Source: Brevundimonas terrae
GTDB lineage: Bacteria; Pseudomonadota; Alphaproteobacteria; Caulobacterales; Caulobacteraceae
Assembly (NCBI RefSeq): GCF_011761985.1
Contig: NZ_JAASQT010000004.1
Span: 124,001-188,000 of the forward strand
Direction: 5' to 3'
DNA: 64,000 nt
The notes below the pieces were generated by a model. It searched no databases. It saw only the letters and a list, made by a program, of their open reading frames with translations, and was not told where the DNA came from. Below are positions 1 through 64,000 of the stretch, one piece after another. A program made the translations under genes and the position numbers. Each line of letters opens with the position of its first letter. Positions within the stretch are counted from its first letter, which is position 1.

Positions 1-986
1 GGGACATAGGCCGGACCAAAGCGCTCGGCGATGGCTTCGCGGGCCTGTGCGATGCCTTCGGGGGTCACATAGACGCCGTCGGTACGCATATAGGTGATCA
101 GACCGCCGGTATCATCGACGCCTTCATACAGCTTTTGCGCGGCCTGCATAGTGCGCTGGGCCGTAAAGCCCAGTTTACGAGCGGCTTCCTGTTGCAGGGT
201 CGAGGTGGTGAAGGGTGGCGAGGGCGAACGCTTGGCCGGTTTCTTCTCGACCGATTTGATCGTGAAGTCGCCGCTGTCGATCGCATAACGGGCAGCGGTC
301 GCCATGGCCTCGGACACAATATCCAGACGTTGGACGCGCTTGCCTTCGTGTTTGACCAGACGGGTGGTGAAGGGCGGGCTGTCAGCGATCAGGTCTGCTT
401 CGACCGACCAGTATTCCTGCGGCTTGAAGCGTTCGATTTCCATTTCGCGATCGACAACGATGCGAAGGGCAACCGATTGAACGCGACCCGCCGAGCGGGC
501 ACCAGGCAGCTTGCGCCACAGTACCGGCGACAGGTTGAAACCGACCAGATAGTCCAGAGCGCGGCGGGCCAGATAGGCCTCGACCAGTTCCATATCCAGT
601 TGGCGCGGATTGGCCATAGCCTCGAGGACAGCCGACTTGGTGATCGCGTTGAACGTCACGCGCTCGACCGACGTATCCTTCAGGGCCTTCTTCTTGTTCA
701 GGACTTCCAGAACGTGCCAGCTGATCGCCTCTCCCTCGCGGTCGGGGTCGGTCGCGAGAATAACGCGGTCGGCCTTCTTGGCCTCTTCGGCGATTTCCGA
801 CAGGCGCTTGGTGGCCTTGGCGTCCACTTCCCACTGCATGGCAAAGTCATCGTCGGGCAGGACCGAGCCATCCTTGGACGGCAAGTCCCGGATATGCCCG
901 TATGAAGCCAGGACCTTATAGTCCGGCCCCAGATACTTATTGATTGTTTTAGCCTTCGCGGGGCTCTCGACGATGACGAGATTCAT
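1..986 (-). CDS. topA: DNA topoisomerase I, N-terminal part (cut by window edge)
   Basis: Type IA topoisomerase that relaxes negative supercoils through a 5'-phosphotyrosine intermediate. The 328 codons present start at the ATG at 986 and run off the window. They show the Toprim domain (ESPAKAKTI at residues 7-15, acidic DPDREGEAI at 80-88), the core (LPGARSAGRVQS around 160-171) and the catalytic tyrosine in TYMRTDG (Y299). The C-terminal zinc/topoisomerase repeats lie outside the window. It follows pyrB-pyrC'-plsY-dprA on the same strand, an order familiar in Caulobacterales. Identification is secure. Confidence 0.97.
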   Translation of the reverse strand, partial: MNLVIVESPAKAKTINKYLGPDYKVLASYGHIRDLPSKDGSVLPDDDFAMQWEVDAKATKRLSEIAEEAKKADRVILATDPDREGEAISWHVLEVLNKKKALKDTSVERVTFNAITKSAVLEAMANPRQLDMELVEAYLARRALDYLVGFNLSPVLWRKLPGARSAGRVQSVALRIVVDREMEIERFKPQEYWSVEADLIADSPPFTTRLVKHEGKRVQRLDIVSEAMATAARYAIDSGDFTIKSVEKKPAKRSPSPPFTTSTLQQEAARKLGFTAQRTMQAAQKLYEGVDDTGGLITYMRTDGVYVTPEGIAQAREAIAERFGPAYV

Positions 987-1141
987 GGCGCTCTATTCGA
1001 GGAAACGGGGGCGCGAACGTGGTTGCGACCGATGGATATGTCAATGCGCCTTGAAAACAACGCATGCCGTAACGTGTGTGTTGCATTGAAATGCAACCTA
1101 GGGTTACATATGGTCAAGCTGGGCGCTGTGAGGGAGTGGCT

Positions 1142-1336
1142 ATGCTGGTTTTGCGCAATCAGGTTCAAGCGGGCGAAGTACGGGACAGAGCCTGTGAGGC
1201 GCTGCCCAAGGGTGTCACCCATATCCGTGAGTATGTAGGCAGCATGTCCAGCGAACTGGCGCAAATGGCGCGAGGGCAGGGCGACGAGCGACTGGCATGC
1301 TTGCTGGAGTTGGCGGCGGAAATGGCAAAGCATTGA
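1142..1336 (+). CDS. Small hypothetical protein (64 aa) between topA and dprA
   Basis: A 64-residue ORF on the strand opposite to both neighbours. Its ATG at 1142 follows a purine-rich GAGGGAG ribosome-binding site at good spacing. The product is predicted mainly helical, without a signal peptide or membrane segment, and matches no family I recognise. The frame can be extended to 1076, but that start has no ribosome-binding site. It could be a real small gene or chance; the good start site is the main support. Confidence 0.45.
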   Translation: MLVLRNQVQAGEVRDRACEALPKGVTHIREYVGSMSSELAQMARGQGDERLACLLELAAEMAKH

Positions 1337-1359
1337 GCACAAAGCGACACCGTACCCGC

Positions 1360-2448
1360 CTACAGGCCGGAAACCAGTCCACCCGGTAGCAGGGTGGCCC
1401 GATCCGTCAGACTTAGCTCCAGCAGGGCGGCGGCAACCGTGGCGGCGGGCAGGTTCAGATGACGCGACAATTCATCCGTCGCCGTGGGGACGGGCGATAA
1501 CAGGCGTGCGATTTTCTCGATCACATCATGCGCTGGCTCGGCCATGACAGGTTCAAAATCCGGTACGGCGTGTGGCTCGAACAATGAGCGAAGCGTCGTA
1601 AAGGCCCGCTGTACGTCCTCGGCACTTTCGCAAAGGATGGCCCCCTGACGTAACAGGTCATTGGTGCCGCGTGTGCGGGGATCAAGCGGCGATCCGGGCA
1701 CCGCAAACACGTCGCGATTCTGTTCGGCGGCGATGCGTGCGGTAATCAGCGAGCCGGATTTCAGTTCGGCCTCGACCACGATCACACCGCGTGACAGCCC
1801 TGACAATATGCGGTTACGACGTGGAAAATCGCGCGCCTGAGCCCGCATTCCCATCGGGCTTTCCGATACCAGACAGCCGGTCTCGCCGATTTTGGCATGT
1901 AGTTCGGCATTTTCGGGCGGATAGATGTCGTCGATGCCGCCCCCCAGAACGGCGACAGTGCCTGTTTCCTGCGCGCCAGAATGGGCGGCGGTATCAATCC
2001 CGCGCGCAAGGCCGGAAACGACGACATGTCCTGCCTGACCCAGTTCGCGGGCCAGATCGCGGGCAATGCGTAGCCCGCCAGCAGAAGCAATCCGAGCGCC
2101 GACAATGGCAATCGTTTCACCATGCAGCAGGTCTTTACGGCCCTTCACCCACAAAACGGGCGGCGGTGGGTCAATATGTGAAAGCCGCAGGGGATAGTGG
2201 GCATCGCCACGAACCAGAAGCGTGGCACCATAGGCGTGTCCGGCTTCAAGCTCGGCTTCTATGGTGCGGGTATCGGGCAGATTATAGGTCGCACGACCGC
2301 TGCGGCGGACCAGATCGGGCAGGGCGTCGATGGCGGTGATCGCACTGCCGAAACGCTGCAAAAGCTGGGAAAAGGTGACGGGACCGATTTTATCGGTCCG
2401 CGCCAGCCGGAGGCGGGCAAAACGCTCGGCCTCCGGCAGGGCCGTCAT
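1360..2448 (-). CDS. dprA: DNA-processing protein DprA (Smf)
   Basis: Loads RecA on incoming single-stranded DNA during natural transformation. The 362 residues comprise a short helical N-terminal region, the Rossmann-like DprA domain from about residue 80 (IVGARIAS at 115-122, [14 protein letters not shown] at 143-156, [12 protein letters not shown] at 208-219) and a C-terminal winged helix after about 300. Its ATG overlaps the plsY stop by 4 bases, so the two are translationally coupled. Length and motifs are normal for the family. Confidence 0.96.
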
Positions 2449-3098
2449 GCTTTGACGTCTCCGGCCTTCTTGCCGCCGATCTTGGGCTCTTGTCCCTTGA
2501 TGAGGCGCCCAATGTTCTCATGGTGCCGGAACCAGATCAGGACAGCGGCAAAGATCGCCAGAAGATAGATCGGCTTGGCGATAGGAAAGCCCATAGATGC
2601 CACCGAGGTAATGCCAATCAGTGGGGTTACCGCAGACGCAATAAGGGCCGACAGAGACGAAATACGGAAGGCAAAGGCGCAGACCAGCCAAATCAGCGCG
2701 GCCACCAGCCCCAGAGGCCAGTGCGCGGCCAGCATCAGGCCAAAGAAGGTTGCGACCCCCTTGCCGCCCTTGAATTTAAGCCACACCGGATAGAGGTGGC
2801 CAAGGAAGGCCGCACCACCGGCTAGAGCCGCAGCCACTTCGCTGCCGGTAATGTAGCGGGCCAGAAGCAGAGCCACAGCGCCCTTGCCAGCGTCCAGCAA
2901 CAGGGTCGCGATGGCCAGATCTTTACGGCCGGTACGCAGCACATTGGTGGCGCCGATGTTTCCAGAGCCGATCTTGCGGACATCACCCGCACCAAAGGCA
3001 CGGGTCAGCAACACACCAAAAGGTATGGAGCCGAGCAGATAGCCCGCGATCGTGACCAGACCGAGAGTTACGAGGGCGGGGGCCGCCAAATCCTGCAC
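2445..3098 (-). CDS. plsY: Glycerol-3-phosphate acyltransferase PlsY
   Basis: Membrane enzyme transferring acyl groups from acyl-phosphate to glycerol-3-phosphate, the first step of phospholipid synthesis. The 217-residue protein has about five membrane segments and the three PlsY loop motifs: GSIPFG (23-28), [12 protein letters not shown] (44-55) and [13 protein letters not shown] (108-120). The start is a GTG at 3098. It sits between pyrC' (12-bp gap) and dprA (4-bp overlap), probably in one operon with pyrB. Confidence 0.96.
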
Positions 3099-3110
3099 TT
3101 TGATTCGCTC

Positions 3111-4403
3111 CTATGCGCGCTGATCGTAGACGATGCGACCGTCGACGATGGTGAGCAAGACCTTGCCTTGCAAACGGCGGCCGTCAAACGGCGAGTTCTT
3201 GGACTTGGACTTCAGCTTGGCCGCGTCCACAACGATGGGCGCACCCGCATCGAACAGGATCAGGTCGGCGGGGGCACCTTGGGCAATCACACCGCTGTCG
3301 AGGCCCAGCAAGTTGGCCGGATTTTGCGTCATCGGGCGCAGCACGTCGATCAGGTCGATCCCGTTATCGTGGTGCAGATTGGTGACGGCGGCGGCAAGAA
3401 GGGTTTCCAACCCCACAGCGCCGGGTTCAGCCTCAGCGAACGGACGGCGCTTGTTTTCCGCCGGTTCGGGACAATGCGCCGAAGTAATCACGTCGATCAG
3501 GCCGTCACGAATGCCTTCGATCATAGCCTGACGGTCACCTTCGGTGCGAAGAGGCGGATCAAGACGATAGAAGGTGCGATAATCGCCGATATCGATCTCG
3601 TTAAAGCACAGGTGGTTGATCGACACCGATGCCGCAACATCCAAGCCGCGTGTACGAGCGCGGGTCAGGACCTCCAGAGCGCCTTCGGTTGAAATCTGGT
3701 CGACAAGGAAACGTGCGCCGGTTTGTTCGACCAGAGCCAGATCGCGCTCCAACTGAATACGCTCGGCCAGAGCGGGCTGGCCCGACAGGCCAAGACGCGT
3801 GGCCAGTTCGCCCGCCGTCGCGACCGTGCCTTCCGACAACCACGGCTCGACAGGACGGCAAGAAATCAGGGCGTTGAACGAGGCTGCGTAGCTCATCACC
3901 CGTTGCAGGGTGCGGCTGTTGCGGATCACATGGTCTACGTCGGTGAAATAAAGCGCACCGGCTTCGTCCATCAGGCCGATTTCGGCCATGCGCTCACCTT
4001 CACGGCCTTGGGTGGCAGCACCGGCAGCGTGGACATGCACCAGTCCCAGCGCGGCACCACGACGACGGATGTGGTCGATGGTGGCGGGATCATCGATAGC
4101 CGGATCGGTGTCGGGCTGGATGACGATGGTGGTCACGCCACCCGCAGCCGCAGACAGGCTGGCCGATTTCAGAGTTTCTTTGGGCTCGTTGCCCGGCTCG
4201 CCGGTCTTCACGCGGATGTCGATCAGCCCGGGGGCAAGGATGCGCCCTTGGGCATTAATGACAGTCGCGCCAGCTGGAGCCGACTGGGCCGAGCCGTGCA
4301 TGACCTCTTTGATGCGACCGTTCTCGATGATGACGCCACCAGCGCCATCATAGTCACTGGCAGGATCAATCAGGCGGGCATTGAGGATAGCGGTAATGGT
4401 CAT
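3111..4403 (-). CDS. Dihydroorotase-like protein lacking catalytic metal ligands (PyrC'/PyrX type)
   Basis: Class I dihydroorotase-fold protein of 430 residues directly after pyrB (stop and start share one base). Active enzymes carry a DxHxH metal motif near residue 62; here it reads DIRVKTGEP, with both histidines gone. The usual TDHAPH catalytic motif is replaced by TSAHCPEP (307-314), and the first histidine of the HHL motif is Asn (NHL, 263-265). The rest of the barrel is intact. In Pseudomonas such a pseudo-dihydroorotase is a structural partner of aspartate transcarbamoylase. I infer a non-catalytic role; a true pyrC should exist elsewhere. Confidence 0.88.
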   Translation of the reverse strand: MTITAILNARLIDPASDYDGAGGVIIENGRIKEVMHGSAQSAPAGATVINAQGRILAPGLIDIRVKTGEPGNEPKETLKSASLSAAAGGVTTIVIQPDTDPAIDDPATIDHIRRRGAALGLVHVHAAGAATQGREGERMAEIGLMDEAGALYFTDVDHVIRNSRTLQRVMSYAASFNALISCRPVEPWLSEGTVATAGELATRLGLSGQPALAERIQLERDLALVEQTGARFLVDQISTEGALEVLTRARTRGLDVAASVSINHLCFNEIDIGDYRTFYRLDPPLRTEGDRQAMIEGIRDGLIDVITSAHCPEPAENKRRPFAEAEPGAVGLETLLAAAVTNLHHDNGIDLIDVLRPMTQNPANLLGLDSGVIAQGAPADLILFDAGAPIVVDAAKLKSKSKNSPFDGRRLQGKVLLTIVDGRIVYDQRA

Positions 4404-5383
4404 TATTCGTCTCCCGCGCGGCGGTGGGCGAGGGCGGCCAGTACAGCCATGCGGGCGGCCACGCCCATCTCAACCTGATCCTGAATAAGCGAAACAGACA
4501 GGTCGTCGGCAACGTCGGAATCGATTTCAACGCCTCGGTTCATCGGGCCGGGGTGCATGACCTTGGCTGTGGGCTTGGCATAGGCCAACTTTTCACGGTC
4601 CAGACCCCAGAAACGGAAATACTCGCGCGTGGACGGAATGAGCGCCCCTGCCATTCGTTCCATTTGCAGGCGTAACATCATAACAACATCAACGCCTTGC
4701 AGGCCTTCCTTCATGTCATGGAAGATTTCGACATTCCAGCGCCGGGCCACGCTCGGGATCAGGGTGGTGGGGCCGACCAAGCGAACATTGGCACCCATCA
4801 TCTGCAACAGGGCGATGTTGGAGCGCGCTACGCGGCTGTGGGTCACGTCCCCACAGATCGCGACCGTCAGGCCGCCGACATCGCCAAAACTGCGACGCAG
4901 GGTCAGCAGGTCCAGTAAGGCCTGTGTGGGGTGTTCATGGCGGCCGTCACCGGCGTTCACAACGGCGCACCCGACCTTCTGCGACAGCAGGTCCACCGCG
5001 CCCGAGGCCGAGTGGCGCACCACAAGAATCTCCGGCTTCATGGCGTTCAGAGTCACGGCGGTGTCGATCAGGGTCTCGCCCTTCTTCACCGAAGACGAGG
5101 CAACCGGCATGGTCACAACATCTGCGCCCAGTCGCTTGGCGGCGATCTCGAAAGAGGAACTGGTGCGGGTCGAGTTCTCGAAGAACAGGTTTACGACCGT
5201 CTGTCCGCGCATCAGGTCGATGCCTTTGGCGGACTGGCGGTTAAAGTCGACGAAAGCGTCGGCCAGATCGAGCAAAGCCATGGCGGCGGGCGGATTTAAA
5301 TCCGCAGCAGCAAGGAAGTGGGCTTTGGGGAACGGGGTGAGCCGCTCCTGAATGATTTCGGTGACATGTGCGGCTTGGGTCAT
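4403..5383 (-). CDS. pyrB: Aspartate carbamoyltransferase catalytic subunit
   Basis: Condenses carbamoyl phosphate with aspartate in pyrimidine synthesis. The 326-residue protein contains the carbamoyl-phosphate motif STRTSSSFE (71-79), [14 protein letters not shown] (145-158) and the C-terminal aspartate domain with [12 protein letters not shown]. No pyrI-like regulatory subunit is seen, which fits the dodecameric ATCase type built with an inactive dihydroorotase such as the next gene. ATG at 5383. An inverted-repeat region lies just upstream (5424-5457). Confidence 0.97.
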
Positions 5384-5423
5384 CGAGAAGCCGCTATAGG
5401 CGTGTCCGGCGCTTGAGGGAATA

Positions 5424-5457
5424 GTGTGACGCCATCACATCGTTAGATAGCGTCACA
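5424..5457. promoter_or_regulatory. Inverted-repeat cluster upstream of pyrB
   Basis: The pyrB-ruvX gap contains TGTGA-N5-TCACA (5425-5439) followed by a further TCACA (5453-5457). The outer copies also form an 8-bp stem, TGTGACGC with GCGTCACA. It resembles a CRP/FNR-family half-site arrangement but has a 5-bp rather than 6-bp spacer. An operator for pyrB is inferred; an mRNA hairpin is the alternative. Confidence 0.3.
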
Positions 5458-5474
5458 TCAGGTTTCCGATTGTC

Positions 5475-5960
5475 TCAGATTTGGCCGCTGCTGATACGCA
5501 GCTGATCCAGCGCGCCCTGCAAAATCCAAGACGCGGCTGTGCGGTCCACAACCTCGGCGCGGCGTTTGCGGTTCAGGTCCAGTTCCTCGATCAGGAAACG
5601 CTCTACACCCGCGGTGGACAGGCGTTCGTCCTGAAAGGCGATATTGACGGGGCGGATGCGTTCCAGATTACGGGCAAAGGCGCGGCACGACTGGGCGCGC
5701 GGCCCCTCGGTGCCGTCCATGTTCAGCGGCAGGCCGATCACCAGAGCCGAGACATTGCGCCCGTCCATAAGCTTGAACAGCGCCTCGGCTTCCTGCGTGA
5801 ACTTTGTCTTGCGGATCAGCTGGAGCGGGCTGGCAATCATGCGACTGGCGTCGGAAACGGCGACGCCGATGGTTTTCTCGCCAAGGTCCAGTCCGATCCA
5901 CGAGGTGTTCGGAGGGCAGGCGGCGGGCAGGTCTTTTAGGTCAAATACAGGCACAAACAC
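5475..5960 (-). CDS. ruvX: Putative pre-16S rRNA nuclease / Holliday junction resolvase YqgF
   Basis: RNase H-like nuclease of 161 residues, known as YqgF/RuvX, that finishes 16S rRNA 5' processing. Active-site acidic positions are visible in GLDLGEKTIGVAVSD (23-37), DERLST (111-116) and VVDRTAA (137-143). Its start is a GTG at 5960. The usual start just before the RNase H fold is unclear because about 20 residues precede the first strand. It is divergent from gatC. Confidence 0.93.
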   Translation of the reverse strand: MFVPVFDLKDLPAACPPNTSWIGLDLGEKTIGVAVSDASRMIASPLQLIRKTKFTQEAEALFKLMDGRNVSALVIGLPLNMDGTEGPRAQSCRAFARNLERIRPVNIAFQDERLSTAGVERFLIEELDLNRKRRAEVVDRTAASWILQGALDQLRISSGQI

Positions 5961-6074
5961 CCCATATTACATAGGGAACCGCTTGTCGAAGGCGCGGCAG
6001 AGCGGTAACCCACTTCTTTATTGTAGGCGCGACGACTCCCTATCGTTGTGCCGCCGGATATTTCGGAGACTTTC

Positions 6075-6362
6075 ATGGCTATCGACGCCGCGACGGTGAG
6101 GCGGGTTGCCCACCTCGCCCGTATCAAAACCCCCGAGGAACGCCTGGAGCCGCTGGCCCAGGAGCTGAACGGTATCCTGAACTGGATCGAGCAGCTGAAC
6201 GAGGTGGACGTAGACGGTGTCGAGCCGATGACCTCGAACGTGGCCCAGACCCTGCGCCTGCGTGACGACGTTGTGACCGACGGCGACAAGGTTGCCGATG
6301 TCCTGTCCAACGCACCCAAGGCCGCAGACGGCTTCTTCGTCGTACCGAAGGTCGTGGAGTAA
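6075..6362 (+). CDS. gatC: Aspartyl/glutamyl-tRNA(Asn/Gln) amidotransferase subunit C
   Basis: Small subunit (95 aa) stabilising GatA in the GatCAB complex, which amidates Glu-tRNA(Gln) or Asp-tRNA(Asn). It has the typical helical start [17 protein letters not shown] and a C-terminal stretch ending in [12 protein letters not shown] 6075 is chosen because GGAG lies at good spacing upstream; an in-frame extension to 6048 lacks one. gatA follows after 3 bases. Confidence 0.95.
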
Positions 6363-6365
6363 ATA

Positions 6366-7844
6366 ATGAGCGACCTGACCAAACTGACGCTGGCCGATGC
6401 CGTTGACGGCCTGAAAGCCAAGACCTTCTCGTCGGAAGAGCTGACCCAAGCCTTCCTTGGCGAGATTGCGAGCGCCAACCCGACGCTGAACGCCTATGTC
6501 GAAGTGACGGGCGAAAAGGCACTGGCACAAGCCCGCGCATCTGACGCCAAGCTCGCCAAGGGCGAGGGCGGTGACCTTGAGGGCGCGCCGCTAGGCATCA
6601 AGGACCTGTTCTGCACCGAGGGTGTGCAGACGACAGCCGGTTCCAACATGCTGCGCGGCTTTGTGCCGCCGTATGAATCGACCGTCACCGCCAATCTGTG
6701 GCGCGACGGTGCGGTCATGCTGGGCAAGCTGAACATGGACGAGTTCGCCATGGGCTCGGCCAACGAGACCTCGGCCTTTGGTCCAGTTGTGAACCCGTGG
6801 AAAGCTCAGGGCGATGATGCGCAACTGACGCCGGGCGGCTCGTCGGGCGGCTCGGCTTCGGCTGTGGCTGCAAACCTGTGCCTTGCTGCGACTGCTTCGG
6901 ATACCGGTGGCTCGATCCGCCAACCGGCAGCCTTTACCGGCACCGTGGGCATCAAGCCGACCTATGGCCGCGCCAGCCGCTTCGGTATGGTCGCGTTTGC
7001 CTCGTCGCTGGATCAGGCAGGACCGATCACCAAGACGGTGAAAGACTCGGCCATCCTGCTGAAATCCATGTGCTCGTTCGACACCAAGGATTCCACCAGC
7101 CTCGACGTTCCGACTCCGGATTGGGCCGCTTCGGTTGGCCAGTCGGTCAAGGGTCTGCGCATCGGCGTTCCGGCGGAATACCTGATCGACGGTATGCCCG
7201 AAGAGATCAAGAAGCTGTGGGAGCAGGGCGTCGAGTGGCTGAAAGCCGCTGGCTGCGAGATCGTCCAGATCAGCCTGCCGCACACCAAATATGCCCTGCC
7301 GACCTATTATATCGTGGCTCCGGCAGAGGCTTCGTCGAACCTCGCCCGTTATGATGGCATGCGTTTCGGTCACCGCGCCGAAGAATTCACCTCGCTAGAC
7401 GACCTGTACGCCGCATCGCGCGCAGAGGGCTTTGGCAAGGAAGTTCAGCGCCGCCTGACCATCGGTGCCTATGTGCTGTCGGCTGGCTTCTATGACGCCT
7501 ATTACGTTCGCGCCCTGAAGGTGCGTCGTCGCATTGCCGAGGACTTCGACAATGTGTGGGGCAAGGTTGACGCCATCCTGACGCCGTCGACCCCGTCGGC
7601 TGCGTTCAAGCTGGGCGACAAGCAGATCGATCCGCTGACCATGTATCTGAACGACGTCTTCACCGTCACGACCAATCTGGCCGGTCTTCCGGGCATTTCG
7701 GTTCCGGCGGGTCTGGACTCGAAGGGGCTGCCGCTGGGTCTGCAGATCATCGGCAAGGCACTGGATGAAGATACCGTCTTCAAGGTCGCAGGCGCGATCG
7801 AAGACGCTGCCGGTTTCGTTTCCAAACCGGCCAAGTGGTGGTGA
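6366..7844 (+). CDS. gatA: Aspartyl/glutamyl-tRNA(Asn/Gln) amidotransferase subunit A
   Basis: Glutaminase subunit of GatCAB (492 aa), an amidase-signature enzyme releasing ammonia from glutamine. The Ser-cisSer-Lys triad is visible: Lys79 in LGIKDLF, cis-Ser in PGGSSGGS (156-163) and the nucleophile Ser183 in DTGGSIRQP. Normal length. Together with gatC and gatB it forms a tight operon. Confidence 0.98.
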
Positions 7845-7846
7845 GC

Positions 7847-9340
7847 ATGAGCGCGAACGCAACTATTCTTAAGGGCCGTACGGGCGATTGGGAAATCGTC
7901 ATGGGTCTGGAAATCCACGCGCAGGTCGCGTCGAATTCCAAATTGTTCTCGGGCGCGGCTGTCGGCTTCGGCGCTGGCCCGAACGAGCAGGTCTCGTTGG
8001 TGGATGCCGGTTTCCCCGGCATGCTGCCGACCCTGAACAGGTTCTGCGTCGAGCAGGCTGTGAAATCGGGTCTGGGTCTTCGCGCCCAGATCAATCTGAA
8101 GTCGCAGTTCGACCGCAAGAACTACTTTTATCCGGACCTTCCGACCGGCTATCAGATCAGCCAGCTCTATCACCCGATCGTGGGTGAGGGCGTCGTAGAA
8201 GTAGAGGCCGAAGACGGCACCTTCTTCAATGTCGGCATCGAGCGCCTGCACCTTGAGCAAGACGCGGGCAAGCTGATCCACGACCTGTCGCCGACGGATT
8301 CCTATGTCGATCTGAACCGTGCGGGCACTGCCCTCATGGAAATCGTGTCGCGTCCTCACATCCGCTCGCCGGAACAGGCTGTGGCCTATGTGAAGAAGAT
8401 CCGCACCATCCTGATGTACCTTGGCACCTGCGACGGTGACATGGAGAAAGGCAATCTGCGTGCGGACGTGAACGTCTCGGTTTGCCCGGTCGGCAACTAT
8501 GACAAGTTCATGGAAACCGGTGATTTCGGCTTCCTCGGCACCCGTTGCGAGATCAAGAACGTCAACTCGTTCCGCTTCATCTCGCAGGCCATCAACTACG
8601 AAGCGCGTCGCCAGATCGAGATCGTAGAAGACGGCGGTAAGGTCGATCAGGAAACCCGCCTGTACGACCCGACCAAGGGCGAAACCCGCTCCATGCGTTC
8701 GAAGGAAGAAGCGCAGGATTATCGCTACTTCCCCGATCCGGACCTGCTGCCGCTGGTTCTGGAACAAACTTGGGTGGATGGCCTCAAGGCCAGCCTGCCG
8801 GAACTGCCGGATGACAAGCGCCGTCGCCTGATGGACCAGTATGGTCTGTCGCAATACGACGCCATTGTCCTGATCTCGGAACAGGCCAAGGCCGACTATT
8901 TCGAAGCCGCCGCCAAAGGCCGCGATGCCAAGCTGGTGTCGAACTGGGTGACGAACGAGATTTCGGCGCGTCTGGCAGCAGACAACCGTGACTTCAGCGA
9001 CAATCCGTTGCCGGCTGCCCATGTGGCCGAACTGGTTGAACTGATCGAAACCGGCGTGATCTCGTCCAAGATTGCCAAGGAAGTGTTCGACTACGTTTGG
9101 AAGGGCGAAGGCTCTCCGTCCGAAGTCGTTGAAAAGCACGGCCTGAAGCAGGTTACGGATACCGGTGCCATCGAGAAGGCTGTCGATGACCTGATCGCCG
9201 CCAATCCCGACAAGGCTGCTGCCGTTGCCGAGAAGCCGCAAGCGATCGGCTGGTTCGTCGGTCAGGTGATGAAGGCCACTGGCGGCAAGGCTAACCCTGC
9301 TGCGGTGAACCACATCCTTAAAGCAAAGCTGGGGCTTTAA
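7847..9340 (+). CDS. gatB: Aspartyl/glutamyl-tRNA(Asn/Gln) amidotransferase subunit B
   Basis: Kinase/amidotransferase subunit of GatCAB (497 aa). It opens with [13 protein letters not shown] and contains [25 protein letters not shown] and the [13 protein letters not shown] signature, with the helical YqeY-like tRNA-binding domain after about residue 350. ATG 7847 lies 2 bases after the gatA stop; in-frame GTGs just upstream overlap gatA and are less likely. The operon ends at the terminator at 9430. Confidence 0.98.
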
Positions 9341-9343
9341 TAC

Positions 9344-9416
9344 TTGGGGGCTGCGGCCCCCAAACCCCCGGCAGTCGCTAACGCTCGCGACGCGGTCGCT
9401 CGCTGCTTGAGCGACA
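9344..9416. repeat. Cluster of short inverted repeats after gatB
   Basis: Three consecutive dyads: a GC-rich stem with TGCG loop (9344-9363), a partial palindrome GTCGC..GCGAC (9374-9391) and GTCGCTC..GAGCGAC (7-bp arms, 9395-9415). This is the look of an extragenic palindromic (REP-like) element. No second copy is visible in this window. Confidence 0.4.
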
Positions 9417-9429
9417 TATGATACTAAAA

Positions 9430-9460
9430 AAGCCCCTGAAGTTATAAGCTTCAGGGGCTT
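9430..9460. terminator. Bidirectional rho-independent terminator
   Basis: A perfect 12-bp stem (9430-9441 with 9449-9460) and 7-base loop, flanked by A-rich and T-rich tracts on either side. It lies between convergent gatB and the RcnB-like gene and can serve both. Confidence 0.85.
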
Positions 9461-9482
9461 TCTTTATGCAGTTTCGAGGCTG

Positions 9483-10547
9483 CTACCAGCGCCACGCGTC
9501 GCGGATAACCTCGACGATATAGCCATCGTATTCGTCGATCAGATAGATCGAGTTATCGACATAAACCCAGCGTGTGCCCGGAGGCGGATAGCCGAGGCCG
9601 TAGGTACGATAATCGGATACCTGATAGCGCCAGAAGACTTCGGGCAGGTACTGCCCCGCCGACCATTGGCGGTTCCAGTAGGTGCGCGGGACGTTGTAAT
9701 AGCCATAGCCGGGCGCGAAATAGAAACCGAGCCTTACACCGGACCAGCCACGGAAGCGGTTATCATGACGCCACCAGTCACTGTGGTGGCGGCGGTCCCA
9801 ATCACGACGCCACTGGTCACGGTTCCAGCGGTTGTGGAAGTCGCGATAGTCCCGATCTCCGTTCCAGTTCGGTCTGTTCGGGCGATAATCCGGTCGTGTG
9901 GAATGGCTCGGCCTGTCAGGACGTCCTGCATCGGGGCGGTTCGGGCGGTTCCAGTCCGGACGGTTATGATCCGGCCTGTTCGGTCGATCCGGTCTGTTCC
10001 AGTCTGGTCGGTCGGGACGATCTGGACGCCCGCTATCGGGTCTGTTGGGACGGTTGTTCCAGTCAGGGCGACCGGCCTCAGGCCTGTTCGGGCGGTTGTG
10101 GTCAGGACGTTGAGGACGGTTGTAATCCGGTCTGTTTGGACGATCCGGACGGCCCGCATCGGGCCTGTTACTGTCTGGACGGTTGGGCCGGTTTCCATCG
10201 GGACGGTCAGGCCGTCCGGCTTCAGGCCTGTTAGGACGTTCGCCATCCGGACGTTGGGGCCGGTTCGGTCGATCAGGACGTGTGGAGGCACTCGGCCTGT
10301 CAGGGCGCGGGTTGCCGTCAGGACGTTCCGGTCGCGGTCCACGTTGTGGCCGCTCCGTCTGTTGTCGGGAAGGTGCGCTTTCGATGCGACGGCTTTCGGG
10401 CCCGCGTGACGCGCGGTCGCCGCCGCGTTCACGACGCGGTCCATCCTGACGTGTTTCTGCGCGATCCTGCGCAAGAACAGCCATCGGGGTCACAGCCGGA
10501 ACAACGAATGCTGCGATAGCCGTGAACATCAAAAGAGAACGTTTCAT
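9483..10547 (-). CDS. Secreted RcnB-family protein with long Arg-Pro-Asp repeat region
   Basis: Signal peptide (residues 1-26, cut after VLAQ), then a basic low-complexity region (about residues 66-228) of RPDR, NRPN and DWNRP units, then a C-terminal RcnB-like domain (about 275-345) with YGYYNVPRTYWN and a WVYVDNSIYLID strand. Escherichia coli RcnB is a periplasmic protein of nickel/cobalt homeostasis; function here is unproven. ATG 10547 follows AAGGACC; an in-frame start at 10571 is less likely. It is paired with a second, shorter RcnB-like gene upstream on the same strand. The repeat opens long spurious frames on the other strand. Confidence 0.85.
   Translation of the reverse strand: MKRSLLMFTAIAAFVVPAVTPMAVLAQDRAETRQDGPRRERGGDRASRGPESRRIESAPSRQQTERPQRGPRPERPDGNPRPDRPSASTRPDRPNRPQRPDGERPNRPEAGRPDRPDGNRPNRPDSNRPDAGRPDRPNRPDYNRPQRPDHNRPNRPEAGRPDWNNRPNRPDSGRPDRPDRPDWNRPDRPNRPDHNRPDWNRPNRPDAGRPDRPSHSTRPDYRPNRPNWNGDRDYRDFHNRWNRDQWRRDWDRRHHSDWWRHDNRFRGWSGVRLGFYFAPGYGYYNVPRTYWNRQWSAGQYLPEVFWRYQVSDYRTYGLGYPPPGTRWVYVDNSIYLIDEYDGYIVEVIRDAWRW
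9864..10352. repeat. Degenerate tandem repeat coding for RPD/NRP units
   Basis: The part of the RcnB-like gene coding for residues 66-228 is built of 12-24 bp degenerate units (variants of GGACGNNC..) coding for Arg-Pro-Asp/Asn-Arg-Pro. Units such as AGRPDRP and NRPNRP recur many times. Such DNA is prone to length change by slippage. Confidence 0.8.
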
Positions 10548-10646
10548 TTTCGGGTCCTTACCCAAAATCACTATATTACGAGTATCGGCGTCATTCCATG
10601 AACCCGGTCTGAACAGCGGGTGCAGCCTTTGTCAGGGTAAAGAAAA

Positions 10647-10670
10647 GCCCCGCAAGCAAGCCTGCGGGGC
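10647..10670 (-). terminator. Rho-independent terminator after second RcnB-like gene
   Basis: An 8-bp GC-rich stem (GCCCCGCA/TGCGGGGC) with 8-base loop, followed on the minus strand by TTTTCTTT. It lies 24 bases downstream of the minus-strand gene ending at 10695. Confidence 0.8.
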
Positions 10671-10694
10671 CAGTTTCAGACTGAATCTTGAACT

Positions 10695-11264
10695 TTAATA
10701 GACGCCGCTCAGAACGCTGCTGATCAGGCCGGTGGCCAATGCGATCATGACAATGTCATTACCTGCGTGAACATAGCGGTATCCGTATGGAGCCGGACGC
10801 AAACCGTAGAAATCGGGATCGCGTACATAATAGTTGCGGTAGCTGGCGGGCAAATACGAACCCGAGCGCCAGCGATAATCATGATAACGGGAATCTACGC
10901 GGTAATAGCCATATCCCGGGGCATACCAATATCCCGCACGATTACCGCGATAGTCACGGAAGTCACGATGATCGCGCCACCAGTTGCGGTCATTGCGGTT
11001 CCAGCGCGCCGGACCGGAATAGCGCCTGTCATCATGGCGCGGGCGGACATGGTGCGGGGCAGGGCGATAGTCCGAGCGCCACTCGCGTTGGGGACCACGA
11101 TGGTCGCGGCGATCGCGTTCGTACCGGTCATTGCGATCATAGCGTTCATGTCGCTCGCCACGATCACGTCGATCATGGTGGCGGTCCTGCGCCTGGGCAA
11201 TCATGGGGGCCGCAGTTGTGGCCAGTGCCAGAATGGCTATGGCGGTTCTGGTGCTGGTTTTCAT
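10695..11264 (-). CDS. Secreted RcnB-family protein
   Basis: The 189-residue precursor has a signal peptide cut after about IAQAQ (residue 26), a His/Arg/Asp-rich basic middle, and a C-terminal RcnB-like domain (YGYYRVDSRYHDYRW, then YRYVHAGNDIVMIALATGLI). It is a paralogue of the next gene downstream but lacks its Pro-rich repeat. ATG 11264 has GGAG at good spacing; longer in-frame starts up to 11315 look spurious. The His-rich segment would suit metal binding, which is inference. Confidence 0.82.
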   Translation of the reverse strand: MKTSTRTAIAILALATTAAPMIAQAQDRHHDRRDRGERHERYDRNDRYERDRRDHRGPQREWRSDYRPAPHHVRPRHDDRRYSGPARWNRNDRNWWRDHRDFRDYRGNRAGYWYAPGYGYYRVDSRYHDYRWRSGSYLPASYRNYYVRDPDFYGLRPAPYGYRYVHAGNDIVMIALATGLISSVLSGVY

Positions 11265-11444
11265 CGTCGACTCCATGTGTCTGGCCCTGTCGAGGTCGAA
11301 CATGCGTCGGGGCATCTGAACCGAATCTGAACCGATTTTTCAGCTTGGTTCATCTTGCAGAGGTGGCACCTGACCGGCGGCTCGCTTGCTGTTTGGTCGA
11401 ATGGTGTTCATCTATTCCGTCCGCATTTGCTGGGAGCAACACCG

Positions 11445-12164
11445 ATGTCCGCACCAATCGAACTATGGTTCTGGCCGACGCCGAACGGCCACAAGATCAC
11501 CATTGCTCTTGAGGAAATGGAGCTGCCCTATACGGTCCGCTATCTTAATATTGGTGGCGGCGAGCAGTTCACGCCCGAGTTTCAGCGCCTGAACCCAAAT
11601 GGGCGCATGCCCGCGATCATTGACCCGCATGGGCCGGATAGCCAGCCAATCAGCCTTTTTGAAAGCGGGGCCATACTTCAATATCTGGCCCGCAAGACAG
11701 GCCTGTTTTACGGCACCGACGAACGCAGCCGCATCGAGGTGGATCAATGGCTGTTCTGGCAGATGGCAGGACTTGGACCGATGGCTGGCCAAACCCACCA
11801 TTTTCGTCAGTACGCTCCGGCCATGATTCAGGATCAGCGCCAACTGGCCTATGGCGTCAACCGCTACACTAACGAAACCCATCGCCTTTACGGGGTGATG
11901 GAGCGCCGTCTTCAGGATCGCGATTATCTGGCCGGCGATTATTCGGTTGCAGACATGGCCTGCTGGCCGTGGATATTGCCGCGACTTCAAGGTCAATCCT
12001 TTGATGATTTCCCGAAGCTGGAGGCTTGGCATGCGCGAATAGCGGCTCGACCTGCAGTCCAGAAAGGTAAGGCCGTCGGCGCGGATTTACGGCGTAATCT
12101 GGGAGACAAGGGCAAAGATGCCGAGGCCGCACGGCAGATTTTGTTTGGCCAGCGGGGCCGTTAA
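11445..12164 (+). CDS. Glutathione transferase, YfcG/YghU-like disulfide reductase
   Basis: A 239-residue GST with a thioredoxin-fold N-terminus (WFWPTPNGHKITIALEE, then SLFESGAILQYLA) and helical C-terminus (WLFWQMAGLGPMAGQ, YSVADMACWPW). The TPNGHK and GPM-GQ motifs are those of E. coli YfcG, a nu-class GST with disulfide-bond reductase activity toward glutathionylated substrates. ATG 11445 follows GGGAG. It is divergent from the RcnB-like genes. Confidence 0.9.
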   Translation: MSAPIELWFWPTPNGHKITIALEEMELPYTVRYLNIGGGEQFTPEFQRLNPNGRMPAIIDPHGPDSQPISLFESGAILQYLARKTGLFYGTDERSRIEVDQWLFWQMAGLGPMAGQTHHFRQYAPAMIQDQRQLAYGVNRYTNETHRLYGVMERRLQDRDYLAGDYSVADMACWPWILPRLQGQSFDDFPKLEAWHARIAARPAVQKGKAVGADLRRNLGDKGKDAEAARQILFGQRGR

Positions 12165-12241
12165 CCAAAACTTCAAACCGTTGTTATTTGAATGACCTTG
12201 CATTCATAGGGACAGAAGGTTCCTGCATGGAGGGTTTGACA

Positions 12242-12544
12242 ATGATTGGGCATTTCGAAAACGCCGCTGATCTTGTGGCCGATCACCTGCCGTTACCGAC
12301 ACCGGACATGGATGGCGAGGCGCTGTTCAGGCTTGGTCTGGCCTATTCATCCGGTCAGGATGGCTGTCCTCTGGATCGCGTTTCCGCGCACATGATCTTC
12401 AATCTGGCGGCTATGAAAGGTTCTCTCGAAGCCCGTTCCTATCGCAAAGAAATGAGCGAAGAGATGTGCAGCGAGGAGCTGGCCGAGGCTCAACGTGCCG
12501 CCAGACGCTGGATTGATACCGACAGCGCGCATTGCGCCGCCTGA
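12242..12544 (+). CDS. Small Sel1-repeat-like protein
   Basis: A 100-residue protein with one recognisable Sel1/TPR-like helical pair (ALFRLGLAYSSG..., AHMIFNLAAMKGSLEARSYRKEM). It looks cytoplasmic and acidic, with no signal peptide. ATG 12242 follows GGAGGG; an in-frame start at 12188 has poorer context. A single repeat unit suggests an adaptor role, but no function can be assigned. Confidence 0.7.
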   Translation: MIGHFENAADLVADHLPLPTPDMDGEALFRLGLAYSSGQDGCPLDRVSAHMIFNLAAMKGSLEARSYRKEMSEEMCSEELAEAQRAARRWIDTDSAHCAA

Positions 12545-12631
12545 TATCGCATCTCTAGGGCTCGTGGGTCTGGACCCGCAGCGCAGGGAAGGTTATGGAC
12601 GGCTCACGACTGTTTGTTGAGGACTACGCCC

Positions 12632-12937
12632 ATGCTCGCCCGTATTTATCGCCCAGCCAAGACCGCTATGCAGTCCGGCAAGGCCAAGACGAGCGACTGG
12701 CGTCTTGAGTTCGAGCCGTCTTCCGCACGTTTCAACGACCCTCTGATGGGCTGGAGCGGCACGACCGATATGAACGGTCAGGTGCGCCTGAGCTTTGAAA
12801 CCAAAGAAGACGCTATTGCCTATGCAGAGCGTCATGGCATCGCATTCCGCCTGCACGAGCCGAATGAAGCGCCGGTGATCATCAAGGCCTATGCCGATAA
12901 TTTCGCCACCAACCGTAAGCAGTCCTGGACGCACTAA
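12632..12937 (+). CDS. ETC complex I subunit, NDUFS4-like
   Basis: A 101-residue protein of the NADH dehydrogenase 18-kDa (NDUFS4/AQDQ) family, an accessory subunit of respiratory complex I in alphaproteobacteria and mitochondria. Typical features are ARIYRPAKTAMQSGKA, WRLEFEP, DPLMGWSGTTDMNGQVRLSF and the C-terminal YADNFATNRKQSWTH. ATG 12632 follows GAGG. It stands apart from the nuo operon, as is usual. Confidence 0.92.
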   Translation: MLARIYRPAKTAMQSGKAKTSDWRLEFEPSSARFNDPLMGWSGTTDMNGQVRLSFETKEDAIAYAERHGIAFRLHEPNEAPVIIKAYADNFATNRKQSWTH

Positions 12938-12968
12938 AAGCGCGTCTTTCGACATCACCTAAGTTTCG

Positions 12969-13002
12969 AACGGGTCGCAGACTTTATGTCTCGGCCCGTT
13001 TT
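12969..13002 (+). terminator. Rho-independent terminator after NDUFS4-like gene
   Basis: AACGGG pairs with CCCGTT and the stem continues with one bulge to a TTTAT loop; the 3' side runs into TTTTGTATTT. It lies 30 bases after the stop codon. Confidence 0.75.
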
Positions 13003-13080
13003 GTATTTCTGGCGATGAAATAGGGCAGGTGGCTTGCCCCGGTTCGCGAACGCCCTTATCCGTCCGAACCGATATCTTAT

Positions 13081-13157
13081 GCGCCCTTAGCTCAACCGGA
13101 TAGAGCACCCGCCTTCTAAGCGGACGGTTGAAGGTTCGAGTCCTTCAGGGCGCGCCA
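13081..13157 (+). tRNA. tRNA-Arg (anticodon TCT)
   Basis: A 77-base cloverleaf with encoded CCA. The acceptor GCGCCCT pairs with AGGGCGC and the discriminator is G. The D arm is GCTC..GAGC, the anticodon loop CTTCTAA (TCT) and the T arm GAAGG-TTCGAGT-CCTTC. It reads AGA codons. All conserved positions are present. Confidence 0.97.
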
Positions 13158-13422
13158 AGGTTTTAGGGGGATTAGACCCCGATTGTTTTGCAGCGAAATT
13201 TACAGAGTTTTGTTCGTGTACCGATTTTACCGGTGCGCTTGATGGCTTGTGATGTTCGTCCGTAGCCGAACCATGTTCCATAAAATGGCCACCGAAACTT
13301 CACTACTTCGCGCAAGTCATGGTTTGACGTTCCACTAAGCCTCTCCGCCAAGGCAGGAGGGCAAAGATCGATAGCGGTCGTCTGGTTCCTGCTGCTTCGC
13401 TTTAGATATGCGGTGGAACATT

Positions 13423-14919
13423 ATGAGCAACTTCAAAACCATGCTCGCTGTGGCAGCGAGCACTTTGGCATTGGCTGCCTGCGGAGGCTCGGCTGAAGTC
13501 GCATCGCCCGGCGAGGGCGGCTTTGGTGATGGCGGTTCGGGTGGTGGCGGCACCGGTGGCGGTGGCGGCAATGGCCAAGCCGCAGCAGATTGCCCGACCG
13601 GCTTCTCGAATGTCGGTACGATTGCCAATAACAGCCTACGCGTTTGCCAGTTGCCGACCCAGATCAATGGTAATCTGACTGTGCCGCTGCGTGCGGGCAC
13701 CATCTACTCGATCTCGGGCCGTACCTCGGTGGGCGTGGATATGGGTCTGGCCCAAGGCTCGACCACGGGCACCCAAGGCATCTTGACCGTTGAAGCCGGT
13801 GTGAAGCTGTTCGCATCGGGCGGCGGCGATTATCTGATCATCAACCGTGGCTCGCAAATCTTCGCCGAGGGCACGGCTTCCAACCCGATCATCTTTACCA
13901 GCCGCCAGAACATTGAAGGCTCGACCGGCGAAAACTCGCACGGTCAGTGGGGCGGCATCGTGATTGCAGGGCGTGCACCGCAAGCCGGTTGCCAGTTGAC
14001 CGCCCCTGTTACTTGCACGGGTCAGGTTGAAGGTACGGACGCTTTCTATGGCGGCAACACACCGACCGATAATTCGGGCCGCATGCGCTATGTGCAAATT
14101 CGTTATTCGGGTTTTGAAATCGCGACGGGCAACGAGCTTCAGGCTCTGACACTGGCTGGTGTCGGTTCGGGCACCACGATTGAGTATGTGCAGTCCCACA
14201 ACTCGTCGGATGACGGTATCGAGATTTTCGGTGGCAATGTGAACCTGCGCCACATCGTCATCACCGGTGCCGACGACGACGCTTTTGACACCGATACCGG
14301 CTGGCGCGGTGGCGCACAGTTCGGCATCGTGACCCAGCGTGCACCGAATGCCACCAGCCGCTCGGCAGGCTTCGAGTTCTCGGCGGCACCAGCATCGACG
14401 CCGCTGGCCTCGCGCTACATCTCGCAACCGAAGATCGCCAACTGGACGATGGTGGGCCGTAACTCGCCGACCGACGCACACACCGTGGCCCACTTCGACA
14501 CCGGCACCAAGGCCAGCGTCGTGAACTCGGTCTTTACCAGCGTCGCTGGCTCCAAGGCGGGCTGCCTCGACATTGCCGATGCGGATACCGCGACCTCGGG
14601 TCCGGTGTTCCACTCGGTCTTCATGTCATGCGAAATCTCGTACCGTCCGAGCAATGCGGTCCGCTCGGAAGGCGTGTTCACTGCCGGTACCAACAATGTC
14701 GCTAAGGGTACCTCGACCCTGACGGCACCGTCAGGCGCTTCGATCACCAATCAGGTGCTTAGCTTCATCAACGGTGCCAACGAAACCGCAGTGACGCCGT
14801 ACAAGGCCTCGACCATCCATAGCTACTTTACGGACACCACCTATGTCGGTGCCGTCAAGGATGCCAACGACACGTGGTGGCGTGGTTGGACCTGTGGCCT
14901 GACCGACGCGAAGTGCTGA
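13423..14919 (+). CDS. ElpS-like surface lipoprotein
   Basis: A 498-residue lipoprotein with signal peptide and lipobox LAACG, then a Gly/Ser-rich linker (to about residue 45) and a long beta-rich region (SNPIIFTSRQ, WGGIVIAGRAP, SSDDGIEIFGGNVNLRHIVITGADDD) suggestive of a parallel beta-helix. It ends with WWRGWTCGLTDAKC. Paired with a TonB receptor and followed by a T2SS, it matches the Caulobacter crescentus elpS locus, where a phosphate-starvation lipoprotein is released with T2SS help; orthology is inferred. ATG 13423 is preferred over 13408 because of the GGTGG upstream. Confidence 0.75.
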   Translation: MSNFKTMLAVAASTLALAACGGSAEVASPGEGGFGDGGSGGGGTGGGGGNGQAAADCPTGFSNVGTIANNSLRVCQLPTQINGNLTVPLRAGTIYSISGRTSVGVDMGLAQGSTTGTQGILTVEAGVKLFASGGGDYLIINRGSQIFAEGTASNPIIFTSRQNIEGSTGENSHGQWGGIVIAGRAPQAGCQLTAPVTCTGQVEGTDAFYGGNTPTDNSGRMRYVQIRYSGFEIATGNELQALTLAGVGSGTTIEYVQSHNSSDDGIEIFGGNVNLRHIVITGADDDAFDTDTGWRGGAQFGIVTQRAPNATSRSAGFEFSAAPASTPLASRYISQPKIANWTMVGRNSPTDAHTVAHFDTGTKASVVNSVFTSVAGSKAGCLDIADADTATSGPVFHSVFMSCEISYRPSNAVRSEGVFTAGTNNVAKGTSTLTAPSGASITNQVLSFINGANETAVTPYKASTIHSYFTDTTYVGAVKDANDTWWRGWTCGLTDAKC

Positions 14920-14940
14920 TCGATTAGCCACAAGAACGGA

Positions 14941-14962
14941 GCGGCGAGGGGAACCTCGCCGC
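14941..14962 (+). terminator. Stem-loop between lipoprotein and TonB receptor genes
   Basis: A perfect 9-bp stem (GCGGCGAGG/CCTCGCCGC) with a GGAA tetraloop, followed by TTTCCGG rather than a clean T-run. It may attenuate transcription into the receptor gene or stabilise the lipoprotein mRNA 3' end. Confidence 0.55.
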
Positions 14963-14998
14963 TTTCCGGCTTTAACTTCCCACTTCAAGGCAAGCCTC

Positions 14999-17668
14999 AT
15001 GAACACGACCAAACTGACTTTGGGCAGGGTTTTGTTGGCGACCTCGGCCCTTGGCGCATCCGTGATGCTGCCGGGCACGGCGCTCGCGCAATCTGTCTAT
15101 TCCGACACCCCGTCCGCCGCCGCTGATCTGGCCACCGAAGCCGATGATCAAAGCCCGACCTCGGTCGCGGAAATCATCGTGCGCGGGCGTAATATTCCTC
15201 AGCAAAACCGCGCCACGGCCGAGGTCGCTGCGTTCCTGACGCAAGAAGACCTGCAACGTACGGGCGATTCAACCGCAGCCGCAGCCCTGACCCGCGTGAC
15301 GGGCCTGTCGATTGTCGAGGGGCGCTTTGTGTATGTGCGCGGCCTTGGCGAGCGATACTCTTCGGCCTTGCTGAACGGTTCACCTTTGCCCAGCCCGGAG
15401 CCTCTACAGCGCGTGGTACCGCTGGACCTGTTTTCGGCCAGTGTGCTGAAAGGTGTTCAGGTCCAGAAATCCTATTCGCCTGACTTCCCCGGCGAGTTCG
15501 GTGGCGGTGTTATCAACCTGTCGACGGTTGAAGCACCGGCCGAAGCCTTCCTTGATCTGAAGGTCGGCATTGGTGGCAATACCGAGACGACCGGCAAGGA
15601 TAATCTGGTCTATTACGGTTCGGACACCGACTGGACGGGGTTCGATAACGACACCCGCAAACTGCCGAGTCAGATCGCCTTGGCGTTCCGTGAAGGCAAG
15701 CAGATCAACCGCGCCAACTATTCGGTCAACGAGCTTCAGGCGATGGGACAGTCGCTGGTCAATGCGCCGCTCCGTTTGCTGCAAATGCAGCAGACACCGG
15801 TGGATGCCAGCGTTGAAATCTCCGGCGGATTCACCAGTCCGAACCGGCTGGGTGATCTGGGTGTGATCGTTGCCGCCGGTTACGACAATAGCTGGCGCGC
15901 CCGCGAGGCCACCCAGCAGGAAGGTATGTTCGAGGGCGACGGTCTGGTGCCGCGTTCGTCCTATACGGTTCAGTCGAACCAGAACGATATCCGCCTGAAC
16001 TTCCTGGGTGGACTGTCGTTGTCGAATGAAGACCACGAGGTGAAGTGGACGAATATGTACGTCCGCAGCACCACCAAGGAAGCCCGCACCTCTGCCGGTC
16101 CGGACTTTGACGCTGGCGGCACCATCATCCGTAACGACTATACGGAATGGTTCGAGCGCCAACTGTTCACCACGCAACTGGCGGGCGAGCACTATCTGGG
16201 CGGCGGTAACTGGAAGCTGGACTGGCGTGCGGCCTATGCCAAATCCACCCGCGATGCCCCGTATGAAACCCGCTTCCAGTATGGCGTAGATGCCAGTGGC
16301 CGCTCTATCCATAACGTGCAGGGCAACCTGATTTCGTTCTCGGAGCTCGAGGACGAAGTTCTGTCGGGTGGTGTCGATCTGGCCTATTCGCTGCCGATGC
16401 AGGCGGGCCGCGAGGCGACCATCAAGGTTGGTGCGGCGACGCTGGACAACACCCGTAATGCCGAGCGCCACGATCTTCAGTTCGAAGCCGTCAACGGCCT
16501 GACGGACAGCCAGCGTCTGGCCCGCGTGGACTATCTGTTCTCGGACTACAACATCAATCCGAACACCTTGCAGCTGCGTGAAATCGCCGGTGGCAACGGG
16601 GCCAGCGCCTATGATGCCGACCTTAAGACCAACGCGGCCTATGCCATGGTGGATGCCGAGTTCTGGCCGACCCTGCGCACAACCTTTGGTGTGCGTTACG
16701 AAGATGGCAAACAAAGCGTGACCCCGCGTAGCTTGTTCGCCGGTAGCCCCACATATCAGGCGACCGAGAACAATGCCGATTACTGGCTGCCTTCGTTCAC
16801 GGCGACATGGAACGTCGTCGAGGACCAGCAGATCCGCTTCGGTGTGTCCAAGACCATCGGCCGTCCGCAGTTCCGTGAACTGGCCCCGCAGACCTATACC
16901 GACCCTGAAAGCGACCGCATCTTTATCGGTAACCCGTATCTGGTCGATACAGAGATCCTGAACCTTGATGCCCGCTGGGAATGGTATTTCGCACCGCAGC
17001 AGTTCGTGACCGCTGGCGTCTTCTACAAGAAGATGGACAAGCCGGTTGAGGCCGTCATCGTCGATGTCGGCAACCAGCGCCAGCAATCCTTCCTGAACGC
17101 GCCCGAAGCCACCATCATGGGCATCGAGCTGGAAGCGAAGAAATATTACGAGTTCGCCAGCAATAGCGACTTCATCGCCAACAAGCGCTGGCTGATCCAG
17201 GCCAACTACACCTGGTCGGATAGCGAGGTCAGCGTCGGTGACGATGATACGGTCATGACACTTGGTGGTGCCGGTATGCCGGAACAGGCTAAATTCTTCA
17301 TTCATGACGGTGTGCGGATGCAGGGACAGTCCGAGCATGTCGCGAACATGCAACTGGGCTGGGAAGACGATACAGCCCGTTCGCAAGCGACGCTGATCCT
17401 GAACTATGTCTCCGAACGTATCACTGCACGCGGGGCTGGTACGGGCGGTTCTCGCGAACCTGATTACCTTCAGGAACCGGGGGCTTTCCTTGATTTCGTG
17501 TACCGCAAGGACTTCACGATCAAGGGACAGGATATGGGTCTGGCCTTCGAGGCGCGGAATCTTCTGGGCACGGACTTCGAGGAGTTCCAGGAGCAGAATG
17601 GCCGCATTCTGTTGAATGCTTACGAACTGGGACAGAGCTTCTCGTTGAGCCTGACCGCACGCTTCTGA
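14999..17668 (+). CDS. TonB-dependent outer-membrane receptor
   Basis: The 889-residue receptor has a signal peptide (about residues 1-31, ending ALAQ), a TonB-box-like VAEIIVRGR segment near 57, a plug domain (AALTRVTGLSIVEGRFVYVRGLGERY, VVPLDLFSASVLKGVQVQKSYSPDFPGEFGGGVINL) and a 22-strand barrel closing on SLSLTARF. Substrate unknown. The pairing with the lipoprotein upstream and the T2SS downstream suggests that the lipoprotein and receptor work on the same nutrient, possibly phosphorylated compounds as proposed for Caulobacter. Confidence 0.92.
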   Translation: MNTTKLTLGRVLLATSALGASVMLPGTALAQSVYSDTPSAAADLATEADDQSPTSVAEIIVRGRNIPQQNRATAEVAAFLTQEDLQRTGDSTAAAALTRVTGLSIVEGRFVYVRGLGERYSSALLNGSPLPSPEPLQRVVPLDLFSASVLKGVQVQKSYSPDFPGEFGGGVINLSTVEAPAEAFLDLKVGIGGNTETTGKDNLVYYGSDTDWTGFDNDTRKLPSQIALAFREGKQINRANYSVNELQAMGQSLVNAPLRLLQMQQTPVDASVEISGGFTSPNRLGDLGVIVAAGYDNSWRAREATQQEGMFEGDGLVPRSSYTVQSNQNDIRLNFLGGLSLSNEDHEVKWTNMYVRSTTKEARTSAGPDFDAGGTIIRNDYTEWFERQLFTTQLAGEHYLGGGNWKLDWRAAYAKSTRDAPYETRFQYGVDASGRSIHNVQGNLISFSELEDEVLSGGVDLAYSLPMQAGREATIKVGAATLDNTRNAERHDLQFEAVNGLTDSQRLARVDYLFSDYNINPNTLQLREIAGGNGASAYDADLKTNAAYAMVDAEFWPTLRTTFGVRYEDGKQSVTPRSLFAGSPTYQATENNADYWLPSFTATWNVVEDQQIRFGVSKTIGRPQFRELAPQTYTDPESDRIFIGNPYLVDTEILNLDARWEWYFAPQQFVTAGVFYKKMDKPVEAVIVDVGNQRQQSFLNAPEATIMGIELEAKKYYEFASNSDFIANKRWLIQANYTWSDSEVSVGDDDTVMTLGGAGMPEQAKFFIHDGVRMQGQSEHVANMQLGWEDDTARSQATLILNYVSERITARGAGTGGSREPDYLQEPGAFLDFVYRKDFTIKGQDMGLAFEARNLLGTDFEEFQEQNGRILLNAYELGQSFSLSLTARF

Positions 17669-17698
17669 CGCTATTCCTCCCTTAGCGTTATGACTTGG

Positions 17699-17727
17699 CC
17701 GGAGGTTCGAAAGAGCCTCCGGTTTTT
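17699..17727 (+). terminator. Rho-independent terminator after TonB receptor
   Basis: CCGGAGG (17699-17705) pairs with CCTCCGG (17716-17722) around a 10-base loop, followed by TTTTT. It separates the receptor from the gsp operon, which therefore needs its own promoter. Confidence 0.85.
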
Positions 17728-17761
17728 CTTTGACGAAAACATTGTTCCGTATCCTGAGCGA

Positions 17762-17798
17762 TCGTCATTTCAATTTCGCCCGACTGTCATTTTGACAT
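17762..17798 (+). promoter_or_regulatory. Candidate operator upstream of gspC (Pho-box-like or TGTCA palindrome)
   Basis: Two GTCAT elements lie exactly 22 bases apart (17764 and 17786), i.e. two 11-bp PhoB half-site periods; the second is a full CTGTCAT. That one also belongs to a perfect palindrome TGTCA-TTT-TGACA (17785-17797). The position, about 60-95 bases upstream of gspC, is right for an operator. The intervening half-site is poor, so a PhoB site is only a suggestion. Confidence 0.3.
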
Positions 17799-17858
17799 GC
17801 AAGCCGCGTACGGACGATCACGGCTAGGTGCCGGACATAGCGTTTCTGTGAGAAGCGC

Positions 17859-18686
17859 ATGTCGGGACATCGGCCATTGTTTCAGAGCCTCAAACCCATA
17901 GGGCAGTTGCGTTGGCCGGTATCCGGTCTGGCGCAGAATTGGCGCAACGGGCTCGCCTTGGTGCTGCTATTGGCGATTGTGGTCCAGTTGGCCCGCGCCC
18001 TTTGGGTATTTGTTGAACCGGCACTCCAGAATGCATCTTCTGCTATGCCCGCCACGGTTGACATGGCGGTTTTGAATCGCGTCGATCCATTTTTTGCGGA
18101 AGGTCAAGCCGCCGTCGAAACCAGTGGTGATACGGGTGGATTCAACCTGTTCGGTGTCAGCTCGGACGGCGCAGGGGGTGGTTCGGCAATCATAGGCCTT
18201 CCTGATGGCACGCAGGTTTCTGTCGTTGTCGGCGAGGAACTAAGCGCCGGCGCGATCCTCAAAACCGTAAATCCAGATCATGTCATCGTGGCCATGAACG
18301 GACGTTTTTTGCGCGTTGGTTTCCCCGACATGGCCGTGTCGCAGACTGAAGCCCCGCAAGAGGACGTGCCCCCACCAAGCGCGGAAGCCGCAACGGCGCA
18401 GGCCGCTGTGGTCGATCCGGCCAAGCTGATGGCCGAAGCCGGTCTGCGCCCCAAGCTGGACGGGCTTTCCATCAAGGGATTGCAGGTCAGCGCAGGTGAA
18501 AACTCCACCCAACTGACCGCCGCAGGACTTCAGGACGGCGACATCATTTTATCGGTCAACGGCACAGCTCTGACCTCGCCTCAGGCGCTGAACACACTTC
18601 GCCAGCGGCTGTCCAATGCTGCCACGGCTGAAATTTCATACGAGCGCGGCGGACAGCGGCGCATGACTTCCATCAGGACACGCTAA
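17859..18686 (+). CDS. gspC: Type II secretion protein C
   Basis: Inner-membrane clamp linking the cytoplasmic-membrane platform to the secretin (275 aa). It has one N-terminal membrane segment (residues 31-50), a periplasmic homology region (FNLFGV...AIIGLPDGTQVSVVVGEEL...RFLRVGF, about 85-153) and a C-terminal PDZ domain (about 195-275, LTAAGLQDGDIILSVNGT). It is the first gene of the gsp operon; gspD starts at the very next base. Confidence 0.92.
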   Translation: MSGHRPLFQSLKPIGQLRWPVSGLAQNWRNGLALVLLLAIVVQLARALWVFVEPALQNASSAMPATVDMAVLNRVDPFFAEGQAAVETSGDTGGFNLFGVSSDGAGGGSAIIGLPDGTQVSVVVGEELSAGAILKTVNPDHVIVAMNGRFLRVGFPDMAVSQTEAPQEDVPPPSAEAATAQAAVVDPAKLMAEAGLRPKLDGLSIKGLQVSAGENSTQLTAAGLQDGDIILSVNGTALTSPQALNTLRQRLSNAATAEISYERGGQRRMTSIRTR

Positions 18687-20765
18687 ATGACGCGCCGATC
18701 CCGTTTGTTGCTTCCTTCGGTTCTGGTTCTGGCGCTGGCCGCACAGATGCCTGTCACAGGGCTGACCTCGGCGGCCATGGCGCAGGAACGCCAGACCCTG
18801 AATGTCCAGAATGCCGATATTCGTGCCTTTGTTCAGGACGTAGGCCGTCGCACAGGACGCACCTTTATCGTCGATCCGGCAGTGACCGGTACGGTAACGG
18901 TTTCCAGCCCGCGCCCTTTGACCTCGGCGCAATTGTTCGAGCTGTTCCTCTCGACGCTGCGGGCCAATGATCTTGTCGTGAACCAGACAGGAGCAGGGGC
19001 CTACCGTATCAGTCCGGCAGCAGGAGCAGCCCAAGGGCCGTCTGGCGTCGGGGTCGGGCGGTTTGTGACCGAGGTCTTCACCTTGCGCCACATTGATGCC
19101 GCCTCGGCCGCCGAGACAATCCGGCCTCTGGTTGGTGGCGAAGGACAGGTCCTGCCGAATGCAGCCGCCAATAATGTCGTGGTGGCCGACTATGCCGACA
19201 ATATGGGCCGCATCCGTGCACTGGTTTCGCGCATCGACGTGGATCGCAGCGATTATCAGGTCATCGCGCTGGAAAACGCCTCGGCCCGCGAGATCGCCAA
19301 TGTGCTGCAACAGGTGCTGGGCCAAAACGCCAATATCACGGTAACGCCCGTGCAAAGTTCGAACTCGGTCGTGTTGCGTGGCGATGCGCGACAACTGGAA
19401 CGGGTCAAAGGTCTGGTGGCTGATCTGGATGGTCGTTCCCGCGCCAATCAGGACGTGACCGTCATCTTTCTGGAACATGCCGATGCGGGGCAGTTGCTTC
19501 CTGTACTGCAACAGATTGTCGGCCAGCCTGTAGAGGGGAACACGCAATCCTCGCGGACCTCGGCGCTCCGCAACGGCGGTATTGCCCGCGCAGCCAGTAC
19601 GGCAGACACAGCACGCACCGCGATGGCGTCGGATGCAGAACAGACTGGCCCTATCGGCAGCACCACTGTCACCGAGACAGGTCAACGTGCCACCATTGCC
19701 CGTTTTCCCGGTGCCAATGCACTGGTGATTTCCGGCCCCGCCGATCTGCAACGTACCCTGACCGACGTCATCCGCCGTCTGGATGTGCGCCGCCAGCAGG
19801 TGCTGATCGAAGCCATCGTGGTTGAACTGTCCGACAATGCGGTGCGCGAACTGGGGGTCCAGTGGGTTGCGGCGGGTGAATACGGCGCGGGCCTGACCAA
19901 TTATTCGGATAGTTCCAGCCCGATGCTGCCGATACTTGGCGGCGTTGCGTCGGACAAGTTGGACAAAGACGATCCGCTGCGTGAGCAACTCCAGAATATC
20001 GCCCTGAATGGTCTTTTGGGGGCCAACGGCTTTGTCGGCGGACTTGGGGGCAAACGTGGTGATGGCCTGTTCGGCTTTATCATCAATGCGGCCAAGACCG
20101 ACGCCGGTTCGAACCTGTTGCAGACCCCGTCGATCATGACGCTGGATAACGAGGAGGCGACCTTCCTCGTGGGGCAGGAAGTGCCGATCACGACCGGCCA
20201 GACCCTGCTGGACGGCAATTCCAACCCGTTCACCACGACCGAGCGCAAAGACATCGGTGTACGGCTGACTGTGCGGCCCCAGATCAATTCCGGTGGCTCG
20301 ATCACCCTGACATTGAAGCAAGAAGTCTCGGCGATTGATGGCGTGCTGACCCGTTCGGCCTCAGATATCGTATTGGACAAGCGCGAGTTGGAAACGACGC
20401 TGGTGGTCGATGATGGCGACATTGCTGTTGCCGGTGGCTTGCTGGACCAGAACGAGCGTCTGCAAACGACCCGCGTACCGGGTTTGGGCGATGTTCCGGT
20501 TATCGGTCATCTGTTCCGCACCACCAGCCGACAGGGCGGGCGCACCAATCTGATGGTGTTCCTGCGTCCGACCATCATCCGCACGCCGGAAGATGCACAA
20601 GGTCTCAGCGCCGATCGTTGGGGCTATATGCGCGCCCAACAGCAGGCCATGCATCCGGATGTCGAACCCAGCCTTGATGCATTGCTGCGCGACTATATGC
20701 GCACCCAGCCGCCCGCAGCCCTGACAGCGCCTTCATCGGATACGCATGATGATAATGCTCGCTGA
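18687..20765 (+). CDS. gspD: Type II secretion secretin GspD
   Basis: Outer-membrane secretin pore of 692 residues: signal peptide (to about 33, SAAMAQ), N0 domain (TLNVQNADIRAFVQDVGRRTGRTFIVDP), N1-N3 KH-like repeats, then the secretin barrel with VPGLGDVPVIGHLFR and the LMVFLRPTIIRT end. The N3 region carries a Ser/Thr/Ala-rich insertion (about 280-330). No pilotin-type gene (gspS) is present nearby. It overlaps the start of gspE by 20 bases. Confidence 0.96.
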   Translation: MTRRSRLLLPSVLVLALAAQMPVTGLTSAAMAQERQTLNVQNADIRAFVQDVGRRTGRTFIVDPAVTGTVTVSSPRPLTSAQLFELFLSTLRANDLVVNQTGAGAYRISPAAGAAQGPSGVGVGRFVTEVFTLRHIDAASAAETIRPLVGGEGQVLPNAAANNVVVADYADNMGRIRALVSRIDVDRSDYQVIALENASAREIANVLQQVLGQNANITVTPVQSSNSVVLRGDARQLERVKGLVADLDGRSRANQDVTVIFLEHADAGQLLPVLQQIVGQPVEGNTQSSRTSALRNGGIARAASTADTARTAMASDAEQTGPIGSTTVTETGQRATIARFPGANALVISGPADLQRTLTDVIRRLDVRRQQVLIEAIVVELSDNAVRELGVQWVAAGEYGAGLTNYSDSSSPMLPILGGVASDKLDKDDPLREQLQNIALNGLLGANGFVGGLGGKRGDGLFGFIINAAKTDAGSNLLQTPSIMTLDNEEATFLVGQEVPITTGQTLLDGNSNPFTTTERKDIGVRLTVRPQINSGGSITLTLKQEVSAIDGVLTRSASDIVLDKRELETTLVVDDGDIAVAGGLLDQNERLQTTRVPGLGDVPVIGHLFRTTSRQGGRTNLMVFLRPTIIRTPEDAQGLSADRWGYMRAQQQAMHPDVEPSLDALLRDYMRTQPPAALTAPSSDTHDDNAR

Positions 20766-22242
20766 TCCCAAGCTGCCCTACAGCTTTGCACGACGCGAGG
20801 GCGTGGTGCTGTTACAGGCCGGTGATGTGATGGCTGTCGGTACTCGTCATGGTGTCGATCCAATGGCTCTGGTCGAGGCGCGGCGGCTTTTGGGGCGACC
20901 GCTGGATGTGGCCATTATTGACGATGCGTTGTTCGAACGCCGTCTGTCGGAAATCTATGCCAGCAATGCCCTAGGTTCAGATGCGAACGATGACCTGGCT
21001 ATTCCCAGCGGGCTGGAAGGCCTCCTTGAGGAAATGCCCGCCACCGAGGACTTGCTGGACAGCCACGATGACGCGCCGGTCATCCGCCTGATCAATGGCG
21101 TGATTGCCGAGGCGGTGCGGGTAGGGGCATCGGACGTCCATCTGGAGACGTTCGAGAGCCGCCTTCTGGTGCGCCTTCGTGTGGATGGTGTGCTGCGTGA
21201 AGCTTTGAGCCTGAACCCGCGCATGGCCCCGTTATTGGTGTCGCGCATCAAGGTGATGGCGCGGCTGGATATTGCCGAAAAGCGCGTACCTCAGGATGGG
21301 CGGATCGCGCTGATGCTGGGCGGGCGCAATCTGGATGTGCGTGTTTCGACACTGCCTTCGCGGGCGGGCGAGCGCGTGGTTTTGCGTGTTCTCGACCGCG
21401 ATAAGGCCGGTGTCGATCTGGATGCACTCGGCATGGGCGTGCGTGAGCGTACAGCCTTTGATCTGGCGCTATCGGAACCGCACGGGGTGATCCTGGTCAC
21501 AGGCCCGACCGGATCGGGCAAGACCACGACCCTTTATGCCGCTCTGTCAGGTTTGAACGACGGCCAGCGCAATATCCTGACGGTCGAGGATCCTGTCGAA
21601 TATGCCATCGAAGGCATTGGCCAGACACAGGTCAACAGCCGTGTGGGCATGACCTTTGCGGCGGGTCTACGGGCCATTCTGCGCCAAGACCCCGATGTGG
21701 TGATGGTCGGGGAAATACGCGATAGCGAGACGGCCTCTATTGCTGTTCAGGCCTCGCTGACGGGGCATCTGGTGCTGTCTACGGTTCACACCAATGACGC
21801 CGCAGGGGCGATTGTGCGCCTGAGGGACATGGGCGTAGAGCCGTTCCTTCTGGCCTCCAGTGTGCGGCTGATACTGGCTCAGAGACTGGTACGAAAACTC
21901 TGCACCGAATGTCGCCGCGAAGACGTTCTGGACGCGGTTACGGCAGCCCGTCTCGGCGTTGCCGCAGGTAGCCATCACTATCGTCCTGTCGGGTGCAGCC
22001 ATTGCAGCCAGACTGGATATCTGGGCCGGCAGGGTGTCTATGAAGCCCTGCGCGTTGATGACCGCATCCGCCAACTGATCGCCACGTCTGCCTCAGAAGA
22101 GGAACTAGCTGAGGCCGCTTTTGGCGCGAACCGTTCAGGGTTGCTGGCCGACAGCGTGCGTAAGCTGGTGCTGGATGGCGTGACCTCGGTTGACGAGGCT
22201 GTCCGCGTTACCGGCGATCGCACCATCGAGGTTGCGGCCTGA
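20746..22242 (+). CDS. gspE: Type II secretion ATPase GspE
   Basis: Cytoplasmic hexameric ATPase powering pseudopilus assembly (498 aa). It has an N1E-type N-terminus, Walker A GPTGSGKT (253-260), aspartate box ILTVEDPVEY, Walker B QDPDVVMVGEIRD (314-326), a histidine box and the zinc-binding CTEC...CSHC pair. It begins inside gspD (ATG 20746, with further in-frame ATGs at 20749 and 20755) and its stop overlaps gspF. Confidence 0.96.
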   Translation: MMIMLADPKLPYSFARREGVVLLQAGDVMAVGTRHGVDPMALVEARRLLGRPLDVAIIDDALFERRLSEIYASNALGSDANDDLAIPSGLEGLLEEMPATEDLLDSHDDAPVIRLINGVIAEAVRVGASDVHLETFESRLLVRLRVDGVLREALSLNPRMAPLLVSRIKVMARLDIAEKRVPQDGRIALMLGGRNLDVRVSTLPSRAGERVVLRVLDRDKAGVDLDALGMGVRERTAFDLALSEPHGVILVTGPTGSGKTTTLYAALSGLNDGQRNILTVEDPVEYAIEGIGQTQVNSRVGMTFAAGLRAILRQDPDVVMVGEIRDSETASIAVQASLTGHLVLSTVHTNDAAGAIVRLRDMGVEPFLLASSVRLILAQRLVRKLCTECRREDVLDAVTAARLGVAAGSHHYRPVGCSHCSQTGYLGRQGVYEALRVDDRIRQLIATSASEEELAEAAFGANRSGLLADSVRKLVLDGVTSVDEAVRVTGDRTIEVAA

Positions 22243-23450
22243 TGGCCGGCTTTGCCTATGTCGCGGTGGACGCCGCAGGTTGCACCGTACGCGGCCATAT
22301 TGAAGCCAGCCATACAGACGCTGTTCGAAAGCAGCTGGAGCAGCGCCAAATGCTGGTTCTGGAAATCCGCGAAGGCAAGGAGACACCCAAGTCGGCACCA
22401 CGGCGGGGCCAGTCACGACTCTCCGCTAAGGCCTTGGCACTTTCCACACGACAATTGGCGACATTGGTATCGGTGACGCCTCTCGAAGAAGCCATGCGGA
22501 CACTGGTGGCGCAGGCTGATCGCCCTAATGTCAAACAGGCATTGGAAGGCGTTCATACGGCCCTGCTGGAAGGTCGTGGCTTGGCCGAGGCCATGGCCAC
22601 GCAAGGCTCGGCGTTTCCGCCCCTCTATCGTGCCATGGTCAAGGCGGGCGAGGCATCGGGGGCGTTGCAATCTATTTTGGAGCGACTGGCCGACGGGCTG
22701 GAACGCGATCAGGAAATCCGCGGCAAGGTGATTGCGGCTGTGGTTTACCCCTGCGTACTGGCGGTTGTGGCGACGGGCGTCGTCATCGCGCTGATGACCT
22801 TTGTCGTGCCCAAGGTGGTCGAACAGTTCGATAGCATGGGACAGGCGCTGCCTTTGCTCACGCGCGCCATCATCGGTCTGTCGCGGGCTATGACCCAGTG
22901 GGGATGGCTGGCGGCACTGTTGTCAATCGTAGCCTTGGTGGCTTTGGGTGTTGCCCGCCGACGCGAGATTTTCCGGCTTAAGACGGATGCCATGATCCTG
23001 CGCCTGCCGATGATCGGGTCCTTGGTGCGCGATCTTCACGCGGCGCAGATGGCCCGTACCTTGGCGACCATGATTGCCGCGGGTCTTCCGGTGCTGGAAG
23101 GTCTGAACATCACCGCCCGCACAGTCTCCAACCGCGCTTTGCGTCAGGCTACCGAAGCCATGGCCGAGGCTGTGCGCGAAGGCGGCGGATTGTCGTCTGC
23201 GATGAAACGGGCGGGGGTGTTTCCCCCCGTTCTGATCCACATGACAGCCTCCGGTGAATCCAGCGGCCGTCTGGAGCCGATGTTGGCCCGCGCCGCCGAC
23301 TATCTGGATCGCGAATTCGCTAACTTCACCTCGGTCATGCTGAGCCTGTTGGAGCCGGTCATCATCGTGGTGATGGGCGGCGTCGTGGCGCTGATCGTTC
23401 TGTCGATCCTTCTTCCCATTTTGCAGATCAACACCCTGGCTATGGGGTGA
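22242..23450 (+). CDS. gspF: Type II secretion inner-membrane platform protein GspF
   Basis: Polytopic core of the assembly platform (402 aa): two homologous cytoplasmic helical domains (ESSGRLEPMLARAADY in the second; the equivalent ASGALQSILERLADGLE in the first) separated by membrane segments near residues 168-195 and 220-240, with a third at 370-398. ATG 22242 shares one base with the gspE stop. Confidence 0.95.
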   Translation: MAGFAYVAVDAAGCTVRGHIEASHTDAVRKQLEQRQMLVLEIREGKETPKSAPRRGQSRLSAKALALSTRQLATLVSVTPLEEAMRTLVAQADRPNVKQALEGVHTALLEGRGLAEAMATQGSAFPPLYRAMVKAGEASGALQSILERLADGLERDQEIRGKVIAAVVYPCVLAVVATGVVIALMTFVVPKVVEQFDSMGQALPLLTRAIIGLSRAMTQWGWLAALLSIVALVALGVARRREIFRLKTDAMILRLPMIGSLVRDLHAAQMARTLATMIAAGLPVLEGLNITARTVSNRALRQATEAMAEAVREGGGLSSAMKRAGVFPPVLIHMTASGESSGRLEPMLARAADYLDREFANFTSVMLSLLEPVIIVVMGGVVALIVLSILLPILQINTLAMG

Positions 23451-23458
23451 ACGAGGTC

Positions 23459-23938
23459 ATGATGTTGTCCAAGCTTGTCCAGTCTATCCGCAACAGCCGC
23501 CGCCATAACCATAACGACGGGCGCGAGGGTTTTACTCTCGTTGAGCTTCTGGTCGTCATTACGATCATCGGCCTGTTGGCGACGGTTGTGGTGATCAATG
23601 TGCTGCCCAGTCAGGACAAGGCCATGCAAAGCAAGGCCCGCGCCGATATCGCCGTGCTGGAACAGGCGCTGGAAACCTATCGCCTCGACAATATGACATT
23701 CCCCAGTGACCCGCAGGGACTGGCGGCTCTTAAAACGCCGCCCGCCGATCTGGCCCAACCGGATCGCTATCGTCAGGGCGGCTATGTGCGCCGTCTGCCG
23801 ACGGATCCGTGGGGCAATCCGTATCAGTACAGCCGCAACAGCACCCACGGCGGGGCATTCGATGTCTGGTCGTTCGGGGCTGACGGTAAGGCGGGAGGCG
23901 AGGGTGACGATGCCGACATCGGCAACTGGAGCCTCTAG
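23459..23938 (+). CDS. gspG: Type II secretion major pseudopilin GspG
   Basis: Major pseudopilin with a leader of about 25 residues, prepilin-peptidase site G^FTLVELLVVITIIGLLATVVV, and the calcium-binding end DPWGNPYQYS...GGEGDDADIGNW. Mature protein about 130 residues. The start is ATG 23459 or 23462, just after gspF; a GTG at 23447 overlaps the gspF stop. No prepilin peptidase (gspO/pilD) is encoded in this cluster. Confidence 0.95.
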   Translation: MMLSKLVQSIRNSRRHNHNDGREGFTLVELLVVITIIGLLATVVVINVLPSQDKAMQSKARADIAVLEQALETYRLDNMTFPSDPQGLAALKTPPADLAQPDRYRQGGYVRRLPTDPWGNPYQYSRNSTHGGAFDVWSFGADGKAGGEGDDADIGNWSL

Positions 23939-24365
23939 GCCACCGCGCAGAGCGGGCTTTACGCTGGTCGAACTGATGGTGGTCATTACGGTGATCGGAC
24001 TGGCCGCAACGGCTGTTGTGCTATCTGCACCTGATCCCAGACCGTCTGTCTCTGTAGAGGCAGAACGTCTGGCTGCGCGTCTGGTCATGGCGCGTGACGA
24101 GGCGATCCTGAGCAACCGCAGCGTGGCGGCTACCATGAGTACGGACGGCTATCGCTTTCAGGCTTTTGACGGCGTGGATTGGCAACCTTTGACGGGGGCT
24201 TTGAAGGGATCGCAGTGGTCGCAAGGCGTTGCGCCTGCACAGACAGCGCGGCTGGTGTTTGATCCGACCGGGGCGACCGAGCCTGTCGAGATTCACCTGT
24301 CCAAAGACAATCGCAACATGACCGTCAGTGTCGATGGCGCGGGGGAGGTTTCGCTTGCGCCGTGA
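23910..24365 (+). CDS. gspH: Type II secretion minor pseudopilin GspH
   Basis: The minor pseudopilin has a short leader MPTSATGASRPPRRAG followed by ^FTLVELMVVITVIGLAATAVV; the total is 151 residues. ATG 23910 has a purine-rich ribosome-binding site (GGAGGCGAGGG) and overlaps gspG by 29 bases. The frame stays open further upstream inside gspG, but that is a shadow. Confidence 0.9.
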   Translation: MPTSATGASRPPRRAGFTLVELMVVITVIGLAATAVVLSAPDPRPSVSVEAERLAARLVMARDEAILSNRSVAATMSTDGYRFQAFDGVDWQPLTGALKGSQWSQGVAPAQTARLVFDPTGATEPVEIHLSKDNRNMTVSVDGAGEVSLAP

Positions 24366-24708
24366 TCATCGCCGCGAAGGTTTTACCCTTATCGAAATGC
24401 TGGTGGCGCTGGCGGTGTTTTCTCTGGCGGCGATGGCTCTGGTGAAGCTTTCACTGGAAAGCACCCGCACCACGGCCATGATGGAGCGGAAGGCACTGGG
24501 GGCCGTTGTGGCGGACAAGGTGATCGCCGAGGCCGTTCTGGGTTTGTCATCAGTCACACAAGGGCAGGTCCAGATGGCGGGCCGTCAATGGGACTGGATA
24601 CGCCATACCCCCGTCTCGCGTGACGGTGTGAATGTCATCGAAGTGCGTGTGTTCAGCGATGGCGAACAGATCGCCCGTCGTCTTGGTCATCGCGTGGACG
24701 GGCGGTGA
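24355..24708 (+). CDS. gspI: Type II secretion minor pseudopilin GspI
   Basis: The 117-residue pseudopilin has a leader of nine residues and the cleavage site G^FTLIEMLVALAVFSLAAMALV. The likely start is the TTG at 24355, 6 bases after GGGGGAGG; the alternatives GTG 24328 and ATG 24334 give an oddly long leader. It overlaps gspH by 11 bases. Confidence 0.88.
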   Translation: MRRDHRREGFTLIEMLVALAVFSLAAMALVKLSLESTRTTAMMERKALGAVVADKVIAEAVLGLSSVTQGQVQMAGRQWDWIRHTPVSRDGVNVIEVRVFSDGEQIARRLGHRVDGR

Positions 24709-25310
24709 TGCAACACTCGCCACGCCAATCACGCGAGGGCTTTACCCTTGTCGAGGTTATGATTGCGCTTGCGGTCTTTGCCCTGATTTCTGCTGCAGGT
24801 GTTTTGGTTCTGTCGCAGGTGGTCGATGCCCGCTTTGCCATCAAGGGCCATGCGGCGCGGCTTGCCGAGTTCCAGCGCACCACGGCCATGCTCAAAAGCG
24901 ATGTGTCGCAAATGACCGCGAGGCGGACGCGTGGCGTTTCGGGACGTCCGTTTTCTGCGCCCGTGATGACCGGTCAATCCGCTGATGCCCCCTTGCTAAC
25001 GCTTGTTCGTGCAGGATGGAGCAACCCGGAATCCGACGCTCGGCCCAGCTTGCAAAAGGTCGAATACCGCCTTGTCGAGAACCGTCTGGAACGGCGAACC
25101 TATCGGCATCTGGATGGTGGAGCACCCAATCCGGCACAGGTGCTTTACCGTGGCGTTTCGGATGTTCGGGTCACGCTCATTCAGGGCCAGTCCGAAGGGC
25201 CGGGCTATCTGAGTTCGACCGAGCGACCGCTTCCCGATGCCGTACGCATCCGCATGGTTCTGGAAGGCTACGGCCCCGTGGAAATGCTGTTGCTGGTGAC
25301 GGGCGGATGA
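24708..25310 (+). CDS. gspJ: Type II secretion minor pseudopilin GspJ
   Basis: The 200-residue pseudopilin has cleavage motif EG^FTLVEVMIALAVFALISAAGVLVLS and a beta-rich globular end (VEYRLVENRLERRTY, AVRIRMVLEGYGPVEMLLLVTGG). With GspI and GspK it forms the pseudopilus tip. ATG 24708 overlaps the gspI stop in ATGA. Confidence 0.92.
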   Translation: MQHSPRQSREGFTLVEVMIALAVFALISAAGVLVLSQVVDARFAIKGHAARLAEFQRTTAMLKSDVSQMTARRTRGVSGRPFSAPVMTGQSADAPLLTLVRAGWSNPESDARPSLQKVEYRLVENRLERRTYRHLDGGAPNPAQVLYRGVSDVRVTLIQGQSEGPGYLSSTERPLPDAVRIRMVLEGYGPVEMLLLVTGG

Positions 25311-26302
25311 GGCGCAATCGTTTGCCCGCTGAACGCGACGGGATGGCCTTGCTGACCGTTCTGCTGCTTGTCGCCGTCATGGCCGCGGTGTGCGTTCTGA
25401 TACTGGATGATGTGCGCTTTACGGTTCGGCGGACAACCAATGTCGAGCATCTGGCAGAAATGCAGGCCCATGCGGCCATCGCTGAATCTGTCGCGGCTGC
25501 GCAGATCATGCGGCTGTCCAAAACCAATCTCCGGATCACGCCCATCACGCCTCGCTGGAACGGACAGGCCGTGAGCGTCGATACCGATGTCGGTCAGGTG
25601 CAGACCCTCGTGAGGGACGCTCAAAACTGTTTCAACCTGAACAGTCTGGTTCTGGGCCAAGGCGAAGATTTACGCGCACAGGAACAAGGCATCGGCCAGT
25701 TTATAGCCTTGGGCAGTGCGCTGGGGCTGGAGCCGTCGCGCGTGACGGCGCTGGCAGATAGTCTGACTGACTGGATGGATTCCGATCAGGATGTTCGTGG
25801 CGCAGGTGGAGCCGAAGACAGCTATTACGCGTCTCGACCAAAACCCTATCGAACGGGTGGCCTGATGTTGGCCGATGTCAGCGAAATACGGGCCGTCAAA
25901 GGCGTTGATGACGCCCTTTATCGTCAGTTGCGCCCCTATGTCTGCGCCTTACCCGAAGCGCGCCTTTCACGGTTCAATCTGAATACGATGTCGCCGGAAC
26001 AAGCCCCTCTGCTCGTAGCGCTCAGCCAAGGGCGGATGTCGTTAGGGGTGGCTCGTGCAGCTATCCGAAATCGCCCCGCTGCGGGTTGGCAGAGTGTCGA
26101 TGCCTTCTGGACCCAGCCTGTTCTGAACGAGGTGGTCGCAGACGAGCAGATGCGAACCCAGACCGGCCTCGTTACCCGATATTTCGACATCCGTATCGAC
26201 GTTCAGGCCGGCGACAGCCGCGCCGTTCGCAGCCTTGTTTTACAGGTCATGCCCGATGGCGTGACCCGCACTGTTATCCGCCGTTGGACAACCGAAGAAT
26301 GA
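25307..26302 (+). CDS. gspK: Type II secretion minor pseudopilin GspK
   Basis: The largest pseudopilin (331 aa). The leader MRRNRLPAERDG is followed by MALLTVLLLVAVM; the glutamate at mature position 5 is absent, as is typical of GspK. A helix-hairpin-helix-like alpha domain (ADVSEIRAVKGVDDALYRQLRPYVCALP) follows. ATG 25307 overlaps the gspJ stop. Confidence 0.92.
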   Translation: MRRNRLPAERDGMALLTVLLLVAVMAAVCVLILDDVRFTVRRTTNVEHLAEMQAHAAIAESVAAAQIMRLSKTNLRITPITPRWNGQAVSVDTDVGQVQTLVRDAQNCFNLNSLVLGQGEDLRAQEQGIGQFIALGSALGLEPSRVTALADSLTDWMDSDQDVRGAGGAEDSYYASRPKPYRTGGLMLADVSEIRAVKGVDDALYRQLRPYVCALPEARLSRFNLNTMSPEQAPLLVALSQGRMSLGVARAAIRNRPAAGWQSVDAFWTQPVLNEVVADEQMRTQTGLVTRYFDIRIDVQAGDSRAVRSLVLQVMPDGVTRTVIRRWTTEE

Positions 26303-27387
26303 ACGCGAAAACCATAGTCTTTCTGCCTGCCGCTGCAGGTATGGCGGCAAACTGGCGCAAACTGTCCGTGGACGGGAATGTGCTGGAACGCGGTCTATTG
26401 CCACCCGATGCGACCTTTGAAATGGTCGCAGACGGGATCGCGGTTGCACCGGCCGAGGATGTGTCTGTGCGCTGGCTGACTCTGCCCAAAGGCTCGCCGT
26501 TACAGCAGGTGGCGGCTGCCCGATGGCAGATGAGCGAATTGCTGGGTCACGATCTGGTCGATGACGAGGTGGTGCTTGGGCAGATATCGCCGTCGGGTAC
26601 GACGCCTGTGGCCGTGGTTCGACGCTCGCTTTTGGCTGCATGGCAAAGCTGGATCGAGGGAGCCGGATTGAATGTCGCCTCGCTTGTTCCTGCCCAACTG
26701 TGTGTGCCTTTTGAGGGCGAGGTTGTTCATGCCCTGCGCACCGAAACCGATAGTGTCATCGTCTCGGGTGACGGACTGGCAGTGATTGTCGCGAGCGACT
26801 GGGTTAAGACAATAACCGATGGCAGGCCCGTCCAATGGATCGAGCCAGATCAGACACTTGATACGCTTGCCTACGGGGCCGTTTCCTGTCCGCTGAACCT
26901 GTTGTCCAGCGCCACACCCAAGGGGCGCAAAACCGCTGGTTGGAAACAGATTGCAGCCTTGGCGGCCGTATTGGCTCTCAGCCCCGCATGGGTTGGGTTG
27001 TTCCACATTGCTCACGACAAATGGGTCGAGAACACAGCCAATATTGCTGCGAAGGCTCAGGCCGTTGAGTTCATGCCCGATCTGGCCCGACAGGCTGATG
27101 CACTGGAGCAAGCAGAGCGCCGCCTTGCCGTCCAACCGCCACTGGGGAGCTATGCCAAGACCATTGCTGCGCTGACCACAGTCATCGAGGACAAACCCGG
27201 CTCTACCATGGCGGAAGTCGCAGGTATCGGCGGCGAGGTGAGGGGGGTATTACAGCTCCGTAGCAACGAGGACATCGCCGCAATCCGTGACGGGTTGTTG
27301 CGCTACGGCCTTGATTTTCGCGACTGCCAACCCGTCAGCGAGGACGGCCAGACTGTATGTGCTTTTGTAATCGGAGCCGCCCGATGA
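26299..27387 (+). CDS. gspL: Type II secretion protein GspL
   Basis: Links GspE to the inner membrane (362 aa): an actin-like cytoplasmic domain (to about 215), one membrane segment around 218-237 (WKQIAALAAVLALSPAWVGLF) and a periplasmic ferredoxin-like domain. Sequence conservation is low, so the call leans on position and architecture. ATG 26299 overlaps the gspK stop; gspM overlaps its end. Confidence 0.9.
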   Translation: MNAKTIVFLPAAAGMAANWRKLSVDGNVLERGLLPPDATFEMVADGIAVAPAEDVSVRWLTLPKGSPLQQVAAARWQMSELLGHDLVDDEVVLGQISPSGTTPVAVVRRSLLAAWQSWIEGAGLNVASLVPAQLCVPFEGEVVHALRTETDSVIVSGDGLAVIVASDWVKTITDGRPVQWIEPDQTLDTLAYGAVSCPLNLLSSATPKGRKTAGWKQIAALAAVLALSPAWVGLFHIAHDKWVENTANIAAKAQAVEFMPDLARQADALEQAERRLAVQPPLGSYAKTIAALTTVIEDKPGSTMAEVAGIGGEVRGVLQLRSNEDIAAIRDGLLRYGLDFRDCQPVSEDGQTVCAFVIGAAR

Positions 27388-27827
27388 GACGTCTGCAAGC
27401 CTTATGGGCATCCCGCACGCACCGCGAACAGATCATGCTGATCGGTCTAGGCCTTCTCATCACGATGGTTGTGGTCTGGTATGGCGTCATCCAGCCGGTC
27501 CGATACTGGCAGGACAGTGCTGCGTTTGAACGGCAGGCCGCGGAAGCGCGTCTGCTGCGCGTTACCCGTCAGATCGAATACGCGCGTGCCCATGCACAAA
27601 CCGGCACTAACGCCCGCAGCACACTGGAACAGGCGGCCCGTCAGGCTGGCGTTCAGGTACAGATTGCAACATCGGGCAGTGGATTGGGCTTTGAGCTGGA
27701 CCGTATTCCATCCGAAAGCGGACGGGCGTTTCTGGTCTATCTAGAACGCGCCAAGCTGTCGCCCAAGGCCCTGCGCATTGATGCCTATGAGGACGGTACG
27801 TTGCGGATCAGCGGCCAGACAGGCTGA
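27384..27827 (+). CDS. gspM: Type II secretion protein GspM
   Basis: A 147-residue partner of GspL with one N-terminal membrane segment (IMLIGLGLLITMVVVWYGVI, about 18-37) and a small periplasmic domain. It is the last gene of the cluster; gspN and gspO are absent. Its last 20 bases overlap the end of the convergent phosphatase gene on the other strand. Confidence 0.9.
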   Translation: MRRLQALWASRTHREQIMLIGLGLLITMVVVWYGVIQPVRYWQDSAAFERQAAEARLLRVTRQIEYARAHAQTGTNARSTLEQAARQAGVQVQIATSGSGLGFELDRIPSESGRAFLVYLERAKLSPKALRIDAYEDGTLRISGQTG

Positions 27828-28320
27828 AACTGCTGCCCCATGCCGTGTCCGAGCCTCTGCCTATGGCATCGACTGCGACAATCATTGCGCTTTGTCTTTG
27901 AAGTAAATTGTCGGCGATTTCGATCATGCGGCGGTTTGGTGTGGCGTAGGGAGCTTTGGCGCGCAGGGTCAGAGCTATGTCGTGCTCGCTCCCTATCCCG
28001 TGTCGGACGACTGCCGCGATATAGGCCGCTGCTGGAGAGCGGCTAACACCTGCCCAACAGTGGATCAACAGCGGCGCAGACCCATCCCACCGGTCCAGAA
28101 AATCCAGATAGGCACGGATGTGATTTTCGGACGGCGCAAGGAGCCCGTCTTGCGGTTGATTGATGTCGTTGAAACGCAGATCAAGGTGTTCGCCTTGGCC
28201 ATCCGCCAAACCGATATCCAGATCGGCGGTTGGTGACATCAGGCTGACGACATGGCTGGGCCGGTTGATCTGCACCAAGCCACTGACATCATGCAGTGGG
28301 CAAACAATGATCCGACTCAT
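27808..28320 (-). CDS. Tyrosine/dual-specificity phosphatase-like protein of the cobalamin operon
   Basis: A 170-residue cysteine phosphatase with P-loop HCWAGVSRSPAAA (nucleophile C88, R94) and a possible acid in DFLDRWDG. No signal peptide. ATG 28320 overlaps the cobS stop in ATGA, so it is made with the B12 enzymes. The cluster has no histidine-phosphatase-type alpha-ribazole phosphatase, so this protein is a candidate to remove the phosphate from cobalamin-5'-phosphate or alpha-ribazole-phosphate; this is inference. Ordinary protein phosphatase activity is the alternative. Confidence 0.85.
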   Translation of the reverse strand: MSRIIVCPLHDVSGLVQINRPSHVVSLMSPTADLDIGLADGQGEHLDLRFNDINQPQDGLLAPSENHIRAYLDFLDRWDGSAPLLIHCWAGVSRSPAAAYIAAVVRHGIGSEHDIALTLRAKAPYATPNRRMIEIADNLLQRQSAMIVAVDAIGRGSDTAWGSSFSLSGR

Positions 28321-29084
28321 AGGCGGATGATAGCGCCAAGCGCCAAGAGAAAGCCGATCTCGAAGCTCTGCTCTACGGCCCCCAACACGTCGCCTGTACG
28401 TCCGCCCAGATGCTTCCACGCCAAAAGGGCCGGAATGGCGGCGGCGAGCAAGCCCAACCCCAGTCCGGCACCCGCCATAACGGGTGTAAGCATGGCGAAA
28501 GGCGCAAGGCCGATCAGTACGGCAATGATGACATTGTGCGCCCCTGTGCGGTCGGGCTTGCCTTCCTTGGCCATGCCGGGATTGCCGCCATAGGGCATGA
28601 TGGCCATGGCAGTCACCGCTGCCGAGCGTCCAAAACTCTGGGCGCAAATCATGGCGATAGCCGCAAGAACAGGCGAAACCGCGATCAATGCCGCGAGACA
28701 CCCCGCGCGGATCATCAGGTTCAGAAACAGTACCGATGCGCCATAGGTGCCCAGTCGGCTGTCCTTCATGATCTCCAGACGGCGTTCACGGGTCGATCCG
28801 CCACCTATGCCATCTGCGGTATCGGCCAGGCCGTCCTCATGGAAACACCCTGTCAGGGCCATGCTCGCGGCGATAGCCAACAAGGCCGCGACCAAGGGCG
28901 AAACCAGTTGCGAAGCCCCCCACAGCACGGCGGCAGACAGGGTACCAACCAGCAAGCCAACCAGCGGGTAATAGCGCGCACTGGCCTGTATCCATGCGGG
29001 ATCGAACTGTTTTAGTTGGGGCGTCGGTATCCGCGTCAGGAACTGTACCGCGCAAATAATCAGTTTCAGCTCTCGGCGGATCAT
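28317..29084 (-). CDS. cobS: Adenosylcobinamide-GDP ribazoletransferase (cobalamin synthase)
   Basis: Membrane enzyme (255 aa) joining adenosylcobinamide-GDP with alpha-ribazole(-phosphate), the final assembly step. It has several membrane segments and the signature GCFHEDGLADTADGIGGG (about 80-97) with GTYGASVLFL. Called cobV in Pseudomonas denitrificans nomenclature. It is coupled to cobT and to the phosphatase gene by 4-base overlaps. Confidence 0.95.
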   Translation of the reverse strand: MIRRELKLIICAVQFLTRIPTPQLKQFDPAWIQASARYYPLVGLLVGTLSAAVLWGASQLVSPLVAALLAIAASMALTGCFHEDGLADTADGIGGGSTRERRLEIMKDSRLGTYGASVLFLNLMIRAGCLAALIAVSPVLAAIAMICAQSFGRSAAVTAMAIMPYGGNPGMAKEGKPDRTGAHNVIIAVLIGLAPFAMLTPVMAGAGLGLGLLAAAIPALLAWKHLGGRTGDVLGAVEQSFEIGFLLALGAIIRL

Positions 29085-30124
29085 GCCGAAGCCTCAAGCA
29101 CATCCTTCAGATCGGCCACGTCGCTCAACAAGGCACAGGCGGCTTGAAGAAGCGGGATAGCCAAAAGAGCACCTGTGCCTTCGCCAACGCGCATATCCAG
29201 ATCCAGCAAGGGCTTGGCCTGAAGCGCATCCATAATGATCTTGTGGCCCGGTTCGACCGAAGCATGGGCAAAGATGCAATATTCACGGGCCTGTGGTGCC
29301 AACCGCAAGGCGACCAGAGCCGCCGCGGAACAGATGACGCCGTCAATCACCACGGCGACACGGGCCTTGGCGCAGGCCAGAAGCGCACCTGCCATCATCG
29401 CGATTTCATAGCCACCGAACTGGGCGAGAACGTCCAGTGGATCGGTCGCTTCGGTACGGGCCGCCACCTTGGCCAAAACCTTGTGTTTATGCGCAAGACC
29501 TTCGGGCGAGTGTCCGGCACCCGGCCCGACACAGGATTGGAGCGGTGCAGGGGAAAGGCGATGGATAATAAGCGCCGCCGCAGAGCTGTTGCCGATGCCC
29601 ATTTCCCCCAAACAAATCAAGTCGGCGCCATTGGCTATGGCCTGTGTGGCGATGCTGGCCCCTACGAGCAATGCGGATACCGCCTGATCCATATCCATCG
29701 CCGGATGTTCGGATGCGTCCTGTGTGCCCATGGCGATCTTGGCATGGATCAGGCCTTGCCGATCCGACAAATCGGCCGCCACACCGGCATCAATCACGCT
29801 CACCTGTGCGCCGACCACGCGGGCAAAGGCATTGGCACTGGCACGACCGGCCAGCAACGTATCCACCATCGACACCGTGACGGCAGAAGGAAAAGCGGCA
29901 ACGCCCGAACTGGTCAGGCCATGATCGCCAGCAAAGACCAAAAGTTGTGGGCGGCGTACGGCGGGGAGGGGCTTGTTCTGAATCAGCGCCAACTGCACTG
30001 CCAGTTCCTCGATGCGCCCCAGTGCGCGCGGTGGCTTGGCCTTGCCATCGACAGCAGCCTGCATTTGCTGCTGGCTTGTGCGGTCCAGTGACGGAATGGC
30101 GAGAAGGGTGTCCAGTTTACTCAT
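29081..30124 (-). CDS. cobT: Nicotinate-nucleotide--dimethylbenzimidazole phosphoribosyltransferase
   Basis: Makes alpha-ribazole-5'-phosphate from nicotinate mononucleotide and dimethylbenzimidazole (347 aa). Signatures are VFAGDHGL, the glycine-rich GEMGIGNSSAAA and the catalytic glutamate region MRVGEGTGALLAIPLLQAA near the C-terminus. No bluB for dimethylbenzimidazole synthesis is in the window. Confidence 0.96.
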   Translation of the reverse strand: MSKLDTLLAIPSLDRTSQQQMQAAVDGKAKPPRALGRIEELAVQLALIQNKPLPAVRRPQLLVFAGDHGLTSSGVAAFPSAVTVSMVDTLLAGRASANAFARVVGAQVSVIDAGVAADLSDRQGLIHAKIAMGTQDASEHPAMDMDQAVSALLVGASIATQAIANGADLICLGEMGIGNSSAAALIIHRLSPAPLQSCVGPGAGHSPEGLAHKHKVLAKVAARTEATDPLDVLAQFGGYEIAMMAGALLACAKARVAVVIDGVICSAAALVALRLAPQAREYCIFAHASVEPGHKIIMDALQAKPLLDLDMRVGEGTGALLAIPLLQAACALLSDVADLKDVLEASA

Positions 30125-31584
30125 GACAGGCCGGCTATCTTGCTGAGGGTTGCTATGTCCAGATGGCGTTCGAGGGCTTCGGCGATACGGTCCAGTGCTT
30201 CATCGACTCGCTGGCTCTGGTCGACACTGACGGTCTGGCCGGTCAGTTCTGGCAACAGCGCTTGACGGGCTTCGGATTTGTCGAACAGTCCATGGACATA
30301 GAGACCCGAAATGCGCCCGTCGGGGTTGATGGCACCTTGAGGTTGGCCGTCGATAAAAGCGGCAGGGTTTTGGGTATCCGCGCCGGTCGTCTTGCCAATA
30401 TGGATTTCATAGCCCGTAAAAGCGGGCCCGCTTGGGCCCAGTGTACCGGCCACGCTCTTGAGTGTCTTGTCGCCCTCCAGACATGTCTCGACATCCAACA
30501 AGCCAAGACCGTTTGCGGAACCGGCTATTCCTTCGCTTCCCGCAGGATCATGGATCATGCGTCCCAGCATCTGATAGCCGCCGCAGATGCCCATGACCCG
30601 TCCGCCACGGCGTGCGTGGGACAGAATGTCGATGTCCCAACCTTGCGCCTTCAGAAACGCCAGATCAGCCAGCGTGGCCTTGGTGCCGGGGATGATAATC
30701 AGGTCGGTATCGACGGGAATAACCTGACCGGGCGGGATGAAGTCCAGGTCGATAAGCGGCTCGTGACGTAAGGGATCGAAATCGTCGAAATTGGCGATCC
30801 TAGACAACATGGGCACTGAAATGCGCAGCTTGCGGTCACTCGCTGCGCTCAATGTGCTTTGCAACACGACGGCATCTTCGGCGGGCAAAAGTGCGCTCTC
30901 ATAAAGCCATGGCACCATACCGATATCGGGCCATCCGGTGCGGGCGCAAATTTGTTTTCGCCCTTCGTCAAATAGCTGAGGGTCACCACGAAACTTGTTG
31001 ATCATAAAGCCTTTGATGGCATCACGATCATCGTCTTCAAGGACATTATGCGCGCCAACCAGCGCCGCGATCACATGGCCGCGGTCAATATCACCGATCA
31101 GTATGACAGGCACATTTGCGGCCAGTGCAAAGCCCATATTGGCGATGTCGCCATCGCGTAGGTTGATCTCCGCAGGACTTCCAGCCCCTTCAATGATGAC
31201 CAGATCAGCCTCGGCCTCAAGCTTGCGAAAGCTCTCCAGCACGACATCCAGAAGGGCCGCCTTATGGTCCTGATAGCCACGGGCTTTCCAGTTGCCCCGT
31301 ACCTGACCGCGCACGACAAGCTGCGCACCTGTATCGCTTTGCGGTTTCAATAGGACAGGGTTCATGTCGACAGTCGGCGGGGTTCGACAGGCCATGGCTT
31401 GAAGCGCTTGTGCCCGTCCGATTTCACCTATGCGACCTTCGCTGTCAGGTGCTGTGACGGCGGCGTTATTGGACATGTTTTGGGGCTTGAACGGACGAAC
31501 TGTCAGTCCGCGCCGCGTAAACAGCCGACATAGACCTGCTACTAGTACAGACTTGCCGACATCGGACCCGCAGCCCTGAATCAT
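30121..31584 (-). CDS. cobQ: Cobyric acid synthase
   Basis: Glutamine-dependent amidation of adenosylcobyrinate a,c-diamide to cobyric acid (487 aa). N-terminal P-loop domain (QGCGSDVGKS, VIIEGAGSPAEINL) and C-terminal class I glutaminase domain (MGICGGYQMLG with Cys334; YVHGLFD). ATG 31584 overlaps the cobD stop by one base; an in-frame GTG at 31596 is possible. It is the only ring-modifying enzyme of the cluster. Confidence 0.95.
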   Translation of the reverse strand: MIQGCGSDVGKSVLVAGLCRLFTRRGLTVRPFKPQNMSNNAAVTAPDSEGRIGEIGRAQALQAMACRTPPTVDMNPVLLKPQSDTGAQLVVRGQVRGNWKARGYQDHKAALLDVVLESFRKLEAEADLVIIEGAGSPAEINLRDGDIANMGFALAANVPVILIGDIDRGHVIAALVGAHNVLEDDDRDAIKGFMINKFRGDPQLFDEGRKQICARTGWPDIGMVPWLYESALLPAEDAVVLQSTLSAASDRKLRISVPMLSRIANFDDFDPLRHEPLIDLDFIPPGQVIPVDTDLIIIPGTKATLADLAFLKAQGWDIDILSHARRGGRVMGICGGYQMLGRMIHDPAGSEGIAGSANGLGLLDVETCLEGDKTLKSVAGTLGPSGPAFTGYEIHIGKTTGADTQNPAAFIDGQPQGAINPDGRISGLYVHGLFDKSEARQALLPELTGQTVSVDQSQRVDEALDRIAEALERHLDIATLSKIAGLS

Positions 31585-32540
31585 TATTGCGGCCACAAGA
31601 ATCCTCCACCCAGCACAAGCACAAACAGCCCCAGACAGGCCCACAGATAGACGGTCATCGCCCGTTTCAGGTCCGATGCCACAGGCGCGGGGCCCTCGCC
31701 CTGTACGGGGCGGGCATTTTCCAAACCGTCATAACGGACTGTGCCGCCAAGACGCACACCCAATACACCCGCCATCGCCGCTTCGCTCCATCCTGCATTG
31801 GGCGAGGCATGTTTTCTTGCGTCACGGAACATGATGCTCCACCCTTTAGTGGCCGATCCTGTCACCGAGCCTGCAAGGGCCAGTAATGCCCCCGCCAAAC
31901 GCGCGGGGATCAGGTTCATCAGGTCATCAGTCTTGGCCGCGGCCCAGCCAAAGGCTCGCCAGCGCGGCTCTATATGGCCGATCATGCTGTCTGCCGTGTT
32001 GATGGCCTTATAGACGAATAGCCCCGGCAAACCGGCTAGAACGAACCAGAATACAGGCGCGACAACCCCGTCATTAAAGCTTTCGGCCAGACTTTCGATG
32101 GCCGCTGTGGCGATATCTGTTTCGCCCATACTGGCCGTGTCACGACCGACGATCATGCTCACAGCATTTCGGGCGTCGGGCAGTCGCATATCAGACAGCG
32201 GAATCTGGATCGCTCTGACGTGTTGCCACAAGCTGCCCAAGGCCAAGCCGCAAACACAAGCCATAACGATTACGGCGATGTCGATGGGTCGTGGCAGGAA
32301 GCCTGCAAGCCAATGGATGGCAAGACCGGCGACGATAGCGGTCGGAACCAGCAGCAAGACTGTCAGAACCCCCAGAAGCTTCCTTGTGGGCTCACTGAAT
32401 GCAGGACTGTTCCAGCGCTTTTCCAGTGCGCTGATCAAATGGCCAATCCACATGACGGGATGGGGCAGGGGGCTGGGCCAACGTATGATCGCTTCCAGCA
32501 CCAAAGCCACAGCCACAACCCAGAATAGATTAAAGCCCAC
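31584..32540 (-). CDS. cobD: Adenosylcobinamide-phosphate synthase CobD/CbiB
   Basis: Membrane protein attaching aminopropanol (phosphate) to cobyric acid (318 aa). Motifs PHPVMWIGHLISALE, GRDTASMGETDIATAAIESLAESFNDGVVAPVFW and a C-terminal SPNAGWSEAAMAGVLGVRLGG are characteristic. The likely start is GTG 32540, overlapping the end of btuD by 11 bases; the frame extends to 32579, but those residues lie in btuD. Confidence 0.93.
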   Translation of the reverse strand: MGFNLFWVVAVALVLEAIIRWPSPLPHPVMWIGHLISALEKRWNSPAFSEPTRKLLGVLTVLLLVPTAIVAGLAIHWLAGFLPRPIDIAVIVMACVCGLALGSLWQHVRAIQIPLSDMRLPDARNAVSMIVGRDTASMGETDIATAAIESLAESFNDGVVAPVFWFVLAGLPGLFVYKAINTADSMIGHIEPRWRAFGWAAAKTDDLMNLIPARLAGALLALAGSVTGSATKGWSIMFRDARKHASPNAGWSEAAMAGVLGVRLGGTVRYDGLENARPVQGEGPAPVASDLKRAMTVYLWACLGLFVLVLGGGFLWPQ

Positions 32541-33306
32541 GGCCCAGAACCTCGAGCACGGGACCATTCGCGCCATCAAGCGTCTGGGTGACGATGCCGT
32601 AGGCTTGGCGCAGGACGTCCGGTGTCAGGGCCTCAATCGGAGCTGCATCGGCAATGATCTGTCCCTGAGCCAGTACGATCACACGATCAGCTATGCGCAG
32701 TGCAGCACCAAGATCATGCAGGGTGACGATGATCCCGCATCCTCGATCACGGGCCAGCTTGCGGAACAGATCGCCCATATCCAGCACATGTCCCGGATCC
32801 AGACCCGCCAGCGGCTCGTCGGCCAGCAACCATTCCGGCTGACCGGCCAGTGCGCGGGCGATCATCATGCGCGCACGCTCCCCACCGGACAGCGTAGAGA
32901 TGACACGGTGCCGGTATTCCTCGGTATCGGTCATGGACAAGGCTGCACTGACGCAGGCGCGGTCATCACGAGACAGACCCCATGCGCCGACATAGGGCGT
33001 GCGGCCCAGTCCGACGAAGGTTTCGCCATTGATAGCCCAGACTACTTCGGCATTCTGCGGAACATAGGCGACCTGTCTGGCGCGTTGACGCTCGGAGATG
33101 CGGCCTATGTCCTGACCGCCAAGCACAACCCGTCCTGATTGTGGTGTCCGTAAGTGAACGAGGCAGTCTAGAAGCGTCGATTTCCCCGCGCCATTGGGCC
33201 CGACAATGGCCGTCACCTTGCCACGCGCGAAACAGGCAGAGACATTGTTCAGGATGGTGCGTCCGGCAATGCGGACACAAAGATCGTTCGCTTCCAGATC
33301 GCTCAT
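32530..33306 (-). CDS. btuD: Cobalamin ABC transporter ATP-binding protein
   Basis: ABC ATPase (258 aa) with Walker A GPNGAGKST, signature LSGGERARMMIARAL, Walker B WLLADEP and the switch histidine in VTLHDLG. It energises B12 import with BtuC and BtuF. ATG 33306 overlaps the btuC stop. B12 specificity is inferred from the riboswitch operon; sequence alone would allow an iron-siderophore transporter. Confidence 0.92.
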   Translation of the reverse strand: MSDLEANDLCVRIAGRTILNNVSACFARGKVTAIVGPNGAGKSTLLDCLVHLRTPQSGRVVLGGQDIGRISERQRARQVAYVPQNAEVVWAINGETFVGLGRTPYVGAWGLSRDDRACVSAALSMTDTEEYRHRVISTLSGGERARMMIARALAGQPEWLLADEPLAGLDPGHVLDMGDLFRKLARDRGCGIIVTLHDLGAALRIADRVIVLAQGQIIADAAPIEALTPDVLRQAYGIVTQTLDGANGPVLEVLGRGL

Positions 33307-34289
33307 GCGAGCTTCCTTCGCATCGAGACCAACAGGATCAGGAAGAAGGGGCCGCCGATGGCGGCCATGGCCACACCCAGCTTTACCTCGGTTGCGGCAG
33401 GGAGAAGTCGAACCAGAATATCTGCCGCCAGTGTCAGAGCCGCTCCACCTAGCGCAGAGGGTAACAGCAATGCCGAGGGTTTTGCCCCGACCAGCGGGCG
33501 CAGTAGGTGAGGCACAATCAGCCCTACAAAGCCGATGACACCGGTGACGGCGACGGCTGAGCCAACCGCAAGCGCCACGCCGAAGGTCAGCAACAGCCGC
33601 CCGCGCACCAGACTGACACCAAGGGTGCGCGCGCCATTTTCGCCCAACGTCAGGGCATCCAGCATGCGCCCCTGACCCAACAGGAACAGGCATCCTGCCA
33701 GCATACCGGGGGCAGCTATTTTCACCTCGTCAAAGCTGCGATCGGTGACGGCTCCCATCAGCCAGTTGACGATTTCGGTGACGGCCCATGGGTTGGGAGC
33801 GAGATTAAGTGCGAGGGCAACACCGGCCCCCGCAACAGTCTGGATGACAACGCCCGCCAGAATGAAGGTGATGCTGCTGGAGGTGACGCCGGCCATCAGC
33901 AACAGCATCACGACGCCCAAGGCTGCTCCAACCATGGCAAAAAATGGCAGCACCCACACAGCGGCGGCGAAACTGCCCATATAGAAGGTTGTCACGGCTC
34001 CCAGTGCGGCCATGCCGGAGACTCCGAGCATTCCGGGATCGGCCAGCGGGTTTCGCGTATAGCCCTGAAGTGCTGCGCCCGTCAGGCCCAGAGCTGCGCC
34101 GATCATCATAGCCAGCAGGGTACGCGGCAGACGCAGTTCAAACAGGATTGCCCATGCAGGATCGCCCTTGCTTCCCAACCATGCAGACCACGGCACCCAC
34201 ACCTTGCCCGCGCTCATACTAGCCACAGCCAGCACGGCGACCAGACTGACCAGGCATAGATACAGAAGGGGACGTTTAGCGTCTGTCAT
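33303..34289 (-). CDS. btuC: Cobalamin ABC transporter permease (FecCD family)
   Basis: Ten-helix permease (328 aa) with LRLPRTLLAMMIGAALGLTGAALQGYTRNPLADPGMLGVS and a coupling loop near GFVGLIVPHLLRPLVG. It forms the channel with BtuD and lies 10 bases after btuF. Assignment to B12 follows from the operon and the upstream riboswitch. Confidence 0.92.
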   Translation of the reverse strand: MTDAKRPLLYLCLVSLVAVLAVASMSAGKVWVPWSAWLGSKGDPAWAILFELRLPRTLLAMMIGAALGLTGAALQGYTRNPLADPGMLGVSGMAALGAVTTFYMGSFAAAVWVLPFFAMVGAALGVVMLLLMAGVTSSSITFILAGVVIQTVAGAGVALALNLAPNPWAVTEIVNWLMGAVTDRSFDEVKIAAPGMLAGCLFLLGQGRMLDALTLGENGARTLGVSLVRGRLLLTFGVALAVGSAVAVTGVIGFVGLIVPHLLRPLVGAKPSALLLPSALGGAALTLAADILVRLLPAATEVKLGVAMAAIGGPFFLILLVSMRRKLA

Positions 34290-34299
34290 TCCCGTTCCT

Positions 34300-35145
34300 T
34301 CACGGCAAAAGTCTTAGGGCGACGCGATGCGCACGGGCCAAAGCGGCAGCGGTCTGGATCAGGACAGGTCCGCCGCAATACAGCAGCTTTTCTTCCAAAG
34401 TCGTCTGCACGATCCGGTCCGACAGACTGGCAAGGGCGGGATGACGCATCATGCGTTCGGACCATGTCCGCACGCTTGGGCTAAGGCTTCCGCTCAACAG
34501 AACTTCTGGCGGATTGGCCAGAATCTGCTCAACGGAAACATTGCCCCATTTGCCGATGCCATACCGTCCGGCGACATTCTCGAAACCGGCCAGTACCATC
34601 ATCTCGTTCATCAGCGTGTCGTGTCCGGCCGCAAATCCATTGGGCTGATAAACAAGGGCTTTGAGACGACGCGGGTTGTCGGGCCGGGCCGTATTTATGG
34701 CCTCTTGGATGCGTGAAACCAGCGCCTCGCCGCGATGGACAAAGCCCGCCGCCGCCGCAACCTCACGCACCTGAGAAATACTTTCTTCAACGGTTGAGGG
34801 AACATCGAACAAGGCCATCGGGATGCCCAACCGTTCCAGCGCAGTGCGCGTGGCTCTGGCTCCGTGGCGGCTGCTCAGAACCAGATCGGGTCGGAGGGCA
34901 ATAATCTCTTCGGCTGTGCCGTGGGTTTGCGGCAAGCGCATCGCCAAATCATAAATGGCTGACTGTCGGGCGATGCGAGAATAGTGGCTTAGAGCTGCGA
35001 TCTGTTCCCTGTTGGCGACTTCGACCAGAATAGCGTCGAGGCAGGGGTTCAGCGATACAATGCGCCGTGGCCTGCTCTGTGCAGCCAGCGGCAACAGGGC
35101 CGGAAAGCCCAGCCCTCCGATCAAGCTGCGTCGTGACAAGCTCAT
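34300..35145 (-). CDS. btuF: Cobalamin-binding periplasmic protein
   Basis: Class III substrate-binding protein (281 aa) with RRIVSLNPCLDAILVEV, TAEEIIALRPDLVLSS and VEQILANPPEVLLSG. The N-terminus MSLSRRSLIGGLG has a twin-arginine-like motif followed by a short hydrophobic stretch, so Tat export is possible. ATG 35145 overlaps the cobC stop. Confidence 0.9.
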   Translation of the reverse strand: MSLSRRSLIGGLGFPALLPLAAQSRPRRIVSLNPCLDAILVEVANREQIAALSHYSRIARQSAIYDLAMRLPQTHGTAEEIIALRPDLVLSSRHGARATRTALERLGIPMALFDVPSTVEESISQVREVAAAAGFVHRGEALVSRIQEAINTARPDNPRRLKALVYQPNGFAAGHDTLMNEMMVLAGFENVAGRYGIGKWGNVSVEQILANPPEVLLSGSLSPSVRTWSERMMRHPALASLSDRIVQTTLEEKLLYCGGPVLIQTAAALARAHRVALRLLP

Positions 35146-36158
35146 TGGCGTGCCTCAAGGGCCTGTACCAATCGAGGCAGTGTTTCCGATGTGGGAACCC
35201 CGAAGCGCAAGGTATCGGGCGCATAGTCAAACGGTCGCGTCAGTATCCCTTGCTCACACAGATGCGAGAACCAGACGCGGGCATCATTGGATTGGACAAG
35301 TCGAAAAAGACTTGTTCCACCGACCGGCTTAAACCCTGCATTCTGCAAGGCTTTGTCCAGCTTTTCGGCATCCGTTTTTAGACGCAGGTTTGTGGCCTCG
35401 CGCCATGCTGCGTCTGTATAGGCGGCACGTCCCATGATCATCGCCTCGGCACTGACAGGCCAGTCACCGGTCAGGCCGCGCAGACGGGCTTTCAAAACGG
35501 GATTGGCCACCATAAAGCCCAGTCTGAGACCGGCCAGACCGTAGAATTTTCCGAATGAGCGCAGGACAATCAAGTGATCGATGTCTAACCCTGCGACAGA
35601 AGCCTCGGGCGAACACTCGATGAAGGATTCATCGACAATCAGCCATTGGCCCATACGGCTACGCTGACGCGCCAACTGCTCCAGTTCGTCCCTGCCGAAC
35701 AGGCGACCATCAGGATTGTTCGGGTTAACAATGACCAGAACATCGGCGCGCGAGGCAAATATCTGGTCGACCCCATTAGCATTGGGGGCCATGGACGAGC
35801 CCCGCCATGACTCTCGGTGGGCGCCATAGGTGGGCTCGACAATATCGACGGTCACAGGACCGAGGATAAGGGGCAAAAGGCGTATGGCTGTTTCTGCGCC
35901 CGAGACAGCGCAAACCCGTTGTTCTGAAGTTTCAAAAACACTGGCTGCCACCGCTTCCAGTGCCAGCAACTCCAAAGGGTCGGGCAGGCGGTTCAACTGG
36001 TCTTCATCTGCCCGAAGCCCGCACCACGGGACAGGATTGATCCCTGTCGACAGGTCCAGCCACGGAAGTGGCGCATACGGATAGGCTTTGGCGGCGGCCA
36101 TCAGGCCGCCACCATGCCGGATCGAAGCCTTGTGAGGCATCAATACGTTGTCCTTCAT
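35142..36158 (-). CDS. cobC: Threonine-phosphate decarboxylase-like aminotransferase CobC
   Basis: Fold-type I PLP enzyme (338 aa) supplying (R)-1-amino-2-propanol phosphate for the nucleotide loop (Salmonella CobD function). It shows HGGGL, DLSTGINPVPW, VNPNNPDGRLF and the Schiff-base lysine in SFGKFYGLAGLRLGF. ATG 36158; a second in-frame ATG at 36140 is possible. It lies 11 bases after btuB. Confidence 0.94.
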   Translation of the reverse strand: MKDNVLMPHKASIRHGGGLMAAAKAYPYAPLPWLDLSTGINPVPWCGLRADEDQLNRLPDPLELLALEAVAASVFETSEQRVCAVSGAETAIRLLPLILGPVTVDIVEPTYGAHRESWRGSSMAPNANGVDQIFASRADVLVIVNPNNPDGRLFGRDELEQLARQRSRMGQWLIVDESFIECSPEASVAGLDIDHLIVLRSFGKFYGLAGLRLGFMVANPVLKARLRGLTGDWPVSAEAMIMGRAAYTDAAWREATNLRLKTDAEKLDKALQNAGFKPVGGTSLFRLVQSNDARVWFSHLCEQGILTRPFDYAPDTLRFGVPTSETLPRLVQALEARQ

Positions 36159-36169
36159 TCTGACCGAAA

Positions 36170-38125
36170 TCAGAATTTGACGCGGACACCACCAAAGACA
36201 CCGCGACCGGCGGTGCCATAGTCCTTGGCCGTTTGGTACTCTTCGTCGAACAGGTTTTCGACGCGACCATACAGTTCGACCTGATCGCTGACCGGATAGG
36301 CCAGACGCAGGTCGACCAGGGTGTAGTCATCCATCACGACGGTGTTGGCGTCGTTGTTGAACGTCTCGCCCGAATAGCGGACGGCGAGGCCGGTCTTGAA
36401 GCCGTTGGCCCAACGATAGTCGGCCATCAGGTTGCCCATGTGTTCAGGACGGCGCGACAGGTGCTTGCCTTTGTTGTCGCCCGAAGCCATCTGGGCGTCG
36501 GTCCAAGTGTAGTTGGCCGTGACCGACAGGGCATCCGTCAACTGGATCGCGGTGCTGAATTCGACACCTTTGGCCTCGGTTTTAAGGGCATTGGCATAAT
36601 AGCCCCAGCGATCGACGCCATTCACTTTACACAGCGGATCGGTCGAACCGGTCGAGCAGCCGTTATAGCGGATCTCGTTGTCAGCCTCGCGGTTGAAGTA
36701 GGTGAGGGTGACGCTAGCGCGATCAAACAGCTTTTGCTGAACGCTGAGTTCCCATGCATCAAACTCTTCGGCGGCCAAGGTCAGGTTACCGTATTCGCTA
36801 TACAGCTCGTACAGACCCGGAGCGCGGAAGCCCTGACCCCAGCTGGCGCGCAGCAGGGTATCGCCACCATTCGGGGTCCATGCCGCAGCGACCTGACCCA
36901 GCAGGTTGTCGCCGTATTGGGCATGGTCGTCATAACGCAGGCCACCCGTCAGGGTCAGACCCTCAATCGCCGTCCACTGGATTTGCGCATAGGCGCTATC
37001 CAGATCGGCATTGCCCTTCACATAAGCCGGATTAATCGACCAGTCCGATGGCGAACGGGTGCGCATTTCCGAACGCTCGCTCTCGATACCGAACGTCGTG
37101 TTCAGATTGTCGGAGAACGCGAACGTGCCTTGATATTCCCAGCGACGGTTTTCGCCCTTGGCATCAAAGGTCAGGGTCTGAAGCTTGTTGTCGGGGTTAT
37201 AGTTGTCGCGGTCGGTCGTGGTCTGGGCGTAACCGATACGGTTTTGCAGACGACCTTCGAACAGTCCGAAATTCAGGCCGGCATAGGCGACCAGTTCACG
37301 GGTCTTGCTATATTCACGGCTATCTACGCCCCAGCCGTCAAAATCATTCTGGCCATCCGACCAGACGCTGCGCAGATCAAGCGAGACATCATCCGCCAGC
37401 TTCACATTCAAGCGGCCCGACAAGCTGGTATTGGTATAGCCGTCGTCTTCGGAGCCGAGTGCATAGGCCGAATAGCCGTCCGTATCATAACGGTTGGCCG
37501 CCAGACGCCAGCTTACGCGGTCATTGGCACCGCCAACGGCGCCGCGGAAATAGGTCGTGCCATGCGAACCCGCTTCGGCCGAGGCATTGCCTTCAAATGC
37601 CGAACTCGGCTCTGCGGTCACGATATTGACCACTCCGCCAATGGCTTGGCTGCCCCAAAGCGTGGATTGGGCACCGCGCAGAACTTCGATGCGCGAGGTG
37701 TCACCAACCAGCAGGTTGCCGAAGTTGAAGCCGCCTTGGGTGGAGGAGGGGTCGTTCAGCTTTACGCCGTCGATGATGACGACGGTGTGGTGGCTTTCTG
37801 CGCCACGGATGCTGACACCCGCAGAGGTTCCAACGCCGCCATTGCGGTTGTAGCTGACACCCGGTGTCTGCACGAGCAGTTCCGAAACAACTGGCGTCTG
37901 GGCGTTCTCGATAGCGGCGTGGGTCAGGATCGTGACCGAGGCACCAACGCGCTCAACGGGTTGGGCCGAACGGTTCGCGGTAACCACAACATCTGCCACC
38001 GCAGTCGCACCGGAACGGCCAGCCACATCGGGAAGCGAAGCTTGTTGATCAGCTTCGTAGGCAAAGGCAGGAGAAGCCGCGAGGAGGGCGGCAACAGCAA
38101 TCTGTACAGTCGTAAGACGACGCAT
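36170..38125 (-). CDS. btuB: TonB-dependent vitamin B12 receptor
   Basis: Outer-membrane cobalamin receptor (651 aa): signal peptide ending AFAYEA, TonB box ADVVVTAN (near residue 44), plug (VSIRGAESHHTVVIIDGVKLNDPS, IEVLRGAQSTLWGSQAIGGVVNI) and barrel closing on RGVFGGVRVKF. First gene of the ten-gene operon; a cobalamin riboswitch lies 148 bases upstream of its ATG. Confidence 0.95.
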   Translation of the reverse strand: MRRLTTVQIAVAALLAASPAFAYEADQQASLPDVAGRSGATAVADVVVTANRSAQPVERVGASVTILTHAAIENAQTPVVSELLVQTPGVSYNRNGGVGTSAGVSIRGAESHHTVVIIDGVKLNDPSSTQGGFNFGNLLVGDTSRIEVLRGAQSTLWGSQAIGGVVNIVTAEPSSAFEGNASAEAGSHGTTYFRGAVGGANDRVSWRLAANRYDTDGYSAYALGSEDDGYTNTSLSGRLNVKLADDVSLDLRSVWSDGQNDFDGWGVDSREYSKTRELVAYAGLNFGLFEGRLQNRIGYAQTTTDRDNYNPDNKLQTLTFDAKGENRRWEYQGTFAFSDNLNTTFGIESERSEMRTRSPSDWSINPAYVKGNADLDSAYAQIQWTAIEGLTLTGGLRYDDHAQYGDNLLGQVAAAWTPNGGDTLLRASWGQGFRAPGLYELYSEYGNLTLAAEEFDAWELSVQQKLFDRASVTLTYFNREADNEIRYNGCSTGSTDPLCKVNGVDRWGYYANALKTEAKGVEFSTAIQLTDALSVTANYTWTDAQMASGDNKGKHLSRRPEHMGNLMADYRWANGFKTGLAVRYSGETFNNDANTVVMDDYTLVDLRLAYPVSDQVELYGRVENLFDEEYQTAKDYGTAGRGVFGGVRVKF

Positions 38126-38272
38126 CTATGTATCCCATAGCAATGCAAACGCCGCCGCCTGCATAACCATGAGCCATGCAGAAACGACCGCGCAAGCGGG
38201 TTAAAGTCCATGGTCGTCACGCGAGTTTCCTCGACCACCCGGCACATCCCGACCGCGTGGAGAACGACGACG

Positions 38273-38426
38273 TCAGGCAGGTCTCCTGGCTTGCGGATCA
38301 ATGCCGGTGCGCGTCGCCTTCCCAGCATCGAGGCCGTAGCCTTTTCGATGTCCAGTGGCGTATGACGCGCGGGCTAGCCGCTTACAGTTGCGGGAACAGC
38401 CGGAGTTTTTAACTCCGTTCCCTTTC
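38273..38426 (-). promoter_or_regulatory. Cobalamin (AdoCbl) riboswitch
   Basis: On the minus strand the order is: a GGGAACGGAG stem, CTGTTCCCGCAACTGTAAGCGG, GCCACTGG, GGGAAGGC, and the B12 box AGCCAGGAGACCTGCCTG (38274-38291). These are the conserved blocks of the cobalamin riboswitch. It precedes btuB and should repress the whole uptake/assembly operon when adenosylcobalamin is abundant. cobU on the other strand has no such element. Confidence 0.95.
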
Positions 38427-38500
38427 AATCCCCGTTAGGGGAACCTGACGCAGGATTGCCACTAGGACGGCTTGTGGTTCAGGTCAACCGGAGACAAATC

Positions 38501-39025
38501 ATGGGCCGAACTCTGGTTCTGGGCGGCGCACGCTCTGGCAAAAGCCGGTATGCCCAGATTTGCGCCGAAACCGCTGCCAATGCGAATGGCCAAACGCCTG
38601 TCATGATCGTCACGGCGCAAGCGTTTGATGACGAGATGCAGGAGCGCATCCAACGGCACCAAAATGATCGTGGAGGCCGTTGGCATGCGATCGAGGCACC
38701 GATGCAACTGGCTGATAGCTTGCGGGCGCAACCACGAGGAGCAATCGTGGTGGTGGATTGCCTGACGCTATGGCTGACGAACCAGATGCTGGCAGAGAAT
38801 GATCTGGGCGTGGCAGTGTCTGAACTCGTGGACGCCGTTTTAAACTGTCAGGCCGCACACCTGTGGCTGGTCAGCAATGAGGTCGGCATGTCGCTCGTGC
38901 CCGAAAACGCTCTGGGGCGACGTTTCCGCGACGAAGCCGGACGACTGCATCAGCAACTAGCAGCCGTTTGTGATGAAACGTATCTGATCGCCGCAGGCAT
39001 GAAGCTGAAGATGGAACCTTTTTAA
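38501..39025 (+). CDS. cobU: Adenosylcobinamide kinase / adenosylcobinamide-phosphate guanylyltransferase
   Basis: A bifunctional 174-residue P-loop enzyme (cobP in Pseudomonas naming) phosphorylating and guanylylating adenosylcobinamide. GGARSGKS (8-15), VVDCLTLWLTN and LVSNEVGMSLVPENALGRRFRDEAGRLHQ are diagnostic. ATG 38501 follows GGAG; the in-frame start at 38456 has none. It is divergent from the riboswitch operon. Confidence 0.95.
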   Translation: MGRTLVLGGARSGKSRYAQICAETAANANGQTPVMIVTAQAFDDEMQERIQRHQNDRGGRWHAIEAPMQLADSLRAQPRGAIVVVDCLTLWLTNQMLAENDLGVAVSELVDAVLNCQAAHLWLVSNEVGMSLVPENALGRRFRDEAGRLHQQLAAVCDETYLIAAGMKLKMEPF

Positions 39026-39110
39026 GGCACTACGAACGACCCGACCTTGAGGGGAAGTTCCTGCGCCTGCGTATGAAAATACAGGGGGACGCATCCTCAA
39101 GGAGACACCA

Positions 39111-39473
39111 GTGAACCGTTTCAAAATAGCAACTCTGGCCGGCGCGGTGGCAGCCCTGTCGTTTCTGGCAGGACAAGCCCAAGCGCACGCCCGTCTAGTC
39201 GCCTCTACGCCAATGAGCGGTACCACGGTTGCAGCACCGCGCTCCATCAGCCTGACGTTCAGCGAGCGCGTGGTGCCTGCCTTTTCCAGCTTCGATGTGG
39301 CCAATGCTCAGGGAACCGTCATTCCGGTTCAGGCGCGCGTCTCCAAGGACGGCAAGACCTTGAGCGGTTCGCCGCGCACAGCCCTCACTGCCGGATCCTA
39401 TACGGTGAACTGGCGCATCGCATCGCCCGACGGCCACCGCATGACGGGCTCTACAACCTTCATCGTGCGCTAA
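39111..39473 (+). CDS. copC: Periplasmic copper-binding protein CopC
   Basis: The 120-residue precursor has a signal peptide ending AQA, so the mature protein would begin with His26 (HARLVASTP), the usual amino-terminal Cu(II) ligand. The second histidine region DGHRMTGSTTFIV is present. The start is a GTG at 39111, right after AAGGAG. copD follows 3 bases later. Confidence 0.93.
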   Translation: MNRFKIATLAGAVAALSFLAGQAQAHARLVASTPMSGTTVAAPRSISLTFSERVVPAFSSFDVANAQGTVIPVQARVSKDGKTLSGSPRTALTAGSYTVNWRIASPDGHRMTGSTTFIVR

Positions 39474-39476
39474 GGC

Positions 39477-40400
39477 ATGCTGGATTTCTTGGTCGTCCTG
39501 CTCAGGCTGGGACAGTATCTCGGTGCCGTGCTCTTGCTTGGCGTTCCCATGTTCTTTGCCTTCAGGATGCCCAGCTCTGACTTGGCCGTTTCAAGATGGC
39601 CCCGAACTCTGCTGCTGCTGGCAGCCTTCCTGACAGCGCTGGCCTCCCTCGCGGGGCTATTCCTACAAACCGCCGTCATGGCAGGTTCGATAGCCGAGGC
39701 GCTGAAGCCAGCCTCACTGTTCTATATGGCGTTCGAGACCTCAATCGGCCGTGCCTTTGTCGTTAGAGCCGCTGCAACTGTCTTGTTCGGGATTCTGCTT
39801 CTGGCTTTGAGAACGGGGAGGGGCAGTTGGGCTGCGCTAACCGGCATAGGTCTTGTGGTTTGCAGTAGTCTCGCATGGACCGGCCATGGCGCGGCGACAG
39901 AAGGGCCCTTGGGCTTCATTCACCTAAGCGCGGACATTATTCACGCGGTTGCAGCCGCTATGTGGCTGGGCGCGCTCGCGGCACTCGGCACCTTACTTGC
40001 CGTGCCCTATGGAAATCCGGAACGGGACCGACTGACCCATGATGCGCTAGACGGGTTTTCCGGTATGGGCACACTGGCTGTCGGGCTTCTGGTTGTGACG
40101 GGGCTTGTGAACAGCGGGTTCCTTGTAGGGATCGACCGCTTGGGCAGTCTCGTGACCACGCCCTATGGTCTTCTTCTAAGCGCCAAACTCGTCATCTTTG
40201 CAGGCATGCTGGTTCTCGCGGCGTCCAATCGTTTTATACTGACGCCTCGCCTGAAACGCTCGCTTGAGGACGATAATCTGTTGCCGCGCGCGATCAGAGG
40301 TCTGCGGCTCAGTCTGGCTCTGGAAACCTTACTCGCTATCGTCCTGCTGGGACTTGTCGCCCTGATGGGAACCTTGGAACCTTCAGCGGCGATGATGTGA
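39477..40400 (+). CDS. copD: Copper resistance/uptake membrane protein CopD
   Basis: Polytopic membrane protein (307 aa, about eight helices) of the CopD family, acting with CopC. Conserved pieces include AWTGHGAA, HLSADIIHAVAAAMWLGAL and FSGMGTLAVGLLVVTGLVNS. Whether the pair imports or protects against copper cannot be read from sequence. Confidence 0.92.
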   Translation: MLDFLVVLLRLGQYLGAVLLLGVPMFFAFRMPSSDLAVSRWPRTLLLLAAFLTALASLAGLFLQTAVMAGSIAEALKPASLFYMAFETSIGRAFVVRAAATVLFGILLLALRTGRGSWAALTGIGLVVCSSLAWTGHGAATEGPLGFIHLSADIIHAVAAAMWLGALAALGTLLAVPYGNPERDRLTHDALDGFSGMGTLAVGLLVVTGLVNSGFLVGIDRLGSLVTTPYGLLLSAKLVIFAGMLVLAASNRFILTPRLKRSLEDDNLLPRAIRGLRLSLALETLLAIVLLGLVALMGTLEPSAAMM

Positions 40401-40426
40401 GCGCTTAATCTGTGCTGGTGGCATCT

Positions 40427-40466
40427 AAAAGGGTCTGGTCCGCTTGGCTGCGGATCAGACCCTTTT
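40427..40466. terminator. Bidirectional rho-independent terminator
   Basis: A 17-bp stem with one G-U pair (40427-40443 with 40450-40466), 6-base loop, and A4/T4 ends, between convergent copD and the DUF411 gene. Confidence 0.9.
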
Positions 40467-40470
40467 GATA

Positions 40471-40959
40471 TCAGGAACCCAACGGGGTCGAGCCACGGAA
40501 GGTCATGAAGCGGGTAGGCTGACCTGCGCCAAAGGCCATAGCGTCATAGGCTTGCAGCGTAGCACCAAGGGCCTCCATGCCTGGCGATCCAAGCGGCATT
40601 CCAGCCACGGCAATACCCTTGGCCTTGGTGGATGACTTCAGGAAGGCCGAGACACCGGCCGCTGGCACATGGCCTTCGATGACACGCCCATCGATAATGG
40701 CCGTGTGGCAGCCCCACAGGTCTTCCGGTACGTCATGCATGATCTTTACCGGCGCAAGATCGTCTGTCGAAACGACCTTAATGGCATATCCGGCCTCGCG
40801 CATATGATCGACCCAGCCGCCGCAACAGCCGCAGGACTCGCTCTTGTAAACGGTCATCTCGGAGGCTTGAGATGAGGAAGGAATGCTATTCAGGGCAAAG
40901 GCCGCGCCGCCGATTAGGGCTATGGTTCCAGCCACAGCGGTGATTTTGAGTCTTTTCAT
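40471..40959 (-). CDS. DUF411 metal-binding protein
   Basis: The 162-residue exported protein has an N-terminal hydrophobic signal and the metal motif ESCGCCGGWVDH (C43, C45, C46, H52), typical of DUF411 proteins found with copper resistance genes. ATG 40959. A CueR-like operator lies 45 bases upstream on its strand. It is convergent with copCD. A copper-binding role is inferred from motif and context. Confidence 0.88.
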   Translation of the reverse strand: MKRLKITAVAGTIALIGGAAFALNSIPSSSQASEMTVYKSESCGCCGGWVDHMREAGYAIKVVSTDDLAPVKIMHDVPEDLWGCHTAIIDGRVIEGHVPAAGVSAFLKSSTKAKGIAVAGMPLGSPGMEALGATLQAYDAMAFGAGQPTRFMTFRGSTPLGS

Positions 40960-41003
40960 CAATCATATTTCCCGAATGTCGAGCACCTGTACGACGATCC
41001 GGC

Positions 41004-41034
41004 ATGGAACAGGTTTCCACCGTTGGAAGGTCAA
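41004..41034 (-). promoter_or_regulatory. CueR/MerR-type promoter for the DUF411 gene
   Basis: On the minus strand, TTGACC (41034-41029) is followed by the 19-bp spacer typical of MerR-family promoters. The spacer holds CCTTCC..GGAAACC, close to the E. coli copA CueR box; only the upstream arm is perfect. The -10 (TTCCAT) is weak. The rest of 40960-41330 shows nothing I recognise. Confidence 0.5.
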
Positions 41035-41330
41035 TGGGTAGCCATGCGGCGCAATGACGCGTCGAAACTGCATCTGCATCAATTGCTCAGACTGCACAGG
41101 TTCGGAAACTGTTGCAGCCATAAATATCTGAATTAAAATCAGAAATAATTAAATTTGAGAGGTGAGGCTGTTGCGCCCTACGACAGCGTTTCTGTTGCAA
41201 ATCTGAAAGCACTCGGGCGGCTGCAGGGGCGCGATGGGCACGAAAACCCTAGACCTAGATAGGTTGTGGATAAACGCCAGAAGCGAAGGAAGCGAGCACG
41301 TCGGCTTGAGCTCGCTTCTCTCGTGGTTGT

Positions 41331-41795
41331 TTAAAGTCGGACGTCTGCTGTTCCGCCGCTATCAGGCGTATGTCCTGTGATGTTTGCCTTAACGATTTCA
41401 AATATGCGTCCCTCGGCACCGTCAAAGCGCAGCAAAGCCAAACGAGGGTCGTCTTTTCCCTCTGGATACCAAGCCGATAAAACTGGATTCCAATACTGGT
41501 CGATAATTGCCTGGTTTCGAAGGGCGACAGACAAGCGGCCCATGACACATGCCCAGACGTTTTGGTCTTTTGAGCCGTATGTGAACTGTGCGGACTGCCC
41601 CATTGCGACGTCTCTTGCCAACTCAGTGTCGTTACGCGTGAAGAACCAGATAGTGCCGATTTCCTCATCGCGGAATGCGGTCATCGGTTGAGCATGGTAG
41701 CCAGGGCGATCAAGTCCCAACATCCCTGTATTGCTGGATTTCAAGGCCTTCCAGAAGGCTTCCTGCGCTTCATTAGAGGTCAAAGGATCGGTCAT
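41331..41795 (-). CDS. Pyridoxamine 5'-phosphate oxidase-like general stress protein
   Basis: The 154-residue split-barrel flavin-binding protein is of the general stress protein 26 type (PYHAQPMTAF-like strand, TIWFFTRNDTELARDV, VWACVMGRLSVALRNQAIIDQYWNPVLSAWYPEGKDDPRLALLRF). Such proteins bind FMN or FAD and appear in general stress regulons. ATG 41795 follows GGAGA. An EcfG-type promoter lies just upstream. Confidence 0.88.
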   Translation of the reverse strand: MTDPLTSNEAQEAFWKALKSSNTGMLGLDRPGYHAQPMTAFRDEEIGTIWFFTRNDTELARDVAMGQSAQFTYGSKDQNVWACVMGRLSVALRNQAIIDQYWNPVLSAWYPEGKDDPRLALLRFDGAEGRIFEIVKANITGHTPDSGGTADVRL

Positions 41796-41833
41796 CAAAG
41801 ATCTCCGTTAAAAAGCCCACCCAAGGTCAATTC

Positions 41834-41858
41834 AACGATAGAAAAAGTTGGAAGTTCC
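41834..41858 (-). promoter_or_regulatory. EcfG-type general-stress promoter (pyridoxamine-oxidase-like gene)
   Basis: Minus strand GGAAC (41858-41854), 16-bp spacer, CGTT (41837-41834). This is an exact match to the alphaproteobacterial EcfG/SigT consensus. The predicted transcript would start about 30 bases before the ATG at 41795. Confidence 0.75.
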
Positions 41859-41990
41859 GTAAGAAAGCTGAGCCTTAATTTCAATTTTTCTGATTTTACG
41901 CATTCGATTTCATTTCAAATATTGAAACAATTCTCTGATTATTTTTAAAGGCAGACCTTATAGGCGTGCGATCCTAGAAAACCTATTTAT

Positions 41991-42015
41991 GGAACACAGG
42001 CTCTTGGCTCGGGTT
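41991..42015 (+). promoter_or_regulatory. EcfG-like promoter for katE
   Basis: GGAAC (41991-41995), 16-bp spacer, GGTT (42012-42015): one mismatch to the EcfG consensus, with the same spacing as the two other sites in this window. It lies about 85 bases upstream of katE. The remainder of 41859-41990 is AT-rich without recognised features. Confidence 0.5.
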
Positions 42016-42098
42016 TGGAGTGTGGGCGTTGCTGGTGAGCCATCGGCTTTGACTGTTCCTCTCAAGCAACACCCACATCCTGAATGTGGAGATGAGCC

Positions 42099-44249
42099 AT
42101 GCCAAAGCGCGACACTTCCCCCAGTAACACCAATGCCCTGAATGCATTTGCGCCAGGGTCGGGTCATACGCCTTTTGATGAAGGCAGCGGCAATGCCGGA
42201 GAAACCCAACAGGTCGTCTCCAAGAACGGGGATCATAAGGATGGCCAAACCCATCTGACCGATAATTTCGGTCACCGAATTTCAGACAATCAAAACAGCT
42301 TGAGAGCCGGCGAGCGCGGTCCGACGCTGCTTGAAGATTTTGTTCTGCGCGAGAAAATCTTCCACTTTGATCACGAACGCATTCCCGAGCGCATCGTGCA
42401 TGCCCGTGGCTCGGGTGCACATGGAATTTTCGAAGTGACGCAGGCCATCCCGCATCTGACAAAAGCGGCGTTGTTCCAACAGGCTGGAAATGAATGTCCT
42501 GTCTTTGTTCGCTTTTCTACAGTCGCAGGCGGGGCAGGATCGGTCGATACGCCGAGGGATGTGAGAGGGTTTGCCGTCAAGCTTTATACCGAGCAGGGCA
42601 ATTGGGACCTCGTGGGTAACAACATTCCTGTATTCTTCATTCAGGACGCCATGAAGTTCCCCGACCTCGTCCACTCCGTAAAGATGGAGGCGGATCGAGG
42701 CTACCCGCAGGCCGCATCGGCACACGATACATTCTGGGATTTTATCAGCCTGATGCCCGAGAGCTTGCACACGGTCATGTGGGCCATGTCGGATCGCGGC
42801 ATACCGCGCTCCCTAAGGATGATCGAAGGTTTTGGGGTCCATACTTTCCGAATGGTGAATGCGAAGGGCGAGGGCAAGTTCGTTAAATTCCATTGGAAGC
42901 CGGTGCTGGGTATTCAGAGCACAACATGGGATGAAGCCGTGAAACTGGCGGGGGCCGATCCCGATTTTCATCGTCGTGACCTGTTCGAAGCCATCGAGAA
43001 TGGCGACTATCCGCAATGGGACCTTGGTATTCAGGTTTTCGACGAGGCTTGGGCAGCCAAGCAGGCCTATGATGTTCTCGATGCAACCAAACTGATCCCT
43101 GAGGAAGACATTCCTGTCGAGATCATTGGCCGTATGACCCTGAACCGCAATGTCGATAACTTCTTTGCGGAAACCGAGCAGGCGGCATTCCTTCCGTCCA
43201 ACATCATTCCGGGTATCGATTTTACCAATGACCCGCTGCTGCAAGGGCGGTTGTTCTCGTATCTGGATACGCAAAAGTCACGTCTAGGGACGACCAACTT
43301 CCATCAGATACCCATTAATGCCCCGAAATGCCCGTTCCACAACTTCCAGCGCGACGGGATGATGCAGACGCAGGTGCCGGTTGGCCGCGCCAATTACGAG
43401 CCTAATTCACTGGGGGAGGCGGGCGAGACGACTGGTCCGCGTGCCTGTCCCGAAACTGGCTTTACGTCTTTTACAGCCAATGACGAACGCAATGACGGTT
43501 CAGAAAAGCTGCGGATCCGCGCCGAGGCCTTTGCAGATCACTATAGCCAGCCGCGCCTGTTCTATCGTTCTCAGACCGAAAACGAGCAGGCGCATATTTG
43601 CGCGGCCATTGTCTTCGAGTTGTCCAAGGTGACGTTGGAACATGTGCGCATTCGCCTATTGTCGCGTTTGCGCAATATCGACGAGAGCCTAGCCGAACGC
43701 GTGGCCAATGGTCTGGCGATGAAATTACCGCCCAAGGCCAAGGTGGCCAAGGAACCGGTGGACATGAAAGTCTCCGATGCCCTGTCGATCCAGAAACAGG
43801 CCCGCAAAACGTTCGAGGGTCGTAAGGTCGGCATTCTGTTTGCTGAAGGATCGGACAAGGCCGGTATCGACAAGCTGAAGGGCGAGATTGAAAAGGCGGG
43901 CGGCACCGTGTTTCTGGTGGCTCCGGAAATCGGTACCCTTAAGCTTAAAGGTGGAGAACTGTCTGCCGATGGCCAACTGGCGGGTTCACCCTCTGTGACG
44001 TTTGATGCCATCGCTTCGATTATTATGCCCGATGCGGCGGATAAACTGCTGAAAGATGCGGGCGCGATCCAGTGGTTTGCCGATGCCTATGCCCATTGCA
44101 AAACGATAGGTCACTGTAAGGGAACGCAGGTGCTTTTGGACAAGGCCAATGTCGAAAAGGATGAAGGGGTGGTTCCTTGGGAGGACATGGTCAAGGTTGG
44201 TCCCATTCGCCACTGGAAACGCGAGCCCAAGGTTCGCAATCTGCCATAA
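42099..44249 (+). CDS. katE: Large-subunit catalase, HPII (KatE) type
   Basis: A 716-residue monofunctional haem catalase. Catalytic His lies in [20 protein letters not shown], the substrate-side region in [26 protein letters not shown], and the haem-ligand tyrosine in [16 protein letters not shown]. After the catalase core comes the extra C-terminal flavodoxin/GATase1-like domain ([14 protein letters not shown] to the end) that marks the large clade. Cytoplasmic; ATG 42099 follows GGAGATGAG. Likely general-stress regulated. Confidence 0.96.
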
Positions 44250-44400
44250 GGCGGAACCCAGAATGTAGATAGCGGGCGCATTCGGAGCCACAGAATGCGC
44301 CCTACTGGGGCGGTAACGGCGAAAAACTGCCTGGAGCAGGACGTGGTGCCTACATAACTGTGCGCTTACATCTCTGAATATAGGCCGCAACTAAAAAAAT

Positions 44401-44434
44401 GCTCTCTGAACACGCGACATCTGGCCCAGAGAGC
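44401..44434 (-). terminator. Orphan terminator-like hairpin on the minus strand
   Basis: An 8-bp stem (GCTCTCTG/CAGAGAGC) with 18-base loop; on the minus strand it runs into ATTTTTTT. No minus-strand gene lies upstream that would need it. The surrounding 44250-44555 interval has no convincing ORF. Confidence 0.4.
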
Positions 44435-44555
44435 AGGCAGTCGTTACACATTTTTTGCTCGTTTGGACAGGCTTATGGTCTTCGGCTCGGGATCATAGAA
44501 GAAGCGGTTGTGGGCTTTAAAATGAGAAATTTTATGAAAGAGTTATACGGTTAAA

Positions 44556-44585
44556 TGATCTGTTCTTGATGCCGGATCGTAAGAA
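44556..44585 (+). promoter_or_regulatory. RpoE(ECF11)-type promoter for the HIU hydrolase gene
   Basis: TGATCT (44556-44561), 18-bp spacer, TAAGAA (44580-44585). This matches the TGATCC..TAAGA consensus I recall for Rhodobacter sphaeroides RpoE and has the same spacer as the sites before rpoE and the DUF3313 gene. The uraH ATG is 50 bases downstream. Confidence 0.65.
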
Positions 44586-44635
44586 CAAAGCCGTATTTTG
44601 GCTTTGGTTTCGTCGTGTGGCTCAAGGAGATTCAG

Positions 44636-45037
44636 ATGCGCCTTTCTTCCGTTTTTGCGATTGCAGCGGCTTTGTCTTTGTTTGCAACGAGCGCTTTGTC
44701 AGAAGGCATCTCGACACATGTTCTGGATTTGGCGCGCGGCGTGGGCGGAAAAGACGTTCCCGTTACCCTAGAGATCAAACAGGAGGATGGATCGTGGAAG
44801 CAACTGGCGCAGGCCAAAACGGATGAAAATGGGCGTGTGCGATCTTTCGGTGATGATGTTCATGCCGAGGCCGCCGTTTATAAACTGACCTTTGACATGT
44901 CGCAGTATCCAGCTGGGGGCAATGAACCCTTCTTTCCCGAAATCGACGTTGTATTTCGAGTGACCGATCCCATGACCCATTACCACGTGCCTGTAGTGGT
45001 GAGCCCCTATGGATACAGCACATATCGCGGTAACTAA
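44636..45037 (+). CDS. Secreted 5-hydroxyisourate hydrolase (transthyretin-like)
   Basis: A 133-residue HIU hydrolase family protein with an N-terminal signal peptide (to about SALS, residue 22). Active-site residues are present: His28 (STHVLD), Arg67 (GRV), His117 (THYHVP). The diagnostic C-terminal YRGS is YRGN here. No other urate or allantoin gene is near. ATG 44636 follows AAGGAGA. A stress-related rather than purine-catabolic context is suggested by its promoter. Confidence 0.88.
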   Translation: MRLSSVFAIAAALSLFATSALSEGISTHVLDLARGVGGKDVPVTLEIKQEDGSWKQLAQAKTDENGRVRSFGDDVHAEAAVYKLTFDMSQYPAGGNEPFFPEIDVVFRVTDPMTHYHVPVVVSPYGYSTYRGN

Positions 45038-45142
45038 CCGCTATTACAGACGTAAAGAGCGTTCATTCGAAAAGATTTCCAACGAAAGCGCTCTTCGTCG
45101 CTGTGCGAAATTATGAGAATTTGCGCAGTAGGAGATATGTCC

Positions 45143-45687
45143 GGCTGCCAGTTTGGTAGACACCAAGATAAGCTCACTCAGGCTACCCAGTTTCCCGTTC
45201 AAAATCTATGTGGCTGAGGTAACCAAGGGCCGAGTAACGCTGAGTCGGGTTGTAAAAGCACTCGATATAGTCGAACACATCAGCCTTCGCTTGGGCTATC
45301 GATCGGTAGGGCTTTTTCCCGATCCGCTCGGTCTTAAGGGGTGAGAAGAAGTTTTCCATGGCGACATTATCCAAGCAGTTTCCAAACCGCTCATCGAACA
45401 AGTGATCCATTATCTGCCATGAGCCGCTAGAACTGCTCGCTGGTATATTGGCTGCCCTAATACGAGTGATGCAACCGTGCCGATCTTTTCATCATTTCGC
45501 GACCGCTGCGACGGCACGCGTGTCAGCCAGGCATGAAAACCGCTTAGCGAAGCACCGAGCGCAACGCATATCCATGCCACAGACGAGATACCAAGGTACT
45601 TCACGATAAATCTGAACTTCCTTCTCTGCATTCTCGCGCTTCGGTAGGTCAAAACAGCTTATCTCGGTGTCCATCAAACCGGCAGCA
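45143..45687 (-). mobile_element. Internally deleted IS3-family element with terminal inverted repeats
   Basis: 32-bp imperfect terminal inverted repeats lie at 45143-45174 and 45656-45687 (27 of 32 positions match), each ending in GCTGCC(A/G)GTTTG. The 545-bp interior holds only scraps of an IS3-family OrfB on the minus strand, against the roughly 1.2-1.4 kb of a complete element. The orfA region and the central part of the transposase are missing. Confidence 0.8.
45183..45652 (-). pseudogene. IS3-family transposase OrfB remnant
   Basis: The N-terminal piece (45652 down to about 45450) has VAWICVALGASLSGFHAWLTR, matching IS3 OrfB helices. The C-terminal piece (45410-45183) has DNVAMENFFSPLKTERIGKK, YRSIAQAKADVFDYIECFYN and SALGYLSHIDFE, the end of the DDE domain. 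Between them about 140 codons, including most catalytic residues, are deleted, and an in-frame stop plus a frameshift follow a QYTSEQF segment. Not functional. Confidence 0.88.
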
Positions 45688-45731
45688 GGCCAGTTCTAAT
45701 ATGGGCTGTGGAAACCGAAACTGCCTTATGA

Positions 45732-45761
45732 GCATCCGTATGGCCGCATCAAGCGTATTAT
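45732..45761 (+). promoter_or_regulatory. Possible RpoE-type promoter for the DUF2177 gene
   Basis: GCATCC (45732-45737), 18-bp spacer, TATTAT (45756-45761), 22 bases before the ATG. The -35 has only ATCC in common with TGATCC, but the same GCATCC-N18-TA form precedes the amine oxidase gene. It starts 45 bases from the IS remnant edge. Confidence 0.4.
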
Positions 45762-45782
45762 CTAGATAGCTTGGAGATCAAT

Positions 45783-46184
45783 ATGAACATCGCCATCACC
45801 TATGCCATCACGCTAGTGATTTTTGCTATCATTGATACCGTGTGGCTTGGTACAATGGCTGATCGAATCTATCGTCCGTTAATCGGCTCGATGCTTGCGG
45901 ACAATTTTCGTCTGGTACCGGCGATGGTTTTCTACTGCATGTATGCAGGCGCGTTGACTGTGTTTGCTGTCATGCCCGGTCTGAATGCAGATGACTGGAA
46001 GAAGGCCCTCACCTGGGGGGCTTTGTTCGGATTGTTTGCCTATGCAACCTATGATCTGACCAATTTGGCGACGCTGAAAAGCTGGAGCACCAAGCTGGTC
46101 GTGATCGATATTGCATGGGGCGTTGTCGTCAGTGCCGCATCGTCGTCGCTGGCTTGTCTGATGGCGCTGAAACTTCTGAAGTAA
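45783..46184 (+). CDS. DUF2177 family membrane protein
   Basis: A 133-residue protein with four membrane segments and family signatures FAIIDTVWLGTMADRIYRPLIG, FYCMYAGALTVFAV, GALFGLFAYATYDLTNLATLKSW and VIDIAWGVVVSAASS. Function unknown. It converges on the rpoE-chrR-DUF1295 operon with a 3-base gap. ATG 45783 follows GGAGA. Confidence 0.9.
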   Translation: MNIAITYAITLVIFAIIDTVWLGTMADRIYRPLIGSMLADNFRLVPAMVFYCMYAGALTVFAVMPGLNADDWKKALTWGALFGLFAYATYDLTNLATLKSWSTKLVVIDIAWGVVVSAASSSLACLMALKLLK

Positions 46185-46187
46185 TAC

Positions 46188-46991
46188 TCAGCGGGCCGGG
46201 GGGCGCAGAAAGAAGCGGCTGGTGCGGCGAGCATAGTTCGCAAAGGCTTCCGGCCGCGTGCGCTGCATGTGGGTTTCGACCAGCGGCACGCCCGAGACGT
46301 GGTTCAAGATCCAGTACATGTAGAGTGGTGCAATGAAGGCCAGCCATCCCCACGGCCAGTTTCCCGATAGATTAATGGCAAATAGTGGCCAAGCGCACCA
46401 GGTCAGCCATTCGAAGAAATAGTTTGGATGGCGCGACCAGCCCCATAGACCAACATCGCAAATCTGGTGACGCTCTGTGGTGGCGGCTTTGAAAGCCTTC
46501 AGTTGCTGGTCAGCCATGGTCTCCCCCGCAAAAGCGATGAAGAAAGCAGCAATAGCCAGATAGTCCAGCAGGCCGAGTCCTGAAGACGGATTGCGGGCTG
46601 CCAACAGGACCGCGAGTGCCAGAATGCTGGCAGCACCAGCCTGAAGCATCATAAAGCCGAACATCTTGGCGCGGTATGTATTTCCCCATTCGTCGCGCAA
46701 TCTGGCATAGCGGGCATCTTCCTGCTCACCAGCCGCGCGTTTGGCGATATGGGTGCCCAGACGGATGCCCCATATGCCGATCAAAAGAGCGACAACCAGC
46801 TGTCGTGCAGACCAGCCGTCAGGCCCGACAGGAAAAAGACTGATGCCGACACCGGCTACACCCAGTCCATAGGACCAGAACACATCGGCCCAGCCGCCTT
46901 GGCCTGTGCGCATCTGGACGATCCAGGCCGTGCCCATCACCAAAGCGAGAAAGACAACAGCACCGCCCCAGATGGCAATAAGGCTTATCAC
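46188..46991 (-). CDS. DUF1295 membrane protein (steroid 5-alpha-reductase-like)
   Basis: A 267-residue polytopic protein with the C-terminal isoprenylcysteine methyltransferase/steroid reductase-like signature WGWSRHPNYFFEWLTW and HVSGVPLVETHMQRTRPEAFANYARRTSRFFL. GTG 46991 overlaps the chrR stop (GTGA), making it the third gene of the rpoE-chrR operon. A reductase acting on lipids is plausible given the cfa and amine-oxidase genes in the regulon, but is inference. Confidence 0.9.
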   Translation of the reverse strand: MISLIAIWGGAVVFLALVMGTAWIVQMRTGQGGWADVFWSYGLGVAGVGISLFPVGPDGWSARQLVVALLIGIWGIRLGTHIAKRAAGEQEDARYARLRDEWGNTYRAKMFGFMMLQAGAASILALAVLLAARNPSSGLGLLDYLAIAAFFIAFAGETMADQQLKAFKAATTERHQICDVGLWGWSRHPNYFFEWLTWCAWPLFAINLSGNWPWGWLAFIAPLYMYWILNHVSGVPLVETHMQRTRPEAFANYARRTSRFFLRPPAR

Positions 46992-47626
46992 AGGCGCACA
47001 AAGGGCTGGATCAGCCGCCCGACCCAGCCGTCGATTTTGATCTGACCGTCTAGGGCTACAACACACAGGCAAGGTTCGTCGGAGATCACACGTGGCTGGT
47101 GCAGGACGTCGCCGTCGGCTTCTTCTAGATCGCCGACATCGAAACGCTCTGTCTCGGTCGCATAGGCCCCAGAAAGGACGCAGGTCAGCTCCACCCCCCC
47201 GTGAGTGTGTTTGGGCGTCTCGCAGCCAGGGTTGATTTTGAGAAGAATGACACGCGTATCGCCATCACGCGGGGCATGGACGTCACGCACGCGGATACCG
47301 GGGCCGACCCAGCGCCATGGACCCAGAGCGTAACGGCGCAAAGGTTCGGGCAGTTCGCTCATCTCGTTGAGTGGTGGTTGCTGTTCGACCTCGCTGGCGC
47401 AGGCATCCAGCATGGACAAGGTGCGCGTCAGAGCCTGATCCGACATCGCCGCAGGCGCGGCAGTGTCCAGTAGTTCGCCGCCGATGGCCTGTAATTGGCG
47501 TACCCAGATGTCATGGGCCGGGCGCAGCGCCAGATGCGTAGAGACAACAAGGGCTTCCGGTGCGCTGATTGTACCGTTGGCATAGGAAGCCAGTAATTCT
47601 TCGGAAATCATACGGGTCGGGGCCAT
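46988..47626 (-). CDS. chrR: ChrR-family anti-sigma factor with degenerate zinc-binding domain
   Basis: A 212-residue anti-sigma factor of the ECF11 partner family: helical anti-sigma domain (ISEELLASYANGTISAPEALVVSTHLALRP) and C-terminal cupin domain (HTHGGVELTCVLSGAY, VLHQPRV). In Rhodobacter ChrR, four residues (H6, H31, C35, C38) hold zinc in the first domain; aligned by eye, only H31 remains, with Arg and His at the two cysteine positions and no H6. The cupin ligands H, H, E, H are kept. It overlaps rpoE by one base. Confidence 0.88.
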   Translation of the reverse strand: MAPTRMISEELLASYANGTISAPEALVVSTHLALRPAHDIWVRQLQAIGGELLDTAAPAAMSDQALTRTLSMLDACASEVEQQPPLNEMSELPEPLRRYALGPWRWVGPGIRVRDVHAPRDGDTRVILLKINPGCETPKHTHGGVELTCVLSGAYATETERFDVGDLEEADGDVLHQPRVISDEPCLCVVALDGQIKIDGWVGRLIQPFVRL

Positions 47627-48252
47627 TATAAAACGTCCCTCTCTGGTTCAAGCATCTGTCGAAGTTTGGCCATGGCATTGCGTATTCTGGATTTTACTGT
47701 TCCGAGGGGCAGGTCGAGCTGGCTTGCGATTTCGGAATGTGGGCGGCCAAAGAAAAAGGCCATTTGCAACAGTTCGATCTGATGGGGATTCAGTTTGGCC
47801 AGCGCCATACGAACCCTGTGTGCATCTTGTGAACTGGCCAGCAGATCATCCGGACGCGGCACCTCTTCCATATCGAAAGTGATTTCCGGAACGGGGAGGG
47901 GGCGAGAGTCCCGGCGGAACTTGTCCAGTCGCTTGTTGCGCGCAATCGTGAAAATCCACGTGGCAGCCTTGGCCTTGAGCGGATCAAACAGGTCTGCCTT
48001 GCGCCAGACAGTCATCATTGTCTCCTGAGCGAAATCTTCGGCATCGATTTCACTGGCACCGGATCGCATCAGCCAGGCTTTCAGCCGCGGAGCGAAGTGG
48101 TCAAACAATCGTGCGAAGGCCTCGCGATCCCTGTGCAGGGCGACCGCTACAATAAGCTGTTCGTGACGGGTTGTGTCACAGAGCGGGTCGTCTGCTGACA
48201 TACAGCGAGTAGCCTTTGCAGAAACAGGGATTTGCGCGACATCTGTATGCAT
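47626..48252 (-). CDS. rpoE: ECF sigma factor, RpoE/ECF11 type
   Basis: Group 4 sigma factor with region 2 (FARLFDHFAPRLKAWL, EDFAQETMMTVWRKADLFDP, ATWIFTIARNKRLDKFRR) and region 4 (LLQMAFFFGRPHSEIASQLDLPLGTVKSRIRNAMAKLR), co-encoded with a ChrR homologue; the family drives singlet-oxygen responses. ATG 48252 gives 208 residues. The predicted autoregulated promoter places the transcript start near 48251, so the ATG at 48201 (191 residues) may be the true start. Confidence 0.92.
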   Translation of the reverse strand: MHTDVAQIPVSAKATRCMSADDPLCDTTRHEQLIVAVALHRDREAFARLFDHFAPRLKAWLMRSGASEIDAEDFAQETMMTVWRKADLFDPLKAKAATWIFTIARNKRLDKFRRDSRPLPVPEITFDMEEVPRPDDLLASSQDAHRVRMALAKLNPHQIELLQMAFFFGRPHSEIASQLDLPLGTVKSRIRNAMAKLRQMLEPERDVL

Positions 48253-48257
48253 AGACC

Positions 48258-48287
48258 CTGATACGCACACTTAAAATGTTTGGATCA
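48258..48287 (-). promoter_or_regulatory. RpoE-type autoregulatory promoter
   Basis: Minus strand TGATCC (48287-48282), 18-bp spacer, TATCAG (48263-48258). It would drive rpoE-chrR-DUF1295. Its -35 lies only 4 bp from the divergent -35 of the amine oxidase promoter. Confidence 0.7.
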
Positions 48288-48291
48288 CTTC

Positions 48292-48321
48292 GCATCCACC
48301 AAGATGGCTGACGCGTATGAC
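48292..48321 (+). promoter_or_regulatory. RpoE-type promoter for the amine oxidase-cfa operon
   Basis: GCATCC (48292-48297), 18-bp spacer, TATGAC (48316-48321), about 40 bases before the ATG at 48362. Spacing is identical to the rpoE site, while the -35 differs in its first two bases. Confidence 0.5.
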
Positions 48322-48361
48322 AAAAACGAACTGCCTATGACGGCGGTGTTCTGGAGTTGTC

Positions 48362-49699
48362 ATGCCGCCTTTGTCCAATCGTCAATCCGACAAGATGTTG
48401 AATATTGCTGTTGTGGGCTCGGGTATTTCAGCCCTTTCGGCGGCCTGGCTGTTGTCGCAGCGCCATTCGGTAACCCTTTATGAAAAGGCCGATCGACTGG
48501 GCGGACATTCCAACACGATCACGGCATCACTGGCGACGGGCAAGGTTGCGGTCGATACCGGCTTTATCTGCTATAACGATGCGACCTATCCCAATCTAAT
48601 CGCCCTGTTCGATCATCTGGATGTTCCCAGCTGCGAGACGGATATGTCCTTTGCCGTGTCGCGTGACGGCGGGCGTTTCGAATATGCGGCACCGGGCCTT
48701 TTCGCTCAGAAACGCAATATCTTGCAGCCGAAATTTTGGTCGATGTTGCTCGAGATTGTTCGTTTCTATCGCAAGGCCCCGAGCGATCTTGGGGCCTTGG
48801 CGGGGACCGACATTTCCCTTGGCGAGTATCTGCTGAGAGAAGATTATAGTGCGAGCTTTCGCGACGATCATCTTTTGCCCATGGCGGCAGCGATCTGGTC
48901 GTCTCCGACCGAAACCCTGATGGATTATCCGGCGGAAGCCTTCATCCGTTTCTGTATCAACCACGGGCTTTTGAAACTGTCTGACCGGCCTATGTGGAGA
49001 ACGGTTGAGGGGGGCAGCCGCGTCTATGTGGAACGACTTGCGCGTAGTGTATCGCGTATTCTGCTCAACCGTGGCGTCAGCCGTGTCACGCGCACCGACA
49101 ATGGCGTGGAGGTTCACGACAGTGAAGGCGGGGTCGAAACCTATGACCATGTGGTCATAGGCACCCATGCCAATCAGGCCCTTCAAATGCTGGAGGCGCC
49201 ATCTACGGCCGAGCGTCAGCTGTTGGGAGCCTTCAAATACAGCCATAATCTGACGGTTCTTCATACCGATACGAACCTGATGCCGCGTCGCCGTAAGGCG
49301 TGGGCCAGTTGGAACTATATTGGCACCCAAGGCGGGCTGTGTGTCTCCTACTGGATGAACAAATTGCAGGGCCTGCAGGGTCAGGATGTGTTTGTAACCC
49401 TCAACCCTGCACATGCGCCCAGACCGGGGACGCTGCTTTACAGCGAAATCTATGAGCATCCGATCTTTGATGCTGCCGCTATTGCAGCCCAGAAAAAGCT
49501 CTGGAGCCTTCAGGGACAGGGCGGGGTTTGGTTTTGTGGGGCCCACTTTGGTGCAGGCTTTCACGAGGATGGACTACAGTCCGGTCTGGCGGTCGCCGAG
49601 CAGTTGGGCGGCGTGCGCCGTCCATGGTCTGTAGAGAACGAAAGTGGCCGTATCCACGTTTCCTCGCCGAAGGATCAAGCCCTGGAGCAGACAGTGTGA
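48362..49699 (+). CDS. FAD-dependent amine oxidase-like protein
   Basis: A 445-residue flavoprotein with an N-terminal dinucleotide motif VVGSGISALSAAWLLSQ and GGHSNTI, plus a C-terminal FAD motif GVWFCGAHFGAGFHEDGLQSGLAVAEQL. Orthologues are the standard neighbour of DUF1365 and cfa genes in RpoE-ChrR loci, and the group is suspected of modifying membrane fatty acids. ATG 48362 has GGAG; ATG 48395 lies closer to the FAD motif but has a poorer site. Confidence 0.92.
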   Translation: MPPLSNRQSDKMLNIAVVGSGISALSAAWLLSQRHSVTLYEKADRLGGHSNTITASLATGKVAVDTGFICYNDATYPNLIALFDHLDVPSCETDMSFAVSRDGGRFEYAAPGLFAQKRNILQPKFWSMLLEIVRFYRKAPSDLGALAGTDISLGEYLLREDYSASFRDDHLLPMAAAIWSSPTETLMDYPAEAFIRFCINHGLLKLSDRPMWRTVEGGSRVYVERLARSVSRILLNRGVSRVTRTDNGVEVHDSEGGVETYDHVVIGTHANQALQMLEAPSTAERQLLGAFKYSHNLTVLHTDTNLMPRRRKAWASWNYIGTQGGLCVSYWMNKLQGLQGQDVFVTLNPAHAPRPGTLLYSEIYEHPIFDAAAIAAQKKLWSLQGQGGVWFCGAHFGAGFHEDGLQSGLAVAEQLGGVRRPWSVENESGRIHVSSPKDQALEQTV

Positions 49700-50499
49700 G
49701 CACCGCTTCGGCACTCTATTTCGGCAAGGTCATACACAGGCGTTTCCGTCCCAAGGCACATTATCTGTCCTATCGGGTGTTCTGGCTTTTTCTTGATCTG
49801 GAAGAGGTGGACCGGCTGGCCAAACAGTTGAGATTTTTCTCGGTTGGCAGGTTTAACCTTGTCTCGTTTCATCCGCGCGATCATGGCGATGGATCGGATA
49901 CGTCCCTGCGCCAACAGATCACGCGCTATATGGAACGTGCAGGCATCGATCTGGGGCAGGGCGCGGTTCGGTTGCTGACCATGCCGCGTCTATTGGGATA
50001 TGTCTTCAATCCGATCAGTATCTATTATTGCCACCATACAGATGGACGACTTTTGGCGCTGGTCTATGAGGTCACCAGCACCTTCAAGATCCGGCATAGT
50101 TACGTCATTCCGGTGAGCCAAGCAGACAGTGAGCAAGGGCGGTTTGTTCAGTCCGCGGCCAAGGCGCTCTATGTCTCACCTTTCATGGACATGGAGATGG
50201 ACTACAAATTCCGGGGTCATGTGCCGTCGGACATTCTCGACGTCATGATCGATGGTCATGATGTCCAGGGAAAGCTGATCCATGCCGCCATTACAGCTCA
50301 TAAACGTCCTCTCACAGACAGTTCTCTTCTGCGTGCAATAGCCGGTTTCCCGCTGATGACGATGAAGGTCGTCATGGCCATTTATTGGGAGGCTCTGAAG
50401 CTTTGGCTCAAGCGGGTACCGCTGACCCGTCAGCCCTTGCCGGCGGCTGAACAGGTCACCCTTCAAACCCAACCACGGGAGAGCCGTCTTGGTTGGTGA
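49696..50499 (+). CDS. DUF1365 protein
   Basis: A 267-residue protein of the DUF1365 family (LYFGKVIHRRFRPKAHYLSYRVFWLFLDLEE, LTMPRLLGYVFNPISIYYCH, KALYVSPFMDMEMDYKF). Function unknown; co-occurs with amine oxidase and cfa in singlet-oxygen regulons. The start is GTG 49696, overlapping the previous stop (GTGTGA), with GGAG upstream. Confidence 0.92.
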   Translation: MSTASALYFGKVIHRRFRPKAHYLSYRVFWLFLDLEEVDRLAKQLRFFSVGRFNLVSFHPRDHGDGSDTSLRQQITRYMERAGIDLGQGAVRLLTMPRLLGYVFNPISIYYCHHTDGRLLALVYEVTSTFKIRHSYVIPVSQADSEQGRFVQSAAKALYVSPFMDMEMDYKFRGHVPSDILDVMIDGHDVQGKLIHAAITAHKRPLTDSSLLRAIAGFPLMTMKVVMAIYWEALKLWLKRVPLTRQPLPAAEQVTLQTQPRESRLGW

Positions 50500-51985
50500 T
50501 CTCGTGCGTCCCGTTATTTTCTGGTTTCGCCGCGATCTCAGACTTGCAGAAAATCCGGCCCTCACAGCGGCCGTGGCGACAGGAAGGCCAGTGTTGCCGG
50601 TCTATATTTTGGACGATGACGGCGACGGGCACCCGCATGGTGCCGCTTCGCTGTGGTGGCTGGACAAGTCCTTGCGTACGCTTGACGCAGACCTACGCCA
50701 ATGCGGTGGTCGGCTCATACTGAGACGTGGAAATAGTAAGGCTGAACTTCTGCGCTTAATCGAGCAGACGCGAAGTGCTCATGTCTTTATGAACCGCCGG
50801 TTCGAACCGGAAGCCTTCGCCCGCGACGCAGACCTTGCCCATACTTTGAAAGCTGTTGGCGTCGAATGTCATGGGTTTAATGCAAGCCTGCTGGCCAAAC
50901 CGGGCACAGTTCTAAGCGGCGCAGGAAAGCCGTATCGGGTTTTCACCCCTTTCATGAAGGCGCTGCTTCAGACCTTGCCGGAGCGCCCTGCGACGCCTGC
51001 CCCCGACACGGTGATCGTACCGGCGGGACCTGACAGCGACGACATCGACGCATGGGCGCTGCATCCCTCGTCACCCGATTGGTCCCAAGGCTTTGACTGG
51101 ACGCCGGGAGAGGCAGGAGCCACGGCAGTCTTGTCCGTATTTATAAAAAATGCGCTGGGGGATTACGCTGTTGGGCGTGACATTCCTGGCCGTCGCAGCA
51201 CTTCGCGCCTGTCGCCGCACCTGCATTTTGGCGAGATCAGTCCGCGCAGCCTTGTGTGGGCCGTTCGCGCCTCTGCGTCTCAAGGGCATGTCGCCCCAGC
51301 ACAGGCCGACAAGTTCATTGCCGAGATTGTTTGGCGCGAGTTCTCGGCTCACCTGCTTCACCAGTTTCCCTTTATGTCCGAGCGGGCCTTCCGGCCCGAG
51401 TTCGACGCCATGCCTTGGCGACGTGATCCCGAGGGGCTGACGGCGTGGAAAAGCGGGATGACCGGCTATCCCCTGGTCGATGCGGGGATGCGGGAGTTGT
51501 GGGCAACCGGTTGGATGCACAACCGTGTGCGGATGGTGGTTGCCTCCTTTCTGGTCAAGCATCTGTTTATTGACTGGCGCGAGGGCGAGGCCTGGTTCTG
51601 GGACACGCTGGTGGATGCGGACTTGGCCAGCAATGTCCAGAACTGGCAGTGGGTCGCAGGGTCCGGTGCCGACGCTGCACCCTATTTCCGTATCTTCAAC
51701 CCTGTCACACAGGGAGAAAAATTCGATCCCGCTGGACATTATGTACGTCGCTGGATTCCGGAATTACGAGCCTTGCCGGATCGTTGGCTGCATGCGCCCT
51801 GGACGGCTCCCGGCACCGTTCTTTCAGAGGCCGGCGTAAAACTGGGATATACTTACCCGCGACCGATCGTCGATCACAGCCAAGCACGCGCAAGAGCATT
51901 AGAGGCACTGAAAGTCGTCTCTTCGCGTTCAAGGGATGGAGAGCAGAATGGTGTGTTTATGCGCGAGGGGATTGTGAGGCCATGA
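50489..51985 (+). CDS. phrB: Deoxyribodipyrimidine photolyase (class I)
   Basis: Blue-light repair of cyclobutane pyrimidine dimers (498 aa). N-terminal antenna domain (VIFWFRRDLRLAENPAL) and C-terminal FAD domain (GRRSTSRLSPHLHFGEISPR, EIVWREFSAHLL, MHNRVRMVVASFLVK, DADLASNVQNWQWVAGSGADAAPYFRIFNP). The start is TTG 50489 after GGGAGAG, 11 bases inside DUF1365; GTG 50504 is an alternative. Being in the RpoE operon fits the known photolyase of the Rhodobacter regulon. Confidence 0.95.
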   Translation: MVGDLVRPVIFWFRRDLRLAENPALTAAVATGRPVLPVYILDDDGDGHPHGAASLWWLDKSLRTLDADLRQCGGRLILRRGNSKAELLRLIEQTRSAHVFMNRRFEPEAFARDADLAHTLKAVGVECHGFNASLLAKPGTVLSGAGKPYRVFTPFMKALLQTLPERPATPAPDTVIVPAGPDSDDIDAWALHPSSPDWSQGFDWTPGEAGATAVLSVFIKNALGDYAVGRDIPGRRSTSRLSPHLHFGEISPRSLVWAVRASASQGHVAPAQADKFIAEIVWREFSAHLLHQFPFMSERAFRPEFDAMPWRRDPEGLTAWKSGMTGYPLVDAGMRELWATGWMHNRVRMVVASFLVKHLFIDWREGEAWFWDTLVDADLASNVQNWQWVAGSGADAAPYFRIFNPVTQGEKFDPAGHYVRRWIPELRALPDRWLHAPWTAPGTVLSEAGVKLGYTYPRPIVDHSQARARALEALKVVSSRSRDGEQNGVFMREGIVRP

Positions 51986-53202
51986 CCACGACCTATTACG
52001 ATGAACAAAAGCGGGTAGCTTCTTCGCCCGTTCTCAATCTGTTGTTGCGCCTGTTGTCCTCGAACTGGACGTGGGGCCACCTCACCATTTGTCTGCCTGA
52101 TGGTACGGTCCACCAGCTAGAGGGTCGTGTAGAAGGCCATGCGGCTGTCCTGCGCATTCGCGACGCACGTTTTGCCCGTCGCGTGCTGAAAAGCGGGGAT
52201 ATCGGCTTTGCAGAGGGTTACATAGAAGGGGAGTGGGACAGCCCTAACCTGCCGGTTTTGCTGGAGACTTTGGTCAATAATTATGACCACATTCGGCGCC
52301 TTTTTGACGGCAATGTCTTGATGCAGGCCTTCAACTGGTTGGTCCACCGTTTCAATCGCAATAGCCGCAGTGGATCGCGTCGCAACATCCATGCCCATTA
52401 TGATCTGGGCAATGAATTCTACAGCGCCTGGCTGGATAGTTCGATGACCTATTCATCGGCTCGTTATAGCCGCGAGGGGCTGTCGCTTCAGGACGCACAG
52501 AAAGAAAAATACGCCTCTCTGGCTCGGGTGATGGATCTCAATGCCGGTCAGACAGTGCTGGAAATCGGCTGCGGTTGGGGAGGTTTTGCCGAATATGCTG
52601 CACGCGAAGTGGGCGCAAAGGTTACAGGCATCACCATCTCGCAAGAGCAGTATGATTTTGCGCGCCGCCGTATTTTTGAAGCCGGATTATCAGAGCGGGC
52701 CGACATTCAGTTGATCGACTATCGCGATGTCGATGGGCGCTTTGATCGCGTGGCCTCTATCGAGATGTTCGAGGCGGTCGGTCGGGAGTACTGGCCGGTC
52801 TATTTCCAGAAAATACATCAGGTTCTAAAACCTGAGGGACGTGCCGGATTGCAGATCATCACCATTCAAGATGATCTGTTCGAAGACTATCAGGCACGTA
52901 CAGATTTTATCCAGAAATATGTCTTCCCCGGCGGCACGTTACCTTCCGAGCACGTCTTGGCTAGCGTAATTCAACAGTCAGGGTTTCACCAGGACGAGGT
53001 CCTGCGTTTTGGACGTGATTATGCCGACACGCTTTCAGAGTGGAGCAAACGTTTTGAAAGCTCATGGCGCATGATCGAAGCCAGCAACCCGAAATTCGAT
53101 CAACGTTTTAGGCGCTTGTGGTTGTTCTATCTCGCCTATTGCGAGGCGGGTTTTCGTTCCGCCCGAACAGACGTCATCCAGGTCGGATTAAGTGCCAGAT
53201 AG
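51982..53202 (+). CDS. cfa: Cyclopropane-fatty-acyl-phospholipid synthase
   Basis: SAM-dependent methyltransferase (406 aa) forming cyclopropane or related modified fatty acids. SAM motif VLEIGCGWGGFAEYAA (193-208), GITISQEQYDFA, HYDLGNEFYSAWLD and SIEMFEAVGREYWPVYF are diagnostic. ATG 51982 overlaps the phrB stop and follows GAGG. Last gene of the four-gene operon; in Rhodobacter the equivalent gene belongs to the RpoE regulon. Confidence 0.95.
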   Translation: MTTTYYDEQKRVASSPVLNLLLRLLSSNWTWGHLTICLPDGTVHQLEGRVEGHAAVLRIRDARFARRVLKSGDIGFAEGYIEGEWDSPNLPVLLETLVNNYDHIRRLFDGNVLMQAFNWLVHRFNRNSRSGSRRNIHAHYDLGNEFYSAWLDSSMTYSSARYSREGLSLQDAQKEKYASLARVMDLNAGQTVLEIGCGWGGFAEYAAREVGAKVTGITISQEQYDFARRRIFEAGLSERADIQLIDYRDVDGRFDRVASIEMFEAVGREYWPVYFQKIHQVLKPEGRAGLQIITIQDDLFEDYQARTDFIQKYVFPGGTLPSEHVLASVIQQSGFHQDEVLRFGRDYADTLSEWSKRFESSWRMIEASNPKFDQRFRRLWLFYLAYCEAGFRSARTDVIQVGLSAR

Positions 53203-53247
53203 CAGATCTTCTCATGAAGAATAGCCGGGCGCTTTCGAGGCTTACGA

Positions 53248-53277
53248 TGATCCACTTTTCCGCTGCCTGCGTAAATT
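53248..53277 (+). promoter_or_regulatory. RpoE-type promoter for the DUF3313 lipoprotein gene
   Basis: TGATCC (53248-53253), 18-bp spacer, TAAATT (53272-53277). The -35 and spacer match the rpoE autoregulatory site exactly. The ATG at 53299 is about 15 bases after the predicted start of transcription. Confidence 0.65.
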
Positions 53278-53298
53278 ATGCAAAGCGGGAGAGACGGG

Positions 53299-54087
53299 AT
53301 GATTTGCAAGGCCATCAAACTTGTAACGGCGCTGGGGTGTGTGACTGCGCTGGCAGCTTGCGCGACTGCAGAAGTCTACCCCGGCTCTGGTTTTCTCTCG
53401 AGCTATGAGGGACTGGAAGAACGCACCGATGTGGTGAGAGCCTCTGTTCTACAGCGGCGGGACGAGGCGTTGGTTTCTTCTATCGAGCGGGTCTGGGTGG
53501 CTCCCGCAGAGATATTTGGTGAAGTTGATCGTACGCTCTCAGAAGAAGAGCGTCGTATGGTTCTCACAGAAGTGGACCGTCAGCTCTGTTACGAATTGAG
53601 CGAGCGCTTTGAAATTGCTGAGCAGCGTGACGCTCATTCTGCCCTTGTTCGGGTAGGCGTGACCCGCATGGAGTCCACGGATCAGGCGGGGTCTGTTGTC
53701 GCGGCAACGGCAAATTTCTTTATCCCCGGTCCGATTAAAGTGAGGGCACCAATAGGTCTCGGTGGTCTTGGAGCCGAAGCAGAATTGTTGATGCCAGACG
53801 GCGTACAGGCAGCGGCGATAGTTTGGCGTCGTGATGCAATGGCGGTCGGAACGGACAAGCCCTCACTGTCAAGGATCGGTGACGCTCACCAGCTCGCAGA
53901 ACCCTTGGGGGATATGGTAGCTGAAGCTTTTTCTTCCGAAGTTCGTGATGACCATGAAAATGTTTCTAACGCCCCCTGCAAACGTTTTGGCCCGCGCATA
54001 CGCCCAGAAGGGTTTATTATAGGAATAACAACAGGACTCTATCAGCCTGAATTAAGTGGAGGTAAAACTGACAGCGACCCGGAGTGA
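53299..54087 (+). CDS. DUF3313 family lipoprotein
   Basis: A 262-residue lipoprotein with signal peptide and lipobox LAACA (cysteine near residue 21), then EVYPGSGFLSSYEGLEER, LTEVDRQLCYELSERFEI and GLGGLGAEAELL typical of DUF3313. It would be anchored in the periplasm or outer membrane. Function unknown. ATG 53299 follows GGGAGAGACGGG. Likely a member of the RpoE regulon. Confidence 0.88.
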   Translation: MICKAIKLVTALGCVTALAACATAEVYPGSGFLSSYEGLEERTDVVRASVLQRRDEALVSSIERVWVAPAEIFGEVDRTLSEEERRMVLTEVDRQLCYELSERFEIAEQRDAHSALVRVGVTRMESTDQAGSVVAATANFFIPGPIKVRAPIGLGGLGAEAELLMPDGVQAAAIVWRRDAMAVGTDKPSLSRIGDAHQLAEPLGDMVAEAFSSEVRDDHENVSNAPCKRFGPRIRPEGFIIGITTGLYQPELSGGKTDSDPE

Positions 54088-54193
54088 TTTAAATTCGTAT
54101 TTAGATCAGATTGTAATTGGATAATAATGTTTATGTAAAAATATGAATGTCACAATTAGGTGCATCTGTATTCATCTGTACTTCCTAGTAGTT

Positions 54194-54243
54194 ATGGATA
54201 TGCGCCCCCTGAGCCAGCCGAAGCTAGCCCAGAGGGCAGGGAT
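54194..54243. repeat. Diverged direct repeat, copy 1
   Basis: About 49 bp beginning ATGGATATGCGCCCCCT and running to the integrase remnant stop; it matches 55279-55328 at about 40 of 49 positions. Confidence 0.6.
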
Positions 54244-54245
54244 GA

Positions 54246-54422
54246 TCACCAAGCCTTGTGCTTCGCAGCGCCCGCCTCGACCGCCTTCAGGAGGGTGTCA
54301 TTGGCAAGGTGGCTATAGCGTTGTGCGGATTGGACACTTGAGTGGCCCAGCACCTTGTCGACTGCGAACAGATCTACCCCACTGTTGACCATGAAGGACG
54401 CCGCCGAGTGGCGGAGATCGTG
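54246..54422 (-). pseudogene. Tyrosine recombinase (phage integrase) C-terminal remnant
   Basis: The minus strand codes for HDLRHSAASFMVNSGVDLF, VLGHSSVQSAQRYSHLAND and a short tail ending in a stop at 54246. It carries the HxxR box, LGH motif and catalytic tyrosine (RYSHL) of the tyrosine recombinases. Only about 58 codons remain: upstream sequence is AT-rich and unrelated, and no start is near. It marks a lost integrated element. Confidence 0.85.
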
Positions 54423-54685
54423 TGTACTTACTGATGTAATTGTCGTTGAAGTACGATTGACGATTATTCGTTTTATCGTTGTGTAATATATGGATATTAA
54501 TTAATATTCGAAAATCCAGTTAAATAATAATATCTTTTTTGAATTGTATGAGGTATAAACGTTTTGTCGAACATCTCTGCGCAACGCTCTTTCTTTTATG
54601 CTGTGCATTGAGATCTTCCGTTTCCCTAGACCCCGACGGCCTCTGAATTTTTTGGATGGTCTTATTTTTTACGGAGGTCATGGAA
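54423..54685 (+). other. AT-rich leader region of the cold-shock gene
   Basis: About 260 bases, clearly more AT-rich than the surroundings, without a convincing ORF. It could hold a long structured 5' untranslated region as in other cspA-type genes; TTGACG near 54457 is a possible -35, but no clear -10 follows at standard spacing. Confidence 0.35.
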
Positions 54686-54895
54686 ATGGCTACTGGTATT
54701 GTTAAGTGGTATAACTCCACTAAAGGTTTTGGTTTTATCGCTCCCGATCAGGGTGGTGGCGATGTGTTTGTCCACGCCTCGGCTATCGAGCGTGCTGGCA
54801 TGCATAGCCTCGATGAAGGTCAAGCTTTGTCGTATGAACTTGAGCGTGATCAGCGCTCGGGCAAGACTTCGGCTGGGCAGCTACAAGTAGCCTAA
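54686..54895 (+). CDS. Cold-shock protein, CspA family
   Basis: A 69-residue single cold-shock domain with RNA-binding motifs KGFGFI (RNP1) and DVFVHAS (RNP2). ATG 54686 follows ACGGAGG; an in-frame start at 54656 is unlikely. Preceded by a long AT-rich leader and followed by a strong terminator, so monocistronic. Confidence 0.95.
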
Positions 54896-54961
54896 CTGAA
54901 TGATTGTTAGGTCATAGAAGTACGTTCCGTGCCGGTGTGTTCTTAAAATGATCAAACTTAG

Positions 54962-54992
54962 AAGCCCTGCTGTAAAAAGCAGGGCTTTTTTA
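54962..54992 (+). terminator. Rho-independent terminator of the cold-shock gene
   Basis: A 10-bp perfect stem AAGCCCTGCT/AGCAGGGCTT with loop GTAAAA, followed by a T-run. Confidence 0.9.
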
Positions 54993-55080
54993 TTTATAAA
55001 TTTAATATCAAGTATTTGATGCCAATTGCATACGATTATGTGCAATGGATTATTAATTCAAACAACAGAGTCTCCTTTGA

Positions 55081-55215
55081 GTATTTGTCCATGTCCTAAG
55101 TATTTCTATTGGATTCATCATCGGTGCCGCGATTGGTGTAGCAACTGGTGACATGGTATTTTGGATGGTGTTGGGCTTGGTCATCGGTGCTGGTCTCGGT
55201 GCGGCCATTTATTAA
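55081..55215 (+). pseudogene. Glycine-zipper membrane peptide frame without a start codon
   Basis: An open frame coding for two hydrophobic stretches rich in G-x3-G (IGFIIGAAIGVATGD and VLGLVIGAGLGAAIY). A stop lies just upstream and no ATG, GTG or TTG precedes the first stretch; an ATG one frame away at 55091 suggests a frameshift. Possibly a broken small membrane protein gene. Confidence 0.35.
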
Positions 55216-55278
55216 AAAAATAACACAAGTTCAATGATTAAGGCCCAGTTGCAGTTGCAGGTAGGGCCCTTGTCTGTG

Positions 55279-55328
55279 ATGGATGTGCACCCCCTAAGCC
55301 AGCCGTAGCCAGTCCATAGGGTAGGGGT
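55279..55328. repeat. Diverged direct repeat, copy 2
   Basis: About 82 percent identical to 54194-54243 and in the same orientation. The rest of 55216-55398 shows no gene. Confidence 0.6.
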
Positions 55329-55398
55329 AGGTGCTAGTCCCTAACGCTAAAGGCGCTCCACTTTAATTGCTGTAAGTCATTGGTACAGAAGGCGTTCT

Positions 55399-56088
55399 AT
55401 GAAGCAGTTATCGTTTAAGCGACACCGCTTTCTAGCCGAGGAGTCCGTCATGCCGTAGGCTGTACTTTCGGCTTAGCCTCAGTTTCCGTGATGTCGAAGA
55501 GCTGATGGTGCAACGAGGAATAGACGTCAGCTACGAAACGATCCGGTGCTGGACGATCAAGTTCGGGCCCCTGATCGCTCGCCGTCTGAAAAAGAGAAGG
55601 TCTGCACTGACCTGTAGTCGGCTTCTAGATGAAATGGCTTGCAAGATCGGCGATCCGGCGCATGTATATATGGCGCGCGGTCGATGACGAAGGCGAGTTC
55701 TTAGACGTCATCGTCAAGCGTCGGTGGGATACAAAGGCGGCTTTCAACCTGCTCAGACGTCTTTTACACAACCAACCTGTCGAGCCTGAAACCATAACAA
55801 ATAACTGACTGGCATCCTACGGTGCGGCGCTTGATCAGTTGGAACTGCGGCATCTTCACGTCCCGGTCGCTACGATGCAATATCCGCGTTGTGAACTCGT
55901 TTCTGCCGATCCCGCGACGAGAGCGACAGATGTAGCGGTTCAAATCCTAAAGCTCAGCTCAGAGATTTCTCACAACCCACGCTGCGATCTACAATACCAT
56001 TAACATCCAGCGCCATCTTATCAGCAGACCCGCATTTCGACACTTTCGCGGCGATGAGGAGGCTGCTTCTGCGAATGCTACCGTCTGA
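55399..56088 (+). pseudogene. IS6-family transposase pseudogene
   Basis: The full span of an IS6-family DDE transposase can be followed through several frames: MKQLSFKRHRF at the start, LYFRLSLSFRDVEELMVQRG, IDVSYETIRCWTIKFGPLI, WRAVDDEGEFLDVIV, KAAFNLLRRLLHNQPVEPETIT, SYGAALDQLELRHLH and a degraded C-terminus to a stop at 56088. At least two frameshifts and several stops make it non-functional. Terminal inverted repeats were not recognised. Confidence 0.88.
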
Positions 56089-56144
56089 TAGCGTGTCATG
56101 TACGTTCTTTCGACTTCGTTCAGCTAACCTGATAGCACCCCGCA

Positions 56145-56837
56145 TTAATCGTCGTGAGTTTCAAGCCGGTATGTAAGCACCATATCATCGGCAGACAGGG
56201 CGCTTGAAAGTGCGTCTAGCTGGGACCGGTTTCGCAGTTGCAATCGCCAGTTTCTGGATTCGGACGTACCATCTGCCGATAGAGCATATCTTATGCTCTG
56301 AACCCTGTAGCTGTTGTGAGCTACAATGTTGCGGATGCGGGTATGGCCATGATCATTTCCGCGCTTCCAGCGCACCTGTAGATCGGCGTTTAACCGAGCC
56401 GGAACGCGGTCGCTGATCAGTTTCAGGGCGATAAGGATAACCCCTGTGATTAGGGTTCCGGTTGTCGCCAAGCCGAATAAGCCAGCGCCGTATAAAAGAC
56501 CTATCGCAGCCGTCATCCATAGCGATGCTGCGGTCGTTAAGCCATGAACCGAAAAGCCCTGCCTGAAGATCACGCCCGCGCACAGAAAACCGATGCCCGT
56601 AAGAACGCCATGGGCCATCCGCGTAGGGTCTGTCATGATGTTGCTGCGTGGAAGGTCGTCAAACGCCCAGTGTGTTTGATGAAGAGCGGCGAGCATCAAA
56701 AGGCAGGAAGATAAACTTACCAGAATATGGGTTCTGAATCCGGCAGGACGACCGCGCCATTCTCGTTCCAAGCCGATCAATCCGCCTGCAATTAATGACC
56801 CTATAAGGGGGGCTGTAATCTCGTCCCAAGGCAGCAT
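56145..56837 (-). CDS. MgtC/SapB family membrane protein
   Basis: A 230-residue protein with an N-terminal MgtC membrane domain of about four to five segments (GLIGLEREWRGRPAGFRTHILVSL, RMAHGVLTGIGFLCAGVIFR, GLTTAASLWMTAAIGLLYGAG) and a small soluble C-terminal domain. MgtC proteins are linked to magnesium limitation and inhibition of the F-type ATPase in pathogens; the role here is open. No magnesium riboswitch seen upstream. ATG 56837. Confidence 0.9.
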   Translation of the reverse strand: MLPWDEITAPLIGSLIAGGLIGLEREWRGRPAGFRTHILVSLSSCLLMLAALHQTHWAFDDLPRSNIMTDPTRMAHGVLTGIGFLCAGVIFRQGFSVHGLTTAASLWMTAAIGLLYGAGLFGLATTGTLITGVILIALKLISDRVPARLNADLQVRWKRGNDHGHTRIRNIVAHNSYRVQSIRYALSADGTSESRNWRLQLRNRSQLDALSSALSADDMVLTYRLETHDD

Positions 56838-56919
56838 AATCGAACTCCATATTTGACCAGTGGAGTTTTAACGTTGGACGAATGAACTTTATCCATCGGC
56901 TGCTTAAAAGTTCTCTTGT

Positions 56920-57630
56920 TCACTGGAGCAAACGATGTCGCTTGATCGTGTGGTCACGATCTGGAGAAAGTTGTTCGAACTTCAAACGCGTAATTTTTCG
57001 TCCAGTTAAAAATACATCAGGCTGAGACGAGAATAAGTCTGAAAATGCCTCATCGCGTACGTTTAAGCCTCCCGTATAGGATCCGAAGGCCGGCAAGATC
57101 AGTCGTTGACCATCAGTGATAAAACAGCGTCGTCTTATAGTAACACCCGATCCACGTAACTTAGCGCAGGGGTGTAGATGGCCTGCAATTTCTCCGAAAA
57201 CCTGAACCGGTTTTGGTTCGTGGCATAGTTTGAGGCGCCCCAGATTTAAAGTCTCTATGCTTTGACCGCCAAAGGCGGCTCCACCATCCGGATCGTGATT
57301 TCCACTAATCCATACAAGCTCTAAGGATTGAGCAAGTTGTCGGATCGCATCGGCATCATCACGAGCCACGCGGCTAACCGCATCCATGTCGTGCAGGCTG
57401 TCGCCTAGAAGAACAAGCCTTTGTGGATTTAACGCGCGGATCTCGGTGGCAAGCCGTTCCAATGTTTCGCGTGTGTCATAGGGAGGTAGCAACTGTCCTC
57501 CCACTGCGTAGGCGGAACCCTTTTCGAGATGCAGGTCCGCCACTACCAGTGTCGAAAACTGGGGTAGCCACAATGTACCGGCAGCGCGGAGGTGAACCGG
57601 TTCTTCAGCTACATTGATAAGCATGCTCAT
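56920..57630 (-). CDS. pdeM: Ligase-associated DNA damage response endonuclease PdeM
   Basis: A calcineurin-like metallophosphoesterase (236 aa) with metal motifs DLHLEKG (32-38), GDSLHDMD (76-83), GNHD (110-113) and GHLHP (150-154). It is part of the conserved four-gene set with the helicase, ligase and MBL exonuclease. ATG 57630 overlaps the helicase stop; a second ATG two codons on is possible. Confidence 0.92.
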   Translation of the reverse strand: MSMLINVAEEPVHLRAAGTLWLPQFSTLVVADLHLEKGSAYAVGGQLLPPYDTRETLERLATEIRALNPQRLVLLGDSLHDMDAVSRVARDDADAIRQLAQSLELVWISGNHDPDGGAAFGGQSIETLNLGRLKLCHEPKPVQVFGEIAGHLHPCAKLRGSGVTIRRRCFITDGQRLILPAFGSYTGGLNVRDEAFSDLFSSQPDVFLTGRKITRLKFEQLSPDRDHTIKRHRLLQ

Positions 57631-60068
57631 GTCATGGCTTCATCAATCAGTGCGGCTTCTTCGAGCAACATATCTATTGCTGATGTTCCGGGTGAACGTT
57701 CCTTTCCAATCGCCATGAGCAATGGAGCCGCGAACGGGGAAACCTTTGCAAGTTTAGATATCACTAGATGCCCCGACACGCGTTTTAGCGTTTCTCCTAA
57801 ACGACCAACATCCATGAGTCCGCGCGCAGCGTCCTCTCGGGCGCATTCTAATAAAAGATGGTCAGGTTGGTGACGTCTCAATACGTCGTAGATGAGATCG
57901 GATGAGAACGTGACCTGACGGGTGTTTTTCTCGTGGCCCGGCATGCGTCTTTCAATCAGTCCCGCGATCAGCGCGCATTCTTTGAACGCGCGCTTCATCA
58001 TATAACTTTCCTGAAGCCAGTTTTCGAGATCGTCCCCGAGCATGTCCTCTTGAAACAGTTTTGCGAAATCTAGTTCGCTCATCGAGCGCATTGCCCATAT
58101 GCAGACTGCATAATCGTTTGCGAGATATCCGATAGGGCCTACGCCCTCGCGATCCAGTCTACGCGTTAAAAGCATGGCCAGCGTAGTGTGCGCGAGATTG
58201 CCAGCAAAGGGGTAGCAGACCATGAAATGGCGTTTGCCCCGTTGAAAGGTTTCAACCAGCAAATCTTCAGGACCGGGCACGGTTGAATGATTATCTTGAG
58301 CCTCCAGCCATTCCTGAACATCGAGGGGCAGACTTGCCCATGAAGTTCGATCGCTGATTAGGCCTCGCACGCGAGAGGCAAGGTGCGAGGAGATGGGTAT
58401 TCTTGAGCCACCCCAGCTTGGAACCCTTGGTTCCTTGTCTCGACTGGGCGTAACGACCGCATTGGTTCCGGTCACCCCTTCAAATCGCCATACTTCTCCG
58501 GCGAAAAGAAAACTGTCTCCGACAGATAACTGTTCAAAATAGGTCTCTTCGGCTTCGCCTATTTTACGGCCAAGACCCAGTCCGCGCCGGCCTTGTAATC
58601 GAATGCTCAATGTTTGCGCGGAGACAATGGCACCAACATTCATTCTATGACGGCGAACTATGTCCGGATTCCACGGACGCCACAGACCATCCAGACCCCG
58701 GATCAGCCGCGTATACCGCTCATAGTTCTTTAGAACGTATCCACCGGTAGAAACGAAATCGACGACCTTTTCCCAATCCTCCCAAGAGAGTGTTTTGTAG
58801 GGGGCGGCGGTACGGACTTCTTCATACATCGCTTGCAAGTCAAAAGGCTCTGCACAGCCACAGCCGACAATATGCTGTGCCAGCACATCCTTGGCACCGT
58901 TTCGGATGGGCTCGCCATCATGGGCACCTTCCATTACGGCCTCTACGGCCGCGCGACATTCCAGCATCTCGAAGCGGCTGGCTGGTACCAGGATTGCACG
59001 CGACGGCTCGTCCAGCCGGTGGTTCGCTCTACCAATGCGTTGAACAAGACGGGACGATCCTTTGGGAGCGGCCAACTGTATAACCAGATCGACCGAGCCC
59101 CAGTCGATCCCGAGGTCCAGTGTAGATGTGCAGACTACGGCCTTAAGCAGCCCCTGCGTCATCATGGCCTCAACCTTGCGACGCTGTTCTGCAGACAAGC
59201 TGCCGTGATGTAGGGCAATCGGCAGGTTTTCCTCGTTCAGTCGCCATAGCTCCTGAAATGCAAACTCGGCCTGCCAGCGCGTATTTACGAAGACGAGCGC
59301 TGTGTTCGCCGTTTTGATCGCATCATAGACTTCCTGCATCGCGTGCTTGGCTGTGTGACCTGCCCAAGGCACGCGATTTTCGCTCAGCAAGACGTCCAGT
59401 TCAGGCGGTGCGCCCGACTGGCCAAAGACAATGTCGGTGCCCTTGTCGGACAGCCAGCCCCGGATGGATGCCGGGTCATTCACCGTGGCCGACAGGCCGA
59501 CACTGCGCATACTGGGCGAAAAGGCCCGCAGTCGCGCTAGCCCCAGCGACAACAGATCTCCGCGTTTGGAGCCATGGATGGCGTGTATCTCGTCGATCAC
59601 CACACAGCGCAGGTCCTTGAAATACGCCCGCGCGCCCTCCCATGCACAGAACAGAGCCAACTGTTCGGGCGTGGTCAGAAGGATATCGGGTGGGGCGATC
59701 CTCTGACGCGAACGGCGGGACTGTCCGGTGTCTCCGGTGCGGCTCTCGATGACGATGTTCAGCCCCATCTCGCGAACCGGCGTCAGCAGGTTGCGCTCCA
59801 CATCCACCGCTAGCGCCTTCAGCGGCGAGATGTAGAGGGTGTGAACGGACGGCAGATCATCCGCGCTTCTGCGCCGTTGCGACAGCTCGATCAGGCTGGG
59901 CAAAAACCCCGCCAGCGTCTTGCCCCCGCCCGTCGGGGCCACCAGCAAGGCATCCTCGCCCGCCAGCCCCTTTTCCACCATCGCCAACTGATGCGGGCGC
60001 ACACTCCACCCCCGACGGGCAAACCAGTCGGCAAAGCGGGGTGGGAAGGGAGGGGGGAGATTGGTCAC
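57627..60068 (-). CDS. Ligase-associated DNA damage response DEXH-box helicase (Lhr-like)
   Basis: An 813-residue superfamily 2 helicase: Walker A APTGGGKTLAGF (44-55), DEIH box (VIDEIHAIHG), SAT motif (GLSATVND), motif VI (LVQRIGRANHR) and the Lhr winged-helix/DUF4145-like C-terminus. The start is GTG 60068. Within the DNA-repair cluster it probably unwinds DNA for the partner nucleases and ligase. Confidence 0.94.
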   Translation of the reverse strand: MTNLPPPFPPRFADWFARRGWSVRPHQLAMVEKGLAGEDALLVAPTGGGKTLAGFLPSLIELSQRRRSADDLPSVHTLYISPLKALAVDVERNLLTPVREMGLNIVIESRTGDTGQSRRSRQRIAPPDILLTTPEQLALFCAWEGARAYFKDLRCVVIDEIHAIHGSKRGDLLSLGLARLRAFSPSMRSVGLSATVNDPASIRGWLSDKGTDIVFGQSGAPPELDVLLSENRVPWAGHTAKHAMQEVYDAIKTANTALVFVNTRWQAEFAFQELWRLNEENLPIALHHGSLSAEQRRKVEAMMTQGLLKAVVCTSTLDLGIDWGSVDLVIQLAAPKGSSRLVQRIGRANHRLDEPSRAILVPASRFEMLECRAAVEAVMEGAHDGEPIRNGAKDVLAQHIVGCGCAEPFDLQAMYEEVRTAAPYKTLSWEDWEKVVDFVSTGGYVLKNYERYTRLIRGLDGLWRPWNPDIVRRHRMNVGAIVSAQTLSIRLQGRRGLGLGRKIGEAEETYFEQLSVGDSFLFAGEVWRFEGVTGTNAVVTPSRDKEPRVPSWGGSRIPISSHLASRVRGLISDRTSWASLPLDVQEWLEAQDNHSTVPGPEDLLVETFQRGKRHFMVCYPFAGNLAHTTLAMLLTRRLDREGVGPIGYLANDYAVCIWAMRSMSELDFAKLFQEDMLGDDLENWLQESYMMKRAFKECALIAGLIERRMPGHEKNTRQVTFSSDLIYDVLRRHQPDHLLLECAREDAARGLMDVGRLGETLKRVSGHLVISKLAKVSPFAAPLLMAIGKERSPGTSAIDMLLEEAALIDEAMT

Positions 60069-60225
60069 ATGTTAGAATATGGGGATGATGTATCGCTTTG
60101 CATATCCACGATCGTCTCCCGCAAGAACACCAATTTACATTCGTATAAAAATTTATGGCTGCGCCTTGAAATGCCACCATGGGAGCCTAGCTTTTCCGTA
60201 CCATTGATTTTTAAAGGAGGCGTGG

Positions 60226-60537
60226 ATGCCTAAATATTGGATTTCGTTCCGCGTTGCTGAGGTCGGTAATCATCAAGAGCGCCGAGACAGTATCTACGAT
60301 GCAATCGAGACACTTCCAGCGTCTTCTAATCTTTGGGAAGAGCCGACCTCCTTCGCAGCGTTCGCTACGTCCGAAAATCGAATTAGTGCGGTTGCTCAAA
60401 AATTGACCGCGGGTCTAGATTCTGAGACCGACGTTTTGATCATAAGAAAGATAGATTTTAAACAAACTAGAGTGTTTGGTGTTTATGGTGACGGAGAAAA
60501 ACTTGCTTCTCTATTTGAGGGCATAGAGGCAATTTAA
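60226..60537 (+). CDS. SinR-family-like small protein (possible Cas2-type ferredoxin fold)
   Basis: A 103-residue protein starting at ATG 60226 after a strong AAAGGAGG. Its layout, an N-terminal strand YWISFRVAE, helix with SIYDAIETLP, central strand FAAFATSEN, helix AVAQKLTAGL and a strand DVLIIRKIDF, resembles the SinR-like proteins related in fold to Cas2/VapD. It reads opposite to, and sits between, the helicase and ligase genes, and is more AT-rich than both. The family call is tentative; no Cas genes are near. Confidence 0.65.
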   Translation: MPKYWISFRVAEVGNHQERRDSIYDAIETLPASSNLWEEPTSFAAFATSENRISAVAQKLTAGLDSETDVLIIRKIDFKQTRVFGVYGDGEKLASLFEGIEAI

Positions 60538-62150
60538 GTGCCCGTAGGGATTAGTATCCCCTCCAACACTCCCAATTCATCCGCTTCGCCCGCAGGCTTG
60601 TCCCACCGGATGCGGTTGATCCTTGGGAAGCGCATGGCGATGCCGGACTTGTGGCGGGTTGAGCGTTGGAGGCCCTCGAAGGCGATTTCCAGCACAAGGC
60701 CGAACTCGGGCGTGGCGGTGACGGCGCGGACGGGGCCGAAGCGGTCGGTGGTGTTGTTGCGAACGAACTTGTCGAGCTGTTTCAACTCTTCATCGGTAAA
60801 GCCGAAATAGGCCTTGCCCACGGGGGTCAGCACGCGCTGGCCGACTTCATCGGTGGTCCAGACGCCGAAGGTGAAGTCCGAATAGAAGCTGGAGCGTTTG
60901 CCGTGCCCGCGCTGGGCGTACATCAGCACGGCATCGACTAGCATAGGGTCGCGTTTCCACTTGAACCACGGCCCCTTGGGGCGTCCCGCTTCATAGATGC
61001 TGTCGTGGCGTTTCAGCATGAAGCCTTCGGCGAGACGCGCGTCACCTTCGGGCGGATTGGCGCGCAGTTCGGCCAGTTCCTCCCAGCCCTCGATCTGCAC
61101 CAACGGAGACAGGTCGAGATGCGGTGATTGTATGGCGGCAACGAAGGCTTCCAAACGTGCCCGTCGCTCGGAAAAGGGCAGGGGGCGGGTGTCTTCATCC
61201 CCCTCGGCCAATAGGTCGTAGGCGCGGATACCGGCGGGATAAGCAGCCATGCGCTTTGCATCCACCGTCTTGCGGTTCAGTCTTTGTTGCAGGTCAGAGA
61301 AGCTGCCCATCTGGCCGTCGCGTAGCACAATCAGTTCGCCGTCGATCACGCCGTGAAAATCCATCGCCTCGACCACATCGGGGAAGGCGTGGCTGATGTC
61401 CTCGCCGGTGCGCGAATAGAGACGGCGGATATCACCCTCGGCGACGGCCTGAATACGAATGCCATCCCATTTCCATTCGGCCACGAAGTCGACGGGGTTC
61501 AGGCGCGGCATTTCTGTCGTTTCGTCAATAGGATGGGCCAACATGACGGGGCGGAAGCGACCATGCGCTTCGACCTGTGGCCTTTCGCCCTTGCCGTCCA
61601 GCCAGGCCAGCATGTCCACATAGGGCGGCTCCTGCCCGTGCCAGACCTCCTGAATATCGGCCACATCGACACCGCCGTAATCGGCAGCCGCCTGCCACGC
61701 CAAGCGTGCCGATACGCCCACACGAAGCGCACCCGTCACCAGCTTCAACAAGGCCCAGCGACCATCGGCATCCAGCGCATCCAGCCAGTTTTCGATCAGG
61801 CCATAGACCTCGCCGCGCTTGGCATGGGTCAGAGCCTCGATAACCTCCGAGACTTCCGGCTCGCGGTTGGCCCCGTGGAGTGTAGGCCAGATCAGCGCCA
61901 CTGTCTCGGCAAGGTCGCCGACATAGTCATAGGACATCCGGAACAGTTCGGCATCGACCCGCTCCTCCACCACCCTGCGGATGATGTTGGCCTTGGCTTC
62001 TTTAAACGTCAAACCGCCCGTCAGCGCCGCCAGCGCCCAACCACGATCAGGATCGGGAACGCTTGCCAGATGGTCACGGATCAGCCGCAGTTTGGCATTG
62101 CGCGACGCCGTCAACGACAGCCGATCCAGCAGTTCGGCAAAGGCCTTCAT
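60534..62150 (-). CDS. ATP-dependent DNA ligase (ligase-associated repair set)
   Basis: A 538-residue ATP-dependent DNA ligase: N-terminal DNA-binding domain, adenylation motif I EWKWDGIR (lysine 227), SRTGEDIS, DGELIVLRDG, EGFMLKRHDSIYEAG and the OB-fold domain with WFKWKRDPM. It is coupled to the exonuclease gene by an ATGA overlap, and its end overlaps the convergent SinR-like gene by 4 bases. Confidence 0.95.
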   Translation of the reverse strand: MKAFAELLDRLSLTASRNAKLRLIRDHLASVPDPDRGWALAALTGGLTFKEAKANIIRRVVEERVDAELFRMSYDYVGDLAETVALIWPTLHGANREPEVSEVIEALTHAKRGEVYGLIENWLDALDADGRWALLKLVTGALRVGVSARLAWQAAADYGGVDVADIQEVWHGQEPPYVDMLAWLDGKGERPQVEAHGRFRPVMLAHPIDETTEMPRLNPVDFVAEWKWDGIRIQAVAEGDIRRLYSRTGEDISHAFPDVVEAMDFHGVIDGELIVLRDGQMGSFSDLQQRLNRKTVDAKRMAAYPAGIRAYDLLAEGDEDTRPLPFSERRARLEAFVAAIQSPHLDLSPLVQIEGWEELAELRANPPEGDARLAEGFMLKRHDSIYEAGRPKGPWFKWKRDPMLVDAVLMYAQRGHGKRSSFYSDFTFGVWTTDEVGQRVLTPVGKAYFGFTDEELKQLDKFVRNNTTDRFGPVRAVTATPEFGLVLEIAFEGLQRSTRHKSGIAMRFPRINRIRWDKPAGEADELGVLEGILIPTGT

Positions 62151-63202
62151 TCGATGGCCTCTTCAATAGGCTCATCATCCTCTTCATCATAGCCGACCAG
62201 ATGCAGCGCCCGCGCCGTCATGCCGTTGAGTTGCGCCCAGCGCGACAGGGCATCATCGCGCCCGTGCGTGATCCAGACTTCGGTGGGGTTCAACTCTGTC
62301 AGAGTGTCGGTCAGTTCGTCCCAATCTGCGTGGTCCGATAGTATGATCGGCAGTTCCACGCCCCTTTGCCTCACACGCGCCCGCACGCTCATCCAGCCGG
62401 ATGCAAAGGCACTTACAGGATCAGGAAAGCGACGGCTCCAGCGGTCGGCTATGGCCGATGGCGGGGCAATAATCACCTTGCCCGCAAAGTCGGATTTTAC
62501 GCCCGATACCGTCTGCCACGGCCCGAGATCGACACCGAAGCTTTCATAAAGCCGGTTCAGCTTTTCCAGCGCGCCGTGGACATAGATCGTCTCGTCATAG
62601 CCTGCCTCGCGAAGCAGCATCATCACCCGCTGCGCCTTACCCAGCGCATATGCCCCGACCAGATGCGCCCGCTCGGGAAACTGTTGTAGCGAGTGGATTA
62701 GCTTGCCTATTTCGTGGCTATCGGGCGGGTGGCGAAATACAGGTAGTCCAAAGGTCGCCTCGGTAATGAACACATCGCTGGGCACAGGCTCAAAGCCTGT
62801 GCAGGTCGGGTCGCGTCGGCGTTTATAATCGCCCGATGCGGTAATGGTGATGCCTTTTGTGCGGGCGGCGACCTGCGCCGAACCCAGAACATGCCCTGCG
62901 GGATGTAGCGAGACTTCCACCCCGTTCACGTTCACACGCTTGCCGTACTCAAGGCTCTGGGCGGTTTGCGCGAAATCCGAACCATAGCGAACAGCCATGA
63001 TTGCCAGTGTCTCGGGCGTGGCCATCACATGACCATGGCCCCAACGTGCGTGATCGGCGTGACCGTGGGTAATAATCGCCCTGTCTACAGGTCTAGGAGG
63101 GTCGATATAGAAATCGCCTTGAGGGCACCAAAGCCCATTTGCGGTAGGACGCAGTATCCGTGAAAAACGGGAATAATCTGATCCGGTTGAAGCCTGAGTC
63201 AT
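62147..63202 (-). CDS. Ligase-associated DNA damage response exonuclease (MBL fold)
   Basis: A 351-residue metallo-beta-lactamase/beta-CASP nuclease with HGHADHA (46-52), AGHVLGSAQ, SGDYKRR and a beta-CASP region ending in LSDHADWDEL and TEVWITHG. First gene of the repair operon. ATG 63202 is preferred; the frame stays open to 63310, but the added residues do not fit the family. Confidence 0.93.
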   Translation of the reverse strand: MTQASTGSDYSRFSRILRPTANGLWCPQGDFYIDPPRPVDRAIITHGHADHARWGHGHVMATPETLAIMAVRYGSDFAQTAQSLEYGKRVNVNGVEVSLHPAGHVLGSAQVAARTKGITITASGDYKRRRDPTCTGFEPVPSDVFITEATFGLPVFRHPPDSHEIGKLIHSLQQFPERAHLVGAYALGKAQRVMMLLREAGYDETIYVHGALEKLNRLYESFGVDLGPWQTVSGVKSDFAGKVIIAPPSAIADRWSRRFPDPVSAFASGWMSVRARVRQRGVELPIILSDHADWDELTDTLTELNPTEVWITHGRDDALSRWAQLNGMTARALHLVGYDEEDDEPIEEAIE

Positions 63203-63327
63203 AGGCTCATAACGCAACCAAGGTCTTAGCGGTTCAGAACGATTTTTAAGCTGATAAGGGGCCTTCGTGCTGTGCTTAGTTAACAGCCCCCCCTCCAATG
63301 GGTGTTCCATACTTCATGGTAATGAAA

Positions 63328-63357
63328 ATACCCCCTCGCCCAAGTGCGAGAGGGTAT
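63328..63357. terminator. Terminator-like hairpin
   Basis: A 12-bp stem with one mismatch (ATACCCCCTCGC/GCGAGAGGGTAT) and 6-base loop, with A-rich left and T-rich right flanks. It lies in the 300-base gap between the exonuclease gene and the next gene, where I see no other feature. Confidence 0.65.
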
Positions 63358-63509
63358 CTTTATCAGAGCAAATGCGGAGCGCAGAAGCCGCACTGCGTCC
63401 AACAAATATAGAAACACCCTTAAGTGAACATTGTTCCGGTAAAAGCGGAACAACTCGCTTTGGCGAAGCATTCTCTCATCTTGAAGGTAGAAAAGTTGAG
63501 GGGAAGTTG

Positions 63510-63728
63510 ATGTTCACACGCACAACCGAAGAGCTATGCGAGATCGCTGAAGCCGGTGGGTCACTGGTTATTCATGCGGACGTCCGACCTACGGAGGATC
63601 TGGTTGCGATTGCGCGTTCGCTTTTCCATGGTGCGAGCCTGACGCTCGAAGGCATGATGACACGGCCCACTGCAGACATGCGTAGTATCGCTGCTGCAGC
63701 ACCAGGGCGGGTAACTTTCCGCCCATAA
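63510..63728 (+). CDS. Hypothetical protein (72 aa)
   Basis: A small protein starting at ATG 63510 after GAGGGGAAG. It contains two similar strand-helix units (GGSLVIHADVRPTEDLVAIARSLFHGASLTLEGMMTRPTADMRSIAA) and ends RVTFRP. No signal peptide or membrane segment. I do not recognise the family. The frame extends upstream to 63267 without better starts. Confidence 0.7.
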   Translation: MFTRTTEELCEIAEAGGSLVIHADVRPTEDLVAIARSLFHGASLTLEGMMTRPTADMRSIAAAAPGRVTFRP

Positions 63729-63774
63729 AGATCGGCCCATCACGCTGCCGAGATGTTTGTGATCCCCCAAATGG

Positions 63775-63799
63775 GGAACAAGCCCCGTTACTAGCCGTT
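63775..63799 (+). promoter_or_regulatory. EcfG-type general-stress promoter for csbD
   Basis: GGAAC (63775-63779), 16-bp spacer, CGTT (63796-63799): an exact match to the EcfG consensus, 37 bases before the csbD ATG. Confidence 0.75.
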
Positions 63800-63835
63800 T
63801 ACATTTGAGCTGGGCGGGTAATAGGGAGTCATGAA

Positions 63836-64000
63836 ATGGCCGACTGGACAAACCGCGTCGAAGGCAACTGGAACCAATTTTCTGGCAAGGTGAAGGAGCA
63901 GTGGGGTAAACTCACTGACGACGATCTGACCCAGATCAACGGTAATCGCCAGCAGCTGGAGGGCCGTATTCAGGAACTGTACGGCACGGATCGCGAAACG
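63836..64000 (+). CDS. CsbD family stress protein (cut by window edge)
   Basis: Start of a small hydrophilic CsbD-like protein: MADWTNRVEGNWNQFSGKVK, WGKLTDDDLTQINGNRQQLEGRIQELYG are family-typical. 55 codons are in the window; the family is usually 60-70 residues, so little is missing. ATG 63836 follows GGGAG. CsbD proteins accumulate in general stress responses, which fits the promoter. Confidence 0.92.
   Translation, partial: MADWTNRVEGNWNQFSGKVKEQWGKLTDDDLTQINGNRQQLEGRIQELYGTDRET

Follow-up and report, generated by a model that had tools for sequence, protein, structure and literature searches.

Within a 64-kb stretch of the Brevundimonas terrae genome (64,000 nucleotides, here called the window), a 9.5-kb cluster carries an ECF sigma factor gene next to a gene for a ChrR-family anti-sigma factor. 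As listed in Table 1, the cluster divides into five predicted units: hiuH; a DUF2177 gene; rpoE-chrR-DUF1295; amine oxidase-DUF1365-photolyase-CMAS; and a DUF3313 lipoprotein gene. RpoE, for which the family search used a query starting one codon inside the ORF, has sigma regions 2 and 4, and its adjoining of ChrR is the arrangement of an ECF11 sigma-ChrR pair. ChrR passed a second curated model, TIGR02451 (219 bits; cut-off, 124.5), in addition to the one in the table, and the GTG start codon of the DUF1295 gene overlaps the chrR stop codon.

Table 1. Genes and predicted promoters of the cluster (positions in the window)
Feature	Position	Strand	Basis
ECF11-type promoter, hiuH (weakest of five)	44556..44583	+	TGATCT-N18-TAAG; matrix rank 5, 14.1
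hiuH, secreted 5-hydroxyisourate hydrolase, transthyretin-like	44636..45037	+	PF00576, 113.6 bits; signal peptide by eye
ECF11-type promoter, DUF2177 gene	45732..45759	+	GCATCC-N18-TATT; matrix rank 3, 17.7
DUF2177 membrane protein	45783..46184	+	PF09945, 151.8 bits
DUF1295 membrane protein, final gene of rpoE-chrR operon	46188..46991	-	PF06966, 206.3 bits
chrR, anti-sigma factor (helical anti-sigma domain and cupin domain)	46988..47626	-	NF051881, 371 bits (cut-off 300)
rpoE, ECF sigma factor (uncertain start codon)	47626..48252	-	PF04542, PF04545; translation
ECF11-type autoregulatory promoter, rpoE-chrR-DUF1295	48260..48287	-	TGATCC-N18-TATC; matrix rank 1
ECF11-type promoter, amine oxidase operon, divergent from rpoE	48292..48319	+	GCATCC-N18-TATG; matrix rank 4
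Flavin amine oxidase-like, UfaD-like; counterpart of RSP1091 in family and position	48362..49699	+	PF01593
DUF1365 protein, UfaO family; RSP1090 counterpart	49696..50499	+	PF07103, 264 bits
DNA photolyase/cryptochrome family protein	50489..51985	+	PF03441, PF00875
CMAS-family SAM methyltransferase, UfaM or Cfa	51982..53202	+	PF02353, 279.7 bits
ECF11-type promoter, DUF3313 lipoprotein	53248..53275	+	TGATCC-N18-TAAA; matrix rank 2
DUF3313 lipoprotein	53299..54087	+	Lipobox LAAC by eye; predicted PelC/TraT-like fold

A sequence-only reading of this DNA had placed five copies of ATC(C/T)-N18-TA in front of these genes. All five are present; the one put at 48258 has the coordinates and strand given above. 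The sigma-E promoter consensus of Rhodobacter sphaeroides is of the TGATCC-N18-TA type, and the five predicted sites resemble ECF11 (RpoE-ChrR) promoters. Although common to all five, ATC(C/T)-N18-TA did not stand out as a signal, with 29 matches in the window versus 25.9 expected from shuffles. The sites also share a CG directly 5' of TA, and the pattern tightened in this way occurred 5 times in the window versus 0.17 expected, an excess that is partly circular because the pattern was derived from the same five sites. A matrix trained on 54 sites of relatives, with zero sites from the B. terrae genome, gave exactly the five sites as ranks 1 to 5 of the 64-kb window, with scores of 21.1, 20.5, 17.7, 16.5, and 14.1; the next match scored 13.1. 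Since simulated 64-kb sequences held 0.43 matches scoring at least 14, the hiuH site is not significant by score alone.

The sites were further said to lie 15 to 60 bases before a start codon. Measured to the likely starts, this holds for hiuH (52 nt; ATG 44636), DUF2177 (23 nt; ATG 45783), the amine oxidase gene (42 nt; ATG 48362), and the lipoprotein gene (23 nt; ATG 53299), but not for rpoE, whose site is just 7 nt from the first ATG (48252), with the next in-frame ATG at 48201. Thus, rpoE would be nearly leaderless or start further in. The proposed five units hold if counted as promoters; photolyase and cfa lack a site of their own and belong to the amine oxidase operon by gene overlap.

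Among relatives, the rpoE site was found in 54 of 55 loci, the 55th being truncated by a contig end, and a site with the family spacing before rpoE is what marks an ECF11 autoregulatory promoter. Together with the sigma and ChrR families and the five promoters, this conservation bears out the assignment to an RpoE-ChrR (ECF11) cluster. Besides the rpoE site, those of the amine oxidase operon, DUF2177, and DUF3313 also come up again in other Caulobacteraceae. In 20 loci of 20 kb, the amine oxidase operon site recurred in 12 of 15 relatives; no site was found directly before chrR (0/20 loci) or DUF1365 (0/15 relatives), and a separate site preceded DUF1295 in 1 of 8. The DUF2177 site was present in 5 of 10 relatives, namely, in all five stand-alone copies and in none of the five within a chrR operon.

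Of 54 loci, counting that of the window, 32 carried a site upstream of the DUF3313 lipoprotein orthologue, where 0.22 would be expected. The suggestion that it is a real extra member is thereby upheld, and the conserved promoter adds a lipoprotein to the predicted regulon. Split by ChrR content, the site was present in 27 of 35 ChrR-bearing versus 5 of 19 examined ChrR-lacking genomes, counts that ignore kinship. These last five genomes bear on an unlikely explanation, in which ECF11 would share recognition of the five sites with other ECF factors: they retain the motif, while four of them have only a 34 to 35% identical sigma factor and the fifth has none at E 1e-15, so that a similar motif may be recognized there by a different factor. 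A search for an ECF11-like sigma factor in 20 genomes, a list meant as ChrR-lacking in which G092 and G000 do have ChrR, gave best matches of 31 to 38% identity in 19 and none in one. Nonetheless, site presence tracks ChrR, and the strongest of the five sites is the sigma factor's own, nearly invariant promoter, both of which argue for ECF11 as the reader.

The photolyase, CMAS, amine oxidase, and DUF1365 genes lie in one operon behind a conserved site, and their reading as the core of the regulon is supported. The UfaD role of RSP1091-type amine oxidases is described in PMC7380195, as is DUF1365 as the UfaO domain. Here, DUF1365 is encoded beside an amine oxidase-like gene and adjoining rpoE-chrR, an arrangement that points to the furan fatty acid pathway; by their families, the amine oxidase and DUF1365 genes match putative ufaD and ufaO, and the CMAS gene may match ufaM. 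The gene had been read as cfa. It does belong to the CMAS family and to the operon, and no other gene of the genome gave a full-length CMAS match, but its product missed the curated cut-offs for Cfa (282 bits, with 400 needed), and it may instead be ufaM, the third furan-fatty-acid gene.

The hiuH product passed the TIGR02962 equivalog model (113 bits; cut-off, 87.45) and fell below a second equivalog, NF011610 (97 bits versus 217). A C-terminal YRGS is expected of a 5-hydroxyisourate hydrolase; the protein ends in YRGN, as do its close homologues among the matches listed, and YRGS occurs in PDB chains 2igl and 2g2n. Membership of this secreted hydrolase, as proposed, has weaker support: a site is present, but it is the poorest of the five and lineage specific. 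Among 19 close HIU hydrolase loci, counting that of the window, 2 had a site (0.04 expected), so that it recurs in 1 of the 18 others, and the tight pattern was found in none of 27 distant loci; the named relatives of hiuH comprise three loci only. Such sparse recurrence, the lowest matrix score, and an IS3-type transposase remnant between hiuH and DUF2177 would all fit a core regulon of four promoters, with the hiuH site a chance match and the gene brought in by rearrangement, which we regard as doubtful yet worth serious weight. On the other hand, the site is the top window match after the four strong ones and lies 52 nt before the start codon, the probability of such a match in its own 200-nt upstream region is 0.002, and another locus, in genome G137, has one at -54 that is absent in the sisters of G137. 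Moreover, within the genus, 14 of the 15 genomes with an HIU hydrolase also have ChrR, versus 59 of 131 overall, again ignoring kinship.

Aligned with PDB 2z2s_B, the anti-sigma domain of ChrR has M6, H31, R35, and H38 and lacks the zinc-finger cysteines; the ZAS motif (H-x3-C-x2-C plus an N-terminal His) is absent from the window protein. C35 and C38 are both missing in all 44 loci of its clade (window included) and kept in 12 of 12 loci of the other ChrR type, and one tree branch with 100/100 support separates the two. Of 525 homologues in the database, the top 120 yielded 119 parsed sequences, a set that overlaps the loci, and neither cysteine was found in any of them. The cupin ligands are kept in 56 of 56 loci (H140, H142, E146, and H176 in the window protein, in the HxH, E, H order), C186/C188 form a conserved cysteine pair, and the predicted fold matches 2q1z_B with a TM score of 0.78 by target length. 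ChrR of Caulobacter vibrioides belongs to the same curated family, NF051881. The sequence-only reading did not mention the loss of the cysteines. Domains of this anti-sigma class that are free of the zinc motif, and groups mixing both kinds, were already known (PMC7406223); in the portions of the literature searched, which lay outside Dufour 2008 and Lourenco & Gomes 2009, we found no earlier report of cysteine loss in Caulobacter ChrR.

We somewhat favor the view that the Caulobacteraceae ECF11 anti-sigma factor, probably that of Caulobacter too, works without a zinc finger. The finger would then be neither needed for holding sigma-E nor a general singlet-oxygen sensor, and the promoter and target set would be unchanged. 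Because the anti-sigma domain has no cysteine zinc finger, sensing would most likely occur at the cupin metal site and the nearby pair C186/C188. Continued zinc binding in this domain of the cysteine-less ChrR through replaced ligands, here H31 and H38, seems quite improbable. H31 is conserved in 44 of 44 loci and the window protein carries H38, but of the 44 loci, 32 have N and 8 have T at position 38, 41 have R at position 35, and 43 have a residue other than His at position 6, so the clade has no common replacement ligand set.

We consider it very probable that the cluster constitutes an ECF11 (RpoE-ChrR) photo-oxidative and peroxide stress regulon with five sigma-E promoters and the following mechanism. 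ChrR would keep sigma-E bound in the cytoplasm, in the Brevundimonas lineage through an anti-sigma domain holding it without a cysteine zinc finger. Oxidants would inactivate ChrR, and the released sigma-E would transcribe the targets as well as the operon that encodes it. Enzymes of the UfaD/UfaO/(UfaM) type would alter membrane fatty acids and may feed back on ChrR turnover, as in Rhodobacter; the photolyase would repair DNA, and the lipoprotein and HIU hydrolase would act in the envelope.

R. sphaeroides sigma-E-ChrR is alike in promoter type. It is also alike in rpoE-chrR, ufaD-ufaO near rpoE-chrR, a sigma-E-controlled photolyase, and the cupin zinc ligands (PMC6852236, PMC7380195, and PMC3818230). 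In contrast, the zinc ligands C35, C38, and H6 of the anti-sigma domain are missing from the ChrR of the window, the ufaD-ufaO operon includes photolyase and CMAS, and DUF2177, DUF1295, DUF3313, and hiuH are added. Caulobacter, not Rhodobacter, is the closer model for the Brevundimonas cluster. The sigma-E-ChrR of C. crescentus/vibrioides answers singlet oxygen, organic peroxide, cadmium, and UV-A (cited in PMC3818230), and two conserved ChrR cysteines, plausibly C186/C188 here, matter for cadmium (cited in PMC3511200). The ufaD/ufaO homologues are apart from rpoE-chrR in C. crescentus strains and adjoin it in Caulobacter sp. K31 (PMC3818230). Rhodopseudomonas palustris ufaD-ufaO-ufaM (RPA2571-2569) has the same order of amine oxidase-like, DUF1365, and methyltransferase genes (PMC7380195), whereas the photolyase gene separates the last two in the predicted pathway here. 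In E. coli, the periplasmic HIU hydrolase HiuH (hiuH-msrPQ, HprSR/CusSR) is controlled by oxidants and copper (PMC9302797); control there is two-component, while here an ECF sigma factor is predicted and hiuH is not next to msrPQ.

A model-peptide study proposed the anti-sigma zinc finger as a singlet-oxygen sensor, a role "under debate" (PMC6432622); recent work gives the ChrR zinc-finger cysteines a critical role (PMC11976125), and others favor the cupin domain (PMC3818230). The cysteine-less ChrR, a variant of a known regulon type, bears on the zinc-finger model, and a large natural clade lacking these cysteines with the same promoters and targets offers a ready-made test of ChrR sensing.

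Across the 2.94-Mb genome, the tight pattern occurred at 14 sites, 5 in the cluster and 9 outside (about 7.8 expected from scaled window shuffles), and a second scan gave 24 sites, 20 of them outside (15.6 expected on the same basis), with three outside sites common to both. The motif elsewhere is thus near the shuffle expectation, which sustains the claim of a compact regulon; a genome whose predicted regulon is confined to a single cluster lends itself well to study. Reversed-pattern controls gave 1 and 4 sites, well below 14 and 24, so some excess outside the cluster may exist. By crude ORF inspection, the outside sites lie mostly inside longer ORFs or without a plausible downstream start, and we did not accept them as extra members. 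Five second-scan sites within 150 nt of a short or overlapping ORF start were read as shadows of longer ORFs, and the genome's own lipocalin gene has no site upstream. A further regulon member may be marked by C2:395955, a site that lies where a murA-like gene ends, 66 nt before the next ORF.

As judged from its sequence, the cluster encodes a predicted regulon of a known kind that is well supported, with a conserved added lipoprotein, an HIU hydrolase specific to the lineage, and a variant anti-σ factor, the most interesting part of the cluster. The sequence-only reading had tied five promoter sites sharing ATC(C/T)-N18-TA into one RpoE-ChrR regulon. All five were found in place, but this motif alone was uninformative (29 window matches versus 25.9 expected). 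The five sites also share a CG immediately 5′ of the TA, and the fuller pattern including it had 5 window matches versus 0.17 expected. As this pattern was derived from the five sites themselves, we used a weight matrix as a second, more independent test. The matrix was built on 54 sites of relatives, none from the window's genome, and every window position was scored on both strands; training sites were chosen by the pattern ATCY-N16-CGTA, which biases the matrix to that form. The five sites took ranks 1 to 5 (see the table), the sixth-best score being 13.1. Because simulation (60 sequences) gave 0.43 scores of ≥14 per 64 kb, the rpoE, DUF3313, DUF2177, and amine oxidase sites are strong, while the hiuH site, although well placed, has a marginal score. 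Only 7 nt separate the rpoE start codon from the −10 element (48249 to 48260), so the transcript may have almost no leader, or translation may begin further in.

Features of the cluster and its surroundings
Feature	Position	Strand	Remark
Large catalase gene	42099-44249	+	directly upstream of hiuH
hiuH site	44556		matrix score 14.1
IS3-type transposase remnant	45186-45488	-	rve_2 profile; between hiuH and DUF2177
DUF2177 site	45732		matrix score 17.7
rpoE site	48260	-	matrix score 21.1
Amine oxidase site	48292		matrix score 16.5
DUF3313 site	53248		matrix score 20.5
Tyrosine recombinase remnant	54249-54500	-	Phage_integrase profile; just after DUF3313 gene

The site precedes rpoE in 54 of 55 chrR loci of relatives, a contig end truncating the remaining one. 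Across 20 loci (20 kb each) surrounding chrR, the order DUF2177-DUF1295-chrR-rpoE/amine oxidase-DUF1365-(photolyase)-CMAS recurs, whole or partial. Sites there precede the amine oxidase gene in 12/15 cases, CMAS in 3/11, DUF1295 (its own site) in 1/8, and DUF2177 in 5/10, namely, the five stand-alone copies and none of the five inside the chrR operon; none precedes DUF1365 (0/15), chrR (0/20), or photolyase (0/1). The sites are located where a transcript should start, and within-operon genes form a natural negative control. Since only 59 of 131 genus genomes carry the patchy chrR locus, it has probably often been gained or lost. One genome, G147, has two chrR copies on the same contig. Mobile-element debris flanks the core cluster; hiuH and katE lie on the far side of the IS3-type remnant.

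Genome-wide (2.94 Mb), the tight pattern matched 14 sites, 5 in the cluster (~7.8 expected by scaling window shuffles), and a second form without the hiuH variant matched 24, 4 in the cluster (~15.6 expected). The 9 and 20 sites outside the cluster are near shuffle expectation; the reversed-pattern control gave 1 and 4, below that expectation, so a modest excess outside may exist. By crude ORF calls made without annotation, all outside sites but one fall within longer ORFs or lack a plausible downstream start. Given these counts and placements, the predicted regulon is compact, as had been proposed.

In Rhodobacter sphaeroides, RSP1091 is UfaD, RSP1090 (a DUF1365 protein) UfaO, and RSP2144 UfaM, with methyl-furan fatty acids as products; Rhodopseudomonas palustris RPA2571, RPA2570, and RPA2569 are their respective homologues (PMC7380195). 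A review describes furan fatty acid genes as part of the core ECF11 regulon and required for the turnover of ChrR when singlet oxygen is present (PMC6852236). The amine oxidase, DUF1365, and CMAS genes of the window agree in family and order with R. palustris ufaD-ufaO-ufaM and, because gene ends overlap, would form one operon that includes the photolyase gene. The CMAS protein could be either UfaM or Cfa: it falls short of curated Cfa cutoffs, and its gene is the genome's only full-length CMAS match.

The window ChrR shares 98% identity with a Brevundimonas sp. protein named as a ChrR family anti-sigma-E factor, which makes Brevundimonas (Caulobacteraceae) the very probable genus. R. sphaeroides ChrR binds zinc through H6, H31, C35, and C38 in its anti-σ domain and through H141, H143, E147, and H177 in its cupin domain (PMC6852236). 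In an alignment with PDB 2z2s_B, the anti-σ positions of the window ChrR are M6, H31, R35, and H38, so that H6 and both cysteines are lacking. Both cysteines are absent in 44 of 56 ChrR loci, window included (H6 too in 43 of the 44); the other 12 keep all four ligands, and the cupin ligands are kept in all 56. One branch of the ChrR tree, which has no outgroup root, divides the two types with 100/100 support. Among ten representatives, NF051881 (cutoff, 300 bits) scored 330 to 382 for six cysteine-less ChrRs and 144 to 165 for four cysteine-bearing ones; it exceeds the cutoff in Caulobacter vibrioides, whose ChrR would therefore be cysteine-less. Two cysteines of Caulobacter ChrR matter for cadmium (cited in PMC3511200), and we infer that they are the cupin-domain pair C186/C188, invariant in 24 aligned ChrR proteins. 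The window ChrR is predicted to retain the ChrR fold, matching 2q1z_B at TM 0.78 (normalized by target length). Because cysteine-bearing relatives of the same family (L033, L034, and L042, loci in G076, G092, and G109) share promoter type and gene set, the zinc finger was lost (or else acquired) with the regulon left in place.

The DUF3313 lipoprotein was supported as a predicted member; its site ranks second by matrix. In five ChrR-lacking genus genomes (L183, L188, L189, L190, and L191), the motif lies near −70 before DUF3313.

The HIU hydrolase, a full-length family enzyme by profile match with an apparent signal peptide, had also been proposed as a member. Homologues occur in 15 of 131 genus genomes, and ChrR is present in 14 of these versus 59/131 of all. 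Among 19 close loci (window included), two have an upstream site versus 0.04 expected, the window and G137 (at −54); the tight pattern was absent upstream in 27 more distant loci, and the window matches included no ECF11-type site for the large catalase gene. The claim stood in part: the site is well placed and hiuH is fairly likely a member, but the score is marginal and few close loci share the site. In Escherichia coli, oxidants and copper likewise control hiuH, through two-component systems (PMC9302797). In 8 of 15 genus genomes, the HIU hydrolase gene comes immediately after a lipocalin gene; in a ninth, lipocalin lies 0.8 kb downstream. A Phenylobacterium locus carries an ECF11-type site before a lipocalin-like gene located 1.3 kb upstream of the HIU hydrolase gene. 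Since lipocalin adjoins HIU hydrolase genes and, within the cluster, lies just 5′ of DUF3313 in the relative L045 (in the relative L046, a lipocalin end), there are hints that HIU hydrolase, lipocalin, and cluster share a stress context. A secreted HIU hydrolase after a Blc-type lipocalin gene is a repeated pairing (loci L125 to L131, L133, and L138).
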